NCBI RefSeq assembly: GCF_000154725.1
Contig: NZ_DS544873.1
Location: forward strand, 2,865,397-2,929,396
Source: Kordia algicida OT-1
Lineage (GTDB): Bacteria; Bacteroidota; Bacteroidia; Flavobacteriales; Flavobacteriaceae
Direction: 5' to 3'
DNA: 64,000 nt
The translations under genes were made by a program, and so were the position numbers. This document shows positions 1-64,000 of this stretch, piece after piece; position 1 is the first letter of the stretch; each line of letters starts with the position of its first letter. A model generated the notes under the pieces. That model was not told where the DNA came from. It saw only the letters and a list, made by a program, of their open reading frames with translations, and made no database searches.

Positions 1-60
1 CATCATACAACATATTGTCATTGTTGTTTTGATTGTTGCTATTTGAAAAAATTCACTCAT
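1..60 (-). CDS. Partial ORF at left edge with a CCMM run: second leader peptide or start of a gene
   Basis: An ATG at 60 (reading left) opens a frame that leaves the window after 20 codons. Its last visible codons read MTICCMM. The 12 bases coding CCMM are identical to those in the upstream leader peptide at 160-237. The ORF lies just beyond the terminator at 100-127, so it is either a second Met/Cys-rich leader in tandem or the N-terminus of the regulated gene. The gene itself lies outside the window. Confidence 0.4.
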   Translation of the reverse strand, partial: MSEFFQIATIKTTMTICCMM

Positions 61-99
61 TGGTTTTTTGAAAAAAAATTATTTTAAAATATAATCATG

Positions 100-127
100 A
101 AAAAAGCCTCTGCAATTGCAGAGGCTT
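100..127 (-). terminator. Intrinsic terminator of a leftward attenuator
   Basis: A perfect palindrome at 104-127 (arms AAGCCTCTGCAA and TTGCAGAGGCTT) is followed on the minus strand by a run of six T. It lies 33 bases beyond the stop codon of the Met/Cys-rich leader ORF, the placement expected for a transcription attenuator. Confidence 0.8.
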
Positions 128-159
128 AAAATTATTGTTGAATGCTTTTTTAAAGTTAG

Positions 160-237
160 CTAAATACAATAGTTGTCCCCTGCGGCATCTCTGCTACACA
201 TCATACAACACATCATATTTGAAACTTTATTAAACAT
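160..237 (-). CDS. Met/Cys-rich leader peptide (25 aa)
   Basis: This short ORF runs ATG at 237 to TAG at 160. It carries the run NMMCCMMC near its N-terminus, ten Met and Cys residues in 25 overall, far above chance. A Bacteroidota promoter ends 20 bases upstream and a perfect terminator hairpin lies 33 bases downstream. This is the arrangement of amino-acid attenuators: ribosomes stalling at Met or Cys codons would prevent terminator formation. The regulated gene would be to the left of the window, most likely a methionine or cysteine biosynthesis gene (inference). The peptide itself probably has no function beyond being translated. Confidence 0.72.
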   Translation of the reverse strand: MFNKVSNMMCCMMCSRDAAGDNYCI

Positions 238-256
238 TTTTCGTCTTTGTTTGTTA

Positions 257-289
257 CAAAGGTAAAGTCATAATTATTTATTTTCCAAA
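257..289 (-). promoter_or_regulatory. Promoter of the leftward leader transcript
   Basis: On the minus strand a -7 element TACCTTTG (264-257) is preceded 21 bases upstream by TTTG (289-286), matching the Bacteroidota primary promoter TTTG/TAnnTTTG with slightly long spacing. It reads towards the leader peptide start at 237. Confidence 0.6.
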
Positions 290-355
290 TATTTTTCAAA
301 AAAAAATTGTTTTTAACAGTTTTGTTAAGAAATGTAAAATTCTATTTTTTTGTTG

Positions 356-385
356 TTTGTTTGTACGAAGATTTTTATACATTTG
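356..385 (+). promoter_or_regulatory. metK promoter
   Basis: TTTG (356-359), 18 bases, then TACATTTG (378-385): an exact match to the Bacteroidota promoter. Transcription would begin just before the riboswitch fold, giving a leader of about 205 bases ahead of metK. Confidence 0.7.
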
Positions 386-390
386 CATCT

Positions 391-520
391 GATTTTTGAG
401 GAGAAATTTGAACTGATTGCAACCTCAAGTGCTGAACTTGTTTCAGTACCTAGTTCACTAAGTCGTGGACTAGATCCTGAAATGAATTCAGGATATTTAA
501 AAAATGCTAAAGCAGTAATT
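391..520 (+). ncRNA. SAM-II-type riboswitch (long-loop form) in the metK leader
   Basis: A first stem pairs TTGAGG (396-401) with CCTCAA (423-428). Its loop carries AATTTGAACTGATTGCAA, close to the conserved SAM-II loop, and the conserved 3' element AATGCTAAAGCAGT is at 503-516. ACTG (412-415) can pair with CAGT (513-516) to form the SAM-II pseudoknot. Between the stem and the 3' element lie about 74 extra bases holding stable hairpins (450-473 and 474-494), as in the long-loop variants reported for Bacteroidota. It sits 80-200 bases ahead of metK, the SAM-making enzyme, so feedback by SAM is the obvious role. How ligand binding controls output (terminator or translation) is not evident. Confidence 0.75.
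474..494 (+). repeat. REP-like hairpin inside the metK riboswitch loop
   Basis: Stem ATCCTGAA / TTCAGGAT with a 5-base loop (ATGAA). The same 8-bp stem with a different 5-base loop occurs at 28511-28531 between etfB and etfA. A second hairpin, CTAGTTCAC / GTGGACTAG with one G-U pair, abuts it at 450-473. Confidence 0.65.
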
Positions 521-596
521 TTATACTTCTTTAGCCGACAAAGCAATCTCTTTTTTATTTTTCCTTTCACTTTAACCATTAAAAAGAAGATTTATT

Positions 597-1853
597 ATGT
601 CATATTTTTTTACCTCTGAATCCGTTTCAGAAGGACATCCAGACAAAGTAGCAGATCAGATTTCTGACGCTTTAATCGATAATTTTTTAGCCTTTGATCC
701 TGAGTCAAAAGTAGCTTGTGAAACCTTAGTTACTACAGGTCAAGTTATTCTTGCAGGAGAAGTAAAATCGAATACTTATTTAGACGTTCAAAAGATTGCT
801 AGAGAAGTAGTTAACAAAATTGGCTATACGAAAAGCGAATATATGTTTGATGGAAATTCTTGTGGTGTTTTATCGGCAATTCACGAGCAATCTGAAGATA
901 TTAATAGAGGTGTTGATAGAGCTACGAAAGAAGAACAAGGTGCTGGTGACCAAGGAATGATGTTTGGCTATGCAACAAAGGAGACAGAAAATTTAATGCC
1001 TTTAGCGTTAGATTTGTCACATTTAATGTTGATTGAATTGGCAGCTTTGCGTAGAGAAAATGAGGATATTACCTATTTACGTCCAGATGCAAAAAGCCAG
1101 GTAACTATTGAATATGATGACAACAATGTACCTTCAAGAGTAGAAGCGATTGTGATTTCTACTCAGCATGATGATTTTGATGAAAGAGATGAAGTAATGT
1201 TGGCTAAAATCCGTAAGGATATTGTTGAGATTTTAATTCCACGTGTAAAGTCAAAATTAAAACCAGAAATTCAAGCATTATTTGGTGATGATATTAAGTA
1301 TCACATCAATCCAACTGGAAAGTTTGTTATTGGTGGACCTCACGGAGATACAGGTTTGACAGGAAGAAAAATTATTGTTGACACGTACGGTGGAAAAGGT
1401 GCGCATGGTGGTGGAGCTTTTTCAGGAAAAGATCCAAGTAAAGTAGATAGAAGTGCAGCGTATGCAACACGTCACGTAGCAAAAAACTTAGTTGCGGCTG
1501 GCGTTGCTGATGAGATTTTAGTACAAGTTTCTTACGCTATTGGAGTGGTTGAACCAATGGGAATTTTTGTAGATACGTATGGAACTGCAAAAGTTGATTT
1601 ATCAGATGGAGAAATTGCAGAGAAAGTAAAAGAGGTATTTGACATGCGTCCTGCGGCGATTGAAAGTCGTTTAAAATTACGCACACCGATGTATAGCGAA
1701 ACAGCGGCTTATGGACATATGGGACGTAAAAACGAAACTGTTTCAAAAACGTTTACAACGCCAAATGGAGAAACAAAAACATTAGATGTTGAGTTATTTA
1801 CTTGGGAAAAACTAGACTACGTAGATAAAGTAAAAACAGCTTTCGGATTGTAA
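597..1853 (+). CDS. metK: S-adenosylmethionine synthase
   Basis: Makes S-adenosylmethionine from ATP and methionine, releasing phosphate and pyrophosphate; cytoplasmic and essential in most bacteria. The N-terminal ATP site GHPDKVADQ is at about 13-21, [12 protein letters not shown] at about 119, and the signature loop [13 protein letters not shown] plus [16 protein letters not shown] near 250-285. At 418 aa it is some 35 longer than the E. coli enzyme, owing to an insert rich in charged residues around 155-200 that is usual in Bacteroidota. The start ATG is preceded by AAAAAGAAG. It has its own promoter and a SAM-II-type riboswitch leader, and a terminator follows directly, so it is a single-gene transcript. 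Confidence 0.97.
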
Positions 1854-1882
1854 GATTCTGAGCTTAGTTATATGTTAAAAAG

Positions 1883-1915
1883 GTCGCTTCTGTTGCTATG
1901 GAAGCGGCTTTTTTT
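1883..1915 (+). terminator. metK terminator
   Basis: Stem GTCGCTTC / GAAGCGGC (one G-U pair) with a 10-base loop, followed by seven or more T, 30 bases after the metK stop. Confidence 0.8.
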
Positions 1916-2045
1916 GTACAACCCTTTTTCGTTTCAAATAAAATAGTACCTTTAGCCTAGCTACATTCATTAAATTATCAATATAATTTAAACTAAAAAA
2001 GCTGGTTTCGTTCTGAAATTCAGCCAACAAACTATTTTTTATCTT

Positions 2046-2648
2046 ATGAAACATATTGTATTCATAGTACTATTTGCGATAAGTATACAAACTACACATG
2101 CACAATTTTCAGAAAATCACGCTATTTACGGATCAGGATCGCTAGATTTTGGAAACTATTTTGGTGCTGATTTGAATCTTAATTATGTGTATCAAGAAAA
2201 TTATTCTTTCAAAATTGGCTACAGCGGACACATTCGCAGTCCGAAATCAAAACCCGATGATTATTCCACAGGACTTTTTCGTGCTTTGACATTAGGAATT
2301 GCATCGCCATATGATAATTTGGAAACCTTTCATTTAATGGCAGGGAAAATTTATAAATTCAATGAGAAGGGAACAATTCGGTTGAATTTATCCGTTGGTT
2401 TGGCTCTTGTAAATATCAAAGAACCTACCAATTGGCAAATGAATGATAACGGTTTTTTAGACCAAAATTACACGTGGGATTATTATGAATATAGTACAAT
2501 CGGTATTATTATCAATCCAAAAATAGAGTTTCCGTTTACACGTCATTACGGACTCAGTATTTCGCCTGTTTTACAGTTGAATAAAGATCGTGTTTATATC
2601 GGAATTGGAATTGGACAAATGATTGGATTGTTGCGAAAGCGAAATTGA
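2046..2648 (+). CDS. Exported small outer-membrane beta-barrel-like protein
   Basis: A 200-aa protein of unknown function. Residues 1-19 form a typical signal peptide ending in THAQ. The mature part is rich in alternating aromatic and small residues (for example DLNLNYVYQENYSFKIGY, then GLSISPVLQLNKDRVYIGIG near the end), the pattern of an 8-10 stranded beta-barrel of the outer membrane. No enzyme motif is visible. A weak promoter (TACCTTTA at 1947-1954) precedes it and a bidirectional terminator follows, so it is transcribed alone. Barrel assignment is inference from residue pattern. Confidence 0.7.
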   Translation: MKHIVFIVLFAISIQTTHAQFSENHAIYGSGSLDFGNYFGADLNLNYVYQENYSFKIGYSGHIRSPKSKPDDYSTGLFRALTLGIASPYDNLETFHLMAGKIYKFNEKGTIRLNLSVGLALVNIKEPTNWQMNDNGFLDQNYTWDYYEYSTIGIIINPKIEFPFTRHYGLSISPVLQLNKDRVYIGIGIGQMIGLLRKRN

Positions 2649-2671
2649 TTGTACTTTAATTTTTTAAAATA

Positions 2672-2706
2672 AAAAACCGCTTCTATTAGCCCTTGAAGCG
2701 GTTTTT
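2672..2706. terminator. Bidirectional terminator
   Basis: AAAAACCGCTTC / GAAGCGGTTTTT with an 11-base loop; A/T tracts on both sides, so it can stop the barrel-protein transcript from the left and the lipoprotein pair from the right. Confidence 0.8.
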
Positions 2707-2849
2707 ATCATTAAAATATTACCTAATAATCTGATATTTGTTTCTAATAATATTGTAAAGTTGATGATTAACTTTCTATTTGTTAGAAAAAATGGCACAA
2801 AGTGATCTTTTTCAGGTAAAAGAGTGATGATCTGTAGTATAAAAAGACT

Positions 2850-3401
2850 TTACTCACAATTCTCATTGTAATAATGAATAACTTTTTCAAGATTTGATTG
2901 CGTAAATTCAGGTTTTTCAGGAAATTTTTCCCTAAAATCAGTACATTTATTTAATGCTGATAGCAATGTATAGTATTCGTTTTTTGTTCGAATATATCCG
3001 TGATAAACATCACTCACCACAAAAGATGTATTTCCCCAATTCGTAGGATCGTGCTCATACAATTTTAATGCTCCTTTCGTGATAATGACATCCATAGGTG
3101 TATACGAAATTGGATTGTTTGGTGTAAGCATTACCATTTCTTCTACATAAAATTCTTGACCTTTGCGATAGTGATACACTTGATAAATTTCATCATATTG
3201 AACGATACGTTTTTCGCGAGCTGCATTCACAACCTTCACTTGACCAAGTTTATTCATTCGTCTAGAAAAGCGTATTTTATTCCCAAATATTGAATCTTTT
3301 GTCTTAAGAATGATAAAACTTTGATTCTTTTTGGAAGATGGCAACGTTGTACATGAAGCAACTAGCAAGCAAATACAAATATTTTTTAGCAAATTTTTCA
3401 T
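2850..3401 (-). CDS. Lipoprotein, paralogue of its upstream neighbour
   Basis: A 183-aa protein with a lipoprotein signal: hydrophobic stretch then LVASC, Cys at 16, followed by TTLPSSKKNQ. It shares with the upstream gene the blocks FIILKTKD (about 29-36), a mid-region YDEIYQVYH (YDQIYQIHE in the paralogue), MDVIIT/MDIVIN, FVVSDVYHGY, LNKCTDFREKF, and a C-terminal YYNENCE. Two conserved Cys in the C-terminal third could form a disulphide. The gene is 12 bases from its paralogue and probably cotranscribed. Function is unknown; I do not recognise a named family. Confidence 0.75.
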   Translation of the reverse strand: MKNLLKNICICLLVASCTTLPSSKKNQSFIILKTKDSIFGNKIRFSRRMNKLGQVKVVNAAREKRIVQYDEIYQVYHYRKGQEFYVEEMVMLTPNNPISYTPMDVIITKGALKLYEHDPTNWGNTSFVVSDVYHGYIRTKNEYYTLLSALNKCTDFREKFPEKPEFTQSNLEKVIHYYNENCE

Positions 3402-3413
3402 CTTTCTATAGCA

Positions 3414-3989
3414 TTAATAATCACAATTTTTATTGTAATAGCGAATCATTTTTTCTAAGTTTTTCTTTTTACGTTGTTCTTTCTCAGTAAACTTTTTATG
3501 GAAAGCTTCACATTTATTTAAATGTACCAACAACTTTTTTCGTTTGTAATATTTATTGGCATATCCGTGATAAAAATCACTCACTACAAAATAATAATCA
3601 GGTCGAAATCCTGGATCATTCAAATATAATTTAACCTTTCCTTCATTGATAACAATATCCATTCCTACATGTGTATCAATGCGCGAAGGTGTTTCTTCAA
3701 TGATTTCGACTACATTGGGTCTGTTTTTCCGATCGAATTCATGAATTTGATATATTTGATCGTACGTGTACATCGTTTCAACTTCTTGACCATCTTCCAT
3801 ATTGGTAATTGTAACGCGACCCATATTTCGAAACGGATTTACAGACCGTAATTGATCTGCTACAATCGTATCTTTCGTTTTTAAAATGATGAATTCTTTG
3901 TTACGTTGCGATTCAGGCAAAGAAGCACAGGAAATCATACATAAGCAAAATAGTATCTTGACAAATAAAATGTTGGGAATGACTTTCAT
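3414..3989 (-). CDS. Lipoprotein, first gene of a paralogous pair
   Basis: About 191 aa from the ATG at 3989. An upstream in-frame start at 4022 would add 11 charged residues ahead of the signal peptide, so the downstream start is preferred; AAAAAGAAAA precedes it. The lipobox ends CMISC (Cys at about 21), then ASLPESQRNKEFIILKTKDT. It aligns along its length with the next gene (YDQIYQIHE, MDIVINEGKVKLY, FVVSDFYHGY, LNKCEAFHKKF, YYNKNC). The repeated pair suggests a local duplication. Probably anchored to a membrane facing the periplasm; role unknown. Confidence 0.75.
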   Translation of the reverse strand: MKVIPNILFVKILFCLCMISCASLPESQRNKEFIILKTKDTIVADQLRSVNPFRNMGRVTITNMEDGQEVETMYTYDQIYQIHEFDRKNRPNVVEIIEETPSRIDTHVGMDIVINEGKVKLYLNDPGFRPDYYFVVSDFYHGYANKYYKRKKLLVHLNKCEAFHKKFTEKEQRKKKNLEKMIRYYNKNCDY

Positions 3990-4053
3990 TTTTCTTTTTT
4001 TTATAAAATTAAGAAAGATCAATCTGTAAAAACATACGATGTTTTGCGTAGTT

Positions 4054-4084
4054 TTTGTAGTTCTTGTTTAAAACTGTAACTTCG
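4054..4084 (+). promoter_or_regulatory. Promoter of the DUF4419 gene
   Basis: TTTG (4054-4057), 19 bases, TAACTTCG (4077-4084); one mismatch to the Bacteroidota -7 consensus. The start codon is 26 bases downstream. Confidence 0.6.
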
Positions 4085-4109
4085 AAAAGATTCCAAGTAA
4101 ACTTGAAGT

Positions 4110-5858
4110 ATGATTACAACAAAAACCAAAGATTCAATTACTTTTCATATTGAAACTTTAGAACGACCTGATGATTTGGTAGACGAAAAAGCATTTAGTG
4201 AAATCGCGCAAACCTTTTCTTCAAAAATAGAATACTTACCAAATCCTGATGAGAAATTAATAGCAGGAGGTTCGCATGCGTTTTTATACGGATTGTATCT
4301 AGCATACTCACAACACAGACCATTTACGCTTTCGCCTGATATGATTTGGTTGTTGGTTTTGCAAGGAATTTCAAATCATGTAAATTTTTCCTATCAAGCT
4401 AAAGAAAATCTATTTCCACAGTTAACTAATAAACAGACGATTACCATTGAAAGTAATAATATTTTCCTTGGCGATCCTGAAAGTCCGTGGCACGAAACCA
4501 CAGCACAATTTACCAACCAAATTGAAAAAATTGTGGGTTCGGAGATTATTGCCGATTTACGAGCTGATTTTAGTACTACAACATTAGCTTCAAAAGTAGT
4601 TAGTGAAATTACAATAATGGATGCGTTTAAATCCTATTTTGATTATGATATTGCTGTTTGTGTTTGTGGAATTCCTGAATTAAAACTTGAAGGTTCTGCT
4701 ACCGATTGGAATCGCATGTTAGACAAGTTGGAAATCTTGAAAAAGTATGATATGGAATGGTGGTATGAAGACTTAAAACCCATCATCACAAAAATTAAAG
4801 ATACTGCCGAAGAAATTATAGATAATGAATTTTGGATGCACATTTTTAAAGTTCATACTACGGAAGAATATGGAAATCCGAAGTCTGTTGATGGCTGGAT
4901 AACCAAGTTTTTCCCTTTTGATAATATTGGCTATCGAATTGATTTGAGAAAAATAAAAGGATACGGAATTGATGACCTTTTTGAAAAATTACCGAAGCAA
5001 ATAGTAACTGTGAATTTTAGACATCTGTTATATGACTTACAAGGTAATTTGCTCGAAGAAACAGCCATGGAATATTTGGGTGGCTTTGTCGGGATTTCTC
5101 AACATCACGAAACTCAGTTTTTAAAACCAGAAATCAATTGGATCATTGGTCACCAAACGAAAGAAACGATTACTGATAAAAAAGAAATAGATAAAAATCG
5201 GCTACCTTCAAAGGCATTTCATAATATAAAAATGATTCCCGAAGAAGTTTTTGATGTAAATGAATGGGAATATTTACACTTAGGTTTTACGAACAAGGTT
5301 GTTATTTCAGAACGTGCAAAAGAGCTAAAATTTGAACACTTAACTATTAGTGGAGAAATTAACAGCGAAACTATCAGAAGACTGGAATCGTACTTCGACT
5401 GGACAAAAAAATTCATTACAGTTAATGACAAAAGGCTTGGTGAAGACAGGTTTTCTTCCGAAGAATATCAAGAATATATCCAACAGATCAAACAAAAATA
5501 TGTTCCGAAAACAGGAAAATCAAATTATGTGCAAGGTGAAATGATGCGAACTGTTGAAAAATTGGAAGAAGAAGCTATTCAGCATCAAAATAAAAACTAT
5601 ACTAAAATATGTCATGGACGATTAGCTTCTTTTTTAGATAAATATTTATATGATGAAGATGTTTTTATTGAAATACACCTGACTGAGATCCTCCTTACCT
5701 TAGAAAGATTTAAAAATAAAAATAGATCGCTTAAAGAAATTCAAGATCATGGTTATAGTCTTGCATACGAATATAAGTATATCAAAGAACGAATCGTAGA
5801 ATGGCATTTGCATTATGGTCCAACTAAACTTGAAGAAGATCCGAAGTTATGTCTCTAA
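4110..5858 (+). CDS. DUF4419 domain protein
   Basis: 582 aa, no signal peptide or membrane segment, so probably cytoplasmic. Residues about 45-400 match what I know of DUF4419: the hallmark near 55-90 reads HAFLYGLYLAYSQHRP, then LSPDMIWLLVLQGISNHV, followed by a WW-containing helix (MEWWYEDLKPI) and FFPFD with a GFVG segment. The C-terminal 180 residues (about 400-582) are charged, mostly helical, and not part of the family core as I know it. The family is found in bacteria and fungi and has no known biochemical function. The gene has its own promoter and stands alone. Confidence 0.8.
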   Translation: MITTKTKDSITFHIETLERPDDLVDEKAFSEIAQTFSSKIEYLPNPDEKLIAGGSHAFLYGLYLAYSQHRPFTLSPDMIWLLVLQGISNHVNFSYQAKENLFPQLTNKQTITIESNNIFLGDPESPWHETTAQFTNQIEKIVGSEIIADLRADFSTTTLASKVVSEITIMDAFKSYFDYDIAVCVCGIPELKLEGSATDWNRMLDKLEILKKYDMEWWYEDLKPIITKIKDTAEEIIDNEFWMHIFKVHTTEEYGNPKSVDGWITKFFPFDNIGYRIDLRKIKGYGIDDLFEKLPKQIVTVNFRHLLYDLQGNLLEETAMEYLGGFVGISQHHETQFLKPEINWIIGHQTKETITDKKEIDKNRLPSKAFHNIKMIPEEVFDVNEWEYLHLGFTNKVVISERAKELKFEHLTISGEINSETIRRLESYFDWTKKFITVNDKRLGEDRFSSEEYQEYIQQIKQKYVPKTGKSNYVQGEMMRTVEKLEEEAIQHQNKNYTKICHGRLASFLDKYLYDEDVFIEIHLTEILLTLERFKNKNRSLKEIQDHGYSLAYEYKYIKERIVEWHLHYGPTKLEEDPKLCL

Positions 5859-5989
5859 ACCTACAATGTATTCACTACTACTCTATTTGGTCAAAACCTA
5901 ATGGAAATTATCGATGCCGTAAATAAATTGCTTAGATTGAAACATATTTCTGCGTAATTCGTCTTGTAATAAACAACTGTTTTATTCTT

Positions 5990-7273
5990 ATGAAACCCAA
6001 TCAGCTTTCTAAAATATTTCTTGTCACTTTGCTTGTTACCATTAGTGTTTCAGCATTTTTTACCTATAATTTAGAAACTAAAAAAAGAAGTTTAACGGCA
6101 GATAAAATTGAACTATCTGATATAAAATACGGAATGTTTAATATTGATGCTTGGGAAGAACAATTTGCCGAAATTATCACCAAAAAACTGAAAGAACTTA
6201 AGCTTTCGGGCGATACTAGAAAAGAAGCTCGCGTTAAGATTCGGACGTTTTTATACGATGCTATCGATAAGTTTGAAGTTGCTTACAAAGCAAAAAACGA
6301 TCAGAAATCAACTTTTGGTATTTCATTGCGGAATTTGGGTGCAGAATTCTTTGAAATCTTTGGTGAGCTAAAAAAACATGTTCCTGTCATTACGGAAGAT
6401 ATTCTTGACTTTTTGGAAGATGAAGAAAATCGAGAAAACATTAAAAACTACATTTTAGCACAAATCAATTCGTATACTGAAGGAACTTTTCAGAAAATAA
6501 ATTACACGACATACAACAATATTATTGCGAAATACAATGCTGAATCTAGTGAAGATTGCCAAACAATCATTTCTCAAAAACAGACAGTTCTTATAACGCA
6601 ACAAACTACTATCATTCTAGTTTTAATCCTTGCATTCATCGGAATATTGAGCTACATTCTTTTTGACAAAAACCCAACAAATTTTAAAATCACGTTATAT
6701 GTTTTGGCGGCGGTTCATTTGTTGGCTTTGGGTATTTTTCTACCAATGATTGCGATCGATGCGCGTATTTCTTCGATGGAATTACAATTGATGGGCGAAG
6801 CAATTTCGTTTAAAGATCAGGTGTTGTATTACAAAAGTAAAAGCATCATGGAAGTTTCGAGCGTAATGCTGTCACAAGGGAAATTTAAAGTCATGTTGGT
6901 TGGTATTTTGGTAGTATTATTCAGTGTGATTTTCCCTGTATCAAAACTTATTTCCAGTGTGTTATTAATTTTTAAACGTTCATTAAAAGACAACAAAATC
7001 ATTCGTTTTTTAGTATTTAAAAGTGGAAAATGGTCAATGGCAGATGTTATGGTTGTGGCAATATTCATGTCATATATTGGCTTTACAGGAATCATTTCGA
7101 GTCAACTCGGACAATTAGAAAACATCACACAAGATGTGGACATTTTAACAACTAATGAATCTAAACTACAAAACGGTTTCTACTTCTTTATGGCATTTGT
7201 AATTTTGAGTATTTTTATTTCGCAGAAAATTCAAAAAATGATCGTAGCAAAAGCTCCAAAAAATACGCTATAG
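5990..7273 (+). CDS. PqiA-like inner-membrane protein with a large N-terminal extracytoplasmic part
   Basis: 427 aa. One membrane anchor at about 8-26, then a soluble, helical, charged region to about 190, then four to five membrane segments (about 202-222, 235-255, 302-325, 350-372, 397-415). The segment FKSGKWSMADVMVVAIFMSY (345-364) matches the paraquat-inducible protein A signature of GKWSM-D-hydrophobic. Members work with Mce-type lipid transport proteins in proteobacteria; no such partner is nearby, so a lipid or envelope-stress role is only inference. The soluble N-terminal half is unlike classical PqiA. Confidence 0.7.
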   Translation: MKPNQLSKIFLVTLLVTISVSAFFTYNLETKKRSLTADKIELSDIKYGMFNIDAWEEQFAEIITKKLKELKLSGDTRKEARVKIRTFLYDAIDKFEVAYKAKNDQKSTFGISLRNLGAEFFEIFGELKKHVPVITEDILDFLEDEENRENIKNYILAQINSYTEGTFQKINYTTYNNIIAKYNAESSEDCQTIISQKQTVLITQQTTIILVLILAFIGILSYILFDKNPTNFKITLYVLAAVHLLALGIFLPMIAIDARISSMELQLMGEAISFKDQVLYYKSKSIMEVSSVMLSQGKFKVMLVGILVVLFSVIFPVSKLISSVLLIFKRSLKDNKIIRFLVFKSGKWSMADVMVVAIFMSYIGFTGIISSQLGQLENITQDVDILTTNESKLQNGFYFFMAFVILSIFISQKIQKMIVAKAPKNTL

Positions 7274-7506
7274 TTGTTCAATAATTACTTTCTAAAAAAA
7301 GAAATGTAACTTTTTTCTAAATCCTGACGCAACCATTTTCGAGTTTTGTTATCTATTCAATAAAACCGACCCACATGAAGAATGTCAACTTTACCGTTCA
7401 TTTCCTTTCTATCTCATTATTTATTTTCAAAAAAGATAATGATGAATACACAGCAGTTTTGGCAACATAAAAATATTGCGGTTTTTTAATTATTTTCTTT
7501 TAAAAA
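7274..7506. other. Intergenic stretch without a convincing gene
   Basis: Between the PqiA-like gene and the convergent TonB receptor terminator. AT-rich; one 31-codon ORF at 7375-7470 has no visible ribosome-binding site or family likeness. No repeat or promoter match stands out. Confidence 0.5.
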
Positions 7507-7557
7507 GAGAAAGCCTTTCTGTTTGGTTTGCAGAAAGGCTTTCGGAGCTTTTTTTTT
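7507..7557. terminator. Terminator between convergent genes
   Basis: Perfect 13-bp stem (7509-7521 with 7531-7543; arms GAAAGCCTTTCTG and CAGAAAGGCTTTC), 9-base loop, and T runs on both strands nearby. It separates the PqiA-like gene from the leftward TonB-receptor operon. Confidence 0.75.
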
Positions 7558-7589
7558 ATTAAATAGTTTGATTGAATCGATGAAGTCTC

Positions 7590-10307
7590 CTATAAATGAT
7601 ACTTTAAACTAAAAATAAGATAACGTGGCTGAATAAAATATTCGCTCGTACTTGTTAAAAAACTATTCGAGTTGTCTTGATTTAAAGATGTTGTATTTAA
7701 TAAATTGGTTCCGCTAATGGTATATTCCCACTTACTATCTTTTTTTCGATAGGAAAGTTCCGCTTTTAGGAAGTCATAACTGTTGATCGTTCGTTCTTCA
7801 TTTTTGTAATTGAAATACGAATAATCTGCCGTAAAGACATAGCTTTTTAAGAAATACGCATCTACATTTACAAACGGACTGCTAGTTACGAAACGATTGG
7901 TATTCATTCCTTGATCGTACTTGTTGATTGATACATTGTACCCAACTTCAATGTTTGGCGCGTTTCTAAAATTTGTACTCAATCGGGTTCTGTAGGCTTG
8001 TGTAAATGATTCGTTTACGTTTCTATTTCCATTAATTTCCTGATTAAATTTTGATAAGGTCAATGTTCCGCCAACCGAAGCTTTTATTTTTCCAAAAGTA
8101 CGCTCAAATCGTCCGTTTGCAGAGAAAGTTTCATCGGCAAAATTCGAATTGAAAGGTGTAGAAACACTATTGGTACTTAAAATGTCTGGATCGCCTGTGT
8201 TTGCTCCTGGAATCGTCAAAAATTGCGAACGATTTCGAATAGGATCAATTCTTTTATTGTAGTTTACAAACGCAAAAATGTTAGTATAATTGAACAAGTT
8301 AAAACTAAAATAGCTCAAATTTACGTTGTGTGATAAGGCATTTTCCAACGTTCTATTTCCTCTGTAGAGCGAATTGTAATTGTTAAATACCAAACCTTCC
8401 GCCAAATTGTTTACGTCTGTAAAATCAGTTTGCATTTGATAGGAAAAATTTAGCGTTTCAGAATCTTTAAATTGCACTAAAATATTCGCATCAGGTAAAA
8501 AACGTGTGAATGTATCTTTAAATTTCGAACCAAACTGCGTGTTTTTTATACCATACGCATGTGCTGTAATTCCTGGTGTGAACGTGAATTTTCCAGATTT
8601 TATCTTGTAATGTAATCCTAAAAATGTATCGCTAAAATTATAAGTTACATCATTTATCACGTCTTGTTGTGGCGCAATTAAAGGTAATTTACTTCCACTG
8701 TCTAATAATTGAAAAATCTCAGAATCAAACTGTTGCGAACTCAACGTTGTTCCTGCCGTAATGTTAATGTTACTTTTTTGATTCAATACGTACCAATAAT
8801 CCAATCGTGCGTCAAATTTGTTGGTTTTTACACGTTTGTCTTGTGCAATGTCTAAAAATGATTGTGTTGTATTTAAATCCAACACATCTGTAAATCGGAA
8901 TTGTTCGCTTTGCGCCAATCGTGCGTTGTAAAACGGATCTTCATCTTGCCATAAATGTTGCGCTTCTAAAGCAAAAATATGATTATCATTGTGCGTGTAA
9001 TAATAATTTAAATTTTGATTGAAACTAAACGGATTCTGCGATTGACGTTCATCAATATCACCTAATAACGAAGAAAAGAAATCCTGCGTTTCTGTTTGTT
9101 GTGATACTTTCGTAAAAACATCATAATCCAATTGATTGTTGGCGTTTGGCTTGTAACTTGAACTTAGTTTAAACAATCCTAAATCACTTTTTTGTCGCGT
9201 ATTGGTTCGGGTAATTTCATCTGGCGTACTTTCATCAATATAATTGTTAATACTGTTTTCTTCTAATTCCGTTCGTGAACCTGAGTAGATGGCAAAACCA
9301 CTAATATCCCATGTTTTTTTGGGCGAATAACTAAAGTTTGCTGCTCCAAATTTTGAATCAATTGATTTGGCTCTGTTGTTTCGTAAGGTTAAAAATCCGA
9401 TATCGCTTGAAGCCACATTAAAATTTGTTCCTGTGTTTCTTCCTAAACTTCTCAATCCACCCGAAAACTTAAAATAATCACGTCGTGTAAACGGAATTGC
9501 CCCAATATTATTAAAATCGGTAATGATATTGACACTGTATTTCGGACTGTAATAAAACAATCTTGGATTTGCAATAAAGCGTTCGTCAGGACCTAAACCT
9601 GCCGTAATTTCACCAAACCAAAAGTTTTTCTTTCCTTCTTTAAGTTTGATATTTATCATCACATTATCTTGATCGTTTCCAAGTCCTTTTAATTGTGAAA
9701 CTTCGTTACTATTTTTCAGTACTTCCACTTTGTCTACAGCATCCGCAGGAATGTTTTTGGTTGCCAATTTGCTATCGCCATCAAAAAAATCTTTTCCTTC
9801 TACCATTACTTTGGTTACCGTTTTTCCTTCCACTTCTATTTCGCCATCGTCGGTGACTTCCATTCCGGGTAATTTTTTTATAACGTCTTCTAATTTCTTT
9901 TCTGAGCCATTTTTAAAGGAATCTGCATTGTAAACAATCGTATCTCCTTTAATAGTTACAGGCATTTCATACGTGAGTTCAACAGCATCCAGACTTTCAT
10001 CTTTTTGCATGATAAAATCCTTTTTGATAGCTACTTCTTTCGTTGTAATAGAATCATTGATTGTTGCCAAACCAATAAAACTTACTTTGATGGCATACGT
10101 TGTATTTTTCTTTAGTGCGAGTCTAAAACGACCTTCATTATTGGTAATTCCGTATGATTCTAGTGCGTTTGTTGCTTTATTTAGAGCAATTACATTGGCG
10201 AGTTCTAGTGGTTTTCCCAAAGAATCTTTTACGACACCTTCAAATTCAATTTGGGCAATAGTTGTCTGTGCCGTGAAACACAGCAGTAGCAGTAATATAT
10301 TTTTCAT
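7590..10307 (-). CDS. TonB-dependent receptor-like outer-membrane protein
   Basis: 905 aa. Signal peptide 1-19 (ends TIAQ); carboxypeptidase-regulatory-like beta-sandwich at about 22-100 (GVVKDSLGKPLELANV, then NNEGRFRL); plug-like domain about 115-225 with KKLPGMEV and VEVLKNSNEV; the remainder is a beta-barrel ending in the aromatic-rich YLIFSLKYHL. This is the subclass that is commonly encoded with GLPGLI proteins. It is the last gene of a leftward cluster after two GLPGLI genes. TonB-dependent receptors import siderophores, glycans or peptides; the substrate here is unknown. The 40-base gap to the GLPGLI gene upstream supports cotranscription. Confidence 0.9.
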   Translation of the reverse strand: MKNILLLLLCFTAQTTIAQIEFEGVVKDSLGKPLELANVIALNKATNALESYGITNNEGRFRLALKKNTTYAIKVSFIGLATINDSITTKEVAIKKDFIMQKDESLDAVELTYEMPVTIKGDTIVYNADSFKNGSEKKLEDVIKKLPGMEVTDDGEIEVEGKTVTKVMVEGKDFFDGDSKLATKNIPADAVDKVEVLKNSNEVSQLKGLGNDQDNVMINIKLKEGKKNFWFGEITAGLGPDERFIANPRLFYYSPKYSVNIITDFNNIGAIPFTRRDYFKFSGGLRSLGRNTGTNFNVASSDIGFLTLRNNRAKSIDSKFGAANFSYSPKKTWDISGFAIYSGSRTELEENSINNYIDESTPDEITRTNTRQKSDLGLFKLSSSYKPNANNQLDYDVFTKVSQQTETQDFFSSLLGDIDERQSQNPFSFNQNLNYYYTHNDNHIFALEAQHLWQDEDPFYNARLAQSEQFRFTDVLDLNTTQSFLDIAQDKRVKTNKFDARLDYWYVLNQKSNINITAGTTLSSQQFDSEIFQLLDSGSKLPLIAPQQDVINDVTYNFSDTFLGLHYKIKSGKFTFTPGITAHAYGIKNTQFGSKFKDTFTRFLPDANILVQFKDSETLNFSYQMQTDFTDVNNLAEGLVFNNYNSLYRGNRTLENALSHNVNLSYFSFNLFNYTNIFAFVNYNKRIDPIRNRSQFLTIPGANTGDPDILSTNSVSTPFNSNFADETFSANGRFERTFGKIKASVGGTLTLSKFNQEINGNRNVNESFTQAYRTRLSTNFRNAPNIEVGYNVSINKYDQGMNTNRFVTSSPFVNVDAYFLKSYVFTADYSYFNYKNEERTINSYDFLKAELSYRKKDSKWEYTISGTNLLNTTSLNQDNSNSFLTSTSEYFIQPRYLIFSLKYHL

Positions 10308-10347
10308 TGATGTAGTTTTCTGATTAGTTGGTCAGTTGCAAAAAGGT

Positions 10348-11235
10348 TTAGCCTCTGCCTCTACCTCTGCCGCCGCGACCACGACCGCGATACATGTCGC
10401 GCATTTCTTTCATTTTGTTTTTTACAATTTCATTGTATTCTTTTCGGGTAACTTCTTTCCCTTTTGTAGGTGCTTCAATCGGTTCTTTTTCTCCTGGATT
10501 CATCACAATTTTAGAACATAAAATAGTAGTTTTATATGCGTTTACTTCTAAAATTAATCCTGGCAATCCCCAATATTCTCCAGGTCCTTGATTGATAGGA
10601 ATATCAAGTGTATACCAAGCGGTTACTAAAACTTCTTTCGGAATATCAACTTGACTAAACGGATCTTTTGCCGCTTTGATAGAATCTTGTTTTTTTTCTT
10701 CCGCTGTTTTTTCGTTGTTTCTATCTCTCCTTCTCGGACGCATTTTGCTGAAATCGAGTTCGTCCACTTTTTTAAGTGCAGTTGCTTTAAAACAAAGGTA
10801 TTTTCCAATTTGTTTGGTTTCGCCTTCCATTTTCCATTCTAATTTTGGCAAGCTGTCTTTGATAAGGAATTTTTTTCCAAAGAATTCTTTCGTTTCCATA
10901 ATTACGCCATCTCTAACATCTTTGTATTGGTTTCCTTGTGAAAAACTGCCCATCATCATACGTCCAAATCCGCCTCTACCACCTTGTCCTGGTGCTTCAA
11001 TTTTTTCTTCTTCTTTGTATGTGGATGCTGTTTGATTAAAATCAAGAATATATACTTTTTCCAAAAATCCTTTCATACGTTCTTGGATTCGCTTTTTTTG
11101 CTCTGCTGACATTTCGCGTCCGCCCCAATTCATGTCCATCGTCGTTTTAGACTGATAATATGCTTTTCCTTGAAAATTTTGAGCAAATACGCCTGTTGTG
11201 CATAAAACTAAGCTCCAAAGTATTAATTGTTTCAT
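10348..11235 (-). CDS. GLPGLI family protein with an Arg-Gly tail
   Basis: 295 aa, signal peptide 1-18 (ends GVFAQ). The family signature YWGLPGLILEV lies at about 221-231, inside a segment shared with the paralogue upstream (TAWYTLDIP... then CSKIVMNP). The C-terminus is a low-complexity Arg-Gly repeat (YRGRGRGGRG...). A Gly/Gln/Arg-rich stretch also occurs near residue 80. GLPGLI proteins are exported Bacteroidota proteins of unknown role, usually beside TonB receptors and often under two-component control. It is placed between its paralogue and the receptor, on the same strand. Confidence 0.9.
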   Translation of the reverse strand: MKQLILWSLVLCTTGVFAQNFQGKAYYQSKTTMDMNWGGREMSAEQKKRIQERMKGFLEKVYILDFNQTASTYKEEEKIEAPGQGGRGGFGRMMMGSFSQGNQYKDVRDGVIMETKEFFGKKFLIKDSLPKLEWKMEGETKQIGKYLCFKATALKKVDELDFSKMRPRRRDRNNEKTAEEKKQDSIKAAKDPFSQVDIPKEVLVTAWYTLDIPINQGPGEYWGLPGLILEVNAYKTTILCSKIVMNPGEKEPIEAPTKGKEVTRKEYNEIVKNKMKEMRDMYRGRGRGGRGRGRG

Positions 11236-11441
11236 TCCTTAAGTCTTTATATTTATTGTTTTGCTACTTCTTTAGTAGGTAACAGCGTAAAAAGTTACAC
11301 TTTTTAACTTCATTAAGACCTTAGTTTCTTGATTCAGTTTAATCTTTTTCCGTTAAAGTTTTCTTAAAAAGACTTTTTAAACGTAGTTTTAGTAAGGTTT
11401 TGATCGTTTTTGGTTTTACTTTTTCTTTTGTTGAAAAGTTT

Positions 11442-12293
11442 TTATCCTCCAATTTCAATTCTAATTTCATTGCCATCGCCTCTACCATTTCCGCGATAAC
11501 GTTCCATCATTTCTTTAGATTTCTTTTCCATGATTTCTTGAAATTTTGCTTGGTTTACTTTTTTACCTTTTGTAGGCTCTTTGATGCTAACTTTATTTTT
11601 TGGATTGAGCACAATTTTGCTACAAACAATCGTTTGTGTTCCATCATTTACTTCTAGTATTAAACCTGGTAATCCCCAATACATTTCTGGTCCAGAATTT
11701 ACAGGAATGTCTAATGTATACCAAGCGGTTACCGTAACATTTTCTTTGGTAGTTTTCTTGTCATCGCTATCATCATTTACAGAAAATGACGTTATTTTTT
11801 CAACTTCAATTGTACGTGTAGCTTTGTAACATTGGTATTGTCCGATGAATTTTGTTTCGCTTCCCAACTTCCATTCTTTATTTTCCAATTTGTCTTGAAC
11901 TAAGAACTTTTTACCTAAGATTTCTTGTTGATTTGCGTATCGGTTTTCTTTGGTATTTTTATACAAAGTAGCCGATTGTCCATCGCCTACTACCATAATT
12001 TGCATTCCGCTAGTTTTTGGTGTTGGTGCTGCTAATTTTTCTTCTTGTTTGTATAAAGATTCATAAGGTGTAAATGTGAGTGTGTACTCTTTTTGAAACT
12101 GTTTTTGCAGCATTGCGTTTAGTTTTTCCTGCATTTCTTTGTTAATTCCTTGACTTGTAGCAATGCTATCCATTTTAAAGTCCATTTTCATGCTGGTTTT
12201 GTACGTAGCAACTCCTTGAAAGTCTTGTGCATTTAGAAAAGCATTAACCATCATGAAGACAAATACAATGATTGTTTTTGTATAGTTTTTCAT
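11442..12293 (-). CDS. GLPGLI family protein
   Basis: 283 aa, signal peptide 1-22 (ends FLNAQ). YWGLPGLILEV lies at about 204-214, preceded by VTAWYTLDIPVNSGPE and followed by QTIVCSKIVLNPKN. The C-terminus has a shorter Gly-Arg segment (RYRGNGRGDG). It is the first gene of the leftward cluster. Upstream, a -7 element (CATATTTG, 12333-12326) has no recognisable -33 box; instead three GTTAA direct repeats 10 bases apart (12356-12380) occupy that position, which suggests dependence on an activator, most simply the OmpR-type regulator encoded at 14748. Confidence 0.9.
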   Translation of the reverse strand: MKNYTKTIIVFVFMMVNAFLNAQDFQGVATYKTSMKMDFKMDSIATSQGINKEMQEKLNAMLQKQFQKEYTLTFTPYESLYKQEEKLAAPTPKTSGMQIMVVGDGQSATLYKNTKENRYANQQEILGKKFLVQDKLENKEWKLGSETKFIGQYQCYKATRTIEVEKITSFSVNDDSDDKKTTKENVTVTAWYTLDIPVNSGPEMYWGLPGLILEVNDGTQTIVCSKIVLNPKNKVSIKEPTKGKKVNQAKFQEIMEKKSKEMMERYRGNGRGDGNEIRIEIGG

Positions 12294-12325
12294 AAGTATT
12301 TTATGTTTTTAGTTTTTTGATGCTA

Positions 12326-12333
12326 CAAATATG
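12326..12333 (-). promoter_or_regulatory. -7 element of the GLPGLI operon, no -33 box
   Basis: CATATTTG on the minus strand matches TAnnTTTG at seven of eight positions. No TTTG occurs about 20 bases upstream; the GTTAA repeats begin there instead. Confidence 0.45.
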
Positions 12334-12355
12334 AAACAGAAAATTATACATTTCA

Positions 12356-12380
12356 GTTAATGAACGTTAACGAGTGTTAA
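12356..12380 (-). promoter_or_regulatory. Triple GTTAA direct repeat: probable response-regulator site
   Basis: GTTAA (plus-strand reading) occurs at 12356, 12366 and 12376, an exact 10-base period, which is one helical turn, as OmpR-family regulators prefer. The last two copies belong to a 15-base string, GTTAACGAGTGTTAA, repeated exactly at 13206-13220 ahead of the kinase gene. Confidence 0.6.
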
Positions 12381-12384
12381 ACAC

Positions 12385-12420
12385 AAAAAAGTCTTTACAG
12401 TTTATGCAAAGACTTTTTTT
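12385..12420. terminator. Bidirectional terminator
   Basis: AAAAAGTCTTT / AAAGACTTTTT around an 11-base loop with A and T runs on either side. It would stop leftward transcripts from 12601-13086 before they enter the GLPGLI promoter region. Confidence 0.7.
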
Positions 12421-12439
12421 TAAAATTTATGTTACCATT

Positions 12440-12544
12440 TTATTCTAAAAGATTTTTAATAACATTTTTCGTATTAGTTAGTACAATTTTCCGATCAGTT
12501 TCCATATCTCCTAAATAACGAATGGTGTCATTTTTTATAATCAT
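12440..12544 (-). pseudogene. Short ORF, possible gene remnant (34 codons)
   Basis: ATG at 12544, TAA at 12440. The peptide contains NDTIRYLGDMETDRKIV and looks like ordinary protein rather than noise, but is too short to place. It lies beside a solo sequence (about 12557-12580) that resembles the end of the inverted-repeat element at 39639-39878. It may be the tail of a lost gene or a small real gene. Confidence 0.3.
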
Positions 12545-12600
12545 TAAGTATAAAAGTTATATCAAACTTGCGTTAAGTAAAAATCAGACACTTTGTATGA

Positions 12601-13086
12601 TTACATATTCACTTCTTTTTTATCTATCTTAAAATAAGTTATTTCAGCAACCTTTTTGTTTTTAGTTGTTTCGATACCATAGTAATCTTGAATCAAATTT
12701 GGACGCACAAAAAAGGTTATAAATAGTATCAATAATGGGAAATATAAAAAATGTAATTTTTGCTTTCCTGCCAAACTTCCCATAAACTCACTCAAAGGCA
12801 TCATGAAAACATATAAAATTGCTCCTATTATTATTGTTGATTTATTAAAAATAAAAAAGTGAAATATAAATATTAAAGTCAACATTAATGACATACTAAT
12901 ATCTTTAGTCTTTGATGGTCTTTTTCGAGCTACTATGTATGAAGACAAAAATAATGTAGTACAAATGGCTAAAAACATATAAGCTTTGTGTTCATTAAAA
13001 ATAATTCCGTAGAAAAAGAAGATACAAACTCCCAAGATTGAGTTTAATGCATATTTTACATAAATACTTAATGTTTCTTTTTTCAT
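12601..13086 (-). CDS. Small integral membrane protein of unknown function
   Basis: 161 aa from the ATG at 13086; a longer frame would need a TTG at 13137. Residues about 8-30, 36-53, 63-82, 85-105 and 110-135 are hydrophobic, giving four or five membrane segments. The tail is hydrophilic (YYGIETTKNKKVAEITYFK). No family recognised. It sits between the GLPGLI operon and the kinase/regulator pair, on the GLPGLI strand but separated from it by a terminator. Confidence 0.65.
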   Translation of the reverse strand: MKKETLSIYVKYALNSILGVCIFFFYGIIFNEHKAYMFLAICTTLFLSSYIVARKRPSKTKDISMSLMLTLIFIFHFFIFNKSTIIIGAILYVFMMPLSEFMGSLAGKQKLHFLYFPLLILFITFFVRPNLIQDYYGIETTKNKKVAEITYFKIDKKEVNM

Positions 13087-13205
13087 ATTGTTTTGGTTTA
13101 AAAAATTAACAACTAGCACAATATAGTAAATTTTCAATATACTTTTCTTACTAAGTTTATTTTATTTTTCTGTCATTAAATCGTCATTCCTACATGTAGT
13201 TTTTT

Positions 13206-13220
13206 GTTAACGAGTGTTAA
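13206..13220 (+). promoter_or_regulatory. Second copy of the GTTAACGAGTGTTAA site, upstream of the kinase gene
   Basis: Two GTTAA copies 10 bases apart, identical over 15 bases to 12366-12380. It lies 30 bases ahead of a TACTTTTG -7 element (13250-13257) and 56 bases ahead of the kinase start, compatible with autoregulation of the two-component operon. Confidence 0.6.
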
Positions 13221-13275
13221 GTGATACGTTATTATCGCAAAGAACTTCTTACTTTTGATTTGTAATCACAACAAA

Positions 13276-14751
13276 ATGAAGCAACAACGTTCTTCTTGGA
13301 TCTTATACGCCATTATCGCTACGATAGCGATCACTATTGCCGTACAGATTTATTGGAATTTTAAAAATTATCAAGTCAACAAACAACAGTTTATCAATCA
13401 GGTGCAAATTAGTTTGGATAATGCTGTAGAAGCGTATTATGCCGATTATGCCAAACGCGAAAAAATGATGATGATTACCATGGAAGGCACAAACTCCATG
13501 AACAATCCGAAGGTACTTGAGAAGCTCCGCGATGTGAATTTTGATTCTATTTTTGACATAGTAGAACAACGATTTTTTAAGCATTCAGATTCTGTAATTA
13601 TCGATAAAACCATCCGAGATCATTTTAGCTCTGATTCTTCAGACGTATTGATTGATTTGAAAAAAAAATATTCAGTTCCAAAATTGTTAAGAAATAGAGA
13701 CAGCATTCGTTTTTTCGATCAAATTTCATCATTATATATTTCAATTTCAGAAGATTCTTTAAATTTTGACAAACTGAAATCATTTTTAGATACTGAATTG
13801 AATAGAAAGCAAATAGCCATTCCTTATCAGTTACAATTGTCAATAAATGATAAGATTGTTGGCGAAATTGGAACTGAAAATTTACCCGATAAAGTGCTAC
13901 AAACTTTTTCAAAATCTGCGTATCAAAAACCTGGAGAAAAGTTGCGCTTGCAATTTGCAAACATTACCAAAACTGTATGGAGAAAAAGCCTGTTAGGCAT
14001 CTTGTTATCTACTTTTTTATCGCTAGCAATTATTAGTTCTTTATTGTATTTGTTACGTGTTATTCGTCGCCAAAAAGAGTTGGCTGAAATTAAAAATGAC
14101 TTGATTAGCAATATTACACACGAATTTAAAACGCCCATTACAACGATTTCTACTGCTTTGGAAGCGATTCAACATTTTGGTGCGATTAAAGATCCCGAAA
14201 AAACACAAAAATATTTAGCTATTTCTGATAAACAATTGAAAAAGTTACATATCATGGTAGAGAAATTGTTAGAAACAGCTACGCTCGATAGTGAAAAATT
14301 GTTATTGAAAAAAGAACAGTTAGACATCGTTGATTTCGTGGAAAAAATAACTGAGAAACAACGGACATTTTCTACAAAGAAAACACTTTCTTTCCGAAGT
14401 AATATTGACAGTTTAACTGCTGAGATTGATCCTTTTCATTTTGAAAATTCCATTACGAATCTGATTGACAATGCACTAAAATATGGTGGAAATACGATTG
14501 AAGTTAATGTCTCTAAAGTATTAGAAACGATAGAAATTACGGTGACTGACAATGGAAATACGATTGATAAATCGCAACGCGAAAAGATTTTCGATCAATT
14601 TTACCGAATTCCGAAAGGAAACACTCACGATGTAAAAGGTTTTGGAATTGGATTGTATTACACGAAAAAAATTATTGAAAAACACAACGGAACGATTCAG
14701 TTAGTTCCTGACGCAAATCACACTATTTTTAAAATTAAGCTCATCGGATGA
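13276..14751 (+). CDS. Sensor histidine kinase
   Basis: 491 aa from the ATG at 13276; the frame is open to a TTG at 13255 but the ATG is favoured. Membrane segments at about 11-29 and 236-258 bound a periplasmic sensor region of about 200 residues. The H-box NITHEFKTPIT places the phosphorylated His at about 281; N-box NLIDNALKYGG near 394; G-boxes VTDNGN and GFGIGLYYTKKII. It overlaps the regulator start by four bases (ATGA), so the two are translationally coupled. With its upstream GTTAA repeat shared with the GLPGLI operon, it probably controls that operon and itself. Signal unknown. Confidence 0.93.
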   Translation: MKQQRSSWILYAIIATIAITIAVQIYWNFKNYQVNKQQFINQVQISLDNAVEAYYADYAKREKMMMITMEGTNSMNNPKVLEKLRDVNFDSIFDIVEQRFFKHSDSVIIDKTIRDHFSSDSSDVLIDLKKKYSVPKLLRNRDSIRFFDQISSLYISISEDSLNFDKLKSFLDTELNRKQIAIPYQLQLSINDKIVGEIGTENLPDKVLQTFSKSAYQKPGEKLRLQFANITKTVWRKSLLGILLSTFLSLAIISSLLYLLRVIRRQKELAEIKNDLISNITHEFKTPITTISTALEAIQHFGAIKDPEKTQKYLAISDKQLKKLHIMVEKLLETATLDSEKLLLKKEQLDIVDFVEKITEKQRTFSTKKTLSFRSNIDSLTAEIDPFHFENSITNLIDNALKYGGNTIEVNVSKVLETIEITVTDNGNTIDKSQREKIFDQFYRIPKGNTHDVKGFGIGLYYTKKIIEKHNGTIQLVPDANHTIFKIKLIG

Positions 14752-15431
14752 AAAAAAATACGATAAAATTATTGTTGGCAGAAGACGAACCTGCATTGGG
14801 ACAAATTGTAAAGGAAAGCTTAGAATCACGTGATTTTGAAGTGTTTTTATGTGAAAATGGTGAGGAAGCATGGAGAATTTATCAAAAAGTTCAACCTGAA
14901 ATTTTAGTGTTGGATGTCATGATGCCGAAGAAAGATGGTTTTACGTTGGCGCAAGAAATCCGACAAGAAAATGCCACGATTCCTATTATTTTTTTAACAG
15001 CAAAATCGCAAGTAAAAGATGTGGTAGAAGGTTTTCAACATGGCGGAAACGACTATTTGAAAAAACCATTTAGCATGGAAGAATTGATTGTGCGCATTCA
15101 CGCCTTGTTAGATCGAATTCATGTAAAACAAGACGAAACGCAAATTCCTATTGGAAAATATATCTTCAATCATACGCAACAACAATTAATTTGGGAAGCA
15201 ACTCCGATGCAACTCACACACAGAGAATCTGAATTGCTTTTTTACTTATCGAAAAAACGAAATGCAATATTAGATCGTACGTTTATTTTAAAAAAACTTT
15301 GGGGCGATGATGATTTTTTTAACGCGCGAAGTATGGATGTTTTTATCACAAAACTCCGCAAGAAACTGAAAAATGATCCTGAAATTCAAATCGTAAATGT
15401 GCGTGGTTTTGGGTATAAGTTGATTTGCTAG
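14748..15431 (+). CDS. OmpR-type response regulator
   Basis: 227 aa. Receiver domain 1-120: acidic pair EDE at 12-14, phosphoacceptor Asp in LVLDVMMPKKDG at about 56, Thr in FLTAKS, Lys in LKKPFS. Winged-helix DNA-binding domain about 130-227, ending in VFITKLRKKL...VRGFGYKL, the OmpR/PhoB signature. OmpR-type proteins bind direct repeats one helical turn apart; the GTTAA repeats at 12356-12380 and 13206-13220 are the best candidates in this window. Partner of the overlapping kinase. Confidence 0.95.
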   Translation: MKKNTIKLLLAEDEPALGQIVKESLESRDFEVFLCENGEEAWRIYQKVQPEILVLDVMMPKKDGFTLAQEIRQENATIPIIFLTAKSQVKDVVEGFQHGGNDYLKKPFSMEELIVRIHALLDRIHVKQDETQIPIGKYIFNHTQQQLIWEATPMQLTHRESELLFYLSKKRNAILDRTFILKKLWGDDDFFNARSMDVFITKLRKKLKNDPEIQIVNVRGFGYKLIC

Positions 15432-15439
15432 TTTTTTTT

Positions 15440-15700
15440 AGATCGCTTTGCTTTTGGATTTGTTTGAGATGTTTTTTACGATTTGTGAAGTTGAAATTGA
15501 ACTCGAACTCGAAACACCAAAACGTCAGTTCGAGTGTTTTTTCGGAGAGCAACATAGAAAAATGTATCGAAAACTACTCGTTTACGCACATTTTCAAATT
15601 AAATCATTATCAAGAAACAAACAGATTGCCACGAATTTATTCAAAATTCTCGCAAAGACGTTTCAGATACATTGATACATTAGCAAATTAATTTATTGTT
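15440..15700. repeat. Intergenic stretch with dispersed-repeat-like sequence
   Basis: No supported gene. Two pieces look like dispersed intergenic sequences of flavobacteria: CGTCAGTTCGAGTG with an upstream GAACTCGAACTCG run (about 15496-15540), related to GTCAGTTCGAGCACAGTCGA inside the element at 39639-39878; and GATTGCCACGAAT...CTCGCAAAGACG (about 15626-15661). Frames open through here are low-complexity and I do not call them. Confidence 0.4.
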
Positions 15701-15737
15701 ACATTAAAAACGGTTCATTTTTTGTAATTTGTCAGCC

Positions 15738-16529
15738 ATGAAAGGTTTGATTCTTTTTCTATTTTTAAGTTGCACAGCTTTTGGTCTTGCCCAAAAATCA
15801 ATAACTGCGACTTTAAAACAGCAAGACACATTGGCTGTCGATCGTTTTGTAGCGATGGATAATTTTGGTGCGAAATATGTTATTCAAAACAATATTCTCA
15901 TCAAAAGAAAAGATAAAAAAGAATGGCAATACAATAACTTGCAGCTAGGTAAAATTACTTCGGTTGACATTCTAAATCCGCTAAAAATCACCTTATTTTA
16001 CGAAGATTTTAATACAGTAATTGTGTTAGATAATACATTAAACGAGATTAAACGCACAGACTTTAATGTAATTGAAGATTTTAAAAATTTAGCCGCAGCC
16101 ACTACCGCAAACGATCGGAATTTATGGATTTTTGACACCAATACGCAACAGTTGGAAATCTTCAACTATGTACAGCAGAAAACTCCAATTCAGAATTTAC
16201 CCATTCCCGAAAAATTTGTCACGCTCAAAAGTAATTACAATTTTTGTCGTGTACTGACAGAAACTGACATCTATCTGTATAATATCTACGGAAGTTTACT
16301 TTCTAAAAAGCCATTGCTTGGCGTGACAGATTTTGACATGACCAATTCAGAAGTGATTTTTTTAAAAGATGAACAACTTTATTATACGCATGAAGACGAC
16401 GTTTACCTTATAAATTTATCTTCTGATAGAATTGCGATCAAACAGTTTTCGCTTCACGATGATATCTTGTATATTTACGACGGAATTGTATTGTATCAGT
16501 TTCAACTAAAAAAACCAACAAAAGAATAA
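15738..16529 (+). CDS. Exported protein of unknown function
   Basis: 263 aa from the ATG at 15738 (a TTG three codons earlier is less likely). Signal peptide 1-19 (ends GLAQ). The mature protein is a string of beta-strand-like segments alternating with turns, e.g. VDRFVAMDNFGAKYVIQNN, LYNIYGSLL, DDVYLINLSSDRIAIKQF, consistent with a small beta-propeller or sandwich. No catalytic motif. It ends 75 bases before the deoxynucleoside kinase, same strand, and may be cotranscribed, but no functional link is evident. Confidence 0.7.
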   Translation: MKGLILFLFLSCTAFGLAQKSITATLKQQDTLAVDRFVAMDNFGAKYVIQNNILIKRKDKKEWQYNNLQLGKITSVDILNPLKITLFYEDFNTVIVLDNTLNEIKRTDFNVIEDFKNLAAATTANDRNLWIFDTNTQQLEIFNYVQQKTPIQNLPIPEKFVTLKSNYNFCRVLTETDIYLYNIYGSLLSKKPLLGVTDFDMTNSEVIFLKDEQLYYTHEDDVYLINLSSDRIAIKQFSLHDDILYIYDGIVLYQFQLKKPTKE

Positions 16530-16604
16530 AGAACGAATATTTTTAGAATCGATTGTAAAATCCAGCAGTCTGATTGTAAAGCAAACACCTAATTACAAAA
16601 TCAC

Positions 16605-17219
16605 ATGCACGTTGCAATTGCAGGAAACATTGGCGCAGGAAAAACAACTTTAACGAAACTATTAGCAAAACATTATAAATGGGAACCTCATTTTGAAGAT
16701 GTAGTTGACAATCCGTATTTGGATGATTTTTACACCCAAATGGAACGTTGGAGTTTTAACCTTCAAATTTATTTCTTAAATAGTCGTTTTAGACAAGTTT
16801 TACAGATTCGCGAAAGCGGAAAAAAGATCATACAAGATCGTACCATTTATGAAGATGCGCACATTTTTGCACCCAACCTTCACGCAATGGGTTTGATGAC
16901 AAATCGTGATTATGAAAATTACCAATCGTTGTTTGAGTTGATGCAAAAATTAGTAGATGCACCAGATTTATTAATCTATTTACGCGCAGATATTTCTACG
17001 CTCGTGGCGCAAATTCACAAACGTGGACGCGATTATGAAAACTCCATTAGTATTGATTATTTAAGCAGATTGAACGAACGCTACGAAGCTTGGATTTCAA
17101 AATACGATCAAGGGAAACTATTAGTAATTGACGTAGATAATTTAGATTTTGTAGACAATCCTGAAGATTTAGGAAGCGTGATTAACAAGATTGATGCAGA
17201 AATTCACGGATTGTTTTAA
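16605..17219 (+). CDS. Deoxynucleoside kinase
   Basis: 204 aa. Phosphorylates deoxynucleosides for salvage into dNTPs, using ATP. P-loop GNIGAGKTT at 7-15; the substrate-handling motif QDRTIYEDAHIF at about 78-89 (DR followed by E); the lid arginines in HKRGRDYE near 142-149. Length is usual for the dNK/dGK family. Thymidylate synthase and a nucleoside transporter lie 14-16 kb to the right, so salvage and synthesis genes are not in one operon. A strong terminator follows. Confidence 0.92.
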   Translation: MHVAIAGNIGAGKTTLTKLLAKHYKWEPHFEDVVDNPYLDDFYTQMERWSFNLQIYFLNSRFRQVLQIRESGKKIIQDRTIYEDAHIFAPNLHAMGLMTNRDYENYQSLFELMQKLVDAPDLLIYLRADISTLVAQIHKRGRDYENSISIDYLSRLNERYEAWISKYDQGKLLVIDVDNLDFVDNPEDLGSVINKIDAEIHGLF

Positions 17220-17239
17220 GAATCCATTTTTATAAAATA

Positions 17240-17285
17240 CAAAGCGGCTGTTTTGGAAAGTTATTTTTTTCAAACAGCCGCTTTG
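17240..17285. terminator. Bidirectional terminator
   Basis: 14-bp stem, CAAAGCGGCTGTTT with AAACAGCCGCTTTG, 18-base loop that includes a T run. It sits between the kinase and the convergent RiPP precursor gene. Confidence 0.75.
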
Positions 17286-17299
17286 TTATTTTGCAGTTT

Positions 17300-17545
17300 T
17301 TAACAGCCTGTATGACAAGTTCTACAATGTATTGGGTCTGTTAACGGATGAAATGCTGTGATACAATTTCCACAGGTTTGTCCACTACAATTGTTTGAGT
17401 AAGTTCCTCCGCTTCCACCGCTTCCTCCGCCACCGTCATCAGTTGTATCATCATATGGCGGTATGTATCCTCCATTTACTTTTGACAGGTCAGAAACTCG
17501 ATGTTTTCCTAAAACTAATTTTGTGATTAATTTCTTTTTTTTCAT
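17300..17545 (-). CDS. RiPP precursor peptide, lanthipeptide-type leader, Cys-rich core
   Basis: 81 aa. The leader begins MKKKKLITKLVLGKHRVSDL and ends KVNGG at 24-25, matching the Bacteroidota class I lanthipeptide-type leader (L-x-L-x-K-x-x-V/I-S-x-L then a double Gly). The core starts YIPPYDDTTDD, continues with a Gly/Ser linker, and ends with a Cys-rich block: NCSGQTCGNC, then HCRTCHTGC. Six Cys and several Ser/Thr could make thioether rings. No LanB, LanC, peptidase or transporter gene is within the window, so it is an orphan precursor. The leader resembles those at 40862 and 48626. Confidence 0.8.
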   Translation of the reverse strand: MKKKKLITKLVLGKHRVSDLSKVNGGYIPPYDDTTDDGGGGSGGSGGTYSNNCSGQTCGNCITAFHPLTDPIHCRTCHTGC

Positions 17546-17706
17546 GATTTAATAATTCTATGGTTAATATTACTTTTTAAAATACAGAATTATCTAACTA
17601 ATAATCAGTATTTAACCATACATTTTATACGTGTTTACACGAAAGAACAACAGTTTTGCTAAAAATTGTTTATTTTTCTATTCTAAAAAAAGTCATTCAA
17701 ACTTCT

Positions 17707-20211
17707 ATGCTCAATTTTTTCAAAGGATCAAAAGACGTACATAAAAAAACGATTGCCAAATTGTATATTTCACATGATTTTTCTGTGTATGATTTACAAT
17801 CAGTATTGAATTCATTTTTCAAAACCGAATCGCAATCCGATCTTACATTTAAAAGAATTTCCAATGGCTTTTCCGTTGATGTAAACGTAGAAACGAACGA
17901 AAAAAAAGGAATTGTGACAGCAACGCGACTGCAATGCATTCAGAATGACCATATCATTTATGTGGTGGCTGAACATGTTGAAATTGATCTTTCTACATAT
18001 CAAGAAATTAAAAAACCTGCTGATTTTGACTTAAAGAAGCAAGCATTTTTTAAACATTTACAAGATCATTTACTCACACTTCAAAACGATCACTTATACG
18101 CGTTAAAAAATGAAGAAGACCTTTCATTTGTTACTTCTTTAGAAAAGGATACTCAAAATTTCATCTTTCATGTATTGAATATTAGAGAATATATTTTGAG
18201 CATTTTGGGTGTTAGCGAAGTAACTTTTAATGATTCCGAAAAGGAAAACCCTAAAAATACTTCTTGGTTTTTTGTGTTGACTTCCGAACGAACATTTTTA
18301 GTTGGAAAAACACCTGAAGATACTATGATTTTTGAGCCTGTCTCTAATGAAGATTTCTCAATTTTAAAGAAAACAGGAAAAGATTTAATTACGACAGAAA
18401 ATCTTTCTTTCTATACAGAATTCATGAACGATTCTTTATATACAGAATTGCTATCTGTGATTAAAAATACAGGAAATCGTCTGGGGATTTTTGGCGATAT
18501 TGTCGTAAAAAAATATCATAAAAAAGAAGCACATTTAGCATTTGCTTCTCGCCTATTTCAATTGCAAAGTACAACCGCCGATTTGTTTATCAACGAATTG
18601 AAGGCTGATATGATTTTAGATTTAAGACGCTTAAAAGTAGCAGAGGAACAGCATGAATCTTTACTAAAAACGTTCAAAAAACACGTCAATGCACATGAAA
18701 GTTTTGGTGAAAATTTAATCACTATTGTAGAAGATTGGCAACTCTCATTTATAGAACAAAAGAAACTACTGACTGTTTTACAACCATTGCAGAAGAAGGA
18801 AACTGCCAAACATACCATTGCGTTTCACGATCATATGTATGCTAAATTTATTGAAAAAGAAAAGAAAAAAGAAGTCGTTTTTGAATTCAATTTGAATTAT
18901 GCGAAACATTTGAATAATGCAGAACGATTTACAGAAGCAATTTCCTTGTACAGAACGATTTACGAAACACTTCCTGATGATAGTATTGCCGATTTGTTAC
19001 CAAAAAAAACTACGAATTTATTAGAAGGTGAAGGTGGACGACAGTTAAAAATTACGATTTTAGAAGCCATATTGTACATTCAGAAGCAACTTGATGAAGA
19101 TGTTTCAAAAACGGAACATCAACTTGCAGAATTGCAACCTTTGGTAGCCAAAAGAATTGATGCGTTGCAATCACATAAAACCTATCAAGATAAAGCAAAA
19201 ACAATTCAAGAAGTTTTGCACGCAAAGGAATTGACAACAGCAACTATAACACACAGCAATGAATATCAACGCCTTGAAAAAGCGGAAGTTTTAAAAGAAG
19301 TTGTACCGAGTTGTTTTAAAAACGCAAAAGGTTTTTTTGACTCTTTAAATAATTTTATTGCGGCGTTAAATCCGCCAGATTACGATTCGGTAATTTCTTT
19401 TTCAGATCGATTGAACTCACACAATTATCCAGAAATTATGGAACGTATTACTGCAATTTGTTATGCGTTGCAAATCAATGTTCCTGAGTGTTATATTGGT
19501 CGCGGTTCGTATGCAAATTCTGTAATTGGTGTGGAAGGGAAACCATCTTTTTTAATGATTGGAATCGACTTTTTAAATCCTAAACACACTCGTTATTTGG
19601 AAGTGAATGCACTAACTTTTTTGATTGCCATTGAATTGGCTCATATGTATTTTGAACATTCTAAAATTACCTCAACCGACGTTTGGCGTGGCGCCGCAGA
19701 TAAAGGTTTTACCGTAGTGACCATGTTATTAACCGTATTGCCGTTTGTAGGTAATATTGGAAAAATATTTGGAAATGTTGCCAGCGTAGAAAAGTATGGA
19801 AAAATCATCAGTCGTGTAGAACAAGTCGCAGATGTTGCCGATAAAGGACAAGGATTTGTGGAAGTAAGTGAGAAATTTAATTTGAATCCTTTTAGTAAAG
19901 ATAAATCGCAAGCAAATGATTCTGAAAATCTACTGATTACTTCTAGATTGATGGAAATTGTAGCAGATAAAGTTGCGCTGTTATTTTGCAACGATTTAAA
20001 AGCTGCTGTAAAAGGTTTGTTAGTCGGATCGAACACGTATGAACAGGATTCTCACATTATTTCGCAATACGGTGTAGAAGCATTTTTAGCGCGTACAAAT
20101 GAAGAAGGCGAATTTGTGCATCAAGAATTGATTATACGTTTGAAAAGTATGTGTGCTTTTTACTTGTCAGATACTTTTGAAGAATTGAAAGAACAGTTGT
20201 ATGTTTCTTGA
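17707..20211 (+). CDS. Large cytoplasmic protein with a degenerate M48-peptidase-like domain
   Basis: 834 aa from the ATG at 17707; an upstream TTG at 17656 would add 17 residues. No signal peptide. Residues 1-550 are mostly helical and charged, including a TPR-like pair near 395-430 (AEAISLYRTIYETLPD-type; read as ERFTEAISLYRTIYETLPDD). From about 600 the order of features matches M48 peptidases: a beta segment ending FLMIGIDFL, then IELAHMYFEH at about 641-650 (the place of HExxH plus a later His), then MEIVADKVAL at about 749 (the usual E-x-x-x-AD). The first zinc-binding His of HExxH is Ile here, so catalysis is doubtful. Between them a hydrophobic stretch VTMLLTVLPFVGNIGKIFG could insert in a membrane. 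Function unknown. Confidence 0.75.
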   Translation: MLNFFKGSKDVHKKTIAKLYISHDFSVYDLQSVLNSFFKTESQSDLTFKRISNGFSVDVNVETNEKKGIVTATRLQCIQNDHIIYVVAEHVEIDLSTYQEIKKPADFDLKKQAFFKHLQDHLLTLQNDHLYALKNEEDLSFVTSLEKDTQNFIFHVLNIREYILSILGVSEVTFNDSEKENPKNTSWFFVLTSERTFLVGKTPEDTMIFEPVSNEDFSILKKTGKDLITTENLSFYTEFMNDSLYTELLSVIKNTGNRLGIFGDIVVKKYHKKEAHLAFASRLFQLQSTTADLFINELKADMILDLRRLKVAEEQHESLLKTFKKHVNAHESFGENLITIVEDWQLSFIEQKKLLTVLQPLQKKETAKHTIAFHDHMYAKFIEKEKKKEVVFEFNLNYAKHLNNAERFTEAISLYRTIYETLPDDSIADLLPKKTTNLLEGEGGRQLKITILEAILYIQKQLDEDVSKTEHQLAELQPLVAKRIDALQSHKTYQDKAKTIQEVLHAKELTTATITHSNEYQRLEKAEVLKEVVPSCFKNAKGFFDSLNNFIAALNPPDYDSVISFSDRLNSHNYPEIMERITAICYALQINVPECYIGRGSYANSVIGVEGKPSFLMIGIDFLNPKHTRYLEVNALTFLIAIELAHMYFEHSKITSTDVWRGAADKGFTVVTMLLTVLPFVGNIGKIFGNVASVEKYGKIISRVEQVADVADKGQGFVEVSEKFNLNPFSKDKSQANDSENLLITSRLMEIVADKVALLFCNDLKAAVKGLLVGSNTYEQDSHIISQYGVEAFLARTNEEGEFVHQELIIRLKSMCAFYLSDTFEELKEQLYVS

Positions 20212-20350
20212 AAATACTATTCCACTTTTAACTTACCATAACGTCTGATCGAGTGACGAATCTGTGATGTATCGGATCTACTTTGATTTTATAATTCTGT
20301 TAGTTAAAACAACAGATAACCACAAGTTTCTTCGTTCAATTTTAAACATA

Positions 20351-20382
20351 AAAAAACCGCAATCGTTACAATTGCGGTTTTT
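20351..20382. terminator. Bidirectional terminator
   Basis: AAAAAACCGCAAT / ATTGCGGTTTTT, 7-base loop; A and T tracts both sides, between convergent genes. Confidence 0.8.
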
Positions 20383-20406
20383 CCCTTCATAAGAAGTCGG
20401 TTGTTA

Positions 20407-22716
20407 TTATATATTTTCTTCTTCTAAAGTAACTGCGTTGATCGCTACATTGTCTTTTGTAGTTTCTTCAACATTCACTTGAATTACATTTTTGTTTACT
20501 TCTTCTGCGGTTGCAGTATCTTCAGCATGTCCTCCTAAAATCGGCGCGATAACCAATCCGATTAAACAAGTCAATTTGATTAAGATGTTCATTGATGGTC
20601 CAGAAGTATCTTTAAATGGATCTCCAACAGTATCACCAGTTACAGCCGCTTTGTGTGCGTCAGAACCTTTGTATGTCATTTCTCCGTTGATTTCTACACC
20701 AGCTTCAAAAGATTTCTTAGCATTATCCCAAGCTCCACCAGCATTGTTTTGGAAAATTGCCCAAAGTACACCACTTACGGTAACTCCTGCCATATATCCA
20801 CCTAACATTTCTGCGATCGCTTTGTTTTCCATTCCAAATGCTAATGGTAAGAAAGCAATTGCCAACGGGAATCCAATAGTTAATAATCCTGGTAACATCA
20901 TTTCTTTTAAAGATGCTTTTGTAGAAATTGCCACACATTTGTCGTATTCTGGCTTTCCTGTTCCTTCCATAATTCCAGCAATTTCTTTGAACTGACGACG
21001 TACTTCGTATACCATTTCCATGGCTGCTTTTCCTACGGCGTTCATTGCTAATGCTGAGAATACTACAGGAACCATTCCTCCGATGAATAACATTGCTAAT
21101 ACTGGTGCTTTAAAGATGTTGATTCCGTCAATTCCTGTAAAGGTTACATACGCTGCAAATAATGCCAACGATGTTAATGCAGCAGAAGCAATAGCAAATC
21201 CTTTTCCTGTTGCTGCTGTTGTATTTCCTACTGAATCTAGGATATCTGTACGTTCACGTACAATTGGATCTTGTTCGCTCATTTCAGCAATTCCTCCTGC
21301 GTTGTCTGCAATAGGTCCGAAAGCGTCAATTGCCAACTGCATTGCTGTAGTTGCCATCATTGCAGAAGCTGCCATAGCAACTCCGTAGAATCCTGCAAAT
21401 GCATACGATGCCCAAATAGCAATCGCGAATAATAATACAGATGAGAACGTAGAAATCATTCCTGTTGCCAAACCTGCAATAATGTTTGTTCCTGCTCCTG
21501 TACTTGATTTTTGTACAATTTCTAAGATTGGTTTTTTACCTAATCCTGTGTAGTATTCTGTTACTGCCGAGATGACTCCACCAACAACTAAACCTACTAG
21601 AGTAGCATAGAATACGCGCATTGAACTAATGCTTTTCATTAAGTTACCACCATCTTCAGCTTCACCAAAGAATGACATGTTCATTGTTTCTGGTAACATG
21701 TATTTACATAAACCAAAACAAGCTACCGCTACTAATGCAATTGATGTCCAGTTTCCAACATTCAACGCACCCATAACTTGTGCTTCTTTAGCTTCGTTAT
21801 TTTTAATTTTTACCAACATTGTTCCGATAACAGAAATGATAATTCCTGCTCCAGCGATTGCCATTGGTAGTAATACAGGTCCAATTCCAGCGAAACCTTC
21901 TGCTGTAATATTTCCACCCATATCTTTAATGATATAGTTTCCTAATACCATGGCTGCTAATACCGTTGCAACGTATGAACCAAATAAATCGGCTCCCATT
22001 CCTGCTACATCACCAACATTATCCCCTACGTTATCTGCAATGGTTGCTGGGTTACGTGGATCATCTTCTGGAATTCCTGCTTCTACTTTTCCTACCAAGT
22101 CAGCTCCAACATCGGCAGCTTTTGTATAGATTCCGCCACCAACACGAGCAAATAATGCGATAGATTCCGCTCCTAATGAGAATCCTGCAAGCGTTTCTAA
22201 CACAATTGTCATTTGATCTGTATTCGTCCAAGCTCCTCCCATAAAGTAGTGAAAGAAGATTAGGAAGAAAGCGGTAAGTCCTAAAACTGCTAAACCAGCT
22301 ACTCCAAGTCCCATAACCGTTCCTCCACCAAATGAAATTTTCAAAGCGTTAGGTAAACTTGTACGTGCCGCTTGTGTAGTTCTTACATTTGTTTTAGTAG
22401 CGATTTTCATTCCAATATTTCCTGCATATGCTGAAAATACGGCTCCGAAAATAAAAGCAATTACAATCATCCAATGTGTTGTAGGCACAATAAATGAAAC
22501 TCCTGCAAGTGCGATACTTACGATAATTACGAATATTGCTAGTAAGCGATATTCCGCATTTAAAAAAGCTAATGCACCTTCATATATATGATCTGAAATT
22601 TCTTTCATTTTACCGTCTCCGGCATCTTGTTTCATTACCCAAGATTTTTTGATGAGCATGTAGATTAAGCCTAGTGCTGCTGCAACTATTGGCATGTAAA
22701 TCATCATTGATTCCAT
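20407..22716 (-). CDS. hppA: Membrane-bound ion-pumping pyrophosphatase, K+-dependent type
   Basis: 769 aa with about 16 membrane segments. Couples pyrophosphate hydrolysis to export of H+ or Na+ across the cytoplasmic membrane. The catalytic signature DVGADLVGKVEAGIPEDDPR is near 195-214, followed by NPATIADNVGDNVGD; a second acidic cluster DAFGPIADNAGG lies near 465. GNTTAATGKG at about 496 has Ala where K+-independent enzymes have Lys, so K+ dependence is expected. Which ion is pumped cannot be read with confidence. The C-terminus carries an extra acidic tail (ATAEEVNKNVIQ...). The soluble pyrophosphatase is next upstream on the same strand but separated by a terminator, so the enzymes share a substrate rather than an operon. 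Confidence 0.95.
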   Translation of the reverse strand: MESMMIYMPIVAAALGLIYMLIKKSWVMKQDAGDGKMKEISDHIYEGALAFLNAEYRLLAIFVIIVSIALAGVSFIVPTTHWMIVIAFIFGAVFSAYAGNIGMKIATKTNVRTTQAARTSLPNALKISFGGGTVMGLGVAGLAVLGLTAFFLIFFHYFMGGAWTNTDQMTIVLETLAGFSLGAESIALFARVGGGIYTKAADVGADLVGKVEAGIPEDDPRNPATIADNVGDNVGDVAGMGADLFGSYVATVLAAMVLGNYIIKDMGGNITAEGFAGIGPVLLPMAIAGAGIIISVIGTMLVKIKNNEAKEAQVMGALNVGNWTSIALVAVACFGLCKYMLPETMNMSFFGEAEDGGNLMKSISSMRVFYATLVGLVVGGVISAVTEYYTGLGKKPILEIVQKSSTGAGTNIIAGLATGMISTFSSVLLFAIAIWASYAFAGFYGVAMAASAMMATTAMQLAIDAFGPIADNAGGIAEMSEQDPIVRERTDILDSVGNTTAATGKGFAIASAALTSLALFAAYVTFTGIDGINIFKAPVLAMLFIGGMVPVVFSALAMNAVGKAAMEMVYEVRRQFKEIAGIMEGTGKPEYDKCVAISTKASLKEMMLPGLLTIGFPLAIAFLPLAFGMENKAIAEMLGGYMAGVTVSGVLWAIFQNNAGGAWDNAKKSFEAGVEINGEMTYKGSDAHKAAVTGDTVGDPFKDTSGPSMNILIKLTCLIGLVIAPILGGHAEDTATAEEVNKNVIQVNVEETTKDNVAINAVTLEEENI

Positions 22717-22771
22717 ATTTGTTTGTTTGATTTGTTATTTAAGCGGCGTAAATGTAACAAAATCAAGCATA

Positions 22772-22807
22772 AAAAAAAACCTTCTAAATCGATTTCGAAG
22801 GCTTTTT
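22772..22807 (-). terminator. Terminator after ppa
   Basis: CCTTC / GAAGG stem extended by flanking A and T runs (AAAAACCTTC with GAAGGCTTTTT, one mismatch). On the minus strand it follows ppa and ends in a long T run. Confidence 0.65.
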
Positions 22808-22833
22808 ATAAATAATTGTAAAGTATTGTTTCT

Positions 22834-23361
22834 CTATATCGTAAAGTTCCCGTTTTTTTTATGCTCACTTGCTTCGTAACGTTCAATGCATTTATCCACA
22901 ATTTCATAAGCTTCTTGGGCATTTCCCCAACCACCAACATCAACTTTCTTTTTTTCTAAATCTTTGTATACTTGGAAAAAGTGTGTGATTTCTTTGATTC
23001 TGTGTGGATTTAAGTCTTGAATATCGTTGTAACTATTCCAAATTGGATCACTTACAGGAACACATACTATTTTTTCGTCTGGTCCTTTTTCGTCTGCCAT
23101 ATGGAAAACACCAATAGGTTTTACTTCCATTACACACATTGGGAATGTTGGCTCTGTTCCTAAAACTAATACATCTAGCGGATCGCCATCTAGTGCCAAC
23201 GTTTCTGGAATAAACCCGTAATCCCCAGGATACATCATGGAAGAAAACAGCATTCTGTCGAATCTAATTTTCTTTAAATCAAAGTCATATTCGTATTTGT
23301 TTCTACTTCCTTTTGGAATTTCTATCAGTGCATCAAAGGTTATTTTCTCTTTCGCTGTCAT
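22834..23361 (-). CDS. ppa: Soluble inorganic pyrophosphatase
   Basis: 175 aa from the ATG at 23361, which is preceded by AAGAAAGAAG; a longer frame to 23427 would add 22 residues unlike the family N-terminus. Hydrolyses pyrophosphate to phosphate, driving biosynthetic reactions; cytoplasmic, Mg2+-dependent. Family I motifs: FDALIEIPKGSRNKYEYD near the N-terminus, YPGDYGFIPET, and the metal-binding LDGDPLDVLVL at about 65-75. Length is normal for family I. Confidence 0.95.
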   Translation of the reverse strand: MTAKEKITFDALIEIPKGSRNKYEYDFDLKKIRFDRMLFSSMMYPGDYGFIPETLALDGDPLDVLVLGTEPTFPMCVMEVKPIGVFHMADEKGPDEKIVCVPVSDPIWNSYNDIQDLNPHRIKEITHFFQVYKDLEKKKVDVGGWGNAQEAYEIVDKCIERYEASEHKKNGNFTI

Positions 23362-23625
23362 ATCTTCTTTCTTACGCGTTTTTCTAAAATCGGCTGCAAA
23401 TTTACATAAAACGTTCAGACTGACCAATGGACTTATATTAATATTTTGTTAGCATTGTGCAATTCTTAGTCAAATTAGAGTATTAAAAAAAGATAAATTT
23501 TCAATTGAATATTGATAGCTTCGCTAGTATTTTCTTTTAAGAGAGCTTTCTAAAAGATTTGACAGTAAATAAAAACGGTTACTATTTTTCAATGATAACC
23601 AATTAATATTTTGCAGGAAGTATTT

Positions 23626-26148
23626 TTAAAAATGAAATCCAAAGGCACCTGTAACTCCAAATTGGCGTGCATCAATGTTATTTTTGTAGTTTCCACGGAA
23701 GTTAAAGTCAATTCGAAAGACTTTAAAGATGTTTCCAATACCAAGTGAATATTCCCAATATATTTGATTGTTTGGTGCAATTCGTTCTGGAGTAATGCTT
23801 CTAAAAGGCAAACTTTGAAACGCAGGAACGTTCATGGCGACATTTTCATCTGAAATGCTCCCCCAAACACCGCGAATTCCCACAATTTCACGCAAGTTTA
23901 GTTTACGCAATAGCGGAATTCTTGAAAAAATACGTCCGTTAAAGTTATGTTCTATGTGTAAAGACGTATACGTATCTGTTACAAATTCGTAAAAATTTAA
24001 CTGTGAAAATGTATTGTGAATAGAGAAATACGCTTGATTTCCTGGCACAACATTTAACAAACTCAATGGAACTGTTCCAAAAGTTTTTCCAGCTTCTAAT
24101 GTGGTGTATGTTCTACCAAAACCGCCAATTTGAAACGGTTGCCTGTAAAATAATTGCACTCTAGAATAGTTGAAATCGCTGTTAAATAATCCTTCTACTC
24201 CACGACTGTAATTGAGGTAAATTCGAGGAAAATCATCATTGACAATTTTTCGTTCTACGCCATGACGAATGGTTTTTCTTCCTGGAGTCATATCAATAGA
24301 AAAGTTGACTTCCGATTGTACCAAACGATCATTAATACCATTTGGTGCTTGCGGATCGAGATACGACAAGCTAAACGTCGTTGGTGACGCAGATCGCATG
24401 GTTTTATAAGAACTTCCCAAACGCAACGTAATGTTTTTCCATGGTTCCATTTGAACCGCAAACGTCGATAGATTAATGTTTGTCAATCGATCACTATTTC
24501 CACTGGCAAATAAAGCAGACGATGCAAAACTTCGTCCTAAAACATTATCATTTACAGTTAAACTCACACCAGTTTGTTCGACATCGCGGCGATTTCCTGC
24601 GGAAACAATCAATCGATTTCTTGGGTTTAACAACCACTTTCCAGAAATTCCATATTTAAATCGGTTGTCTTTAAAACCGTACGCGCCATAACCTTCTATT
24701 CGCCATTTGTCATTGGGACCAAAATAGGTTCGTCCACCAGCACGCACTCTAATTCCTTCTACATCATTAAATCCAAACGTAGAAAAAATGGGTCCGTAAT
24801 CAATATTATATTTGTCAAATTCTACATAACCAGAAGCCAAGATGGAAGCCAAACTATACAAACGTTTGAACTTTGGAACTGTTTTTAGTGTGTCAAGCAT
24901 TTTATAGACACCTTTTTCGTCTTTATTTAATTTTTCTAAACGATTTTCTTCCCAAAAGGCATCATCACGCTCGTAAATTTCTTCGTTAAACGGATTAATT
25001 TCTTTTTTATAGAATTCATCTGGTTTTTCTTCATCAAAAACATAATTGTCATACAAAGTTGTTCGTTTTCCGTACACTCCTTTTGACTTTTCTTTCTTTC
25101 TCAAAGCAAAATCAGACAACATATAATCGCGCTTTAGCAAAAAGACAGAATCATTCAATACATCAAATTCTTGTTCGATATAAATTTCTTTTACCCAGTT
25201 GATATTGGCGCTTTTACTTGCTTGAAGATTTATTTTTTTAATGGCGAACGTAGAATCATTTACCCAAAAATCTCCTTTAAAAGTAAGTTCGTTTTTCCTT
25301 CGCGGATAGTACACAATATTGTAACACCATTTGTTGTCAATATACGCCGTATCGACCAACACATAATTATAGGTATTGATTCCTGTGCGCGACAACGGAC
25401 TTGTAAAACTCTTATCAAAAAACTTTAAGTAATTGTCATAAATATCATAATCGGCATACAAATCTTTAATAAAAGCCGTAATGGTTTCGTTGCTACTAAA
25501 TCCTGAGTTTTTATTTCCGATTAAATCTTCTTTCTCTTTGTTTTTTATATTATCTCCGTAAACTTTTGAAACGGCTTCGTTGATAAAAATTGGTAAGTAT
25601 GTTTTTCCTGTAATGCTTGAAGTGTCAATTTCACTAAAGATAAATTCCATGCCACGAAACAGTCTACTTTTCATCATGGCACTATCAATTGTATTTAAAT
25701 CAAACTCTACTTTTTCATACTTATCGTACGCGTATTGTTTGAATTGCCGAACACCATTGAAACGTTTTCGCTTCCAAATTTTCCGAAGAATGTCAATTGC
25801 AGGATTGTTCTTTTTAGGTTGTTTTCCAGAAACGATGACGACAGCATCTAATTTTTCACCATCTTCCAAAACGACTTCCATTTTGTAATTTACCTTCTTG
25901 GTCAGTTTCACTTCTTTGGTCGTGTAACCTACAAAAGAGAACACTACGGTGTCATATGTTTCGTCAGATTCTAAATAAAAACGACCATCTTCATTAGAAA
26001 TTGTTCCTTGTATAGAATTCTTAAAAACTACGTTGGCAAAAGGTATTGGTTCACCTGATGCATCTTTGATAACTCCACTTACTTTCGTTTGTGCAAATCC
26101 AGTATAGCTGCATAAGATGGCTAAAAAACAATATAGTGTAGACTTCAA
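23626..26148 (-). CDS. DUF5686 outer-membrane protein with carboxypeptidase-regulatory-like domain
   Basis: 840 aa. Signal peptide 1-19 (ends GFAQ). A beta-sandwich of the carboxypeptidase D regulatory type at about 22-98 (GVIKDASGEPIPFANVVF, then NEDGRFYLE, FSFVGYTTKEV). From about 115 the DUF5686 region follows: NPAIDILRKIWKRK, a middle region resembling outer-membrane lipoprotein-transport folds (FKGDFWVNDSTFAIKKINLQ), and a long C-terminal beta-barrel ending GVTGAFGFHF. Common in Bacteroidota; role unknown. It is separated from pdhB upstream by a terminator. Confidence 0.88.
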   Translation of the reverse strand: MKSTLYCFLAILCSYTGFAQTKVSGVIKDASGEPIPFANVVFKNSIQGTISNEDGRFYLESDETYDTVVFSFVGYTTKEVKLTKKVNYKMEVVLEDGEKLDAVVIVSGKQPKKNNPAIDILRKIWKRKRFNGVRQFKQYAYDKYEKVEFDLNTIDSAMMKSRLFRGMEFIFSEIDTSSITGKTYLPIFINEAVSKVYGDNIKNKEKEDLIGNKNSGFSSNETITAFIKDLYADYDIYDNYLKFFDKSFTSPLSRTGINTYNYVLVDTAYIDNKWCYNIVYYPRRKNELTFKGDFWVNDSTFAIKKINLQASKSANINWVKEIYIEQEFDVLNDSVFLLKRDYMLSDFALRKKEKSKGVYGKRTTLYDNYVFDEEKPDEFYKKEINPFNEEIYERDDAFWEENRLEKLNKDEKGVYKMLDTLKTVPKFKRLYSLASILASGYVEFDKYNIDYGPIFSTFGFNDVEGIRVRAGGRTYFGPNDKWRIEGYGAYGFKDNRFKYGISGKWLLNPRNRLIVSAGNRRDVEQTGVSLTVNDNVLGRSFASSALFASGNSDRLTNINLSTFAVQMEPWKNITLRLGSSYKTMRSASPTTFSLSYLDPQAPNGINDRLVQSEVNFSIDMTPGRKTIRHGVERKIVNDDFPRIYLNYSRGVEGLFNSDFNYSRVQLFYRQPFQIGGFGRTYTTLEAGKTFGTVPLSLLNVVPGNQAYFSIHNTFSQLNFYEFVTDTYTSLHIEHNFNGRIFSRIPLLRKLNLREIVGIRGVWGSISDENVAMNVPAFQSLPFRSITPERIAPNNQIYWEYSLGIGNIFKVFRIDFNFRGNYKNNIDARQFGVTGAFGFHF

Positions 26149-26168
26149 TTTTTTATCTTTTTAAAAAC

Positions 26169-26204
26169 AAAAACTTCATCAACAAACATGCCGATGAAGT
26201 TTTT
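26169..26204. terminator. Terminator between pdhB and the DUF5686 gene
   Basis: AAAAACTTCATC / GATGAAGTTTTT around a 12-base loop. It follows pdhB on the minus strand, so DUF5686 probably has its own promoter or depends on read-through. Confidence 0.75.
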
Positions 26205-26224
26205 ATAACGTTAAAAGTACAATT

Positions 26225-27202
26225 TTATTTGTACATAACTTTCTTTACAGCTTTGATAACATCGTTTTTATTTGGCAACCATTCTTCCAATAATGCTGGA
26301 GAATATGGTGCTGGCGTATCTGCTGTATTTATTTTTTGAATTGGCGCATCTAAATAATCAAAAGCCTGTGCTTGTACTTGATATACAATTTCTGTAGAAA
26401 CATTTCCAAACGGCCAAGCTTCTTCCAAAATTACCAATCTATTTGTTTTCTTTACGGATGTTAAAATTGCATCATGATCCATTGGTCGAATGGTACGTAA
26501 ATCGATCACTTCACAAGAAATTCCTTCTTCTGCTAATTCATCAGCCGCTTTGTACGCTTCTTTGATAATTTTACCAAAAGAAACAATAGTTACATCATCT
26601 CCTTCACGTTTTATATCTGCAACTCCTAATGGAATTGTATATTCCCCTTCAGGAACTTCACCTTTATCTCCATACATTTGCTCAGATTCCATAAAAATAA
26701 CAGGATCATCATCTCTAATAGATGATTTCAATAATCCTTTGGCGTCATATGGATTTGAAGGAACAACCACTTTTAAACCTGGACAGTTTGCATACCAACT
26801 TTCAAAAGCTTGTGAGTGCGTTGCAGCTAATTGCCCCGCAGAAGCTGTAGGACCACGAAAAACAATAGGAATATTCAATTGTCCGCCTGACATTTGACGC
26901 ATTTTTGCTGCATTATTGATAATTTGGTCAATTCCTACCAATGAGAAGTTGAACGTCATAAACTCAATAATAGGTCTGTTTCCGTTCATCGCAGAACCAA
27001 CTCCAATACCTGCAAAACCTAATTCTGCAATTGGCGTGTCAATAACTCTGTCTGCTCCAAACTCGTCAAGCATTCCTTTAGAAGCTTTGTAAGCTCCGTT
27101 ATATTCGGCAACTTCTTCTCCCATTAGGTAAATGCTATCGTCAGTGCGCATTTCTTCGCTCATAGCTTCAGCTACCGCTTCTCTAAACTGTATTGTTCTC
27201 AT
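26225..27202 (-). CDS. pdhB: Pyruvate dehydrogenase E1 component, beta subunit
   Basis: 325 aa. With the alpha subunit and thiamine diphosphate it decarboxylates pyruvate for acetyl-CoA formation. Starts MRTIQFREAVAEAMSEEM; the ThDP-side glutamate lies in LMGEEVAEYNGAYK (about 26-39); then RVIDTPIAELGFAGIGVGSA, FMTFNFS, and the C-terminal half with VSFGKIIKEA, CEVIDLRTIRPMD and VILEEAWPFGN. Length is normal. The alpha subunit and E2 are not next to it here, so the complex genes are scattered. A -7 element (TATTTTTG, 27242-27235) lies just upstream, with a dyad at 27250-27266. Confidence 0.94.
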   Translation of the reverse strand: MRTIQFREAVAEAMSEEMRTDDSIYLMGEEVAEYNGAYKASKGMLDEFGADRVIDTPIAELGFAGIGVGSAMNGNRPIIEFMTFNFSLVGIDQIINNAAKMRQMSGGQLNIPIVFRGPTASAGQLAATHSQAFESWYANCPGLKVVVPSNPYDAKGLLKSSIRDDDPVIFMESEQMYGDKGEVPEGEYTIPLGVADIKREGDDVTIVSFGKIIKEAYKAADELAEEGISCEVIDLRTIRPMDHDAILTSVKKTNRLVILEEAWPFGNVSTEIVYQVQAQAFDYLDAPIQKINTADTPAPYSPALLEEWLPNKNDVIKAVKKVMYK

Positions 27203-27732
27203 ACAATTGATGTTATTTTTAAAAAAGTGAAAAACAAAAATAACAATTAATTCTAAAACTTAGAATGACAAAATCAAACATTTCTCAAACTCATGTCTTT
27301 TTGTGAAATCTTTAGTAAAATCGGCATTCTTTTGCTAAATCTTCTTTATTTTTTATTTCGAGAAACATCAAAAATTACCTGGATGTTTACATAGGTAGAA
27401 AATGTTGTACAAAAAAACGGACAAATCTTTCTTTTTTTGAATAAAAATTTCAAAAAATGAAATCGCAAATAATGATTAAAATACAAGTGAAAAGTTTTAT
27501 GAAAACGTTTGCATTCGAGAAATTTCTACAAAAACAAAAGAAAAACAGCAATGCTCATTATTATAAAAAACTGAGAAATTAGACTCAAAATCGCTTAAAT
27601 ATTACAGATAATTAAAAAAAATAGATGGAAAATGAAAAATAATTGAATTTTATTATGCATGCATAGCATTTTTAGAGAAATTATCAGTATCTTCGTAAAA
27701 AATTTCAAAAAACACTAAAATATATATTACCC
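27203..27732. promoter_or_regulatory. Divergent regulatory region between pdhB and etfB
   Basis: 530 AT-rich bases without a gene. On the pdhB side: -7 TATTTTTG (minus, 27235-27242) followed upstream by a perfect dyad ATTCTAA-AAC-TTAGAAT (27250-27266), where the -33 region should be. On the etfB side: -7 TATCTTCG (27688-27695) with a 12-base palindrome TATGCATGCATA (27654-27665) about 23 bases upstream of it. Both palindromes are candidate operators. I see nothing else in the middle. Confidence 0.45.
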
Positions 27733-28479
27733 ATGAAGATATTAGTATGTATTAGTCACGTACCTGACACTACTTCAAAGATCAACTTTACAGAAGGAGA
27801 TACTAAGTTTGATACCAATGGTGTACAATTTGTTATTAACCCAAATGATGAGTTTGGTTTAACGCGCGCTATGTGGTTTAAAGAAAAGCAAGGTGCATCC
27901 GTAGATGTTGTCAATGTAGGAGGCGCAGAAACTGAACCAACATTACGTAAAGCATTAGCTATTGGAGCTGATGGAGCTATCCGTGTGAATGCAGCAGCAA
28001 CAGACGGATTTTTTGTTGCAAAACAATTAGCAGAAGTTGTAAAAAACGGTGGTTACGATTTGGTAATTGCAGGTAGAGAATCAATTGATTATAATGGTGG
28101 AATGGTTCCTGGAATGTTAGCTGAATTAACAAATGCAAATTTTGTAAACAACTGTATCAGTCTTGAAATTGACGGAACTAATGCTACTGCAATGCGCGAA
28201 ATTGATGGTGGAAAAGAAACTTCTTCTACATCACTTCCATTAGTAATTGCTGGTCAAAAAGGATTGGTAGAAGAAAGTGATCTTCGTATTCCAAACATGA
28301 GAGGAATTATGATGGCGCGTAAAAAACCTTTAAATGTAGTAGAACCTGTAGATGCTTCTGCTGAAACAACTGCGGTAAAATTTGAAAAACCAGCTCCAAA
28401 AGGTGCGGTAAAATTAGTTGACGCAGACAATATTGATGAACTTGTAAACTTACTTCACAACGAAGCAAAAGTGATTTAA
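27733..28479 (+). CDS. etfB: Electron transfer flavoprotein, beta subunit
   Basis: 248 aa. Partner of EtfA; binds AMP and carries electrons from acyl-CoA and other dehydrogenases to the quinone pool. Starts MKILVCISHVPDTTSKI; NPNDEFGLTRAMWFKE near 37-52; the nucleotide region includes AIGADGAIRVN and DLVIAGRESIDYNGGMVPGMLAEL; then PNMRGIMMARKKPL. Length usual. It precedes etfA by 73 bases that contain a palindrome. Probably part of fatty-acid or branched-chain amino-acid breakdown. Confidence 0.95.
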   Translation: MKILVCISHVPDTTSKINFTEGDTKFDTNGVQFVINPNDEFGLTRAMWFKEKQGASVDVVNVGGAETEPTLRKALAIGADGAIRVNAAATDGFFVAKQLAEVVKNGGYDLVIAGRESIDYNGGMVPGMLAELTNANFVNNCISLEIDGTNATAMREIDGGKETSSTSLPLVIAGQKGLVEESDLRIPNMRGIMMARKKPLNVVEPVDASAETTAVKFEKPAPKGAVKLVDADNIDELVNLLHNEAKVI

Positions 28480-28510
28480 TCAATATTTAATTATTTCAAT
28501 CTTTAATTAG

Positions 28511-28531
28511 ATCCTGAATCAAGTTCAGGAT
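28511..28531 (+). repeat. REP-like hairpin between etfB and etfA
   Basis: ATCCTGAA / TTCAGGAT with loop TCAAG. The stem is identical to that at 474-494; ATTCTGGA / TCCAGAAT with loop CTTGA (the complement of TCAAG) occurs at 48519-48539. Confidence 0.65.
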
Positions 28532-28552
28532 AATTTTAAAAAAATTAAAATT

Positions 28553-29521
28553 ATGTCAGTTTTAGTATATACAGAATCAGAACAAGGAAAATTTAAAAAA
28601 GCAGCTTTCGAAGTTGCTTCATATGCAAAAGAAGTTGCAAACCAATTAGGAACCACAGTTACAGCTGTTGCCATCAATGCAGATAACACTGCTGAGCTAG
28701 GAAACTATGGAGTAGATAAAGTATTACATGTATCAGCAGATTCATTAAAAGACTTTAACGCAAAAGCTTACGCTTCTACACTTCACCAAGCAGTAGAAAA
28801 AGAAAATGCAAAAGTAGTAATCATCAGTTCAAGTGCCGATAGCAAAACAATTGCACCAATTTTGGCAGTGAACTTAAAAGCCGGATACGCTTCTAACGTA
28901 GTTGCTGCACCAACAAGCACAAGTCCTTTTACCGTAAAAAGAACGGCTTTTACAAACAAAGCATTCAACATGACAGAAATCAACTCTGATGTAAAAATTG
29001 TTGGAGTTTCTAATAATGCGTTTGGATTGGTTGAAAATTCTGGTGACGCTGCAGCAGAAGACTTTTCTCCTAACTTAGACGATTCATTATTTGGAGTAAA
29101 AGTAGATTCAGTTGATAAAGTAACAGGAAAAGTTACTATTGCAGATGCAGAAGTTGTTGTTTCGGCTGGTAGAGGATTAAAAGGTCCAGAAAATTGGGGA
29201 ATGATCGAGGAATTAGCAGACGTTTTAGGCGCTGCAACTGCCTGTTCAAAACCAGTTTCTGACTTAGGATGGAGACCTCACGGAGAACACGTAGGGCAAA
29301 CAGGAAAGCCAGTAGCCTCAAACTTATACATTGCTATTGGAATCTCAGGAGCTATTCAGCATTTAGCTGGAATCAATGCTTCTAAAGTAAAAGTTGTTAT
29401 CAATACTGATCCTGAAGCACCTTTCTTCAAAGCAGCAGATTACGGGGTTGTGGGAGATGCTTTTGAAGTTGTTCCACAGCTAATCGAAAAATTGAAAGAA
29501 TTTAAAGCGAATAACGCATAA
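28553..29521 (+). CDS. etfA: Electron transfer flavoprotein, alpha subunit
   Basis: 322 aa. The FAD-binding subunit of ETF. N-terminal domain 1-190; the C-terminal FAD domain holds VVSAGRGLKGPENWGMIEEL near 202-221, the signature SDLGWRPHGEHVGQTGKPV near 241-259, then YIAIGISGAIQHLAG and INTDPEAPFFKAADYGVVGD. Length and motif order are normal. Cotranscribed with etfB; a terminator follows at once. Confidence 0.95.
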   Translation: MSVLVYTESEQGKFKKAAFEVASYAKEVANQLGTTVTAVAINADNTAELGNYGVDKVLHVSADSLKDFNAKAYASTLHQAVEKENAKVVIISSSADSKTIAPILAVNLKAGYASNVVAAPTSTSPFTVKRTAFTNKAFNMTEINSDVKIVGVSNNAFGLVENSGDAAAEDFSPNLDDSLFGVKVDSVDKVTGKVTIADAEVVVSAGRGLKGPENWGMIEELADVLGAATACSKPVSDLGWRPHGEHVGQTGKPVASNLYIAIGISGAIQHLAGINASKVKVVINTDPEAPFFKAADYGVVGDAFEVVPQLIEKLKEFKANNA

Positions 29522-29547
29522 TTTTTTTTAAATTGTGCCCAACTAAG

Positions 29548-29594
29548 GGCTGTCTAAAATGGGTAAAGCCTTCTTTTTAGACAGCCTTTTTTTA
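29548..29594 (+). terminator. etf operon terminator with TGTCTAAAA arms
   Basis: 12-bp stem GGCTGTCTAAAA / TTTTAGACAGCC, 15-base loop, then seven T. The same arm sequence bounds the 136-bp elements at 41056-41191 and 48486-48621, suggesting a dispersed repeat used as a terminator. Confidence 0.8.
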
Positions 29595-29615
29595 TATGAA
29601 TGCATTCAGACACAA

Positions 29616-30260
29616 ATGAGTTTAGTAAAACTAAATATAAAAGGAATCTCATATAGCCAAACTCAAAATGGAGCCTATGCGCTTATTTTGAACGAAGTTG
29701 ATGGAGACCGAAAACTACCTATCGTTATTGGCGCTTTTGAAGCCCAATCTATTGCCATTGCACTCGAAAAAGAAATCAAACCCCCGAGACCACTTACACA
29801 CGATCTTTTCAAAAATTTTGCCGATCGATTTGATGTCGTTGTCAAACAAGTCATTATTCATAAATTGGTAGATGGTGTTTTCTATTCGAGTATTATTTGC
29901 GAACGCGATAAAATTGAAGAAATTATAGATGCGCGAACTTCCGACGCCATCGCTTTAGCTTTGCGTTTTGACGCACCAATTTTCACCTACAAAACCATTT
30001 TAGACAAAGCCGGAATCTTCTTAAAGTTAACTTCTAAAGAGGAGGAAGAAGCCGCTGAAAAAGAAAGTATTGTGGTTGATGAACTTTTTACAGATGATGA
30101 TAGCTTGGATACGGTTGAAGCTACCAAAGACAACAGTTTGGCTTCTCTTTCACTTCAAGAATTATACAACATGCTAGATGGCGCTGTGGCAGATGAAGAT
30201 TATGAAAAAGCAGCCAGATTAAGAGACGAAATTTCCAATAGAGAGGAAGACAAAAAATAA
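29616..30260 (+). CDS. Bifunctional nuclease (DUF151) with C-terminal UVR domain
   Basis: 214 aa from the ATG at 29616; the frame opens at 29559 but that start lies inside the etf terminator. Residues 1-135 are the bifunctional nuclease domain: LKIKGISYSQTQNGAYALIL-type start, LPIVIGAFEAQSIAIALE, then RPLTHDLF and DARTSDAIALALRFDAPIF. Residues about 172-210 form a UVR motif (LYNMLDGAVADEDYEKAARL), which in UvrB/UvrC and ClpC-related proteins mediates protein contacts. Plant homologues cut DNA and RNA; the bacterial role is unsettled. A 12-base gap to the nucleoside transporter suggests cotranscription. Confidence 0.9.
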   Translation: MSLVKLNIKGISYSQTQNGAYALILNEVDGDRKLPIVIGAFEAQSIAIALEKEIKPPRPLTHDLFKNFADRFDVVVKQVIIHKLVDGVFYSSIICERDKIEEIIDARTSDAIALALRFDAPIFTYKTILDKAGIFLKLTSKEEEEAAEKESIVVDELFTDDDSLDTVEATKDNSLASLSLQELYNMLDGAVADEDYEKAARLRDEISNREEDKK

Positions 30261-30272
30261 ACACCTATTCAC

Positions 30273-32036
30273 ATGCAAAAATTTGTAGCAAGTATTGTAA
30301 TTGTATGCTGTGTGCTTTTTAATGTACAAGCTCAAGAAAATGAAATTGATGGAACGTGGGACTTTAGCAGTATAAAAAACTCACAAAATGAAGCAATTAT
30401 TCCTGTTACAGATGCTGACAAGTTAACGCTAGAAGTTGGAGAGTTTCAATACCAACTTGCGGCAAAAGATCATTTAAAAGCAAGCGGAGATTATATTTAT
30501 CAAAACAAACTTTTGGTATTTTATTACAACGAACCGACAGACACCATTCGCAAATACAAAATCACGACACTTACTGATTCGACGTTAGTCTTTAAGGAAA
30601 AAGGTGTTTTTTATCATTTTGAAAAATCTGAAGACAAAACTGATGAAGTTGTAGCTACTGAAGATGCCGAAATACAACAAATTTTACCCAGCGAAGGATT
30701 TACATTAAATAGTTTTTTACGTGGAGTGTTGGGAATGTTTGTCTTACTTATTATTGCTTTTTTATGCAGTAGCAATCGAAAAGCCATCAATTGGAAAACG
30801 GTTGGACTTGGTTTGGCTTTCCAACTTATTATTGCTATTGGAGTTTTAAAAGTAGGATTTATAAAAACTGGATTTGAACTTGTAGGACAATTATTTATAG
30901 AAATACTAAATTACACCAAGGCAGGAAGTGAATTCTTGTTTGGTGGCATGATGAATGTAGAATCTTTTGGATTTATTTTTGCTTTTCAAGTACTACCAAC
31001 AATCATCTTCTTTTCTGCACTCACATCTGTTTTATTCTATTTAGGAATCATCCAATATATTGTAAAAGCATTGGCAAAATTACTGACCAAATTACTCGGG
31101 ATTTCTGGAGCAGAAAGTTTATCTGTTGCCGGAAATATCTTTTTAGGACAAACAGAAGCGCCTTTATTAATTAAGGCATATTTAGAGAAAATGACACGTT
31201 CCGAAATCCTGTTAGTAATGATTGGTGGAATGGCAACCGTTGCAGGAGCAGTTCTTGCTGCATACATTGGATTCTTAGGTGGCGATGATCCTGATTTACA
31301 ATTGGTATACGCAAAACACTTATTAGCCGCATCCGTAATGGCAGCACCAGGCGCAATTGTAATTTCAAAAATATTATATCCGCAAACGGAAAAAATTGAT
31401 AATGACGTAAAGGTTTCGCAAGAAAAAATAGGTTCAAATATACTAGATGCTATTGCTAATGGAACAACAGAAGGCTTAAAACTTGCTGTAAATGTGGGAG
31501 CTATGCTTTTGGTTTTCGTAGCGTTTATAGCAATGATTAATGGAATTCTAGGATCAATTGCAGGATTTGATGGTATCACGATAGCCTCAATGAATATTGA
31601 TTGGCATTTTACATCACTTAATGAAGTTATTGCAAATAATACTCCCTATGAATCTTTATCTCTTGAATTTATTTTAGGCTACACTTTTGCACCGTTGATG
31701 TGGTTGATTGGAGTTGACAGTCAAGATATGTCTTTAATGGGACAATTGTTAGGAATTAAACTAGCAGCAAGTGAATTTATAGGATATATTCAATTAGCAG
31801 AATTGAAAGATGTTACCAATGCTGTTCATCTTACGTACAATAAGTCGATCATCATGGCAACATATATGTTGTGTGGTTTTGCCAATTTTGCTTCGATCGG
31901 AATTCAAATTGGTGGCATTGGCTCTTTAGCACCAGGACAACGTAAAACACTTTCTGAATTTGGAATTAAGGCTTTAATTGGTGGAACAATTGCTTCGTTA
32001 ATCTCAGCTACCATTGCAGGAATGTTGATTGGATAA
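30273..32036 (+). CDS. NupC-type nucleoside transporter with an N-terminal exported lipocalin-like domain
   Basis: 587 aa. Residues 1-20 look like a signal peptide (ends VQAQ). Residues 21-115 (IDGTWDFSSIKNSQNEAI...YYNEPTDTIRKYKITTLTDS) read like a small lipocalin-type barrel. Then a membrane segment near 148-166 and the concentrative nucleoside transporter core to the end: VFFSALTSVLFYLGI-type, GNIFLGQTEAPLLIKAYLEK (about 288-307), MIGGMATVAGAVLAAYIGFL, and CGFANFASIGIQIGGIG. CNT proteins couple nucleoside uptake to Na+ or H+. The extra domain would face the periplasm. Fits with dNK and ThyA as part of nucleotide supply. Confidence 0.9.
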   Translation: MQKFVASIVIVCCVLFNVQAQENEIDGTWDFSSIKNSQNEAIIPVTDADKLTLEVGEFQYQLAAKDHLKASGDYIYQNKLLVFYYNEPTDTIRKYKITTLTDSTLVFKEKGVFYHFEKSEDKTDEVVATEDAEIQQILPSEGFTLNSFLRGVLGMFVLLIIAFLCSSNRKAINWKTVGLGLAFQLIIAIGVLKVGFIKTGFELVGQLFIEILNYTKAGSEFLFGGMMNVESFGFIFAFQVLPTIIFFSALTSVLFYLGIIQYIVKALAKLLTKLLGISGAESLSVAGNIFLGQTEAPLLIKAYLEKMTRSEILLVMIGGMATVAGAVLAAYIGFLGGDDPDLQLVYAKHLLAASVMAAPGAIVISKILYPQTEKIDNDVKVSQEKIGSNILDAIANGTTEGLKLAVNVGAMLLVFVAFIAMINGILGSIAGFDGITIASMNIDWHFTSLNEVIANNTPYESLSLEFILGYTFAPLMWLIGVDSQDMSLMGQLLGIKLAASEFIGYIQLAELKDVTNAVHLTYNKSIIMATYMLCGFANFASIGIQIGGIGSLAPGQRKTLSEFGIKALIGGTIASLISATIAGMLIG

Positions 32037-32066
32037 ATTACAGTTAATAACCTATTGATAAAATAC

Positions 32067-32100
32067 AAACGCTTTGGTTTATAATCAATGCGTTTTTTTT
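32067..32100 (+). terminator. Probable terminator after the nucleoside transporter
   Basis: Short stem AAACGC / GCGTTT around a 17-base loop, followed by eight T. Confidence 0.5.
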
Positions 32101-32152
32101 ATTTTTACTAACCACAAAAAACTGCATTGCAACGCTATTAAAACAAAACATC

Positions 32153-32977
32153 ATGAGACAATATTTAGATCTTGTAAAACATGTATTAGAACACGGAAAT
32201 GAAAAAGGAGATCGTACAGGAACTGGAACCAAAAGTGTATTTGGCTACCAAATGCGTTTTGACCTCAGCGAAGGTTTTCCTATGGTGACCACCAAAAAAT
32301 TACACCTAAAATCTATTATTCATGAGTTGTTATGGTTTATAAAAGGAGATACAAATATTAAATACCTTCAAGAGAATGGCGTTCGCATTTGGAATGAATG
32401 GGCAGACGAAAATGGCGATTTAGGTCCCGTGTACGGTCATCAATGGCGAAATTGGAATAGTGAAAGCATCGATCAACTATCAGAAGTAATTGAAACTTTA
32501 AAAAACAATCCAAACAGTCGTCGCATGATGGTTTCTGCGTGGAATCCAAGTGTGTTGCCTAATACAAAAGTTTCATTCAGTGAAAACGTAGCCAACGGAA
32601 AAGCTGCGTTGCCACCTTGCCATGCGTTTTTTCAATTTTATGTAGCTGACGGGAAATTATCTTGCCAATTGTACCAACGAAGTGCTGATGTATTCTTAGG
32701 CGTTCCGTTTAATATTGCTTCCTATGCTTTGCTCACTATGATGATGGCACAAGTTTGCGGATACGAATACGGAGATTTTATTCACACTTTTGGCGATGCG
32801 CATATTTACAGCAATCATTTTGAGCAAGTAAAATTGCAACTTACCAGAGAACCCTATCCATTACCAACTATGAAAATTAATCCAGAAATTAAAAGTATTT
32901 TTGACTTTACTTTTGAAGATTTCGAATTGGTAAACTATCAACATCATCCGCGAATAAAAGGTGCGGTTGCTATTTAA
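32153..32977 (+). CDS. thyA: Thymidylate synthase
   Basis: 274 aa. Converts dUMP to dTMP with methylene-tetrahydrofolate, producing dihydrofolate. Motifs: [20 protein letters not shown] near 22-41; [13 protein letters not shown] near 120-132; catalytic Cys in [12 protein letters not shown] near 157; [33 protein letters not shown] small insert before the catalytic loop ([16 protein letters not shown]) is typical of Bacteroidota. Dihydrofolate reductase, which recycles its product, is 3.8 kb downstream on the same strand. Confidence 0.97.
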
Positions 32978-32999
32978 AAATTCTCTTTAAATCAAATTT

Positions 33000-33833
33000 A
33001 TGTCATTAAAAAACTTCCTAAGCGGATTGATCTTTTGCTTCGCTATTACTGCTTTCGCTCAAAAAAATAATCCTAAAGAAAATATTACTGCCGAATCAAC
33101 AGTAATTGAAGGTTGTCAATACACCGAAGAAATATTTGATTGTTCTAAAGAAAAATTAAAAGAAGCTATTTTTAAATTTTTGAAACCTGCGGATGTATTA
33201 GCTGTAGCTGAAAAAACTAAAAAAGACACTATTTTTGTCCGCATGCAACTTGCCACAGATGAAATGGGAAAAGTGGTCCCAGAACGTTCTTCATTTAAAT
33301 TTCATGAAACCGAAATGAAAACTATTGAAGCCACTGTAGCAACTCCTTTAGAAGATTTTCAAATTGAATTGGCGCCAATATCACAAAAACAAAATAGCTA
33401 TATTGCCAATCATCTTTTTATAAAGATTGATAGAGAAAATAACAGTTTTATTCCTTTATACAATTATGTTCCTGAACGCATTCCGTTTAGCGGACCAGAA
33501 GTTGGAGTTATATATCCTGGATGTGAAAAAGCAGCAACCAACCAACAAAAAAAGCGATGTATGTCAACTGAGATTTCCGAATTTGTTAATCAAAATTTCA
33601 AAACACGATTGGGCAGAAAAGCAAAATTAAACGGAATTGTAAAAGTGTTTGTTGTTTTTAAAATAAACGAACAGGGAAAAGCTGTCAATATTCGTTCAAG
33701 AGCACCACATCCAATACTAGAAAAAGAAGCCATTAGAGTTATTAGAAGATTGCCAAGAATGAAACCAGCTACGATAGAAAATATTCCTATCAGTGTAAAT
33801 TATACACTTCCTATTGTTTTTAAAGTGAAATAA
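33000..33833 (+). CDS. Exported protein with TonB C-terminal-like domain
   Basis: 277 aa, signal peptide 1-20 (ends AFAQ). Residues about 185-277 match the TonB/TolA C-terminal fold as used in many Bacteroidota exported proteins: VFVVFKINEQGKAVNIRSRA, then PILEKEAIRVIRRLPRMKPA. It has no N-terminal anchor or Pro-rich spacer, so it is not a classical energy transducer. A Cys-containing block YPGCEKAATNQQKKRCMS (about 170-187) recurs as LEGCKSAGTVQQQNKCT in the protein at 35450, so the two are related. Role unknown, likely periplasmic. Confidence 0.8.
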   Translation: MSLKNFLSGLIFCFAITAFAQKNNPKENITAESTVIEGCQYTEEIFDCSKEKLKEAIFKFLKPADVLAVAEKTKKDTIFVRMQLATDEMGKVVPERSSFKFHETEMKTIEATVATPLEDFQIELAPISQKQNSYIANHLFIKIDRENNSFIPLYNYVPERIPFSGPEVGVIYPGCEKAATNQQKKRCMSTEISEFVNQNFKTRLGRKAKLNGIVKVFVVFKINEQGKAVNIRSRAPHPILEKEAIRVIRRLPRMKPATIENIPISVNYTLPIVFKVK

Positions 33834-34151
33834 ATACTCTTTGAGGATTTTGGTGCTTAATTTGTAATATAAAAGATCCAAGCATAATTGAAGTATTTAA
33901 AAAAAGAAAGAATTTTAATCATTCTGAAACTGGCAACAAATCTTGATTTCGTGTAAGCTCTGGAGACGAATATCAAAAACGGATTGTATTTATCTGACCA
34001 CATGTCAGTTGTTACAACAACTAACTGAAACATTAAAGAAATCTTCCATATTTTATATGGCTCAAAAACTCTCAAAGATTTACGTACATTTATACTTGAG
34101 CAAAGAATTGGTTTGCTATTTTTAGGCAATAATCAACCTAGATTAATCAAA
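33834..34151. other. Intergenic stretch, possibly a decayed coding region
   Basis: 318 bases. On the plus strand from about 33960 a frame reads SGDEYQKRIVFI, stop, PHVSVVTTTN, stop, then NIKEIFHILYGSKTLKDL and on towards the acetyltransferase start. It looks more protein-like than random but has in-frame stops and no match I recognise. No terminator or clear promoter seen. Confidence 0.3.
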
Positions 34152-34745
34152 ATGATTTTACTCGATTTTAAAAAAAATTACATATTAGATAATGGTTTTG
34201 TGCAATTACGACCTTTACAAGCAGACGATTTTAAGCACTTATTACCGTATTCACTAAACGAACCCGAACTGTGGAAATATTCACTCACGCCAGGCAATGG
34301 TGAAGAAAATCTAAAAAAATACATTGCCATGGCTATTGAAGGACGAGCCAATGAAAAAGCCTATCCTTTTATTGTATATGACAAACGTTTCAACACCTAT
34401 GCAGGTTCTACGCGATTTTATGATTTTCATCAAGAGCATCAAACGGTTTCATTAGGTTATACTTGGTACGGAAAAGATTTTCATGGAACTGGTTTGAATA
34501 AAAATTGTAAATTTTTAATGCTTCAATTTGCCTTTGAGCACATGAAAGTACAACGTGTAGAATTTAGAGCAGACAACAACAATAAGCGAAGTATTGCCGC
34601 CATGAAAAGTATTGGCTGTACTGTGGAAGGTGTTTTAAGAAGTAATTGCGCTTCCGCAGATGGCAGACGCGACAGCATCGTGTTGAGTATTTTGAAATAT
34701 GAATGGTTTAGTCGAGTGAAACGTGAGTTGTTGAAGAAATTGTGA
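34152..34745 (+). CDS. GNAT-family N-acetyltransferase
   Basis: 197 aa from the ATG at 34152; upstream in-frame codons lack a good start. RimJ/RimL type: FVQLRPLQADDFKHLLPYSL near the N-terminus, then VSLGYTWYGKDFHGTGLNKN (about 98-117, the acetyl-CoA loop region), VQRVEFRADNNNKRSIAAMK and SIGCTVEGVLRSN near 150-165. Such enzymes acetylate protein N-termini or small amines; the substrate is not readable. A strong terminator follows, and no partner gene is adjacent. Confidence 0.88.
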   Translation: MILLDFKKNYILDNGFVQLRPLQADDFKHLLPYSLNEPELWKYSLTPGNGEENLKKYIAMAIEGRANEKAYPFIVYDKRFNTYAGSTRFYDFHQEHQTVSLGYTWYGKDFHGTGLNKNCKFLMLQFAFEHMKVQRVEFRADNNNKRSIAAMKSIGCTVEGVLRSNCASADGRRDSIVLSILKYEWFSRVKRELLKKL

Positions 34746-34751
34746 AAAACA

Positions 34752-34784
34752 AAAAAGCCTTCTACACTACATAGAAGGCTTTTT
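34752..34784. terminator. Bidirectional terminator
   Basis: Perfect 13-bp stem AAAAAGCCTTCTA / TAGAAGGCTTTTT with a 7-base loop, between convergent genes. Confidence 0.85.
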
Positions 34785-34802
34785 ATTAAAGTCAAATTCT
34801 GA

Positions 34803-35099
34803 TTATAAACTCAAAACTCCGTTTTCGGCAGCTGCATACGCATTCCATTTGTATGAATCTGCCTGTTCGTCGTTTGTATAGATTCCGTCAACTACATATC
34901 GAAACTCATATTCATTATCTTTTTCTAAATCGACAGTTCCTTTAAAAGTTCCGTTTTTCAATTTTTTTAAGCTTGTTGCTTCCGTATTCCATTCGTTAAA
35001 ATTACCGACTACAGAAACTGCTTCAGCTTCTTTTGCAGCAACACTAAATGTTACTTTGCAAAGTGGTTTTGTTTTTAAATATTGCTTTTTAATTGCCAT
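34803..35099 (-). CDS. Small E-set (isoamylase N-terminal, CBM48-like) protein
   Basis: 98 aa, single domain. CKVTFSVAAKEAEAVSVVGN then FNEWNTEATSLKKLKNGTFK and YEFRYVVDGIYTNDEQADSY match the early-set fold that binds glycogen or starch in branching enzymes and AMPK beta subunits. No catalytic part is attached; the protein is cytoplasmic by lack of signal. It may bind an alpha-glucan or act as a regulator. Its promoter is a perfect consensus at 35124-35153. Confidence 0.88.
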   Translation of the reverse strand: MAIKKQYLKTKPLCKVTFSVAAKEAEAVSVVGNFNEWNTEATSLKKLKNGTFKGTVDLEKDNEYEFRYVVDGIYTNDEQADSYKWNAYAAAENGVLSL

Positions 35100-35123
35100 G
35101 ATTTCAAGTGTTTAATAAGAATC

Positions 35124-35153
35124 AAATGTATATAAGAATTTTTGGGAAACAAA
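35124..35153 (-). promoter_or_regulatory. Promoter of the E-set protein gene
   Basis: On the minus strand TTTG (35153-35150), 19 bases, TACATTTG (35131-35124): exact consensus. The start codon is 25 bases downstream. Confidence 0.7.
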
Positions 35154-35449
35154 TGAAAGAATTCACAAAAATGAAAGAATTACGATTTTGCTAAAAAATA
35201 GGTTTTAAAACCGTAAAGAATTGAAAAAAAACAGCTATAAATTAACAGATCAACAATGACAAAAACTGTTGTTTTTACACTGATTTTCAACGATATCGAT
35301 TGCGTAAATTTTAACATTTTCAACAAATAAGCAACTTACATTCATCTAAAAAAAGTGCATTTCGTAGTGAAATGTTATCTTTTCGCTTCAACAGAATGTA
35401 GTATTCAAAAAAGAAAAGTATCTTTATATCATTAAAAATTTACATTGTA
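35154..35449. other. Intergenic region ahead of the small TonB-C-like gene
   Basis: AT-rich, no gene seen. A -7-like element TATCTTTA at 35419-35426 lies 24 bases before the start at 35450. A small dyad CATTTC-GTAGT-GAAATG sits near 35358-35374. Confidence 0.4.
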
Positions 35450-35920
35450 ATGAAAAAATTTATTATTCCTGCTTTAATCTGTTTAACTGTGCAATTTGTT
35501 TTTTCTCAAAAAGCGACCGACATGTCTACACCAAAAGTTTCTCCAAACGGAACTATTAACTTTTCAGTGATGGACAACGCACCGCAACTTGAAGGTTGTA
35601 AAAGCGCAGGCACCGTGCAACAACAAAACAAGTGTACAGCAGCTAAGATTGAAAACTTTATTCAACAAGAATTCAATAACGACATTGCACGTTCTATTTC
35701 AAATAACAGTGCAAACAACGCTATATACATTCGTTTCATAATAAACAAACAAGGAAATGTAGAAAATGTTGGGGTTCGCACAAACGACTCAAACCTAAAA
35801 GCTGAAGTTGAAAGAATTATAAAAAAATTACCAACTTTCTCACGTGGAACACACAGAGGAACAAACGTTAATGTTTCGTACGCTCTAAACTTGAAAGCAG
35901 ATAGACTTATCAGAAAGTAA
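35450..35920 (+). CDS. Small exported TonB C-terminal-like protein
   Basis: 156 aa, signal peptide 1-20 (ends FVFSQ). After a short linker comes LEGCKSAGTVQQQNKCTAAK (about 47-66), then YIRFIINKQGNVENVGVRTN and ERIIKKLPTFSRG, the TonB C-terminal-like pattern. The Cys block is shared with the protein at 33000, which suggests a common origin. No anchor. It ends 21 bases before the dihydrofolate reductase fusion gene, so the two may be cotranscribed. Confidence 0.78.
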   Translation: MKKFIIPALICLTVQFVFSQKATDMSTPKVSPNGTINFSVMDNAPQLEGCKSAGTVQQQNKCTAAKIENFIQQEFNNDIARSISNNSANNAIYIRFIINKQGNVENVGVRTNDSNLKAEVERIIKKLPTFSRGTHRGTNVNVSYALNLKADRLIRK

Positions 35921-35941
35921 ACGCCTAGAAAATTCGCATAC

Positions 35942-36874
35942 ATGTTCGGTAAAAAAAAGAAGCCTACCACACAAATCGATCAAGAACAGCTTGCACTGAT
36001 TGAAAATGCTCAAAAACGCATCAAACAGAAAAAGCGCCTATACTACCATTTGATTATTTTTATCATTGGTTCTGCATTACTTGTGTTACTCAATGTCGTT
36101 TTAGGATTTGGAAAAGACATTACACTCTTTCAAACAAAATGGTTTGTTTGGGCAATATTACTTTGGCTATTCATTTTTTTATTCCACGTATTTGATGTTT
36201 TTATTACCAACAGATTCATGGGAAAAGCTTGGGAAGCCAAACAATTGGAAAAGTTGGTAGCTAAGCAAGAATATCGTATTGAAAAACTCAAGCAAAAATT
36301 TTTAGAACAAGAAACAAAAGTTGCACAAGAACAAGCAATGGCAGAAATTGCTAACGAACCTGTTCCTGAAGTTATAGACCGTAGTTCTTTGGTAATAATT
36401 GTCGCTGCGGCTGAAAATAATGTCATCGGAAAAGACAATCAACTAATTTGGCATTTGAGTGACGATTTGAAACGTTTTAAAAAGCTAACTTCGGGTCACC
36501 ATATTATCATGGGACGTAAAACGTTTGAAAGTTTTCCGAAACCATTGCCAAACAGAACACATATTGTCATTACGCGACAAAAAGATTATAAAGCACCAAA
36601 AGGCGTCATCGTTGTGCATACAATGAAAGAAGCCGTAAGTGTTGCGACACTTAGCGATGCAGAACCGTATGTAATTGGTGGTGGCGAAATATACAAACAA
36701 GCACTTCCGTTTGCTACCAAAATTGAATTGACACGTGTACATCACGAATTTGAAGGTGATGCGTATTTCCCTGAAATCGACAAAAAAGATTGGAAAGAAA
36801 CCAATAACGTATTTCACACAAAAGACGACAAACACGAATATGAATTCTCTTTCCTTACTTATGAGAGAGTGTAA
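35942..36874 (+). CDS. folA: Dihydrofolate reductase fused to an N-terminal 2TM domain
   Basis: 310 aa. Residues about 20-95 form a 2TM domain (amphipathic start, helices near 33-53 and 68-86, then FITNRFMGKAWEAKQLEKL), followed by a helical linker to about 135 (EYRIEKLKQKFLEQETK). Residues 145-310 are a complete dihydrofolate reductase: IIVAAAENNVIGKDNQLIWH, LSDDLKRFKKLT, HIIMGRKTFESFPKPLPNR, VIGGGEIYKQALP, FPEID. It reduces dihydrofolate from ThyA to tetrahydrofolate using NADPH. The normal enzyme is about 160 aa and soluble; here it would be held at the membrane, catalytic domain in the cytoplasm. Confidence 0.92.
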   Translation: MFGKKKKPTTQIDQEQLALIENAQKRIKQKKRLYYHLIIFIIGSALLVLLNVVLGFGKDITLFQTKWFVWAILLWLFIFLFHVFDVFITNRFMGKAWEAKQLEKLVAKQEYRIEKLKQKFLEQETKVAQEQAMAEIANEPVPEVIDRSSLVIIVAAAENNVIGKDNQLIWHLSDDLKRFKKLTSGHHIIMGRKTFESFPKPLPNRTHIVITRQKDYKAPKGVIVVHTMKEAVSVATLSDAEPYVIGGGEIYKQALPFATKIELTRVHHEFEGDAYFPEIDKKDWKETNNVFHTKDDKHEYEFSFLTYERV

Positions 36875-36894
36875 CAATCACTAATATTTTACAA

Positions 36895-38031
36895 ATGAAT
36901 TTTCATAATTTCTTTTTAAGAAAGCATGCAATATGCTTTTTTATTATGAGCTTTTTTGCTTTGAACAGTCTATTTTCACAAAATCAATTATGGACATCAT
37001 TTACGAAGTCTATGAAGATGACAACAGATGTAAAATTAAAATTTAAGCTCACTGCTTCTATGAAAACTGTGACAGATGACAAATCCGCTTGGTCTAGTAT
37101 ATGGGCACGTGTAGACAATACAAACAATGAAACTGGTTTTTTTGATAATATGATTGATCGACCTGTCGTATCTGACGAATGGAAAACATACGAAATCAAC
37201 GGATATATTGATCAAAACACAAAGTCATTAAATTTCGGTGGAATTAGTATGTATAATGGTCAATTTTATTTTGATAATATTAAACTATACGTAGAAAATA
37301 AAAAAACAGGAGAATTAGACGAAATAAAATTAGAAAATCATGACTTTGAAAAAAAGATTGTCAATGATAAAATTCCTGATTGGGTTTATAATGATACTAC
37401 CAATAAAAATTTCAGTTTCAAATTAGTCAAAGACGATGCTTCAAAAGGCAACTCTCTTTGTATTGTCGCAGAAGATATCAAAGTAGATCAAACTGATATT
37501 ATTGGCGAGCGCGAAGGATATACACCACAAATTGGCACATTGATTTCTATGCTCAATAACTTAAGTTCACGCGTAGAAAGAATCGTAAAAAATCTGGATC
37601 AACGAGAACTAGATCATTTACATGATGAAAAAGCAAATTCTATTGGCGCTTTGATTATGCATTTGGCTGCAGCTGAAAAAATATACCAACTATATACCTT
37701 TGAAAATAGAGGTTTCAATGAAGAAGAAGAAAAATTTTGGGGACCAGCTTTACATCTAGATGACGCAGGGAGAGAAACCTACAAAGGTCATGATGTTGAA
37801 TATTATTTAAATATTTATAAAGAAGTGAGAGCAAAAACGCTTGAAGAATTCAAAAAATTAGATGATAGTTGGTTAGCAAAAATACGTCCAGGGTATACTG
37901 AAAATAATCATTATTATTGGTTTCACGTTATGGAACACCAATCTAGTCATTTAGGACAAATATTATTTCTCAAAAAAAGAATTCCACCAGAACCAAACAT
38001 CAATTTAGAAAAGAAAAAGAAGATTGATTAA
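36895..38031 (+). CDS. Exported protein: jelly-roll-like domain plus DinB-like domain
   Basis: 378 aa. Residues 1-28 form a signal peptide (ends SLFSQ). About 35-205 look like a carbohydrate-binding-type beta-sandwich (WKTYEINGYIDQNTKSLNFG, then QFYFDNIKLYVENKK). About 210-370 resemble the DinB four-helix fold: IGTLISMLNNLSSRV, IGALIMHLAAAEKIYQL, and WFHVMEHQSSHLGQI, which would supply the three metal-binding His. DinB-fold proteins are usually cytoplasmic metal-dependent transferases or hydrolases; an exported fusion is unusual. It starts 20 bases after the dihydrofolate reductase gene. Confidence 0.72.
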   Translation: MNFHNFFLRKHAICFFIMSFFALNSLFSQNQLWTSFTKSMKMTTDVKLKFKLTASMKTVTDDKSAWSSIWARVDNTNNETGFFDNMIDRPVVSDEWKTYEINGYIDQNTKSLNFGGISMYNGQFYFDNIKLYVENKKTGELDEIKLENHDFEKKIVNDKIPDWVYNDTTNKNFSFKLVKDDASKGNSLCIVAEDIKVDQTDIIGEREGYTPQIGTLISMLNNLSSRVERIVKNLDQRELDHLHDEKANSIGALIMHLAAAEKIYQLYTFENRGFNEEEEKFWGPALHLDDAGRETYKGHDVEYYLNIYKEVRAKTLEEFKKLDDSWLAKIRPGYTENNHYYWFHVMEHQSSHLGQILFLKKRIPPEPNINLEKKKKID

Positions 38032-38151
38032 GACTGAAAAATTACATTATTGCTTATAAAAGCGTACATTCCTAAGAATTCCTTATTTTCGCCAAATAAA
38101 ATTAAACAAAATTTATTTTTTCCGTAAAAAGAAGAAATTAAAGAAACACGT

Positions 38152-39039
38152 ATGAAAGCATATATATTTCCAGGGCAAGGCGCTCAGTTTACAGGAATGG
38201 GATTGGATCTTTATGAAAAGTCAGATATTGCACAACATCTTTTTGAAGATGCCAACGATATTCTTAAGTTTCACATTACTGATATCATGTTTGAAGGTTC
38301 TGCGGAAGATTTGAAACAAACGAAAGTAACACAACCTGCAATATTTTTACATTCTGTAATTTTAAGTAAAATACTTGGCGAGCAATTTAAACCAGAAATG
38401 GTTGCTGGACATTCTTTAGGAGAACTTTCTGCTCTGGTTGCTAATGAAACATTAACTTTTGAAGACGGCTTAAAATTAGTTTCGCAACGCGCTTTGGCTA
38501 TGCAAAAAGCATGCGAAATGCAACACAGTACTATGGCTGCCGTTTTAGGTTTGGATGATGAAGTTGTTGAAAAAATTTGTAAAGAAACGCCAGGCGTTGT
38601 CGTAGCTGCAAATTATAATTGCCCAGGACAAATTGTGATTTCTGGGGAAATTGAAGCAATTAGAACCGCTTGTGCATCACTAAAAGAAGCTGGAGCAAAA
38701 CGCGCTTTAGCATTGCCTGTTGGCGGTGCATTTCACTCACCTTTGATGGAACCTGCAAGAGAAGAACTCGCTGCAACTATTGAAAACACTATATTCAACA
38801 CTCCTAAGTGTCCAATATACCAAAATGTAACAACTACTGCGGTAACAGATGCAAACGAGATTAAAAAGAATTTAATGTCTCAGTTGACTGCTCCTGTGAA
38901 GTGGACACAATCTATACAACAAATGGTTGCCGATGGCGCAACGCACTTTACGGAAGTCGGACCAGGAAAAGTATTGCAAGGTTTGCTACGCAAAATTGAT
39001 CGTTCTGTAACTACAGAAAGTGCTATTTTCGGAGAATAA
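38152..39039 (+). CDS. fabD: Malonyl-CoA:acyl carrier protein transacylase
   Basis: 295 aa. Transfers malonyl from CoA to ACP, the entry to fatty-acid chain extension; cytoplasmic. FPGQGAQFTGMG near 5-16; catalytic Ser in AGHSLGELSALVAN near 83-96; Arg in SQRALAMQKA; catalytic His in GGAFHSPLMEPA near 195-206; TEVGPGKVLQGLLRKI near the end. Length is typical. A -7 element (TATTTTCG, 38084-38091) precedes it. lspA starts 16 bases after it, so the two are probably cotranscribed. Confidence 0.96.
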   Translation: MKAYIFPGQGAQFTGMGLDLYEKSDIAQHLFEDANDILKFHITDIMFEGSAEDLKQTKVTQPAIFLHSVILSKILGEQFKPEMVAGHSLGELSALVANETLTFEDGLKLVSQRALAMQKACEMQHSTMAAVLGLDDEVVEKICKETPGVVVAANYNCPGQIVISGEIEAIRTACASLKEAGAKRALALPVGGAFHSPLMEPAREELAATIENTIFNTPKCPIYQNVTTTAVTDANEIKKNLMSQLTAPVKWTQSIQQMVADGATHFTEVGPGKVLQGLLRKIDRSVTTESAIFGE

Positions 39040-39055
39040 TGTAAAGTAAACTACC

Positions 39056-39562
39056 ATGAAAATTTCCAGATCACTTCGAATACTACTAATTTTTGCATTT
39101 ATATTGATGAATGTTGGTTGCGATCAAGTTTCAAAATCAGTAGCACGAACGCATATTGATACGCATGAAAGTATTTCTGTGATTGGCGAATATGTCATTT
39201 TGACGAAAACAGAAAACAAAGGTGCATTTTTAGGTTTTTTATCTTCTATGGAAAACCCGATAATGAAAGGTATCTTTTTAATCGTTTTGCCAATTGCCGT
39301 ATTATTGTTCATTTTACGCATCATTATCGTAAATACCGATTTGGATAGGTATATGATTTTCGGATTGTGCTGTATTATTGGTGGCGGAATTGGAAATTTA
39401 TACGATCGTATTTTATACAGTTCAGTCACAGATTTTATGCATATTGATTTGGGCGGCATTTTTAAAACAGGAATTTTCAACATGGCAGATGTTTCCGTAA
39501 TGCTCGGAACAGGTTTGCTAATTTTATCTTTTATCAAGAGAAAGGAAGTTTCTTTATCATAA
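39056..39562 (+). CDS. lspA: Lipoprotein signal peptidase (signal peptidase II)
   Basis: 168 aa, four membrane segments. Cleaves signal peptides of prolipoproteins after lipid attachment. Active-site motifs: VGCDQVSK near 20-27, ENKGAFLGFL near 54-63, GGGIGNLYDRI with a catalytic Asp near 114-124, and FNMADVSVMLG with the second catalytic Asp near 141-150. Several lipoproteins in this window (2850, 3414, 41418, 48052) would be substrates. Confidence 0.95.
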   Translation: MKISRSLRILLIFAFILMNVGCDQVSKSVARTHIDTHESISVIGEYVILTKTENKGAFLGFLSSMENPIMKGIFLIVLPIAVLLFILRIIIVNTDLDRYMIFGLCCIIGGGIGNLYDRILYSSVTDFMHIDLGGIFKTGIFNMADVSVMLGTGLLILSFIKRKEVSLS

Positions 39563-39582
39563 GAGAAAGAATATCTTAAAAT

Positions 39583-39634
39583 AAATAGCGGTAATTTCAA
39601 TGTTACAATTGGATTACCGCTATTTCTTTTTTTA
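39583..39634 (+). terminator. fabD-lspA terminator
   Basis: Perfect 13-bp stem AAATAGCGGTAAT / ATTACCGCTATTT, 17-base loop, then C and seven T. Confidence 0.85.
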
Positions 39635-39638
39635 TAAA

Positions 39639-39878
39639 TAACGTGAGTTCGACTTAACAAATCACTATATAGTTCATAATTCACTGAAAAATAACTAATT
39701 GTCAGTTCGAGCACAGTCGAGAACACTATAAAAAATAAAATTTCGATTGAATCTCGATAGCTACGCTAGGTATCTTCAACTAAAATATATTTTAATTTCA
39801 ATAATGTTCGATTTGACATTAAGTATAATCTACTGACAATCAATTTTATAATGAAATAGTTATATCGAACTCACGTTA
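39639..39878. mobile_element. MITE-like element bounded by inverted repeats
   Basis: A 240-base AT-rich stretch with 14-base terminal inverted repeats: TAACGTGAGTTCGA at 39639-39652 and its exact complement TCGAACTCACGTTA at 39865-39878. It has no ORF. Inside is GTCAGTTCGAGCACAGTCGA, related to sequence near 15515, and TCGATTGAATCTCGATAGCT, related to the stretch near 23502-23525. A degenerate solo end lies near 12557-12580. No clear target-site duplication is seen. Confidence 0.5.
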
Positions 39879-39908
39879 AATGAGATTTCTATCGTATGCT
39901 TCGTAACT

Positions 39909-40067
39909 CTATGAGTCTTGTTGATGTTCTACAGAAATAAAATTGCCAATTTGCAATTTGTCTCCGTTCATCTTCAAAAATACTACAATCGGTCTTGTTA
40001 CTTCTGCTTCGTTTAAGGAAAGCGAAATAGAATCATTTACTATTGTATAGGTAAAAGTTTTATTTGG
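39909..40067 (-). pseudogene. C-terminal fragment of a lost gene
   Basis: A frame without a start codon, open from just after a stop at about 40070, codes 52 residues including VNDSISLSLNEAEVTRPIVV and FLKMNGDKLQIGNF before TAG. The codon pattern is protein-like. It overlaps the last bases of the methyltransferase gene and abuts the MITE-like element, consistent with a gene truncated by rearrangement. Family not recognised. Confidence 0.4.
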
Positions 40068-40608
40068 TTAATAAATATGTCACTTGTTTGAAAAAGAGAA
40101 GAAAGTTGTAATATTCACTTTCTTCAATATGGAGTCCGTTGCGGTCAAAAACTTCCTTCCATTCTTTGTCATTCATATTAGTGTGCGGATGCCCAATAAA
40201 TTCCCAATTATTGATACTATCCGCAATGTAGGTCACATATTTTTGAAAGGTATTTTCATAGATATCTTCCATGATAATAACTTTTTTACCAACGCGTTTT
40301 GCTTCTTTTACCGTGATTTCTGGATTTTTAATGTGATGTAATACGGTAATTATTTGCACTACATCAAACGAATTATCTTCAAAAGGAAGTGTCATTCCAT
40401 CATAGATAACTGGCGTTATTTCCTTAAAAGCAGATTTGTTTGCAATGTCCAATCCTATTATGTCATAGCCTGCATTTTTGAGTTGCATGTTTAACGCACA
40501 ATTCCCGCTTCCGATGTCAAGAATTGTTTCCCCTTTTTTGTAAAACTTTGCTAATCTATCAAGCTTAATTGCAGCTTTTTGGTAACACCATTTTTGATAT
40601 AGAGTCAT
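40060..40608 (-). CDS. Class I SAM-dependent methyltransferase
   Basis: 182 aa, small single domain. Motif I ILDIGSGNCALNMQLKNAG near 29-47; acidic end of strand 2 in GLDIAN; motif near PFEDNSFDVVQIITVLHHIK (about 74-93); then VKEAKRVGKKVIIMEDIYEN. The C-terminal NFLLFFKQVTYLL is hydrophobic and may bind a lipid-like or membrane substrate. This is the UbiE/Methyltransf_11 type; the acceptor is unknown. It stands alone. Confidence 0.88.
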   Translation of the reverse strand: MTLYQKWCYQKAAIKLDRLAKFYKKGETILDIGSGNCALNMQLKNAGYDIIGLDIANKSAFKEITPVIYDGMTLPFEDNSFDVVQIITVLHHIKNPEITVKEAKRVGKKVIIMEDIYENTFQKYVTYIADSINNWEFIGHPHTNMNDKEWKEVFDRNGLHIEESEYYNFLLFFKQVTYLLTK

Positions 40609-40861
40609 CGGTTGGTTTTGGCTTTTGCCGTATTAATCTTTGAAAACTTACAGTGCTTTTTCAAATAAATTAAAACGAATTAGAAATTTATTTTTAACAC
40701 GACAAAACTAGCTTATTTTTTGACATAAAGTTACATCATTAAACACGTATACGCCAGACAAATAAAGTAAGGTATTACCGTAAGAATTTTTTAAAGAATT
40801 TTCATATTTTTTATTTAAATATTCTCAAGGTGAAATATACTAACCAAAAACTTATTAGATC

Positions 40862-41041
40862 ATGAAAAAAAGAAATGTAAAATCATTGAAATTACGCAAA
40901 AGTTCAATTTCGAACTTAGAGAATCACAAAGTAAACGGAGGAATTAAACTCACTGTTACTTGTACATCTGTTATTGACGCATGTCCATCAGCTTGGGTTT
41001 GTCCTACAGATGCACCATGGAATTGTCCTTTTCCATATTAA
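40862..41041 (+). CDS. RiPP precursor peptide, lanthipeptide-type leader (59 aa)
   Basis: The leader begins MKKRNVKSLKLRKSSISNLE and reaches a double Gly (KVNGG) at 26-27. The core of 32 residues starts IKLTVTCTSVIDAC and ends PWNCPFPY, with four Cys and several Thr/Ser upstream of them, so thioether rings are possible. The leader pattern L-x-L-x-K-x-x-I-S-x-L matches the peptides at 17300 and 48626. No modifying enzyme is adjacent. A 136-bp palindromic element starts 15 bases after the stop. Confidence 0.78.
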   Translation: MKKRNVKSLKLRKSSISNLENHKVNGGIKLTVTCTSVIDACPSAWVCPTDAPWNCPFPY

Positions 41042-41055
41042 GAAAAATTAAAAAA

Positions 41056-41191
41056 GGCTGTCTAAAAAAGCGCATAGAAATGTCAATCTAGACATGATAA
41101 AACAATCCGTGTAACGACATGTTTTATCAATCTTTATGAGAAATCAAATCAAACTGAGTTTGATTTGATTTGTACTTTTTTTTAGACAGTC
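41056..41191 (+). repeat. 136-bp nested palindromic element (copy B)
   Basis: Outer arms GGCTGTCTAAAAAA (41056-41069) and TTTTTTAGACAGTC (41178-41191) pair with one G-U. Inside are TGATAAAACA / TGTTTTATCA (41095-41104, 41120-41129) and a perfect 14-bp hairpin AAATCAAATCAAAC / GTTTGATTTGATTT (41141-41171). The arms match those at 29548-29586 and 48486-48621; the inner parts differ. It probably also ends the RiPP transcript. Confidence 0.65.
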
Positions 41192-41417
41192 TTCTCCTTT
41201 TTTCAATATTATTTATAAATGATATATTGCTCATAAATTTTTCTACTTCTTCATCATTAACATTGTATTCCACTTAGTATCAACGCCTTTAGAAACATCT
41301 TCATTTTCTATAAAAAAAATAACCAAACTAATGTTGATCTTTAAAAACAGGTGTTTTTACCGAGTTCTATAAAATATATTATGCCTAAATTTGATTACTA
41401 ACCAAATATTAATCATT
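41192..41417. other. Short gap before the CXXCH lipoprotein gene
   Basis: AT-rich, no gene or strong promoter match recognised. A frame open from a TTG at 41391 adds nine residues to the next gene but the ATG at 41418 is better placed for the lipoprotein signal. Confidence 0.4.
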
Positions 41418-42998
41418 ATGAAGAATTTACTTTTTAAAGGCTTAGGCACTGTTTTAGTTTTAGCGTTTATTATGATTTCTTGTGAAGAAAAAAAAGACAA
41501 GGAAAAATATGAAACAGGAACAAATGATACTGCAACGGCTCAAATTGTTATGAACACTCCTATTAACTCTAAACTGCCTACTGATGTACTACAATCGTGT
41601 ACCGTGAGTAGTTCTGACTTCAACTCTTGGTTTGCTTCTGGAACTGTTTCTAAAAATGGTAGTGTGAATGCCGCCAATTCTGTAACTGCTGTACACAACA
41701 ACAATTGTGATTTTTACAAATGGTCTGAACAAATGTTTTTATGGGTTGCCTCACCAAATACCTCTGGAGATTATAGCAGTGGAACAGTTATGGAATCCAA
41801 TAGCTTTTATACGGTATCTACATCTGTTGATGGTGTACGTACATTAATACCACATGAAAAAGGAAAATTAATAAGTGCCGTAGCGAATGCTCAAAAAAAT
41901 GATAAACTCTTTGCTGATGATAGTGAAGAAGGACAAGCTACTGATGATGTATTGATGGCTCAAAATGGCTCACTTATTTATTACATAAGCATGGTAAATG
42001 ATGTATATGCGCAATATTTAAATGGAGTTGCTAATAGTGGAGGAAGTGTCAGTGGAGACGAATTCCCTACCACACAAGATCAATTAGACGCTATTGTTGC
42101 TTATGCAAAAACACAAGGAATTACAGTTAAAGATCCTAATACGTTAACTATAGAAATAAAAACTTCGTGGGTAGCCGCTGATGAATTGAAAAATGCAAGT
42201 AATTATATTACTATGGATGCTATTGTTCCTACTTATGACACAAGCAATAATCAAAAATGGAGTCCTAATGGTTCAACACAAAAAAAATTAGCAATGATAG
42301 GTATTCATATTGTAGGTACTATTGATGGACATCCTGAAATGGTTTGGGCTACTTTTGAACATGTAAATAATGCACCAAATCTAGAATATACGTACTTAGA
42401 CACAGAAAATAATACCAAAACACATGCTGCTGATACAGGAAATGATTGGTTATTGAATGGTGATAGTTCTAGTTCGACCTACAATCAATCACATATGAAA
42501 TTTTGTAATTCTAATGAATTAAGTGGTCACAAATGTGATGAACTTAATAGCATTTTTGCTACAGCAGATAATACAATTAGTGCTAGTAATACTAAAATGA
42601 CAAAACCTTGGGGAGTTGCAAATGAAGGTGCCCCTAATGCTGAAAATAGTACTCCAGCTGCATCTAATAGCGAAGTGATTTCTATAAATAATAGCATATT
42701 AGGTCAATTAGCAGAAGGCGATTTGCGTAAAAACTATATTTTTATTGGAGCTACTTGGACTGATAGTGGAGCCGCGCCAACTGGAACAAGTTATTCTTCA
42801 ACCAATACCGCTAGCGGTGTAGCAATTGGAACCAGTCAATTAGCAAATAGTACCATGGAAACTTATGCACAAAACGGAGCAGGATATTCTCAATATGGAA
42901 GCTGTTTTAGTTGTCACTCTAATTTTCAAAAACCTGGTCTAAAACCAGCAGATTTAAGTCATATATATTCAGAATTACTAAAAGGAGAAAATCAATAA
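41418..42998 (+). CDS. Lipoprotein with a C-terminal CXXCH haem-binding motif
   Basis: 526 aa. Lipoprotein signal with FIMISC, Cys at 22, then EEKKDKEKYE. A conserved-looking segment NNNCDFYKWSEQMFLWVASP near 94-113 and FEHVNNAPNLEYTYLD near 315 suggest a defined domain; near the end CFSCHSNFQKPG (about 495-506) is a single c-type haem site. So it is likely an envelope-anchored cytochrome-like protein or a haem-binding enzyme. I recall proteins with the CDFYKW...MFLW segment in other bacteria but no named function. It follows the RiPP precursor and palindromic element without an evident link. Confidence 0.65.
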   Translation: MKNLLFKGLGTVLVLAFIMISCEEKKDKEKYETGTNDTATAQIVMNTPINSKLPTDVLQSCTVSSSDFNSWFASGTVSKNGSVNAANSVTAVHNNNCDFYKWSEQMFLWVASPNTSGDYSSGTVMESNSFYTVSTSVDGVRTLIPHEKGKLISAVANAQKNDKLFADDSEEGQATDDVLMAQNGSLIYYISMVNDVYAQYLNGVANSGGSVSGDEFPTTQDQLDAIVAYAKTQGITVKDPNTLTIEIKTSWVAADELKNASNYITMDAIVPTYDTSNNQKWSPNGSTQKKLAMIGIHIVGTIDGHPEMVWATFEHVNNAPNLEYTYLDTENNTKTHAADTGNDWLLNGDSSSSTYNQSHMKFCNSNELSGHKCDELNSIFATADNTISASNTKMTKPWGVANEGAPNAENSTPAASNSEVISINNSILGQLAEGDLRKNYIFIGATWTDSGAAPTGTSYSSTNTASGVAIGTSQLANSTMETYAQNGAGYSQYGSCFSCHSNFQKPGLKPADLSHIYSELLKGENQ

Positions 42999-43024
42999 AT
43001 AATTCTGTAACGTATAATAACTAG

Positions 43025-43063
43025 CAAAGCCATATACAGTGTGTATATGGCTTTGTTTTTTTT
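43025..43063. terminator. Bidirectional terminator
   Basis: Perfect 13-bp stem CAAAGCCATATAC / GTATATGGCTTTG with a 5-base loop, then eight T; between convergent genes. Confidence 0.85.
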
Positions 43064-44342
43064 ATTGCTTGTATATTTTCCCGTTTTTCATCACGAACGT
43101 TACGTTTTCCATCGTATTGATGTTTTTTGTTGGATCTTCATCAACCGCAACAATATCAGCTAAAAATCCTTCTTTTAATTGCCCAAGTTGATCTTCCATT
43201 CCAAGAATTTTTGCATTGGTAATGGTTGCAGATTGAATGGTTTCCATTGCCGGCATTCCTGCTGCTACCATAAAACCAAATTCTTTTCCGTTTAAACCAT
43301 GTTGGTATACTCCTGCATCTGTTCCAAAAGCAATTCCAACACCTTTTTTGTAAGCTCTTGCAAATGTTCCTTGAATTTTTGGTCCAACAGCCAATGCTTT
43401 TGGCACAATAATATCTGGATAATATCCTTTTATTTTTGCTTTGGCTTCTACTTCTTTTCCTGCTGTAATTGTCGGAACTAAATATGCATCATGCTTTTTC
43501 ATCAATTCCATAGTTTCATCGCTCATCAACGTTCCATGCTCAATAGTTTTAACTCCACCAATTATGGCGCGTTGCATTCCTTCATCACCGTGTGCATGTG
43601 CCGCTACGTGCATTCCGTAATCTTTTGCGGTTTCACAAATTACTTTAATTTCTTCTATTGTAAACTGCGGATTGCTTCCACTTTTTGCCACACTTAAAAC
43701 ACCACCTGTAGCCGTTATTTTTATCACATCAGCACCATTTTTGTAACGTTGACGTACCGCTTTTTTTGCATCACTTACGTTATTTACAACACCTTCTTTT
43801 GGTCCTGGATCGCCAATGATTTCTTTGCGATTTCCGTTTGTCGGATCGGCATGTCCGCCTGTGGTTGCCAATGCTTTTCCTGCGGTAAAAATTCGTGGTC
43901 CGTCAATTCTTCCTTGATTGATTGCGTTGCGCAAAGAAATATTTACACCAGTTCCGCCCAAGTCCCGAACTGTAGTAAAACCTGCTTGAAGTGTTTTGTC
44001 TGCAAAACCAACCGAACGAAACGCTACATCAGCATCATTTAAGGTATATTTTTCAATGTAGGCTTTCGGATTTGTTTCGCTTTCTATGTGAACGTGCATG
44101 TCAATCAAACCTGGCATTACTGTTTTCGATTTTAAATCGATCATCGTAATGTTTGCTTTTTTGGGTTGTAAATAACCTTTAGCAATGCCTGTTATTTTGT
44201 TTCCAGAAACAATGATTGTTTTTTCTGTGAGTACTTTTCCGCTTTCTGTATCAATTATTTTTCCGCAATGCAGATAGGTATCTTGTGCCATCACGATAGC
44301 GGTACACAAAATACTCAAGCATAAGATGAGTCCTTTTTTCAT
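43062..44342 (-). CDS. Exported amidohydrolase (prolidase/imidazolonepropionase-like)
   Basis: 426 aa, signal peptide 1-19 (ends IVMAQ). A zinc-dependent amidohydrolase TIM barrel: PGLIDMHVHIES near 77-88 (the H-x-H), FTTVRDLGGTG near 120, GADVIKITATGGVLS near 205 (carbamylated Lys position), HVAAHAHGDEG near 245, KTIEHGTLMS near 265, and the metal Asp in AFGTDAGVYQHG near 340. Members cleave Xaa-Pro or acyl-amino-acid dipeptides, or related amides. The export signal points to periplasmic peptide or amide breakdown. It lies 13 bases downstream of galE on the same strand. Confidence 0.9.
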   Translation of the reverse strand: MKKGLILCLSILCTAIVMAQDTYLHCGKIIDTESGKVLTEKTIIVSGNKITGIAKGYLQPKKANITMIDLKSKTVMPGLIDMHVHIESETNPKAYIEKYTLNDADVAFRSVGFADKTLQAGFTTVRDLGGTGVNISLRNAINQGRIDGPRIFTAGKALATTGGHADPTNGNRKEIIGDPGPKEGVVNNVSDAKKAVRQRYKNGADVIKITATGGVLSVAKSGSNPQFTIEEIKVICETAKDYGMHVAAHAHGDEGMQRAIIGGVKTIEHGTLMSDETMELMKKHDAYLVPTITAGKEVEAKAKIKGYYPDIIVPKALAVGPKIQGTFARAYKKGVGIAFGTDAGVYQHGLNGKEFGFMVAAGMPAMETIQSATITNAKILGMEDQLGQLKEGFLADIVAVDEDPTKNINTMENVTFVMKNGKIYKQ

Positions 44343-44355
44343 GTATTTGGTGGTT

Positions 44356-45378
44356 TTATTTGGTTCTTATTTTCTGTTCCCATTTCCATGCAGAAAGCAT
44401 CGCTTCATCTAATGTTGATGTTGCTTTCCAGCCTAAAATTGTGTTTGCTTTCGTTGTATCAGCATATGCTGAAATTACATCGCCTTCTCGCCTGTCTACA
44501 ATTTTATAGTTCAATTTTTGATGACTGACACGTTCAAAACTTTCAATAACTTCTAGTACAGAACTTCCTTTTCCTGTTCCGATATTGAATACTTCAAATG
44601 AAGTTTTATTCATTTTTTCGAGCAATCTCTTTAATGCCGTAACGTGTGCTTTTGCGAGATCAACTACGTGAATATAATCGCGAATACAGGTTCCATCTTC
44701 CGTAGGATAATCATTTCCAAATACTGATAATTGTTTTCGTAACCCAATCGCAGTTTGCGTGATAAAAGGCACCAAGTTTTGTGGAATACCATTGGGCAAT
44801 TCTCCAATTTCAGCACTTTCATGCGCGCCAATCGGGTTGAAATATCGCAGCGAGATTACCTGTAAACCTTCAGCTATTTTTGCAGTATCTTTCAGAATTT
44901 CTTCGCCAATTTGCTTGGTGTTTCCATACGGAGAATACGCTTGTTGAATTGGGGCGTTTTCTGAAATTGGCATCGTTTCGGCTTGACCGTACACCGTACA
45001 TGAAGAACTAAAAATAAATGAGATGTTTTTTTTATGCTGAATTTGCTTTAATATCGTAATTAATGTCGATAGATTGTTTTCGTAATACAACAACGGATTC
45101 GTAACACTTTCTCCAACAGCTTTGCTTGCTGCAAAGTGAATAATTCCACTAATATCTTCATACTTTTTGAAGAATGAAATTGTAGTTTGTTTGTCGCGTA
45201 AATCTAGCTTTTCAAACGTAGGAAGCGTTCCTGTAATATTTTTGATGCCTTGCAAAACCGCTTCAGAAGCATTTGATAAATTATCAATAATTATTACTTC
45301 AAATCCTGCCAATTGCAACTCTACAACCGTGTGAGAGCCAATGTAACCTAATCCGCCTGTGACTACTATTTTTTTCAA
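44356..45378 (-). CDS. galE: UDP-glucose 4-epimerase
   Basis: 340 aa. Interconverts UDP-glucose and UDP-galactose (or the N-acetyl forms) using NAD+. Rossmann motif GGLGYIGSHT at 8-17; catalytic FSSSCTVYG near 123 and YSPYGNTK (YxxxK) near 148-155; RYFNPIGAHE near 176; GTCIRDYIHVVDLAKAH near 228-244. It sits between a DegT aminotransferase and the amidohydrolase, on the same strand, with 41 bases to the former; likely makes sugar nucleotides for surface polysaccharide. Confidence 0.95.
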   Translation of the reverse strand: MKKIVVTGGLGYIGSHTVVELQLAGFEVIIIDNLSNASEAVLQGIKNITGTLPTFEKLDLRDKQTTISFFKKYEDISGIIHFAASKAVGESVTNPLLYYENNLSTLITILKQIQHKKNISFIFSSSCTVYGQAETMPISENAPIQQAYSPYGNTKQIGEEILKDTAKIAEGLQVISLRYFNPIGAHESAEIGELPNGIPQNLVPFITQTAIGLRKQLSVFGNDYPTEDGTCIRDYIHVVDLAKAHVTALKRLLEKMNKTSFEVFNIGTGKGSSVLEVIESFERVSHQKLNYKIVDRREGDVISAYADTTKANTILGWKATSTLDEAMLSAWKWEQKIRTK

Positions 45379-45419
45379 ATTTGGGTCTTTGGTTTTAGTG
45401 TTGGATTATTGGTGTTGGT

Positions 45420-46577
45420 TTATCCGTTTACGAAATCTAAGACTGTTTTAGTGATGAATGCAATTTGTTCATCGTCTAATTCTGTGTGCATTGGCAATGA
45501 AATTACTTCTTTTACCAACTGATTTGTCACAGGAAAATCTACTTCATTATAGCGCTCGTCTTTGTATGCTTTTTGCGCATGTAATGGAATTGGATAGTAA
45601 ACTCCGCAAGGAATTCCGTTTTCGTTTAGGTGTTTTGCTAGTGCATCTCTATCAACATTAATGACACGTAACGTGTATTGATGAAATACATGACAGTCAC
45701 AACCTACACAGATTGGATTTTCGCATGATTTTGAGATTTGTGGTGTGATGATGTTATCATTTCCATGGAATGCGGCATTGTATTTTCGTGCGGCATCTTG
45801 GCGCGCAGCATTGTATGCATCTAAGTGTGGTAATTTTGCTCTTAAAATTGTTGCTTGAATGGAATCTAACCGAGAGTTAACACCAACTACATCATGGTGA
45901 TAACGTTTGTACATTCCGTGATTTACAATTCCTCTGATGGTATGTGCTAAATCGTCATCGTTTGTAAAAATTGCGCCGCCATCTCCATAGCAACCTAAGT
46001 TTTTTGATGGAAAGAACGATGTGGAAGCTACATGACCAATTCCGCCTGCTTTTTTCTTGCTTCCATCTGCAAATGTATAATCGGCTCCAATAGCTTGCGC
46101 ATTATCTTCTATAACGTATAAATCGTGTTCTTTGGCAATTTCTAAAATCGCGTCCATATTAGCGCATTGTCCAAATAAATGCACAGGAACAATGGCTTTT
46201 GTTTTTGGCGTGATTGCTTTACGAATGGCTTCTGGATCAATATTAAATGAGTCTTTTTCCACATCAACCAAAACTGGCGTAAGTTGTAATAATGCGATTA
46301 CTTCAACCGTTGCAGCAAAGGTAAAGTCGGCAGTAATTACCTCATCCCCAGGTTGTAATCCAAGTCCCATCATTGCTATTTGCAACGCGTCCGTTCCGTT
46401 GGCACATGGAATTACGTGTTTTACGTCTAAATATGCTTCTAATTCTGCTTGAAATGCGTGTACTTCGGGTCCGTTAATGAATGCTGAAGATGCGATTACA
46501 TCTAATACGGATTGATCGACTTGGTCTTTGATTTGTGCGTATTGACCTTTAAGGTCGACCATTTGGATTTTCTTCAT
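45420..46577 (-). CDS. DegT/DnrJ/EryC1 family PLP-dependent sugar aminotransferase
   Basis: 385 aa. Transfers an amino group to a nucleotide-linked keto-sugar. FINGPEVHAFQAELEAYL near 33-50; CANGTDALQIAMMGLG near 58-73; PLP-binding Lys in STSFFPSKNLGCYGDGG near 185-201; GVNSRLDSIQATILRAKL near 228; HQYTLRV and a C-terminal IPLHAQKAYK. A Cys-rich insert CENPICVGCDCHVFHQ near 285-300 is unusual. Next to galE and divergent from waaA, it probably serves O-antigen or capsule sugar synthesis. The product sugar cannot be read. Confidence 0.92.
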   Translation of the reverse strand: MKKIQMVDLKGQYAQIKDQVDQSVLDVIASSAFINGPEVHAFQAELEAYLDVKHVIPCANGTDALQIAMMGLGLQPGDEVITADFTFAATVEVIALLQLTPVLVDVEKDSFNIDPEAIRKAITPKTKAIVPVHLFGQCANMDAILEIAKEHDLYVIEDNAQAIGADYTFADGSKKKAGGIGHVASTSFFPSKNLGCYGDGGAIFTNDDDLAHTIRGIVNHGMYKRYHHDVVGVNSRLDSIQATILRAKLPHLDAYNAARQDAARKYNAAFHGNDNIITPQISKSCENPICVGCDCHVFHQYTLRVINVDRDALAKHLNENGIPCGVYYPIPLHAQKAYKDERYNEVDFPVTNQLVKEVISLPMHTELDDEQIAFITKTVLDFVNG

Positions 46578-46669
46578 TCGTATCTTTCTTTTGTTCTAAC
46601 AATATTACAAAATTGTACAACGATACCCAATGAATTTATCCGAAAGAATGTATTTTAGCAACAAACTCA

Positions 46670-47914
46670 TTGCTTTTGTATTTTATCTACAACATATTGG
46701 TTTACATTGCGAGTTTCTTTCTTAGAATCATTGCTATGTTTAACACCAAACTCGGACTTTTTGTTTCTGGGCGAAAGACCGTTTTTAAAACCTTAACTGA
46801 TAAAATTTCAACCAACGATAAAGTAGTTTGGTTTCACACGGCGTCTTTGGGTGAATATGAACAAGGTTTGCCTGTATTGGAAGCATTGAAAAAGAAATAT
46901 CCTAACCATAAATTTGTGTTGACTTTTTTTTCGCCTTCTGGTTTTGAGGTGAAAAAAGATAGCGCTGTGGCGGATGTGATTACATATTTACCGCTAGATA
47001 CGAAAGCAAATGCAAGAAAATTTATAAAACTCGTTCATCCTGAGTTGGTCGTTTTTGTGAAATATGAGTTTTGGCCGAATTATTTGGCTGAATTAAAAAA
47101 ACAACAGATTCACACAATTTCTATTTCTACAATTTTTAGACCTTCGCAAGCTTTTTTTAAATGGTATGGTGGTTGGATGCGAAAATCGCTTCATGCGTTT
47201 CATCATATTTTTGTGCAAGATGAAGCTTCTCAAAAACTCCTGAAAAGTATTGATTATACGGCTGTAACTATTAGTGGCGACACACGTTTTGATAGAGTTT
47301 TAGAAATTTTAGATCGAGATAATTCATTGCCTTTTATTGAAGATTTTAAAAATGATAAAAGCTGTATTGTTATGGGAAGCAGTTGGCAAGATGATGAAAC
47401 TATTTTTGTTCCGTTTATCAATGCTGCTACCAAAGATTGTAAGTTTATTATTGCGCCGCACAATATCAAATCTCAAGGAATTGAAAAATTAAGAAATATT
47501 ATTACCAAATCGACCGTTTTATTTTCTGAAATGGAACACCATCAAGATTTGAGTCAGTTTGATGTTTTTATTATAGATACGATTGGAATTTTGACCAAAG
47601 TATACAGTTATGCAACTATTGCGTACGTTGGCGGCGGCATGGGAAATACAGGTTTACACAACACACTTGAACCTGCTGTTTTTGGAATTCCGGTTGTAAT
47701 TGGAAAAAATTATTCGGGTTTTAAAGAAGCAGAAGATTTGGTGCAACTTGGCGGCGTACTTTCGGTTACTTCCGAAGCTGAATTTAATAAAACCATGACA
47801 CGGTTACTAGAAGATACTGATTTTAAAGTTGCTACGGGTACTATTAATCATAATTACGTACAAGCAAACGGAAATGTAAGTAAAATAATCATGGAATATC
47901 TTTCAAAACATTGA
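46670..47914 (+). CDS. waaA: 3-deoxy-D-manno-octulosonic acid (Kdo) transferase
   Basis: About 414 aa. Adds Kdo to lipid A precursor at the inner membrane. No ATG occurs before residue 23, yet the region before it, YFIYNILVYIASFFLRIIA, is the expected N-terminal membrane anchor, so a TTG start at 46670 or 46676 is used. WFHTASLGEYEQGLPVLEAL near 57-76 holds the catalytic Glu; FTFFSPSGFEV; VFVKYEFWPNYL; the C-terminal GT domain has GGGMGNTGLHNTLEPAVFG near 322-340 and VVIGKNYSGFKEAEDL. Divergent from the aminotransferase/galE pair, also an envelope-sugar function. Confidence 0.93.
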   Translation: MLLYFIYNILVYIASFFLRIIAMFNTKLGLFVSGRKTVFKTLTDKISTNDKVVWFHTASLGEYEQGLPVLEALKKKYPNHKFVLTFFSPSGFEVKKDSAVADVITYLPLDTKANARKFIKLVHPELVVFVKYEFWPNYLAELKKQQIHTISISTIFRPSQAFFKWYGGWMRKSLHAFHHIFVQDEASQKLLKSIDYTAVTISGDTRFDRVLEILDRDNSLPFIEDFKNDKSCIVMGSSWQDDETIFVPFINAATKDCKFIIAPHNIKSQGIEKLRNIITKSTVLFSEMEHHQDLSQFDVFIIDTIGILTKVYSYATIAYVGGGMGNTGLHNTLEPAVFGIPVVIGKNYSGFKEAEDLVQLGGVLSVTSEAEFNKTMTRLLEDTDFKVATGTINHNYVQANGNVSKIIMEYLSKH

Positions 47915-47989
47915 AAAATATTCGAAAAAATACTTTTCATCTGCCGAAATGATAATTTTACAGAATATTATAAAGATGTTAAAACATTC

Positions 47990-48021
47990 TTTGTGAATCA
48001 ATAAAAGAAATCTTAACATTG
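47990..48021 (+). promoter_or_regulatory. Promoter of the LEA-like lipoprotein gene
   Basis: TTTG (47990-47993), 20 bases, TAACATTG (48014-48021), one mismatch to the -7 consensus; start codon 30 bases downstream. Confidence 0.5.
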
Positions 48022-48051
48022 CCGAACAATTAACAATAAATAGACAAACAG

Positions 48052-48465
48052 ATGAAAAAATTAATTTTTAGAGCTGCTTTGGTTGCTGCTTTAGCATTCG
48101 GAATGACTTCTTGTGAAGAAGTTAAGAAAGAGAGTGAAAAAGCTGCTGACAAAACTGAAGAAGTGGTAAAAGACGTAAAAGATGCAGCTAATGATGTAGC
48201 AAACGACGTAAAAGACGCTACAAATAATGCAGTAGATGCTACTAAAGATGCGGCTAATGAAGTAAAAGACGCGGCAAACGATGCTGTTGATGCTACAAAG
48301 AAAGCGGCTAATGACGCAGTTGATGGAGCAAAAGACATGGCAAATGACGTAAAAGAAGGAGCTGAAAAAGCTGCTAACGATGTAAAAAATGCTGCTAACA
48401 AAGCCGCAGAAGACACAAAGAAAGCTGCAAACGACTTAAAAGAGAAAGCAAAAGGAAATCACTAA
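48052..48465 (+). CDS. Lipoprotein with Ala/Lys/Asp helical repeats (LEA-like)
   Basis: 137 aa. Signal with FGMTSC, Cys at about 21. The rest is an almost uninterrupted amphipathic helix built on an 11-residue theme, e.g. DVKDAANDVANDVKDAT, AVDATKDAANEVKDAAN, VKEGAEKAANDV. Such repeats are known from late-embryogenesis-abundant-type and apolipoprotein-like proteins that coat membranes or protect during desiccation. Anchored to a membrane by lipid. The repeats make strong low-complexity sequence on both strands; an opposite-strand frame here is an artefact. A role in envelope stress is inference. Confidence 0.8.
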   Translation: MKKLIFRAALVAALAFGMTSCEEVKKESEKAADKTEEVVKDVKDAANDVANDVKDATNNAVDATKDAANEVKDAANDAVDATKKAANDAVDGAKDMANDVKEGAEKAANDVKNAANKAAEDTKKAANDLKEKAKGNH

Positions 48466-48485
48466 GATTTTTTGCAAAGCAAGAT

Positions 48486-48621
48486 AAAGAGACTGTCTAA
48501 AAAGTGTATTGAAACGTCATTCTGGACTTGATCCAGAATCTCATAATATTTATCTCAACTGTTATGAGAAACCGAATCAGGTTCGGTTTGACGAAATCTA
48601 TACTTTTTAGAAAGTCTCTTT
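48486..48621. repeat. 136-bp nested palindromic element (copy C)
   Basis: Outer 20-base arms, 48486-48505 and 48602-48621, are complementary with one mismatch (AAAGAGACTGTCTAAAAAGT on the left). Inside lie three hairpins: ATTCTGGA / TCCAGAAT (48519-48539, 5-base loop), TCTCATAA / TTATGAGA (48539-48569), and AAACCGAA / TTCGGTTT (48569-48589, 5-base loop). It separates the convergent LEA-like gene and the RiPP precursor, and probably terminates both. Confidence 0.7.
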
Positions 48622-48625
48622 TAGT

Positions 48626-48817
48626 TTATTGACAGTTTGTTCCGTTTCCTGTTAAACACCAAGAACCTGTTTGTCCAGTAAATGTTGGACAATCATTAAA
48701 GCAGCTTTGTGATTCGTTTTGATTCGTTGTATTAAATCCGCCTAAAACTGTATTTTTTGAAAGGTTTGATACAAAGTTCTTGTTTAATTTTAAATTTTTA
48801 ATTGTTTGCTTTTTCAT
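48626..48817 (-). CDS. RiPP precursor peptide, lanthipeptide-type leader (63 aa)
   Basis: Leader MKKQTIKNLKLNKNFVSNLS, then KNTVLGG with the double Gly at 26-27. The core begins FNTTNQNESQSC and ends TGNGTNCQ; four Cys, and several Thr/Ser on their N-terminal side. The leader pattern L-x-L-x-K-x-x-V-S-x-L matches the peptides at 17300 and 40862, though the cores share no obvious sequence. No modification or export genes nearby. The 3' end touches the palindromic element. Confidence 0.78.
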   Translation of the reverse strand: MKKQTIKNLKLNKNFVSNLSKNTVLGGFNTTNQNESQSCFNDCPTFTGQTGSWCLTGNGTNCQ

Positions 48818-48938
48818 TACGTTTATTTTTAAGTTAACTATTTACAAGCACAATTTGTTACGGGGAAACCATACAATCTATATTCTTGATAATGGCGAAT
48901 AAGTTGATGTTTTCCATTTTAACCAACATTATTACCAT

Positions 48939-48967
48939 AAAAAAAGCAACCAAAATACATTGGTTGC
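48939..48967 (-). terminator. Terminator of the S74/T9SS gene
   Basis: On the minus strand GCAACCAA / TTGGTTGC with a 6-base loop, followed by seven T; 28 bases after the stop of the gene at 48995. Confidence 0.75.
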
Positions 48968-48994
48968 CAATTTGTAGTTATAAAATGAAGTATA

Positions 48995-50557
48995 TTATTT
49001 CACAATCATTTTCTTAGAAACCATGATTTCTCCATTAGAGACCAAACTATAGATAAACATTCCTTTTCCGACGTCTTTTGAACTAATTACTACTTGCCCT
49101 TTTTGTGTTGTTAAATTATAATCTCTTACAAACTTTCCTGACATATCAAAAACAGAAATTGTAGCTTTTGTATTGCTCGGAATCGTATAATTGATCGTTG
49201 TTTGATTCGTAAAAGGATTTGGTCGGTTTTGATCCATTGAGAAGCCAGAGTCATCAACATTGGTGTCTGAAGTTCCTTTTTTACTCTCCATAGTTGCTAT
49301 TTTACTTTCTAAAGCTGCTATTTTTTCATTCAATTCATTGATACTTGCCGTATATTCCTCATTCAACTCTATGACGCTTGATGTTAAAATTGAAATCAGT
49401 CCCGTATAATTTACAGCTTTGTACTCGTAGATATCGGTATTTTTGCTTCCTTCAACTACAATAGGTTTTTGTATGGTAGTGACCAATTCAGGAAAGACTT
49501 CTTCAATATTTTGTGCTAAAAATCCATGTTGTACATCACTTGATAGGTTTAGTTCCTTATTTGATTTAAATGTATATGTTACTGCATTTAACTGCGCTAA
49601 TTTTTCCAAAACATTCTTTTCTTCTTTAATATTATCTTTCAGTTTTTCGTCAGAAGCTGTAAATGTTCCTGTCACGAAAACATTTCCATTAAAATATCCA
49701 GCAAATCGATTAGAATCTGTTGCTGAAGTACCATAAATTGCGGCTCCAAAAGCAGGATTTTTCACATCCGCAGAACTGTCAACTGACCCAAAAATACCAT
49801 ACGTTGGACCATCACTACCATTGTCTGTTACAAGCGCTCTGACTCCAGTATTGCGACTTCCTCCATCTAAACGCACAGTAACACCTACATTTTCAAAAAT
49901 AGAACCATTGACACTTTCAATATCTATACCTGTTTTGCTAAAACCTCCAGCATTATTTATAGATCGTATTGATGTCATAAAAGCGCCACTTTGAATAGCA
50001 TCGTTTTCTAAAGATAAACCTACACGTGAAGAAGTACCACTCACTTCAGAATAATTGATACCAACTTTTGTATCAAATGCAGCTAATGGATCTCCAAAAA
50101 GTGTTCTACCATTATTGGTCATTGTTGCTACTAGCGTTGAATTTGTTGATGTAAAACTATTTGCCGCTCTAAATTCTAAATCACTTGCCGAAGAAGTACC
50201 AGAGCTAACCCATTGAATTCTTGGATTTATATCACTTAAATCTTGATATCCCATAGTTAATGCTTTGTTTGGCAATTGAAAACGCAAACCATATACATTT
50301 TGGCTTCCAGTGTTTAATCTTCCGATAGAAAACCATCTACTGTTGGTAAATCCAAAATCATTGCCTGAATCTAATTGAGTAACCAAACCAGGTCTGAATC
50401 TAAAAATTTCTCCTGTACCGAATTGTTGTGGTATTGGGTTATTAATTGTTGACTGTACAGGATCAAAGGATTGATTCCGAGGAACGGGTTGTGCTACTAT
50501 TTGAGAAAAACCTATAGCGGTAAAAAATAGTGCCAACATAAAAGTAACTTTTTTCAT
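48995..50557 (-). CDS. Surface protein with S74 chaperone domain and T9SS sorting tail
   Basis: 520 aa, signal peptide 1-18 (ends GFSQ). The first 290 residues are beta-rich and repetitive. At about 298 TASDEKLKDNIKEEKNVLEK starts the S74 intramolecular chaperone domain; the Ser-Asp plus Lys of the self-cleavage motif are present. GFLAQNIEEVFPELV is the family's second hallmark. A coiled-coil (ELNEKIAALESKIATMESKK) follows near 405-425. The last 75 residues are a type IX secretion sorting domain (NRPNPFTNQTTINYTIPS, then VSKKMIVK). So it is a trimeric fibre-like protein exported and attached to the cell surface. Confidence 0.9.
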   Translation of the reverse strand: MKKVTFMLALFFTAIGFSQIVAQPVPRNQSFDPVQSTINNPIPQQFGTGEIFRFRPGLVTQLDSGNDFGFTNSRWFSIGRLNTGSQNVYGLRFQLPNKALTMGYQDLSDINPRIQWVSSGTSSASDLEFRAANSFTSTNSTLVATMTNNGRTLFGDPLAAFDTKVGINYSEVSGTSSRVGLSLENDAIQSGAFMTSIRSINNAGGFSKTGIDIESVNGSIFENVGVTVRLDGGSRNTGVRALVTDNGSDGPTYGIFGSVDSSADVKNPAFGAAIYGTSATDSNRFAGYFNGNVFVTGTFTASDEKLKDNIKEEKNVLEKLAQLNAVTYTFKSNKELNLSSDVQHGFLAQNIEEVFPELVTTIQKPIVVEGSKNTDIYEYKAVNYTGLISILTSSVIELNEEYTASINELNEKIAALESKIATMESKKGTSDTNVDDSGFSMDQNRPNPFTNQTTINYTIPSNTKATISVFDMSGKFVRDYNLTTQKGQVVISSKDVGKGMFIYSLVSNGEIMVSKKMIVK

Positions 50558-50756
50558 AATATGAATGTTTTTGGTTAATTATGTTTAAAGTTAATCTCAA
50601 AAAACTAGACAAAACTACGGGATAGCCGTAAAATTAAAACGCTAAAAACCAATTAATTATAAAATTTAACTACTATTTTATTAAGAAAAAAGATACAAAA
50701 TCAACGTTAAACAAATCATAAAAAATGAAATGTATTATTTGAAAAATGACACATAC

Positions 50757-50790
50757 AAAAAAAGCCAAGATTTTACAATCTCAGCTTTCT
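50757..50790 (-). terminator. Terminator after tRNA-Leu
   Basis: On the minus strand AGCTGAGATT / AATCTTGGCT with one mismatch and a 4-base loop, followed by T run. It lies 8 bases after the tRNA. Confidence 0.65.
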
Positions 50791-50797
50791 CTTTCTG

Positions 50798-50879
50798 TGC
50801 GGGTGAAAGGACTCGAACCTTCACGCTGTTAGGCACTAGATCCTAAGTCTAGCGTGTCTACCAATTTCACCACACCCGC
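50798..50879 (-). tRNA. tRNA-Leu, anticodon TAG
   Basis: On the minus strand the acceptor stem GCGGGTG pairs with CACCCGC, discriminator A. D-arm TGGTGAAATTGGTAGACACG, anticodon loop CTTAGGA (anticodon TAG), a long variable arm, and GGTTCGAGTCC in the T arm, as in class II tRNAs. 82 bases, CCA not encoded. Confidence 0.95.
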
Positions 50880-50987
50880 AAATGTGGGTGCAAATATAAA
50901 GAAGATTTTCAATATTCAAAGGAAGTCAACACTATTTTTACCTCTTTTTTTAGTACTTTTGAGTATCAAGATAATTCAACAAACTTC

Positions 50988-52388
50988 ATGAATACTATAA
51001 AATCTTATGTTGAAACGCATAAAAACCGTTTCATCGATGAACTCATCGAACTTTTAAAAATACCTTCAATAAGTGCCGATCCCGCATATACACAAGATGT
51101 AATTGATACTTCTGCCGCTATCAAAGCTAGTTTAGAAAAAGCAGGTTGCGATCATGTAGAAATCTGTGAAACGCCAGGATATCCTATTGTATACGGACAT
51201 AAACATATTTCAGACGATTTACCTACAGTGCTTGTATATGGTCATTATGATGTACAACCGCCAGATCCGTTAGACCTTTGGGAAAGCGGGCCGTTTGAAC
51301 CAATTATCAAAAAAACAGACATTCATCCTGAAGGTGCCATTTTTGCCCGCGGAGCTTGTGACGATAAAGGACAAATGTACATGCACGTAAAAGCATTGGA
51401 GTTAATGAACGAAACTGACCAATTACCTTGTAATGTGAAATTTATGATTGAAGGCGAAGAAGAAGTTGGTTCTGAAAGTCTCGCTTGGTTTGTAGAACGC
51501 AATCAAGAAAAACTAGCCAATGATGTCATTCTAATTTCTGATACCGGAATGATTAGCAATACGCAACCTTCTATCACGACAGGTTTACGCGGATTGAGTT
51601 ATGTAGAAGTTGAAGTTACAGGTCCAAATCGTGACTTACATTCAGGATTGTATGGTGGCGCTGTGGCAAATCCAATCAATATTCTAGCAAAAATGATTGC
51701 TTCTTTACACGACGAAAACAATCATATAACCATCCCTGGCTTTTATGATAAAGTAGAAGATTTATCTGCCGAAGAACGCGCAGAAATGGCAAAAGCACCA
51801 TTTTCTTTAGAAGCATACAAAAACGCGTTAGACATTGATGCTGTGTACGGAGAAGCTGGTTACTCTACCAACGAACGCAACTCTATTCGTCCAACCTTAG
51901 ACGTTAACGGAATTTGGGGCGGATATACTGGCGAAGGTGCAAAAACAGTCATTGCTAGCAAAGCGTATGCTAAAATTTCCATGCGTTTAGTACCAAATCA
52001 AGAGTGGAAAGAAATCACGGAATTGTTCAAAACACACTTTGAAAGTATTGCTCCAAAAGGTGTAAAAGTAAAAGTAACACCACATCATGGCGGACAAGGT
52101 TATGTGACACCAATTGACAATATTGGCTATCAAGCCGCAAGCAAAGCCTACGAAGATACTTTTGGCGTTCCTGCCATTCCACAACGTTCAGGTGGAAGTA
52201 TTCCAATAGTTTCGTTGTTTGAAAAGGAACTAAAAAGTAAAACAATTTTGATGGGATTTGGCTTAAATAGTGACGCAATTCACTCGCCAAATGAACATTT
52301 TGGAATCTTCAATTATCTTAAAGGAATTGAAACCATTCCACTGTTTTATAAATATTTTACAGAACTTTCCAAGGAATTGGAAGACTAA
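50988..52388 (+). CDS. M20-family dipeptidase
   Basis: 466 aa, no signal, cytoplasmic. Two-zinc peptidase of the carnosinase/DapE-like type. VLVYGHYDVQPPDPLDLW near 82-99 holds the first zinc His and the following Asp; FARGACDDKGQMYMHVKAL near 120-138 the bridging Asp; IEGEEEVGSESL near 154 the catalytic base Glu and metal Glu; SDTGM near 186; the dimerisation domain begins near GLRGLSYVEVEVTGPNRDLH; the last metal His is in NSDAIHSPNEHF near 430. Hydrolyses dipeptides for amino-acid recovery. Single gene with a strong terminator. Confidence 0.93.
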   Translation: MNTIKSYVETHKNRFIDELIELLKIPSISADPAYTQDVIDTSAAIKASLEKAGCDHVEICETPGYPIVYGHKHISDDLPTVLVYGHYDVQPPDPLDLWESGPFEPIIKKTDIHPEGAIFARGACDDKGQMYMHVKALELMNETDQLPCNVKFMIEGEEEVGSESLAWFVERNQEKLANDVILISDTGMISNTQPSITTGLRGLSYVEVEVTGPNRDLHSGLYGGAVANPINILAKMIASLHDENNHITIPGFYDKVEDLSAEERAEMAKAPFSLEAYKNALDIDAVYGEAGYSTNERNSIRPTLDVNGIWGGYTGEGAKTVIASKAYAKISMRLVPNQEWKEITELFKTHFESIAPKGVKVKVTPHHGGQGYVTPIDNIGYQAASKAYEDTFGVPAIPQRSGGSIPIVSLFEKELKSKTILMGFGLNSDAIHSPNEHFGIFNYLKGIETIPLFYKYFTELSKELED

Positions 52389-52390
52389 TA

Positions 52391-52418
52391 AAAAAATCCG
52401 CTAAACGCGGATTTTTTT
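52391..52418. terminator. Bidirectional terminator
   Basis: AAAAAATCCGC / GCGGATTTTTT with a 5-base loop, between convergent genes. Confidence 0.85.
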
Positions 52419-53269
52419 TATTTATAGTTTATCTTTCGAACTACATATCCAAAAGGTTTCTCCCAGTACAAGTCTGTTTTTGTAATCCAATTTCCTTTAT
52501 CATCATATTTGTAGCTGGTTGTATTTTTCAATGATTTAAGATCTTTATCATAAATTTTTTCTTCTATCAATACATCATTTTTGTATTTGTATTGTCTTTT
52601 AAAGTATTTGTTTTCAGCGTATTTTAGTTTATCACCAGTAAACTTAAGTTTACATGAATTACAATCGTCAGAAAGGTTTTTAAAACTCTTTTCAGAAGTT
52701 TCAATTCCTTCAATATAATCGTAGAAATCTTGAATAGCGACAAGATCAAATTCTAAACTCAGATATTTAGATTCCGTAATTACATCTTTGTAGCTGTTAA
52801 CAATTCCATCTTCTAAAGAAAATACTAGCTTAGAAGTTGGTTCCTCACCACTAAAATGTATTTTTTCAATTGCATCCTTTTTGTAGGTATATATAGTGTA
52901 TGAGGTGAAGTCTCTCGATCTCGATTGAATACTGTCAATAGTTTTTACAAGTCTATGCTGAGCATCGTAAACATAAGTATGATGTTTTAATGTATTTCCT
53001 ATTTTAATTTTTTTCTCCTTTACCTTTCCATCAGTATCAAAAATTAACGTCTCGGTACTGACCAAATGTTCATCCGAAAGGTTAGAAATATCTGCATTTT
53101 TAGAATATACATAAATTTCAACGCTGTTAATTTGGTCTACATTTTTTAAACGGTCATTTCTATTAAGATCACTATAAATGAACCAATCCGTTATTTCTTT
53201 CTGAGTTAAGTGTTGTGAGTAACCATTGCATACAATAATTAGAGCAAAAAATAGTACTATGTTTTTCAT
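52418..53269 (-). CDS. Exported protein, RHS/YD-repeat-like
   Basis: 283 aa, signal peptide 1-18 (ends GYSQ). The mature chain is made of beta-strand segments with repeated turns typical of YD-type repeats: VSTETLIFDTDGKVKEKKIK, TYVYDAQHRLVKTI, YTYKKDAIEKIHF, and the C-terminal YKYDDKGNWITKTD. These are too few for a true Rhs shell; small relatives are frequent exported proteins in Bacteroidota without known role. No partner gene is evident; its stop is at the edge of the shared terminator. Confidence 0.7.
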   Translation of the reverse strand: MKNIVLFFALIIVCNGYSQHLTQKEITDWFIYSDLNRNDRLKNVDQINSVEIYVYSKNADISNLSDEHLVSTETLIFDTDGKVKEKKIKIGNTLKHHTYVYDAQHRLVKTIDSIQSRSRDFTSYTIYTYKKDAIEKIHFSGEEPTSKLVFSLEDGIVNSYKDVITESKYLSLEFDLVAIQDFYDYIEGIETSEKSFKNLSDDCNSCKLKFTGDKLKYAENKYFKRQYKYKNDVLIEEKIYDKDLKSLKNTTSYKYDDKGNWITKTDLYWEKPFGYVVRKINYK

Positions 53270-53332
53270 ATATCTAGCATAATTAGTTAGCTAAAATACC
53301 AAAAAAATTAATTTTTATACATGAATAATACC

Positions 53333-53346
53333 TCTACATTTGTAGA
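53333..53346. promoter_or_regulatory. BlaI-type operator 1, over the -33 element
   Basis: TCTACATTTGTAGA, near-perfect dyad TCTACA-TT-TGTAGA, like MecI/BlaI operators built on TACA/TGTA. The -33 TTTG (53339-53342) lies within it. Confidence 0.75.
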
Positions 53347-53370
53347 ATAAAAAATTTAATTCTACATTTG
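53339..53370 (+). promoter_or_regulatory. Promoter of the BlaI-BlaR1-type operon
   Basis: TTTG (53339-53342), 20 bases, TACATTTG (53363-53370): exact consensus, each element embedded in one of the two operators. Transcription would start about 107 bases before the regulator gene. Confidence 0.75.
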
Positions 53371-53374
53371 TAGA
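53361..53374. promoter_or_regulatory. BlaI-type operator 2, over the -7 element
   Basis: The same 14 bases, TCTACATTTGTAGA, as operator 1; centres 28 bases apart. The -7 element TACATTTG is inside it, so a bound repressor would block RNA polymerase. Confidence 0.75.
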
Positions 53375-53483
53375 GTAATATTACAGCGATTGGTATAAAA
53401 TGAACAGTTTTTATTTTGATGTCGACCGAAATAATAGCGTGTTTTTTTTACAGACAATCAAACCATTTTAAAAATTTTGACGA

Positions 53484-53855
53484 ATGAAATTATCAAAAAC
53501 AGAAGAACAATTGATGCAGCATTTATGGAAGCTTGAAAAAGCGTTTATGAAAGATATTTTGGAACAGTATGATGAACCAAAACCTGCTACAACTACAATT
53601 GCTACTTTGTTAAAACGTATGACTGATAAAGGTTATATTGCTTACAAAACATTCGGGAAATCGAGAGAATACTTTCCATTGATTCAAAAAGCAGCTTATT
53701 TTTCGAATCATTTGAATGGATTGATTAAGAACTTCTTCAATGATTCTGCTTCGCAATTTGCTTCTTTTTTTACGAAAGAGACGAACCTATCGGATGATGA
53801 ATTAAAGGAATTGCGTAAGATTATCGATCAACAAATAAAAGACAATAAGAAATGA
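53484..53855 (+). CDS. BlaI/MecI/CopY-family repressor
   Basis: 123 aa. Winged-helix repressor: KLSKTEEQLMQHLWKLEKAF at the N-terminus, then PATTTIATLLKRMTDKGYIA (recognition helix region, about 33-52) and REYFPLIQKAAY; the C-terminal helix pair mediates dimerisation. It overlaps the membrane peptidase gene by four bases (ATGA). In the family the sensor's peptidase activity leads to loss of the repressor from DNA. Two copies of TCTACATTTGTAGA sit on its own promoter, so autorepression is expected. Confidence 0.93.
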   Translation: MKLSKTEEQLMQHLWKLEKAFMKDILEQYDEPKPATTTIATLLKRMTDKGYIAYKTFGKSREYFPLIQKAAYFSNHLNGLIKNFFNDSASQFASFFTKETNLSDDELKELRKIIDQQIKDNKK

Positions 53856-56185
53856 TTGCGTACATACTAAAATCAGGATTGTGCTTGGCGATGATACTTT
53901 TGGTTTATAAAGTATTGTTAGCACGTGAGCGCATGTATATTTTCAATAGGTATTTTTTACTTTTTGGATTGTGCTTTTCGTTTCTTGTGCCGTTTATCAC
54001 GTTTGAAACTGTTGTTGAAATTCCAATGCCACAAGATGCAAGTCTCATTAATTTTGAGAACATGAATGTGTCTGATGTGCAACAACCTGTCGCAACATTG
54101 CCAAACGGAATTGCAACGTGGATGTACGTTATAGCTGGTTTATACGGCTTAGGACTCTTATTATTAAGTCTTCGTTTTTTGAAGAATATTTTTATGATTT
54201 TTTCTAAAATTACAAAAAATGTAAAGGTGTTCTACAAAAAAGCATCGTTAGTTTTATTGAAAGAAAATGTGCTCCCGCATACGTTTTTACATTATATTTT
54301 TCTTGAAAAAGAATTGTATGATACACAGAACATTGCGGAAGAATTATACACACATGAACTCGCGCATGTCTCACAAAAACATACGTTAGATATTATTTTA
54401 ATCGAGTTGATTCAGATTGTATTTTGGTTCAATCCGATATTAATTTACTACAAAAAGGCCATACAGTTAAATCACGAATTTTTAGCAGATGATGCTGTAT
54501 TAAAATCAAACACACAGATTCCTGCATATCAACAATTATTGTTAGAAAATGCACATTGGAACCACAATTTACACTTGGCCAGTAATTTGAATTTTTCCGT
54601 AACTAAAAAAAGATTACAAATGATGACAAAACATACTTCTCGTGTACGCGCTTGGCTTTTTGCTTCGCTCACGATTCCAATTTTTATAAGTGCACTATTT
54701 TTGTTTAGCACAAGAGTTATTGCCCAAGAAACGACTGCTGAAATTATAGAAATTCCAGCAACAAATACGATTATTAAGGAAATACAAGATCCGAAAGAGT
54801 ATTATTATAAAAATGCCACATTCATCTTCGAAGACGAACAAGGAGCTAAAGTCAGTAAGAAATACACAGAACTTACTATAGCCGAAAAAGCAAGATTGAT
54901 TCCGCCTCCAAAAACACCTGTTGCCAAACGTCCAACTGCTAGTCTTTTAAGCGATTGGAGCAACAAAGATCAGTTTGCTATATGGATTGATGGAAAAGTT
55001 GTCGATAACAGCGAAATTTCTAACCATACGATTGTGCATTATGGTGGAAGTTTTGTACATAAAAATGCCAGAAGTAAACGTTTTCCACAACCTTATCAAA
55101 TGCAATTGTATACAGCTACAGGTTTTAAAAGTTTGAAAGAAGAACTAGCGAAACCGTTGCGTAAAGGCGCCGTTTTACATGTAAGAAAACACAAGGATCA
55201 AAAAACATTACAACAGAAAAAAGTTGGTAGTATTTCAAAGGAAAATACTGAAAAAAATGTTCGTCAGGAACTTGCTACGATCAATCAGCTTCCTATCAAC
55301 TATATCAATGAAAATTCTGGTCCAAACGTAACCGAATTACCTTCCAACACAGAAGTAAGAGAAAAACGTCAAACTAAAGATATTCGGTTACTCATTAACA
55401 AAAATGAACAATTTTTATTGAATGATAATTATGTTTTTAAGATGAAAAGTTTAGATAAGTCAATTAAATCTGAACTCGCCAAAATCAAGCATAAAAATCA
55501 CCGAACAGCTTCCGTAATTTATGATGTAGCTGTTTCTAAAGAGTTTGTTTTGAAGACGATTGCAGTTTTAAAGGATAACAAGATTTATGATATTACAACT
55601 CGAAACTCTAATTCTGTAGATGAAATACGATTACCGCCACCGCCACCAGTTGCAAAAAAACCTGTGATTATTGAGGTAAAAGATGTAAATCCCAACGGAA
55701 ACGTTTCTGAAAAAGACGCCAAAGCTATCAGGGTTATGCATGCAATCATAAAAGATCAGAAAGTAGAAACTACAATGATTAATGGTAAAAAGCATTATTA
55801 TGTAGTGAAGAATGGTAGAAAGTTTATTTTTAATGAAAAGAGTCAATTGGTTGATGAAAAAGGAAATTTACTTCCGCCACCACCTCCGCCACCACCAGCA
55901 CCTAAGAAAACCAAAAAGACGAAAAAAACCAAGGTAAAGACTCCAAAGCTTGCTAAAGAAGAAAAAAAGAAAGTGAAAGAAAAGCTTGTAGGACGCAAAG
56001 CAGAAACAATGATGATTAATGGTAAGAAGCATTATTATTATATAAAGAATGGACAAAAGTTCATTTACAATCAAAAGCATCAATTGGTAGATGCAAACGG
56101 AAATTTGATTTCAAAATCTGGAAAAACTTCTGAAAAGTCATCCGAATGGAAAGACGTAACGCATTTTTTAGAAAAAGGAAAATAA
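53852..56185 (+). CDS. BlaR1-type M56 membrane metallopeptidase with repeated C-terminal extension
   Basis: 777 aa. Membrane helices near 1-20, 32-52, 88-108 and 275-293. The zinc motif HELAHVSQKH is at about 169-178, with the third ligand Glu expected in LNHEFLADDAVL near 208-219. M56 proteins cleave or trigger cleavage of the partner repressor after sensing. After the last helix, instead of a penicillin-binding domain, about 480 residues are mostly low-complexity: Pro-rich runs (LPPPPPPVAKKP near 590; a second Pro run near 672), Lys-rich stretches (KKTKKTKKTKVK) and two copies of a block, MINGKKHYYVVKNGRKF near 641 and MINGKKHYYYIKNGQKF near 720. So the signal sensed is probably not a beta-lactam. 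Confidence 0.9.
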   Translation: MIAYILKSGLCLAMILLVYKVLLARERMYIFNRYFLLFGLCFSFLVPFITFETVVEIPMPQDASLINFENMNVSDVQQPVATLPNGIATWMYVIAGLYGLGLLLLSLRFLKNIFMIFSKITKNVKVFYKKASLVLLKENVLPHTFLHYIFLEKELYDTQNIAEELYTHELAHVSQKHTLDIILIELIQIVFWFNPILIYYKKAIQLNHEFLADDAVLKSNTQIPAYQQLLLENAHWNHNLHLASNLNFSVTKKRLQMMTKHTSRVRAWLFASLTIPIFISALFLFSTRVIAQETTAEIIEIPATNTIIKEIQDPKEYYYKNATFIFEDEQGAKVSKKYTELTIAEKARLIPPPKTPVAKRPTASLLSDWSNKDQFAIWIDGKVVDNSEISNHTIVHYGGSFVHKNARSKRFPQPYQMQLYTATGFKSLKEELAKPLRKGAVLHVRKHKDQKTLQQKKVGSISKENTEKNVRQELATINQLPINYINENSGPNVTELPSNTEVREKRQTKDIRLLINKNEQFLLNDNYVFKMKSLDKSIKSELAKIKHKNHRTASVIYDVAVSKEFVLKTIAVLKDNKIYDITTRNSNSVDEIRLPPPPPVAKKPVIIEVKDVNPNGNVSEKDAKAIRVMHAIIKDQKVETTMINGKKHYYVVKNGRKFIFNEKSQLVDEKGNLLPPPPPPPPAPKKTKKTKKTKVKTPKLAKEEKKKVKEKLVGRKAETMMINGKKHYYYIKNGQKFIYNQKHQLVDANGNLISKSGKTSEKSSEWKDVTHFLEKGK

Positions 56186-56257
56186 AAATATAAGAACAAC
56201 GAAAAGTTTCAAATGACAGTTTTTAACATAAAGAAGTAAAAACCTACATATGATGTA

Positions 56258-56296
56258 AAAAGTGGTTTATTCTTATAAAATAAGCCACTTTTTTTT
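56258..56296 (+). terminator. Terminator of the BlaI-BlaR1-type operon
   Basis: AAAAGTGGTTTAT / ATAAGCCACTTTT (one G-U), 9-base loop, then further T. Confidence 0.8.
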
Positions 56297-56352
56297 GTAA
56301 CATTTCTATAAAATCTGCGTTCTTATAGTATCATCATTCAAAAAACTATCTT

Positions 56353-57453
56353 ATGTTAAAACGTTTTTTTCTCGTCTGTTCGGGCGTTGACCTCAACCTC
56401 GTACGCGAATGTAGCGACGGCGAACAAACTAAATACGCAGGTATTGGCGCTACCGTATTTTTTACAGCCTTAATGGCTTTTATAGCAAGCGGTTACGCTT
56501 TGTATACCGTTTTTGACAATCCGTATACAGCCATCGGTTTTGGACTGATTTGGGGATTATTGATTTTTAATTTAGACCGATTTATCGTTTCTACACTTCG
56601 TAAAAAAGATGATAAGTTTGCTGAATTTCTCCAAGCAACTCCAAGAATTATTTTGGCAGTGATTATCGCAATTGTCATTTCAAAGCCTTTGGAATTGAAG
56701 ATTTTTGAGAAAGAAATCAATCAAGTTTTGTTGGAACAAAAAAACGAATTGACACTTTCCAATAAGACACAAATTGCACAACAATTTACACCTGAAATTG
56801 AACAAATTACCCAAGATATTACAGAACTCAAAGCAGAAGTCACTGCAAAAGAAGTAGCAGTAAACGACTTGTACGAAACCTACATTGCAGAAGCTGAAGG
56901 TAGAAAAGGTACCGAGTTGATCGGAAAAGGACCTGTTTATAAAGAAAAACGAGAAAAACATGATACTGCGTTGCAAGAATTACAAACTTTGCGAACTGAA
57001 AACAGTGAAAAAATAGCCGCAAAAGAATTAGCAATTGCCAATTTGATCGAAAAACAAAAAGAACAAGAAGCTAATACACAACCTATTATTGACGGATTTG
57101 ATGGTTTGATGGCACGTGTTAATGCACTTGGCGAGTTACCGTGGCTTCCTTCATTTTTTATCTTTTTATTGTTTTTAGCAATAGAAACCTCGCCTATTTT
57201 CGCAAAATTATTTACTTCAAAAGGCGAATATGATTTGAAACTTCAAGACGCAGAAGATGCTGTTAAAACTTGGGTTGAACAGAAAGTACATCAACGAAAA
57301 ACATTACTAGAAACAGATACGTCCCTTAATAATAAAGTGTATACTGACATCGCTGAGGAGGAAGACGCATACAACTACAAGCGAAAAAAAGCGCGCGAAT
57401 TGATGCAACTACAAGCAGATGCCTTTTTTAATTTACAGAAAAAACAATTTTAA
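56353..57453 (+). CDS. DUF4407 membrane protein with a large coiled coil
   Basis: 366 aa. Starts MLKRFFLVCSGVDLNLVREC, the DUF4407 hallmark. Membrane segments near 29-50, 61-77 (followed by NLDRFIVSTLRKKD), and 96-115; a long charged helical region about 120-235 (EIEQITQDITELKAEVTAKE, then REKHDTALQELQTLRTEN) forms a periplasmic or cytoplasmic coiled coil; a last helix near 258-276 (LPSFFIFLLFLAIETSPIFA). The family is common in Bacteroidota and has no known function. Its end overlaps the convergent gene by four bases. Confidence 0.88.
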   Translation: MLKRFFLVCSGVDLNLVRECSDGEQTKYAGIGATVFFTALMAFIASGYALYTVFDNPYTAIGFGLIWGLLIFNLDRFIVSTLRKKDDKFAEFLQATPRIILAVIIAIVISKPLELKIFEKEINQVLLEQKNELTLSNKTQIAQQFTPEIEQITQDITELKAEVTAKEVAVNDLYETYIAEAEGRKGTELIGKGPVYKEKREKHDTALQELQTLRTENSEKIAAKELAIANLIEKQKEQEANTQPIIDGFDGLMARVNALGELPWLPSFFIFLLFLAIETSPIFAKLFTSKGEYDLKLQDAEDAVKTWVEQKVHQRKTLLETDTSLNNKVYTDIAEEEDAYNYKRKKARELMQLQADAFFNLQKKQF

Positions 57454-57674
57454 GACATCATACTTTTTAAGTGCTTTATCATTCGTTGTTGTGCTCTGGC
57501 TTGTGCGGTTTGCAAACTGCTTGCAAATTCACTTTCGGCAACGGCACGATAAAGTACTTTACCGTTTTTGTAGACAATCCACCAATATTTGCTTTCTTGT
57601 ATGTATTCGGCTTTTAAATGATATCCATCTTCGGTAATGACTTCTTTAAATTTTTTATTTCCTTTCCATTTCAT
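57450..57674 (-). CDS. Small conserved-looking protein (74 aa)
   Basis: Reads MKWKGNKKFKEVITEDGYHL and then AEYIQESKYWWIVYKNGKVL, compatible with a small antiparallel beta-sheet followed by an amphipathic helix (SLQTAQARAQQRMIKHLKSM). No signal peptide. No family recognised with confidence. It is convergent with the DUF4407 gene, the two stops overlapping by four bases, and stands 125 bases downstream of the phosphorelay genes on the same strand. Confidence 0.6.
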   Translation of the reverse strand: MKWKGNKKFKEVITEDGYHLKAEYIQESKYWWIVYKNGKVLYRAVAESEFASSLQTAQARAQQRMIKHLKSMMS

Positions 57675-57798
57675 AGATAAGTAGGTTTTTTAGGAAGTAA
57701 AAATTAATAAATTTATAGCACATATTCCATATTTGTGACGCTAAATGTTCTAAAGGTCAGATGAATGAATATAAAAGTTACAATAAGTGTTCTGAGAA

Positions 57799-58518
57799 TT
57801 AAAGTAAATTTAGACGTTTCATAAGCTCTTTCCTGTTGGCTCTACTTACAGGAATAACGTCTTGTTTTATCAATACACTATTGTCTTCAATATCTACAAT
57901 TTTTGTTGTGTTAATGATGTATGAACGATGTACTTTTAGGAATAAATGTGTAGGGAGCTTTTCCTCTATTTTTTTAAGTGTAGAATGTACTACGTAGTTT
58001 TTGTCTTCTGCTTTGATCTTGATATAATCACCTTTCGCTTCAATGAGACAAATGTCTGGAACGTTGATTTTTACCAGACGACGATCAATATTTACATATA
58101 AATCGTTGCCTACTGTAGCCGTATCTTCGTCATTTGGTTGTAATGGTTCTTCAATTTTATTGGCGACACTTCTATCTTTTATACGATCTACAGCTTTTGC
58201 AAAGCGTTCAGGCGTAATTGGTTTTACCAAATAATCTACCACACAATCGTACTCAAAAGCATCTAATGCAAAGTTTCTATCGGAAGTTGTGAGAATGATT
58301 AACGGAGGATTTTTTAACGTTTGGATAAAGTCAAAACCAGAAAATGTTGGCATGTGAATGTCTAAAAAAATCAGATCAACAGTATTGTTGTTTAAATATT
58401 TTATGGCATCAATAGCATTTTCAAATTCTTCAGCAACCGTAAGTGCTTCAATTTTTTTGCACAATTGCTTGGTTATTGCTCTTGCTGCTGCTTCATCGTC
58501 TACAATTATACTTTTCAT
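57799..58518 (-). CDS. LytTR-family response regulator
   Basis: 239 aa. Receiver domain 1-115: DDEAAAR near 8, phosphoacceptor Asp in LIFLDIHMPTFSGFDFIQTL near 54, and Lys in YLVKPITPERFAKA. LytTR DNA-binding domain about 140-239: NDLYVNIDRRLVKI, LIEAKGDYIKIKAEDKNYVV, LPTHLFLKVHRSYIINTTKI, VIPVSRANRKELMKRL. It is the likely transcriptional output of the phosphorelay, last gene in the leftward set, 12 bases from the Hpt gene. Confidence 0.94.
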   Translation of the reverse strand: MKSIIVDDEAAARAITKQLCKKIEALTVAEEFENAIDAIKYLNNNTVDLIFLDIHMPTFSGFDFIQTLKNPPLIILTTSDRNFALDAFEYDCVVDYLVKPITPERFAKAVDRIKDRSVANKIEEPLQPNDEDTATVGNDLYVNIDRRLVKINVPDICLIEAKGDYIKIKAEDKNYVVHSTLKKIEEKLPTHLFLKVHRSYIINTTKIVDIEDNSVLIKQDVIPVSRANRKELMKRLNLL

Positions 58519-58530
58519 AAGTAGGTAGGC

Positions 58531-58854
58531 TTAAATTGTCGTTAAAAATTTTTCCATGTTTTGCAAAATACTTAAAAATGTATCATAACGTTTGGGATCG
58601 CCATTTTTGAGTTCTTCTTCAAAAGCTATTGCAAAGTCATAACTTTTTTCGAGTCCCAAAATACTAATTTTATGTTTAATTTTATGCACATGCGCTGCTG
58701 AATTTTGATAGTTTTTCTGTTGCACACTTTCCATAAAGGCTTCTTTTTCTTTGGGAAGTTCTTTTTTTAGAATGGCAATTAAGCTTGCTTCAAAATCGGC
58801 ATCTCCGTCTGCAAGCTCTTTTATATACGATAGGTTTGGTGTATCTAACTGCAT
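58531..58854 (-). CDS. Hpt-domain phosphotransfer protein
   Basis: 107 aa, a single four-helix domain. The phosphorylated His is probably the first of AHVHKIKHKISILGLEKSYD (about 54-73), matching the Hpt pattern of H-x-x-K and a later G. LIAILKKELPKEKEAFMESV precedes it. It would carry phosphate from a receiver to another receiver. It starts one base after the stop of the kinase gene and ends 12 bases before the LytTR regulator gene, so the three are coupled. Confidence 0.85.
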   Translation of the reverse strand: MQLDTPNLSYIKELADGDADFEASLIAILKKELPKEKEAFMESVQQKNYQNSAAHVHKIKHKISILGLEKSYDFAIAFEEELKNGDPKRYDTFLSILQNMEKFLTTI

Positions 58855-58855
58855 G

Positions 58856-60919
58856 TTATTTTTTGAGTTTAAAGAAGAATGTAGTTCCTTTTCCTTCTTC
58901 AGATTCTAGGTATATTTCTCCATTATATAGTTCTATAATTTTTTTTACGATAGATAAGCCAATTCCTGTTGATTTCCCTTTTCTACCAAGTGTTTCAAAA
59001 ATTTTGAAGATTTTATCGTGATACGATTTTGCAATTCCAACACCATTATCTGATACAGAAAATTTCCAATAGTGTTTTAGTTCTTTGAAAGTAACTTCTA
59101 CTTTTCCTTCTTCTTTGTCAATATAATTGATCGCATTACTTATCAAGTTTTGAAATAATTGTTTGATGCGCGTTTTATCAGCATTAATTTTTGGTAATTT
59201 TTCAGGATAGCTGAATTTGATATGTTCTGGAATGTACAGGATGGTTTGTATTTCTTTCAATACTTCACTGACATCTACTTCTTGTTGACTGAGTGTATAT
59301 TTGTCGCTTACGCTAGAATAGCGCAGAATTCCATCAATTAAAGCATCCATTTGCTCTAGTTTATTATTGAGCTTGTCAAAGGTTTCGTTGGCGTCTTCAT
59401 CCAAAACATCTTCGTAATCTTCCTGAAACCAAGAGATCAACGCATTGATGCTTCGCAATGGCGATTTTAAGTCGTGTGATACAATGTGCGCAAAGTCACG
59501 CAATTCTTTGTTACTGCGTTTTAAGTTTTCTAGCAGTTCTTTGTTTTGACTTTCCGCTTCTATTCTACGTTCTAAGTTTACAGCATTTGTCAACTGAATT
59601 GACACAAGATTCGCTACGTTTTTTAGCAAGCGTAAATGTTCTTTAGTAAAGAAGTTTTTAGCAGAATTTTCAGAATCAATCACACCAACTACTTTTTCTT
59701 CTATAATAATAGGAACGGTAATTTCGGAATAGCGCCTTTTGTCATCAACCACATAACGTGGATCTTTGCTCGTATCGTGTACCAACTCAGCTTTTCCTGT
59801 AAGTGCGACATCACCAACAATTCCTTTTCCAAACGGAATGTAAAGCTTGTCAATTATTTCTTTGTTTTCATCAACTTTTGCTCCGTAACCCGCAATTTGC
59901 TCTAAGATATTTTCTTCTTTGTTTACCAAATACACCACACAATCTTCAAATTCTAAATCGCGCGCCGTAACGTTGGCAATTTCCCAAGCAATGTCGTGAA
60001 TCGTAAGTTTTCCAATAAATGAACGCGTCAAGCTGTTTAATGTATTTAGCATTAAACGCCTTTTATGTTTCACAGTAACATCTTCAATAAAAGCAAGTTG
60101 GTATTTTATATTTCCAAAACTATCACGCACACCTGTAACGCTAGTTTTTGATATAAAAGTGGTTCCATCTTTTCGCTTGTAACGCTCTTTTAAACTGTAT
60201 TGGTTTATTTCTCCTGCAATCATTTTGCTGTAGAGTCTTCTCGATTCTTCATGCGCTTCTTCTAAAGAAAGTTCATCGATAGGAATTCCTAAAAGTTCTT
60301 CTTCACTGTATTGCATTAACTTTTGGAAAGCGTTGTTGGTTTTGATGATTTTTCGATTTTGTGCTAGTACAATTCCAAAAGTAGAATGATCTACAATGGC
60401 GCCTAGCTGTTCTCGTTGTTCTTCAAAATCAACTGCATTTTCTTTTGCTGCGGTAATATCTCTTACAATGCCTTGCGCTGCAATAATTACTCCTTCTTCA
60501 TTGTAAATTAAACTCGAATTGATTTGAACCCACTTTACTTCTTTGTTTTTTGTATAAATTCTGGCTTCATAGTTTTGAAAAAAACCATCTTCTATGAGTT
60601 TCGCAAAGGAATTCATGGCATATTCAAAATCGTCTCTGTAGATGATATTGACCACATTCAGTTCTTCTTTATTAATGTCATATCCGAAAAGCTTTTTGGC
60701 AGCTTCATTCATTTTAATGACATTTCCCATTGTGTCCATGACAATATAAGAGTCAAGAATATTCTCGAAGAATACAATGTGTTCTTGTATTTTCGACTGA
60801 AGTGCTTCGCGTACTTCTAGCAATTCGCTGGTGCGAGATAGCAGTAATTCTTCTGCTTTTTCGCGTGCTTTTTTTTCGTTCTGAAGTGCTAGTTCTAGGG
60901 CTTGAATCTTATCTTTCAT
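58856..60919 (-). CDS. PAS-PAS-GAF sensor histidine kinase
   Basis: 687 aa from the ATG at 60919 (a longer frame needs TTG). No membrane segment, so cytoplasmic. N-terminal coiled coil 1-48; PAS 1 about 48-165 (ILDSYIVMDTMGNVIKMNEA); PAS 2 about 175-290 (STFGIVLAQNRKIIKTNNAF, with an IEDVT-type end); GAF about 300-455 (FEDCVVYLVN, FGKGIVGDVALTGKAELV); HisKA with the phosphorylated His in FAHIVSHDLKSPLRSI near 482; HATPase about 575-687 with NLISNAINYIDKE, VSDNGVGIAKSYHDKIFKIF and GKSTGIGLSIVKKI. Feeds the adjoining Hpt and LytTR proteins. Confidence 0.94.
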   Translation of the reverse strand: MKDKIQALELALQNEKKAREKAEELLLSRTSELLEVREALQSKIQEHIVFFENILDSYIVMDTMGNVIKMNEAAKKLFGYDINKEELNVVNIIYRDDFEYAMNSFAKLIEDGFFQNYEARIYTKNKEVKWVQINSSLIYNEEGVIIAAQGIVRDITAAKENAVDFEEQREQLGAIVDHSTFGIVLAQNRKIIKTNNAFQKLMQYSEEELLGIPIDELSLEEAHEESRRLYSKMIAGEINQYSLKERYKRKDGTTFISKTSVTGVRDSFGNIKYQLAFIEDVTVKHKRRLMLNTLNSLTRSFIGKLTIHDIAWEIANVTARDLEFEDCVVYLVNKEENILEQIAGYGAKVDENKEIIDKLYIPFGKGIVGDVALTGKAELVHDTSKDPRYVVDDKRRYSEITVPIIIEEKVVGVIDSENSAKNFFTKEHLRLLKNVANLVSIQLTNAVNLERRIEAESQNKELLENLKRSNKELRDFAHIVSHDLKSPLRSINALISWFQEDYEDVLDEDANETFDKLNNKLEQMDALIDGILRYSSVSDKYTLSQQEVDVSEVLKEIQTILYIPEHIKFSYPEKLPKINADKTRIKQLFQNLISNAINYIDKEEGKVEVTFKELKHYWKFSVSDNGVGIAKSYHDKIFKIFETLGRKGKSTGIGLSIVKKIIELYNGEIYLESEEGKGTTFFFKLKK

Positions 60920-61063
60920 TGAACGCAAATGTGGTTTCGAGGGATTTTGCGGATGAATATACTAAAAATCTTTATAGTTTTCGGTCAATTAACATAATTA
61001 ACCGACGAATGACACTTATAAAGCTTTAGAAAAAGAAAATAGCGCGAAGAAGAAGTGTGATTT

Positions 61064-61477
61064 TTAGAAATTGATAACCTCGTTGACCATCCAATAATCA
61101 ACAACACGTTGAATTTTTTTAATGTAATCTTCGTAACGTAATGGTTTTATAATGTAACCTGCAATTCCTAATTTGTAACTTTCTAACATGTCTTGATGGT
61201 TGTTAGAAGTAGTAACAATGATTGCTGGAATGTAGCGCAAATGCGAATCTTCTTTAAGTTCTTTAAGAAACTCTAGTCCATTCATCTTGGGCATATTTAA
61301 ATCCAATAGAATGACATTAGGGAGCTCTTCTTTCTTTTTCAAGATTTCTAGTGCTTCCTCTCCGTTCCTAGCTTCAAGTATTCGATGTGTAAATCCTAAT
61401 TTTTTTAAAGATTTTTTAAACTTCAATACTTCAATCTCGTCATCTTCGATAAATAAAAACGAAAGATTTTCCATCAT
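61064..61477 (-). CDS. Single-domain response regulator
   Basis: 137 aa, receiver only. Acidic pair in FLFIEDDEIEV near 8-18; phosphoacceptor Asp in VILLDLNMPKMNGLEFLKEL near 60; Thr in IVTTSNN; Lys in GYIIKPLRYEDY. The Rcp1-like form, usually partner of PAS/GAF-type kinases. First gene of the cluster on the minus strand, 144 bases upstream of the kinase gene. It may take phosphate from, or modulate, that kinase. Start could be either of two adjacent ATGs. Confidence 0.92.
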   Translation of the reverse strand: MMENLSFLFIEDDEIEVLKFKKSLKKLGFTHRILEARNGEEALEILKKKEELPNVILLDLNMPKMNGLEFLKELKEDSHLRYIPAIIVTTSNNHQDMLESYKLGIAGYIIKPLRYEDYIKKIQRVVDYWMVNEVINF

Positions 61478-61621
61478 TTGTATAACTTATATTTTTCAGC
61501 AATTAATTAGTAAATTTCCCTTTTATATACCAAATACAGTAGTTCTTTCGATTAAAATGAATTTAATAAGGGTTGAATGGTATTTTATGGCAGATTAATG
61601 GTTTTGAAAATTTAATCTTTT

Positions 61622-61903
61622 CTAATCATTTGCTGCTTTTATCTTCTTAACACGCTCATTATGTGCTACTAAATCTGTAGGATTGTACACACGTTTTGTA
61701 CTTGTCGGATATTTTTTAAGCAGATTTTTTGGACGAATTGGACGTTTTGTAAAATTACCTCCACAGTTGGGACAAATATTTTGTAAAATAGTTGTTGCGC
61801 AGGTTTCACAATAGGTACATTCAAACGTGCAAATCATGGCTTCAGTTGAATTAAAAGGCAACTCTTTATTGCAATGCTCACAATTTGGACGAATTTCTAA
61901 CAT
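61622..61903 (-). CDS. DUF1272 zinc-ribbon-type protein
   Basis: 93 aa. Begins MLEIRPNCEHCNKELPFNST; further Cys pairs in CTFECTYCETCATTIL and NICPNCGGNF. Nine Cys arranged as CxxC pairs point to a zinc-binding fold, matching DUF1272. The C-terminal half is basic (RPIRPKNLLKKYPTSTKRVY). Function unknown. It begins 11 bases after the MmcQ/YjbR gene and is probably cotranscribed with it. Confidence 0.88.
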   Translation of the reverse strand: MLEIRPNCEHCNKELPFNSTEAMICTFECTYCETCATTILQNICPNCGGNFTKRPIRPKNLLKKYPTSTKRVYNPTDLVAHNERVKKIKAAND

Positions 61904-61914
61904 ACATTTAATTC

Positions 61915-62289
61915 CTATTGATAGTTTGCCAATTCGGCTTTTTGCTTTTTGGTCATTCCTTTGATGACTAAACGATACGATTCGTCAATGAGTTCTTGAA
62001 TAAAAGCATTTGATAATTCTCCTTGATGTAGTTCAACAGTGTTCCAATGTTTTTTACTCATATGAAAACCTGGTTTGATACTTTCATATTCGCCACGCAA
62101 TTCTTCTGCTTTATCTGGATCACATTTTAGATTGACAGATGGTGTTCCTGATTCCCAACCTTTTAAAGAAGTTAGGGCAAACATTTTTCCCAAGACTTTA
62201 AAAACTAATACATCTTCATCAAAAGGAAATGTTTCTGTGACCGCTAGTTTTGAAATGCAATATTCTCGTAACAATTCGATATTCATCAT
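61915..62289 (-). CDS. MmcQ/YjbR-family protein
   Basis: 124 aa. Begins MMNIELLREYCISKLAVTET; then FPFDEDVLVFKVLGKMFALT, VNLKCDPDKAEELRGEYESI, PGFHMSKKHWNTVEL and ELIDESYRLVIKGMTKKQKA, all hallmarks of the CyaY-like MmcQ/YjbR fold. Proposed to bind DNA, but the role is not established. Cytoplasmic. First of a two-gene unit with the DUF1272 protein. Confidence 0.92.
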   Translation of the reverse strand: MMNIELLREYCISKLAVTETFPFDEDVLVFKVLGKMFALTSLKGWESGTPSVNLKCDPDKAEELRGEYESIKPGFHMSKKHWNTVELHQGELSNAFIQELIDESYRLVIKGMTKKQKAELANYQ

Positions 62290-62353
62290 ACAAATTTGAA
62301 AACAAGATATAAAAAACTTGCCAATAATTTAGCGTAGCATTTCAATTTTGAAG

Positions 62354-62491
62354 TTATGCGTTGATATCAGAGCTATCACGCAATTCTTTAGTTTTAGTTT
62401 TCCCTTTTGCTCCTGTTTTTTGAATTGGTGCAATATCTAGGCTTACAAGAACATCATTTAGATAATAAACTACTTTATCGATTAGTGACAT
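62354..62491 (-). CDS. Small protein of 45 aa
   Basis: ATG at 62491, TAA at 62354. Reads MSLIDKVVYYLNDVLVSLDI, then a Lys/Thr/Gly-rich linker (KTGAKGKTKTKELRDSS). Residues 3-20 form an amphipathic helix. Natural codon use, an exact -7 promoter element (TATATTTG, minus 62523-62516) 25 bases upstream, and AATAAG before the start all support a real gene. Family not recognised. Confidence 0.6.
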   Translation of the reverse strand: MSLIDKVVYYLNDVLVSLDIAPIQKTGAKGKTKTKELRDSSDINA

Positions 62492-62515
62492 CTTATTGTT
62501 ATTTTTAGGTTGTTG

Positions 62516-62523
62516 CAAATATA
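62516..62523 (-). promoter_or_regulatory. -7 element of the 45-aa gene
   Basis: TATATTTG on the minus strand, exact TAnnTTTG; no clear TTTG at -33. Confidence 0.45.
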
Positions 62524-62684
62524 CAGTAAGAATGTGTAAAAGCAGGTTAGGTTTTCTTTAAATCTATATAAAATTTCGATAAAATACGGCTTTGCAAGTT
62601 GAATCGCCTATAAAACTAGTAGGGAAATCAAAATCCATCTACAAAATCATAACTTTCAATTAGTTACAATAGTTTCAAAATTGA

Positions 62685-63299
62685 CTAATTGTTTTTAAGG
62701 TATGAGATATCTTCTTCAGGCAATGTTATTTCCGAATAATCCAATTTCCAACCAATAGTTTGCACAATTTTTTCGATGATTAGTATTGCATCTAGTGCTT
62801 CTTTTTTGGCAGATTCTATCAACCCACTTTCGGGAACTCTATCAATAATATGTTGTTTTGCTTCCTTATTGAGTTTGGTTAAATCTTCAGCGCCAAACTT
62901 GTTGAGCAAACCATCTTTTTTATCATAATAGGTAAAATCAGTTTCTACCGTTAGAATTTCTGGTTGTGGAAAATGGATGAGTTTGATACTCTTATTATCT
63001 TTGTTTGCTTCCAAACGCAACTTTTTTAAATCATATCCTACACTGGCTTTTGCTTTGATAACAATAAGTGCACGTTTTTTACTTGAAATCATACGTAAAA
63101 AATGTGCAGATCGATCTTCATAATGATATATCTCGCTAAAATCACCTTCTACTGTTGTGAGTTTGCAAACACTTTTAATTTTATCAAGCAATAAATGTGA
63201 TTGACGCTTAGTGCGCTTTTCTGATTGTTTTTTACCGACGAAATCATAAACAAAGTATGAAACAATTCCTCCGATTAATACTGCTAAAACTATATCCAT
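62685..63299 (-). CDS. DUF4230 protein, membrane-anchored
   Basis: 204 aa. One membrane anchor at about 3-19 (VLAVLIGGIVSYFVYDF), then a soluble domain: KIKSVCKLTTVEGDFSEIYH, ALIVIKAKASVGYDLKKLRL and FPQPEILTVETDFTYYDKKD match DUF4230. The end (LPEEDISYLKNN) is acidic. Found widely, function unknown. The body is probably outside the cytoplasm by the positive-inside rule (KKQSEKRTKRQ follows the helix, however, which argues for a cytoplasmic body); topology left open. Confidence 0.85.
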   Translation of the reverse strand: MDIVLAVLIGGIVSYFVYDFVGKKQSEKRTKRQSHLLLDKIKSVCKLTTVEGDFSEIYHYEDRSAHFLRMISSKKRALIVIKAKASVGYDLKKLRLEANKDNKSIKLIHFPQPEILTVETDFTYYDKKDGLLNKFGAEDLTKLNKEAKQHIIDRVPESGLIESAKKEALDAILIIEKIVQTIGWKLDYSEITLPEEDISYLKNN

Positions 63300-63411
63300 A
63301 TACGAGCATTTACAATAACCATACCTGATTATTTCGCTGGTAAATTTACAGTATTTTTAATTAAAACGATACTGCAACGCCTGACGTGATGTAAAATATG
63401 ACAACAACAAC

Positions 63412-63672
63412 TTACGTTATGCCTAATATTCGATTTCTTGCTTCTGTAGTTTCTTTAATGTCTTCCTGCGTACGAACAAACAACTCAATGATTGCATTTT
63501 CAATATCTTCATTTTCATTTAATCCATTAAATACATTTCGAATCATTGAGGAGCCATAAGGCTTACCATTTCTGCTCGTTATTTTTTTCTCTTTTAATAT
63601 TTTTAGAACACCTTCTGTGTAATGATATCCCAAAACTTCTTTTAATTTTTTACGTTGTTCCTTTCTTATCAT
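63412..63672 (-). CDS. Small basic protein, possibly DNA-related
   Basis: 86 aa. Begins MIRKEQRKKLKEVLGYHYTE; then VLKILKEKKITSRNGKPYGS and MIRNVFNGLNENEDIENAII. Helical and charged. The pattern of a short helix, then ...SSMIRNVFNG, resembles small flavobacterial proteins seen beside phage-type regulators, which may contact DNA. It is divergent from the helix-turn-helix gene at the right edge. Assignment is tentative. Confidence 0.6.
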   Translation of the reverse strand: MIRKEQRKKLKEVLGYHYTEGVLKILKEKKITSRNGKPYGSSMIRNVFNGLNENEDIENAIIELFVRTQEDIKETTEARNRILGIT

Positions 63673-63685
63673 ATGTAGCTAATAG

Positions 63686-63715
63686 TTTATATATAATTTA
63701 CAATTGCTATATTTG
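63686..63715 (+). promoter_or_regulatory. Promoter of the right-edge regulator gene
   Basis: TTTA (63686-63689), 18 bases, TATATTTG (63708-63715). Directly after it is a dyad TGTGTC / GACACA (63714-63733, 8-base spacer) that could be an operator. Confidence 0.5.
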
Positions 63716-63807
63716 TGTCGATTTTATGACACACTTTATAGACTGACAGTATAATATTACAAACTATTTTCTACATAAAGAAACTTTATATAGAATAATT
63801 TCCTAAA

Positions 63808-64000
63808 ATGATGAAAATAATCGACAGAATAATCCTCTTTGTTAAGCACAAAAATTTGAGCATGCGTGCCTTTGATATCTCAATAGGTGTAGGAAATGGA
63901 TATACGAGCAAGCAATCGAAATCAGGTGGTTCTGTAGGTAGCGATGTCCTAGAGAAGATTATCGATACGTATCCCGATTTGAGTCCGCTGTGGCTCATTA
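63808..64000 (+). CDS. Phage-type helix-turn-helix regulator, partial
   Basis: Runs off the window after 64 codons. Begins MMKIIDRIILFVKHKNLSMR, then AFDISIGVGNGYTSKQSKSG and SDVLEKIIDTYPDLSPLWLI. This is the N-terminal DNA-binding part common in flavobacterial XRE/CI-like regulators, where the sequence continues with a Leu-Thr-Gly-type turn and often a peptidase S24 domain; that part is not visible. The start could be either of two consecutive ATGs (63808, 63811). Confidence 0.75.
   Translation, partial: MMKIIDRIILFVKHKNLSMRAFDISIGVGNGYTSKQSKSGGSVGSDVLEKIIDTYPDLSPLWLI

What the first reader, a model, noticed from the sequence alone, without database searches (positions are those of the whole stretch)
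391..520. SAM-II-type riboswitch before metK with a dispersed-repeat hairpin in its loop
The P1 stem, conserved loop and AATGCTAAAGCAG 3' element of SAM-II are readable, but about 74 bases intervene. That insert contains a hairpin whose 8-bp stem is identical to one between etfB and etfA. So a dispersed palindrome seems to have become, or come from, the insertion point of a riboswitch. The same intergenic region also carries the leftward Met/Cys attenuator: two RNA controls of one pathway back to back.
Basis: partly seen in the sequence, partly recalled or inferred. Interest (0 to 1): 0.75.

Follow-up and report, generated by a model that had tools for sequence, protein, structure and literature searches.

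The report
SAM riboswitch carrying dispersed palindrome hairpins
The RNA switch that probably senses SAM ahead of this bacterium's SAM-making gene has, in a loop that tolerates additions, three hairpins of the same kind as short palindromic repeats scattered through the genomes of its relatives, which suggests that such repeats can become parts of riboswitches.

Summary
Window 392-520 is a SAM-II riboswitch (RF01726, 42.4 bits, E 5e-6; 1.6 bits under Rfam's cut-off) ahead of metK. The insert is three tandem hairpins, not one, between P1 and the A-rich strand. HP1 and HP3 share an inverted core CTGAA-N5-TTCAG around HP2. That core is dispersed in this genome (45 exact CTGAACTTGWTTCAG, control 0); the two-core arrangement recurs in 83 of 397 family genomes (control 0) and resembles published CGTC-tagged REP dimers. 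In the genus, five genomes have the long loop and six a single hairpin at the same place. CTGAA/TTCAG is the commonest stem among SAM-II loop hairpins read (27 of 178 loops, 16 genera; null mean 0.27). Downstream RNA complementary to the aptamer strand (at least 8 nt in 116 of 235 loci; 4.2 expected) suggests the expression platform. The leftward Met/Cys control is present and double. Best reading: a metK switch, off with SAM, whose loop took up self-folding REP-like elements that leave the aptamer intact. Long-loop SAM-II was known; my searches found no report of the repeat link. SAM binding, direction of change and role of the insert are untested.

The parts
378..385 (+). TACATTTG, a -7 box of the Bacteroidetes type (TAnnTTTG, recalled) about 7 nt before the riboswitch
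   Evidence: sequence; ATACATTTGCA is also in the six other leaders that one search shows in the + orientation; promoter consensus recalled, not tested
392..520 (+). SAM-II riboswitch aptamer with long loop
   Evidence: cmscan RF01726, 42.4 bits, cut-off 44, E 5e-6
397..401 (+). P1 5' arm TGAGG, pairs with 423-427 CCTCA
   Evidence: cmscan alignment; over 235 loci pairs 2 and 3 are changed on both sides in 10 loci each
412..415 (+). pseudoknot 5' strand ACTG, pairs with CAGT 513-516
415..420 (+). GATTGC, aptamer strand complementary to GCAATC 543-548 in the predicted SAM-free fold
423..427 (+). P1 3' arm CCTCA (its CCTC also resembles a tag variant of CGTC-tagged REPs)
   Evidence: tag variants in passages of PMC3733652
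429..449 (+). hairpin HP1 GTGCTGAA-CTTGT-TTCAGTAC, dispersed REP-like palindrome
450..473 (+). hairpin HP2 CTAGTTCAC-TAAGTC-GTGGACTAG, middle hairpin
474..494 (+). hairpin HP3 ATCCTGAA-ATGAA-TTCAGGAT, inverted partner of HP1; same 8-bp stem at 28511-28531
503..515 (+). conserved 3' element AATGCTAAAGCAG
506..535 (+). alternative hairpin GCTAAAGCAGTA/TACTTCTTTAGC that would sequester the 3' pseudoknot strand
   Evidence: the repeat finder I3, 92% over 12 nt; minimum-energy folds
543..548 (+). GCAATC, anti-aptamer sequence complementary to 415-420
   Evidence: present in the 11 genus leaders; family-wide statistic
597..1853 (+). metK, S-adenosylmethionine synthetase, the gene downstream
   Evidence: Pfam S-AdoMet_synt N, M, C
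160..237 (-). Met/Cys-rich leader peptide MFNKVSNMMCCMMCSRDAAGDNYCI of the divergent metY-metX-like operon
104..127 (-). intrinsic terminator AAGCCTCTGCAATTGCAGAGGCTT + T tract after the leader peptide
28511..28531 (+). dispersed palindrome ATCCTGAA-TCAAG-TTCAGGAT between etfB and etfA

Best explanation
The metK leader is a SAM-II riboswitch that lowers metK expression when SAM is plentiful. Its loop between P1 and the A-rich strand has been extended by a REP-dimer-like element: two inverted CTGAA/TTCAG palindromes (HP1, HP3) around a middle hairpin (HP2). The hairpins fold on their own at the open base of P1, so the two halves of the aptamer stay close and the SAM pocket is untouched. Without SAM, downstream GCAATC pairs with the aptamer strand GATTGC, and TACTTCTTTAGC pairs with the 3' pseudoknot strand; SAM binding breaks both. 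Shown by computation: the riboswitch match, the hairpins, the repeat family, the loop polymorphism and the excess of anti-aptamer complementarity. Inferred: SAM binding, the direction of regulation, the switching fold, insertion rather than loss, and neutrality or usefulness of the insert.
For: SAM-II hit, hits in 11 of 11 genus genomes and in 373 of 397 family genomes; metK directly downstream. Insert: the three-hairpin structure keeps 98.3% of pairs over five genomes, with 3 pairs changed on both sides against 1.0 in shuffles (11 of 500 reach it); the single long hairpin keeps 94.6% with 1 such pair. CTGAA-N2-9-TTCAG occurs in 27 of 178 long loops; redrawing pairs on the same predicted structures (500 times) gives 0.27 on average, 2 at most. 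Dispersed cores: 45 copies in the own genome, control 0. Two-core arrangement: 83 of 397 genomes, 67 of 237 genera, control 0; the one own-genome match is the riboswitch itself. 177 of 178 long loops fold better than the mean of their shuffles, mean z -3.65. Anti-aptamer complement of at least 8 nt: 116 of 235, expected 4.2 from composition shuffles, reversed control 1 of 235. Minimum-energy folds of the six genus leaders folded share the GATTGC/GCAATC closure and the 3'-strand hairpin.
Against: The window copy scores 1.6 bits under Rfam's cut-off. The riboswitch copy lacks a clean tag: the CCTC at its left end is the P1 arm and lies 2 nt further out than the tag in dispersed copies, and its right end reads ATATTT, not ATGAC. 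No full-length relative of the insert was found elsewhere in the own genome. Minimum-energy folds of two of the five long loops (G001, G003) are one long hairpin, not three. 151 of 178 long loops have no exact CTGAA...TTCAG, so the repeat cannot be the general source of loop hairpins. No Y1 transposase was found in the own genome; over 67 genomes its presence is only weakly tied to the two-core element (18 of 30 with, 13 of 37 without; own count). Polarity is not resolved. Covariation in the hairpins could come from the repeat family itself or from DNA-level palindrome correction. Counts over loci are not corrected for relatedness. No intrinsic terminator follows the aptamer on the + strand and no output mechanism is shown.
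Confidence: 0.64

Rival explanations
1. The hairpin is an old, lineage-specific accessory stem of flavobacterial SAM-II, and its likeness to the dispersed palindromes is either chance or the reverse flow: riboswitch hairpins seeded the repeats.
For: 94 of 94 loops of 20-37 nt fold to one hairpin, and 88 of these lack the exact core, so a hairpin at this place is general and not tied to the repeat; all six short-loop congeners have one hairpin there, four of them with the exact core.
Against: CTGAA/TTCAG is in 27 of 178 loops while the next commonest 5' arm 5-mer is in 6, and the null gives 0.27; the two-core arrangement is the same as in dispersed copies. Of 30 own-genome copies read, only the riboswitch itself shows SAM-II flank letters nearby, which speaks against copies having left the riboswitch with their flanks.
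Confidence: 0.22
2. The insert is a neutral passenger: a palindrome that landed, or arose, where it does no harm, with no role in switching. (This bears on the role of the insert and is compatible with the best explanation.)
For: It sits at the base of P1; match lengths vary within one genus (80-83 against 127-131 nt); the aptamer strands shown for the 11 genus leaders are alike whatever the loop.
Against: Nothing tested here excludes it. Base pairs are kept despite substitutions, but a repeat family or palindrome correction could do that too.
Confidence: 0.45
3. The three hairpins act as a site of their own, for example an RNase or protein binding site, or a pausing element that gives SAM time to bind before the 3' strand is made.
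For: One stem sequence is strongly over-represented, not only the hairpin shape, which would suit a protein or polymerase signal.
Against: 29 of the 40 loops predicted to have two or more hairpins lack the exact core; no protein or pausing data.
Confidence: 0.12
4. The insert folds as one long hairpin (HP1 with HP3), a DNA palindrome prone to deletion, and short forms arise by deletion of its centre.
For: Arms 432-458/465-491 are 78% complementary; the minimum-energy folds of the G001 and G003 loops are the long hairpin; by eye, short loops keep HP1-like 5' and HP3-like 3' flanks, e.g. G010.
Against: Pair counts favour three separate hairpins (98.3% against 94.6%); the own, G002 and G009 loops fold as three.
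Confidence: 0.25

Closest known systems
SAM-II riboswitch, long-loop form (Rfam RF01726; 'SAM-II long loops' of Weinberg et al. 2010, PMC2864571)
   Same: Aptamer core, pseudoknot strands, Bacteroidetes host, long loop; that paper's table lists 'SAM-II long loops' in Bacteroidetes and marine samples (two passages seen).
   Different: The two passages say nothing of what the loops contain and refer to Additional File 1, which I did not see. Here the long loops read hold one to several hairpins, with a repeat-family sequence in 16 genera.
CGTC-tagged REPs and their dimers (Di Nocera et al. 2013, PMC3733652)
   Same: Stem 8-9 bp, loop 4-5 nt, dimers of inverted units, Bacteroidetes among the hosts, tag variants TGTC and CCTC, no associated transposase gene (passages seen).
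   Different: The word riboswitch does not occur in its main text. The riboswitch copy is inside an aptamer loop and lacks a clean tag; tails here are TCTCA-like rather than CCA.
GTAG REPs with RAYT transposases, and REPINs (passages of PMC3733652; the name REPIN recalled)
   Same: Inverted pairs of short palindromes with a spacer.
   Different: No Y1 transposase found in the own genome and no firm association in relatives.
SAM-II riboswitches of Sinorhizobium meliloti metA/metZ (PMC9373788; start of abstract in search listing)
   Same: SAM-II control of methionine genes.
   Different: There with predicted transcription termination (metZ) or translation control (metA); here no terminator found after the aptamer and a predicted anti-aptamer pairing.

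Membership tests
SAM-II (RF01726) | sequence-structure match over the whole model | tested here: met
   1-60 of 60, 42.4 bits, E 5e-6
SAM-II (RF01726) | score over the curated cut-off (an operational threshold, not a defining feature) | tested here: not met
   42.4 against 44; the core aligns fully, and in the six genus genomes with the short loop the same riboswitch scores 54.8-58.1
SAM-II (RF01726) | P1 stem and pseudoknot ACTG/CAGT | tested here: met
   over 235 loci P1 pairs 2-5 are paired in 232-233 and pair 1 in 158; pseudoknot pairs 2-4 in 235, pair 1 in 204; covariation slight
SAM-II (RF01726) | leader of a SAM or methionine gene | tested here: met
   metK at 597-1853
SAM-II (RF01726) | binds SAM | not testable with these tools
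   needs in-line probing or ITC
CGTC-tagged REP | 8-9 bp stem with 4-5 nt loop | tested here: met
   HP1 and HP3: 8 bp, 5 nt
CGTC-tagged REP | dispersed multicopy repeat | tested here: met
   core in 45 copies in this genome; two-core form in 83 of 397 genomes, control 0
CGTC-tagged REP | CGTC (or TGTC, CCTC) tag at one end | tested here: inconclusive
   CGTC/GACG in 10 of 30 own-genome copies read; of 25 two-core family loci read, 5 have it on both sides and 5 on one, and by eye 10 of the other 15 have TGTC or TGACA on a side; in the riboswitch the CCTC is the P1 arm, 2 nt off; one riboswitch loop (G141) ends in ATGAC
CGTC-tagged REP | unpaired CCA-like tail | tested here: not met
   by eye the tail side reads CCT in the riboswitch and often TCTCA in dispersed copies; so the copy is called REP-like, not a member
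RAYT-driven REPIN | Y1 transposase in the genome | tested here: not met
   PF01797: no match at E 0.01 in the own genome

The most novel reading that the evidence does not exclude
Across Flavobacteriaceae the SAM-II loop is a recurrent capture site for dispersed CTGAA/TTCAG palindromes and their dimers, and the captured elements have been kept as structural modules of the switch, so a repeat family of the kind often seen as selfish DNA supplies riboswitch parts; the P1 arm CCTC may even serve as the element's tag.
Probability: 0.35. Interest if true: 0.75.

Novelty: new variant of a known kind. Interest (0 to 1): 0.52.

Why it matters
It links two known things that I did not find linked in the listings: riboswitch architecture and dispersed palindromic repeats. 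The natural series of loops with no, one, two and three hairpins at one place across a family (and one against three within a genus) makes it directly testable how much a riboswitch loop can grow and whether self-folding insertions are the permitted kind. It also shows that a fixed Rfam cut-off misses likely real switches: 5 of 11 in this genus and 15 of the 373 matching family genomes. The anti-aptamer signal gives a testable mechanism for flavobacterial SAM-II; the passages I saw describe none for Bacteroidetes.

Tried and rejected
RAYT link: Y1 transposase search in the own genome negative at E 0.01; in relatives (E 0.001) 18 of 30 genomes with the two-core element against 13 of 37 without, own genome included, eight genus genomes outside the draw left out (own count); rejected as an explanation of mobility. 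Phage origin of the leader: no match of 391-600 in the phage collection. Intrinsic terminator after the aptamer: none on the + strand in 1-700, so simple termination is unlikely; CTTT/AAAG after the aptamer is weak and not kept (by eye). Hits to SpF36, STnc370, Phe_leader and RefA9 are under their cut-offs; three fall on one terminator-like hairpin within 2656-2756 and Phe_leader on the Met/Cys leader and its terminator; taken as chance. Long single hairpin for the insert: weaker by pair counts than three hairpins, but it is the minimum-energy fold in two of five. Genus tree for polarity: the metK DNA tree puts the one-hairpin G010 outermost (88/93), the five-protein tree is midpoint-rooted and allows either direction; 2 changes on both trees, 1 in 20% and 39% of bootstraps; left open. 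Pseudoknot covariation: too invariant to use.

Rows dropped: of 250 loci read for loops, 11 gave no pattern match and I set aside 4 as spurious matches (L214, L256, L282, L315); 235 were used, 178 with loops of at least 14 nt. For short loops only those loci that the searches returned were read, so the number of hairpin-free loops is not a census. In one search, 5 of 30 family loci were not re-found by my script.

Full report
What is there. The window begins in the gap between a leftward operon and metK. cmscan against Rfam matches SAM-II (RF01726) at 392-520 on the + strand, 42.4 bits (cut-off 44), E 5e-6, over the whole 60-position model. The next gene is metK, 597-1853 (S-AdoMet synthetase domains). 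P1 is TGAGG 397-401 / CCTCA 423-427, the pseudoknot ACTG 412-415 / CAGT 513-516, and the 3' element AATGCTAAAGCAG 503-515. About 71 bases separate P1 from the A-rich strand. They make three hairpins with no spacer: HP1 429-449 (8 bp, loop 5), HP2 450-473 (9 bp, loop 6), HP3 474-494 (8 bp, loop 5); the predicted energy of the loop is -30.5 kcal/mol, z -6.5 against 30 shuffles.

The dispersed repeat. HP1 and HP3 share the core CTGAA-N5-TTCAG. HP3's whole 8-bp stem recurs between etfB and etfA (28511-28531). In the whole genome (5,033,129 bases, one contig) CTGAACTTGWTTCAG occurs 45 times, the riboswitch included, against 0 for the reversed control, and CCTGAA-N2-9-TTCAGG at 14 places against 0. 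Of the 30 copies of the former given as loci, 10 carry CGTC (or GACG on the other side), 1 lies in an open frame of 100 aa or more, and 11 belong to a longer repeat whose right flank is TATTCTTTG. None but the riboswitch itself has SAM-II flank letters nearby. A search with the insert finds no second full-length copy; among the other matches to HP1's 20-mer 2 are exact and 14 have one mismatch.

The two-core arrangement. A pattern for two inverted cores with a spacer (CTGAA-N5-TTCAG-N8-38-GAT-N-CTGAA-N5-TTCAG) matches in 83 of 397 family genomes, 67 of 237 genera, with 0 control matches; I add up 261 matches, some counted on both strands. In the own genome its single match is the riboswitch; in G404 the match C1:522204-522258 lies in that genome's SAM-II hit (C1:522164-522284), and G167's SAM-II loop fits the pattern by reading. 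Dispersed copies often read (C/T)GTCA-n-CTGAA...TTCAG-n-TCTCA...TGAGAT-n-CTGAA...TTCAG-n-TGAC(A/G) by eye. This resembles the CGTC-tagged REPs of Di Nocera et al. 2013 (PMC3733652; passages seen), which have 8-9 bp stems, 4-5 nt loops, tags CGTC, TGTC or CCTC, form inverted dimers, occur in Bacteroidetes and lack a dedicated transposase. Their CCA-like tail is not met here, so I call the element REP-like. No Y1 transposase was found in the own genome.

Congeners. All 11 genus genomes searched have the riboswitch. Five (G000-G003, G009) span 127-131 nt; six (G004-G008, G010) span 80-83 nt and have one hairpin at the same place, with the exact CTGAA...TTCAG core in four (G004, G005, G006, G010) and a TTGAA-type stem in two (G007, G008). 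The three-hairpin structure keeps 98.3% of pairs over the five long loops, with 3 pairs changed on both sides (shuffles 1.0; 11 of 500 reach 3); the rival long hairpin keeps 94.6% with 1, though it is the minimum-energy fold of the G001 and G003 loops. Gain or loss is unresolved: metK DNA puts G010 (one hairpin) outermost at 88/93, but a five-protein tree of the genus is compatible with both.

Family. SAM-II is found at E 0.001 in 373 of 397 family genomes, 358 over the cut-off. Of 235 loops read, 178 are at least 14 nt long; 177 of these fold better than the mean of their shuffles, mean z -3.65; all 94 of 20-37 nt are predicted to form one hairpin, 40 of the longer ones two or more, 11 three or more. 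CTGAA...TTCAG is present in 27 of 178 loops, from 16 genera; redrawing base pairs on the same structures gives a mean of 0.27 and a maximum of 2, and the next commonest 5' arm 5-mer occurs in 6 (genus numbers). The pair just outside that core is kept in 30 of 34 hairpins in six types (shuffles 14.6; 0 of 2000 reach 30). That covariation may be inherited from the repeat family and does not by itself prove selection on the riboswitch RNA. The other 151 loops lack the exact core, so a hairpin is the rule and the repeat one frequent source. These counts are not corrected for relatedness.

How it probably works. The insert lies at the open end of P1, away from the ligand site (recalled from the known SAM-II fold), and self-folding hairpins would keep the two aptamer halves close. 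For the output, the 85 nt after the aptamer hold an exact complement to the aptamer strand of at least 8 nt in 116 of 235 loci (4.2 expected from composition shuffles; 1 of 235 for the reversed control), in 96 of them GTCAAATC with or without one more base, against GATTTGAC; in this genus it is GCAATC (543-548) against GATTGC (415-420), present in the 11 leaders. Minimum-energy folds of the six genus leaders folded agree on this closure and on a hairpin GCTAAAGCAGTA/TACTTCTTTAGC that hides the 3' pseudoknot strand, with the loop hairpins as side branches. So SAM would choose the pseudoknot and its absence the anti-aptamer fold. No terminator was found on the + strand; whether the output is translation or transcription is not shown.

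The other side. Leftward lie a Met/Cys leader peptide (MFNKVSNMMCCMMCSRDAAGDNYCI, 237-160), a terminator (127-104), a second leader peptide (MSEFFQIATIKTTMTICCMMAMCMMCCSQAYYYQKVPDRY), a second terminator, then a Cys/Met-metabolism PLP enzyme (metY-like) and an alpha/beta hydrolase (metX-like by position). Such peptides and terminators are found at both places in 11 of 11 genus genomes. So the gap holds a predicted SAM sensor for metK and two predicted Met/Cys attenuators; the attenuation mechanism is inferred.

Known or new. Long-loop SAM-II was published in 2010 (two passages seen; its Additional File 1 not seen). I found no paper linking riboswitch loops with dispersed palindromes in the listings, which cover only the held open-access library. 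Hence a new variant of a known kind, of moderate interest.

Noticed in passing
window 237-104 (-) and beyond the left end (L064, second peptide and terminator within 4150-4500): Two Met/Cys-rich leader peptides in tandem, each followed by a terminator-like hairpin, ahead of metY- and metX-like genes; found in 11 of 11 genus genomes.
   Followed up: partly
window 543-548; family loci: Widespread anti-aptamer sequence after SAM-II (GTCAAATC or GCAATC), in many other genera next to a small GACG-N4-CGTC hairpin (by eye).
   Followed up: partly
window 535-499 (-): On the opposite strand the hairpin GCTAAAGAAGTA...TACTGCTTTAGC is followed by a T run, a terminator-like site flagged by my scan in 6 of 11 genus genomes; possible stop for antisense transcripts.
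   Followed up: no
own genome, e.g. G000:C1:351900, 1435307, 2162854 (L384, L391, L396): A longer dispersed repeat with the CTGAACTTGATTCAG palindrome at its centre and flanks like AAAAGTTCCCTTTCTTTTGTTGATGCC and TTCTTTGGGTAAGCAAAGAAAA; 11 of the 30 copies read.
   Followed up: no
L310 (G298:C20:302167-302326): A SAM-II loop of 110 nt with two exact CTGAA...TTCAG palindromes and one near copy; the 160-nt match is the longest among the spans listed.
   Followed up: no
L115 (JAFMKE010000067.1): A contig titled as a Verrucomicrobia MAG encodes a MetK 79% identical to this flavobacterial one; perhaps a binning error.
   Followed up: no
window 2656-2756 (-): A terminator-like hairpin (AAACCGCTTC...GAAGCGGTTT + T) that draws three sub-threshold sRNA hits in Rfam.
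   Followed up: no
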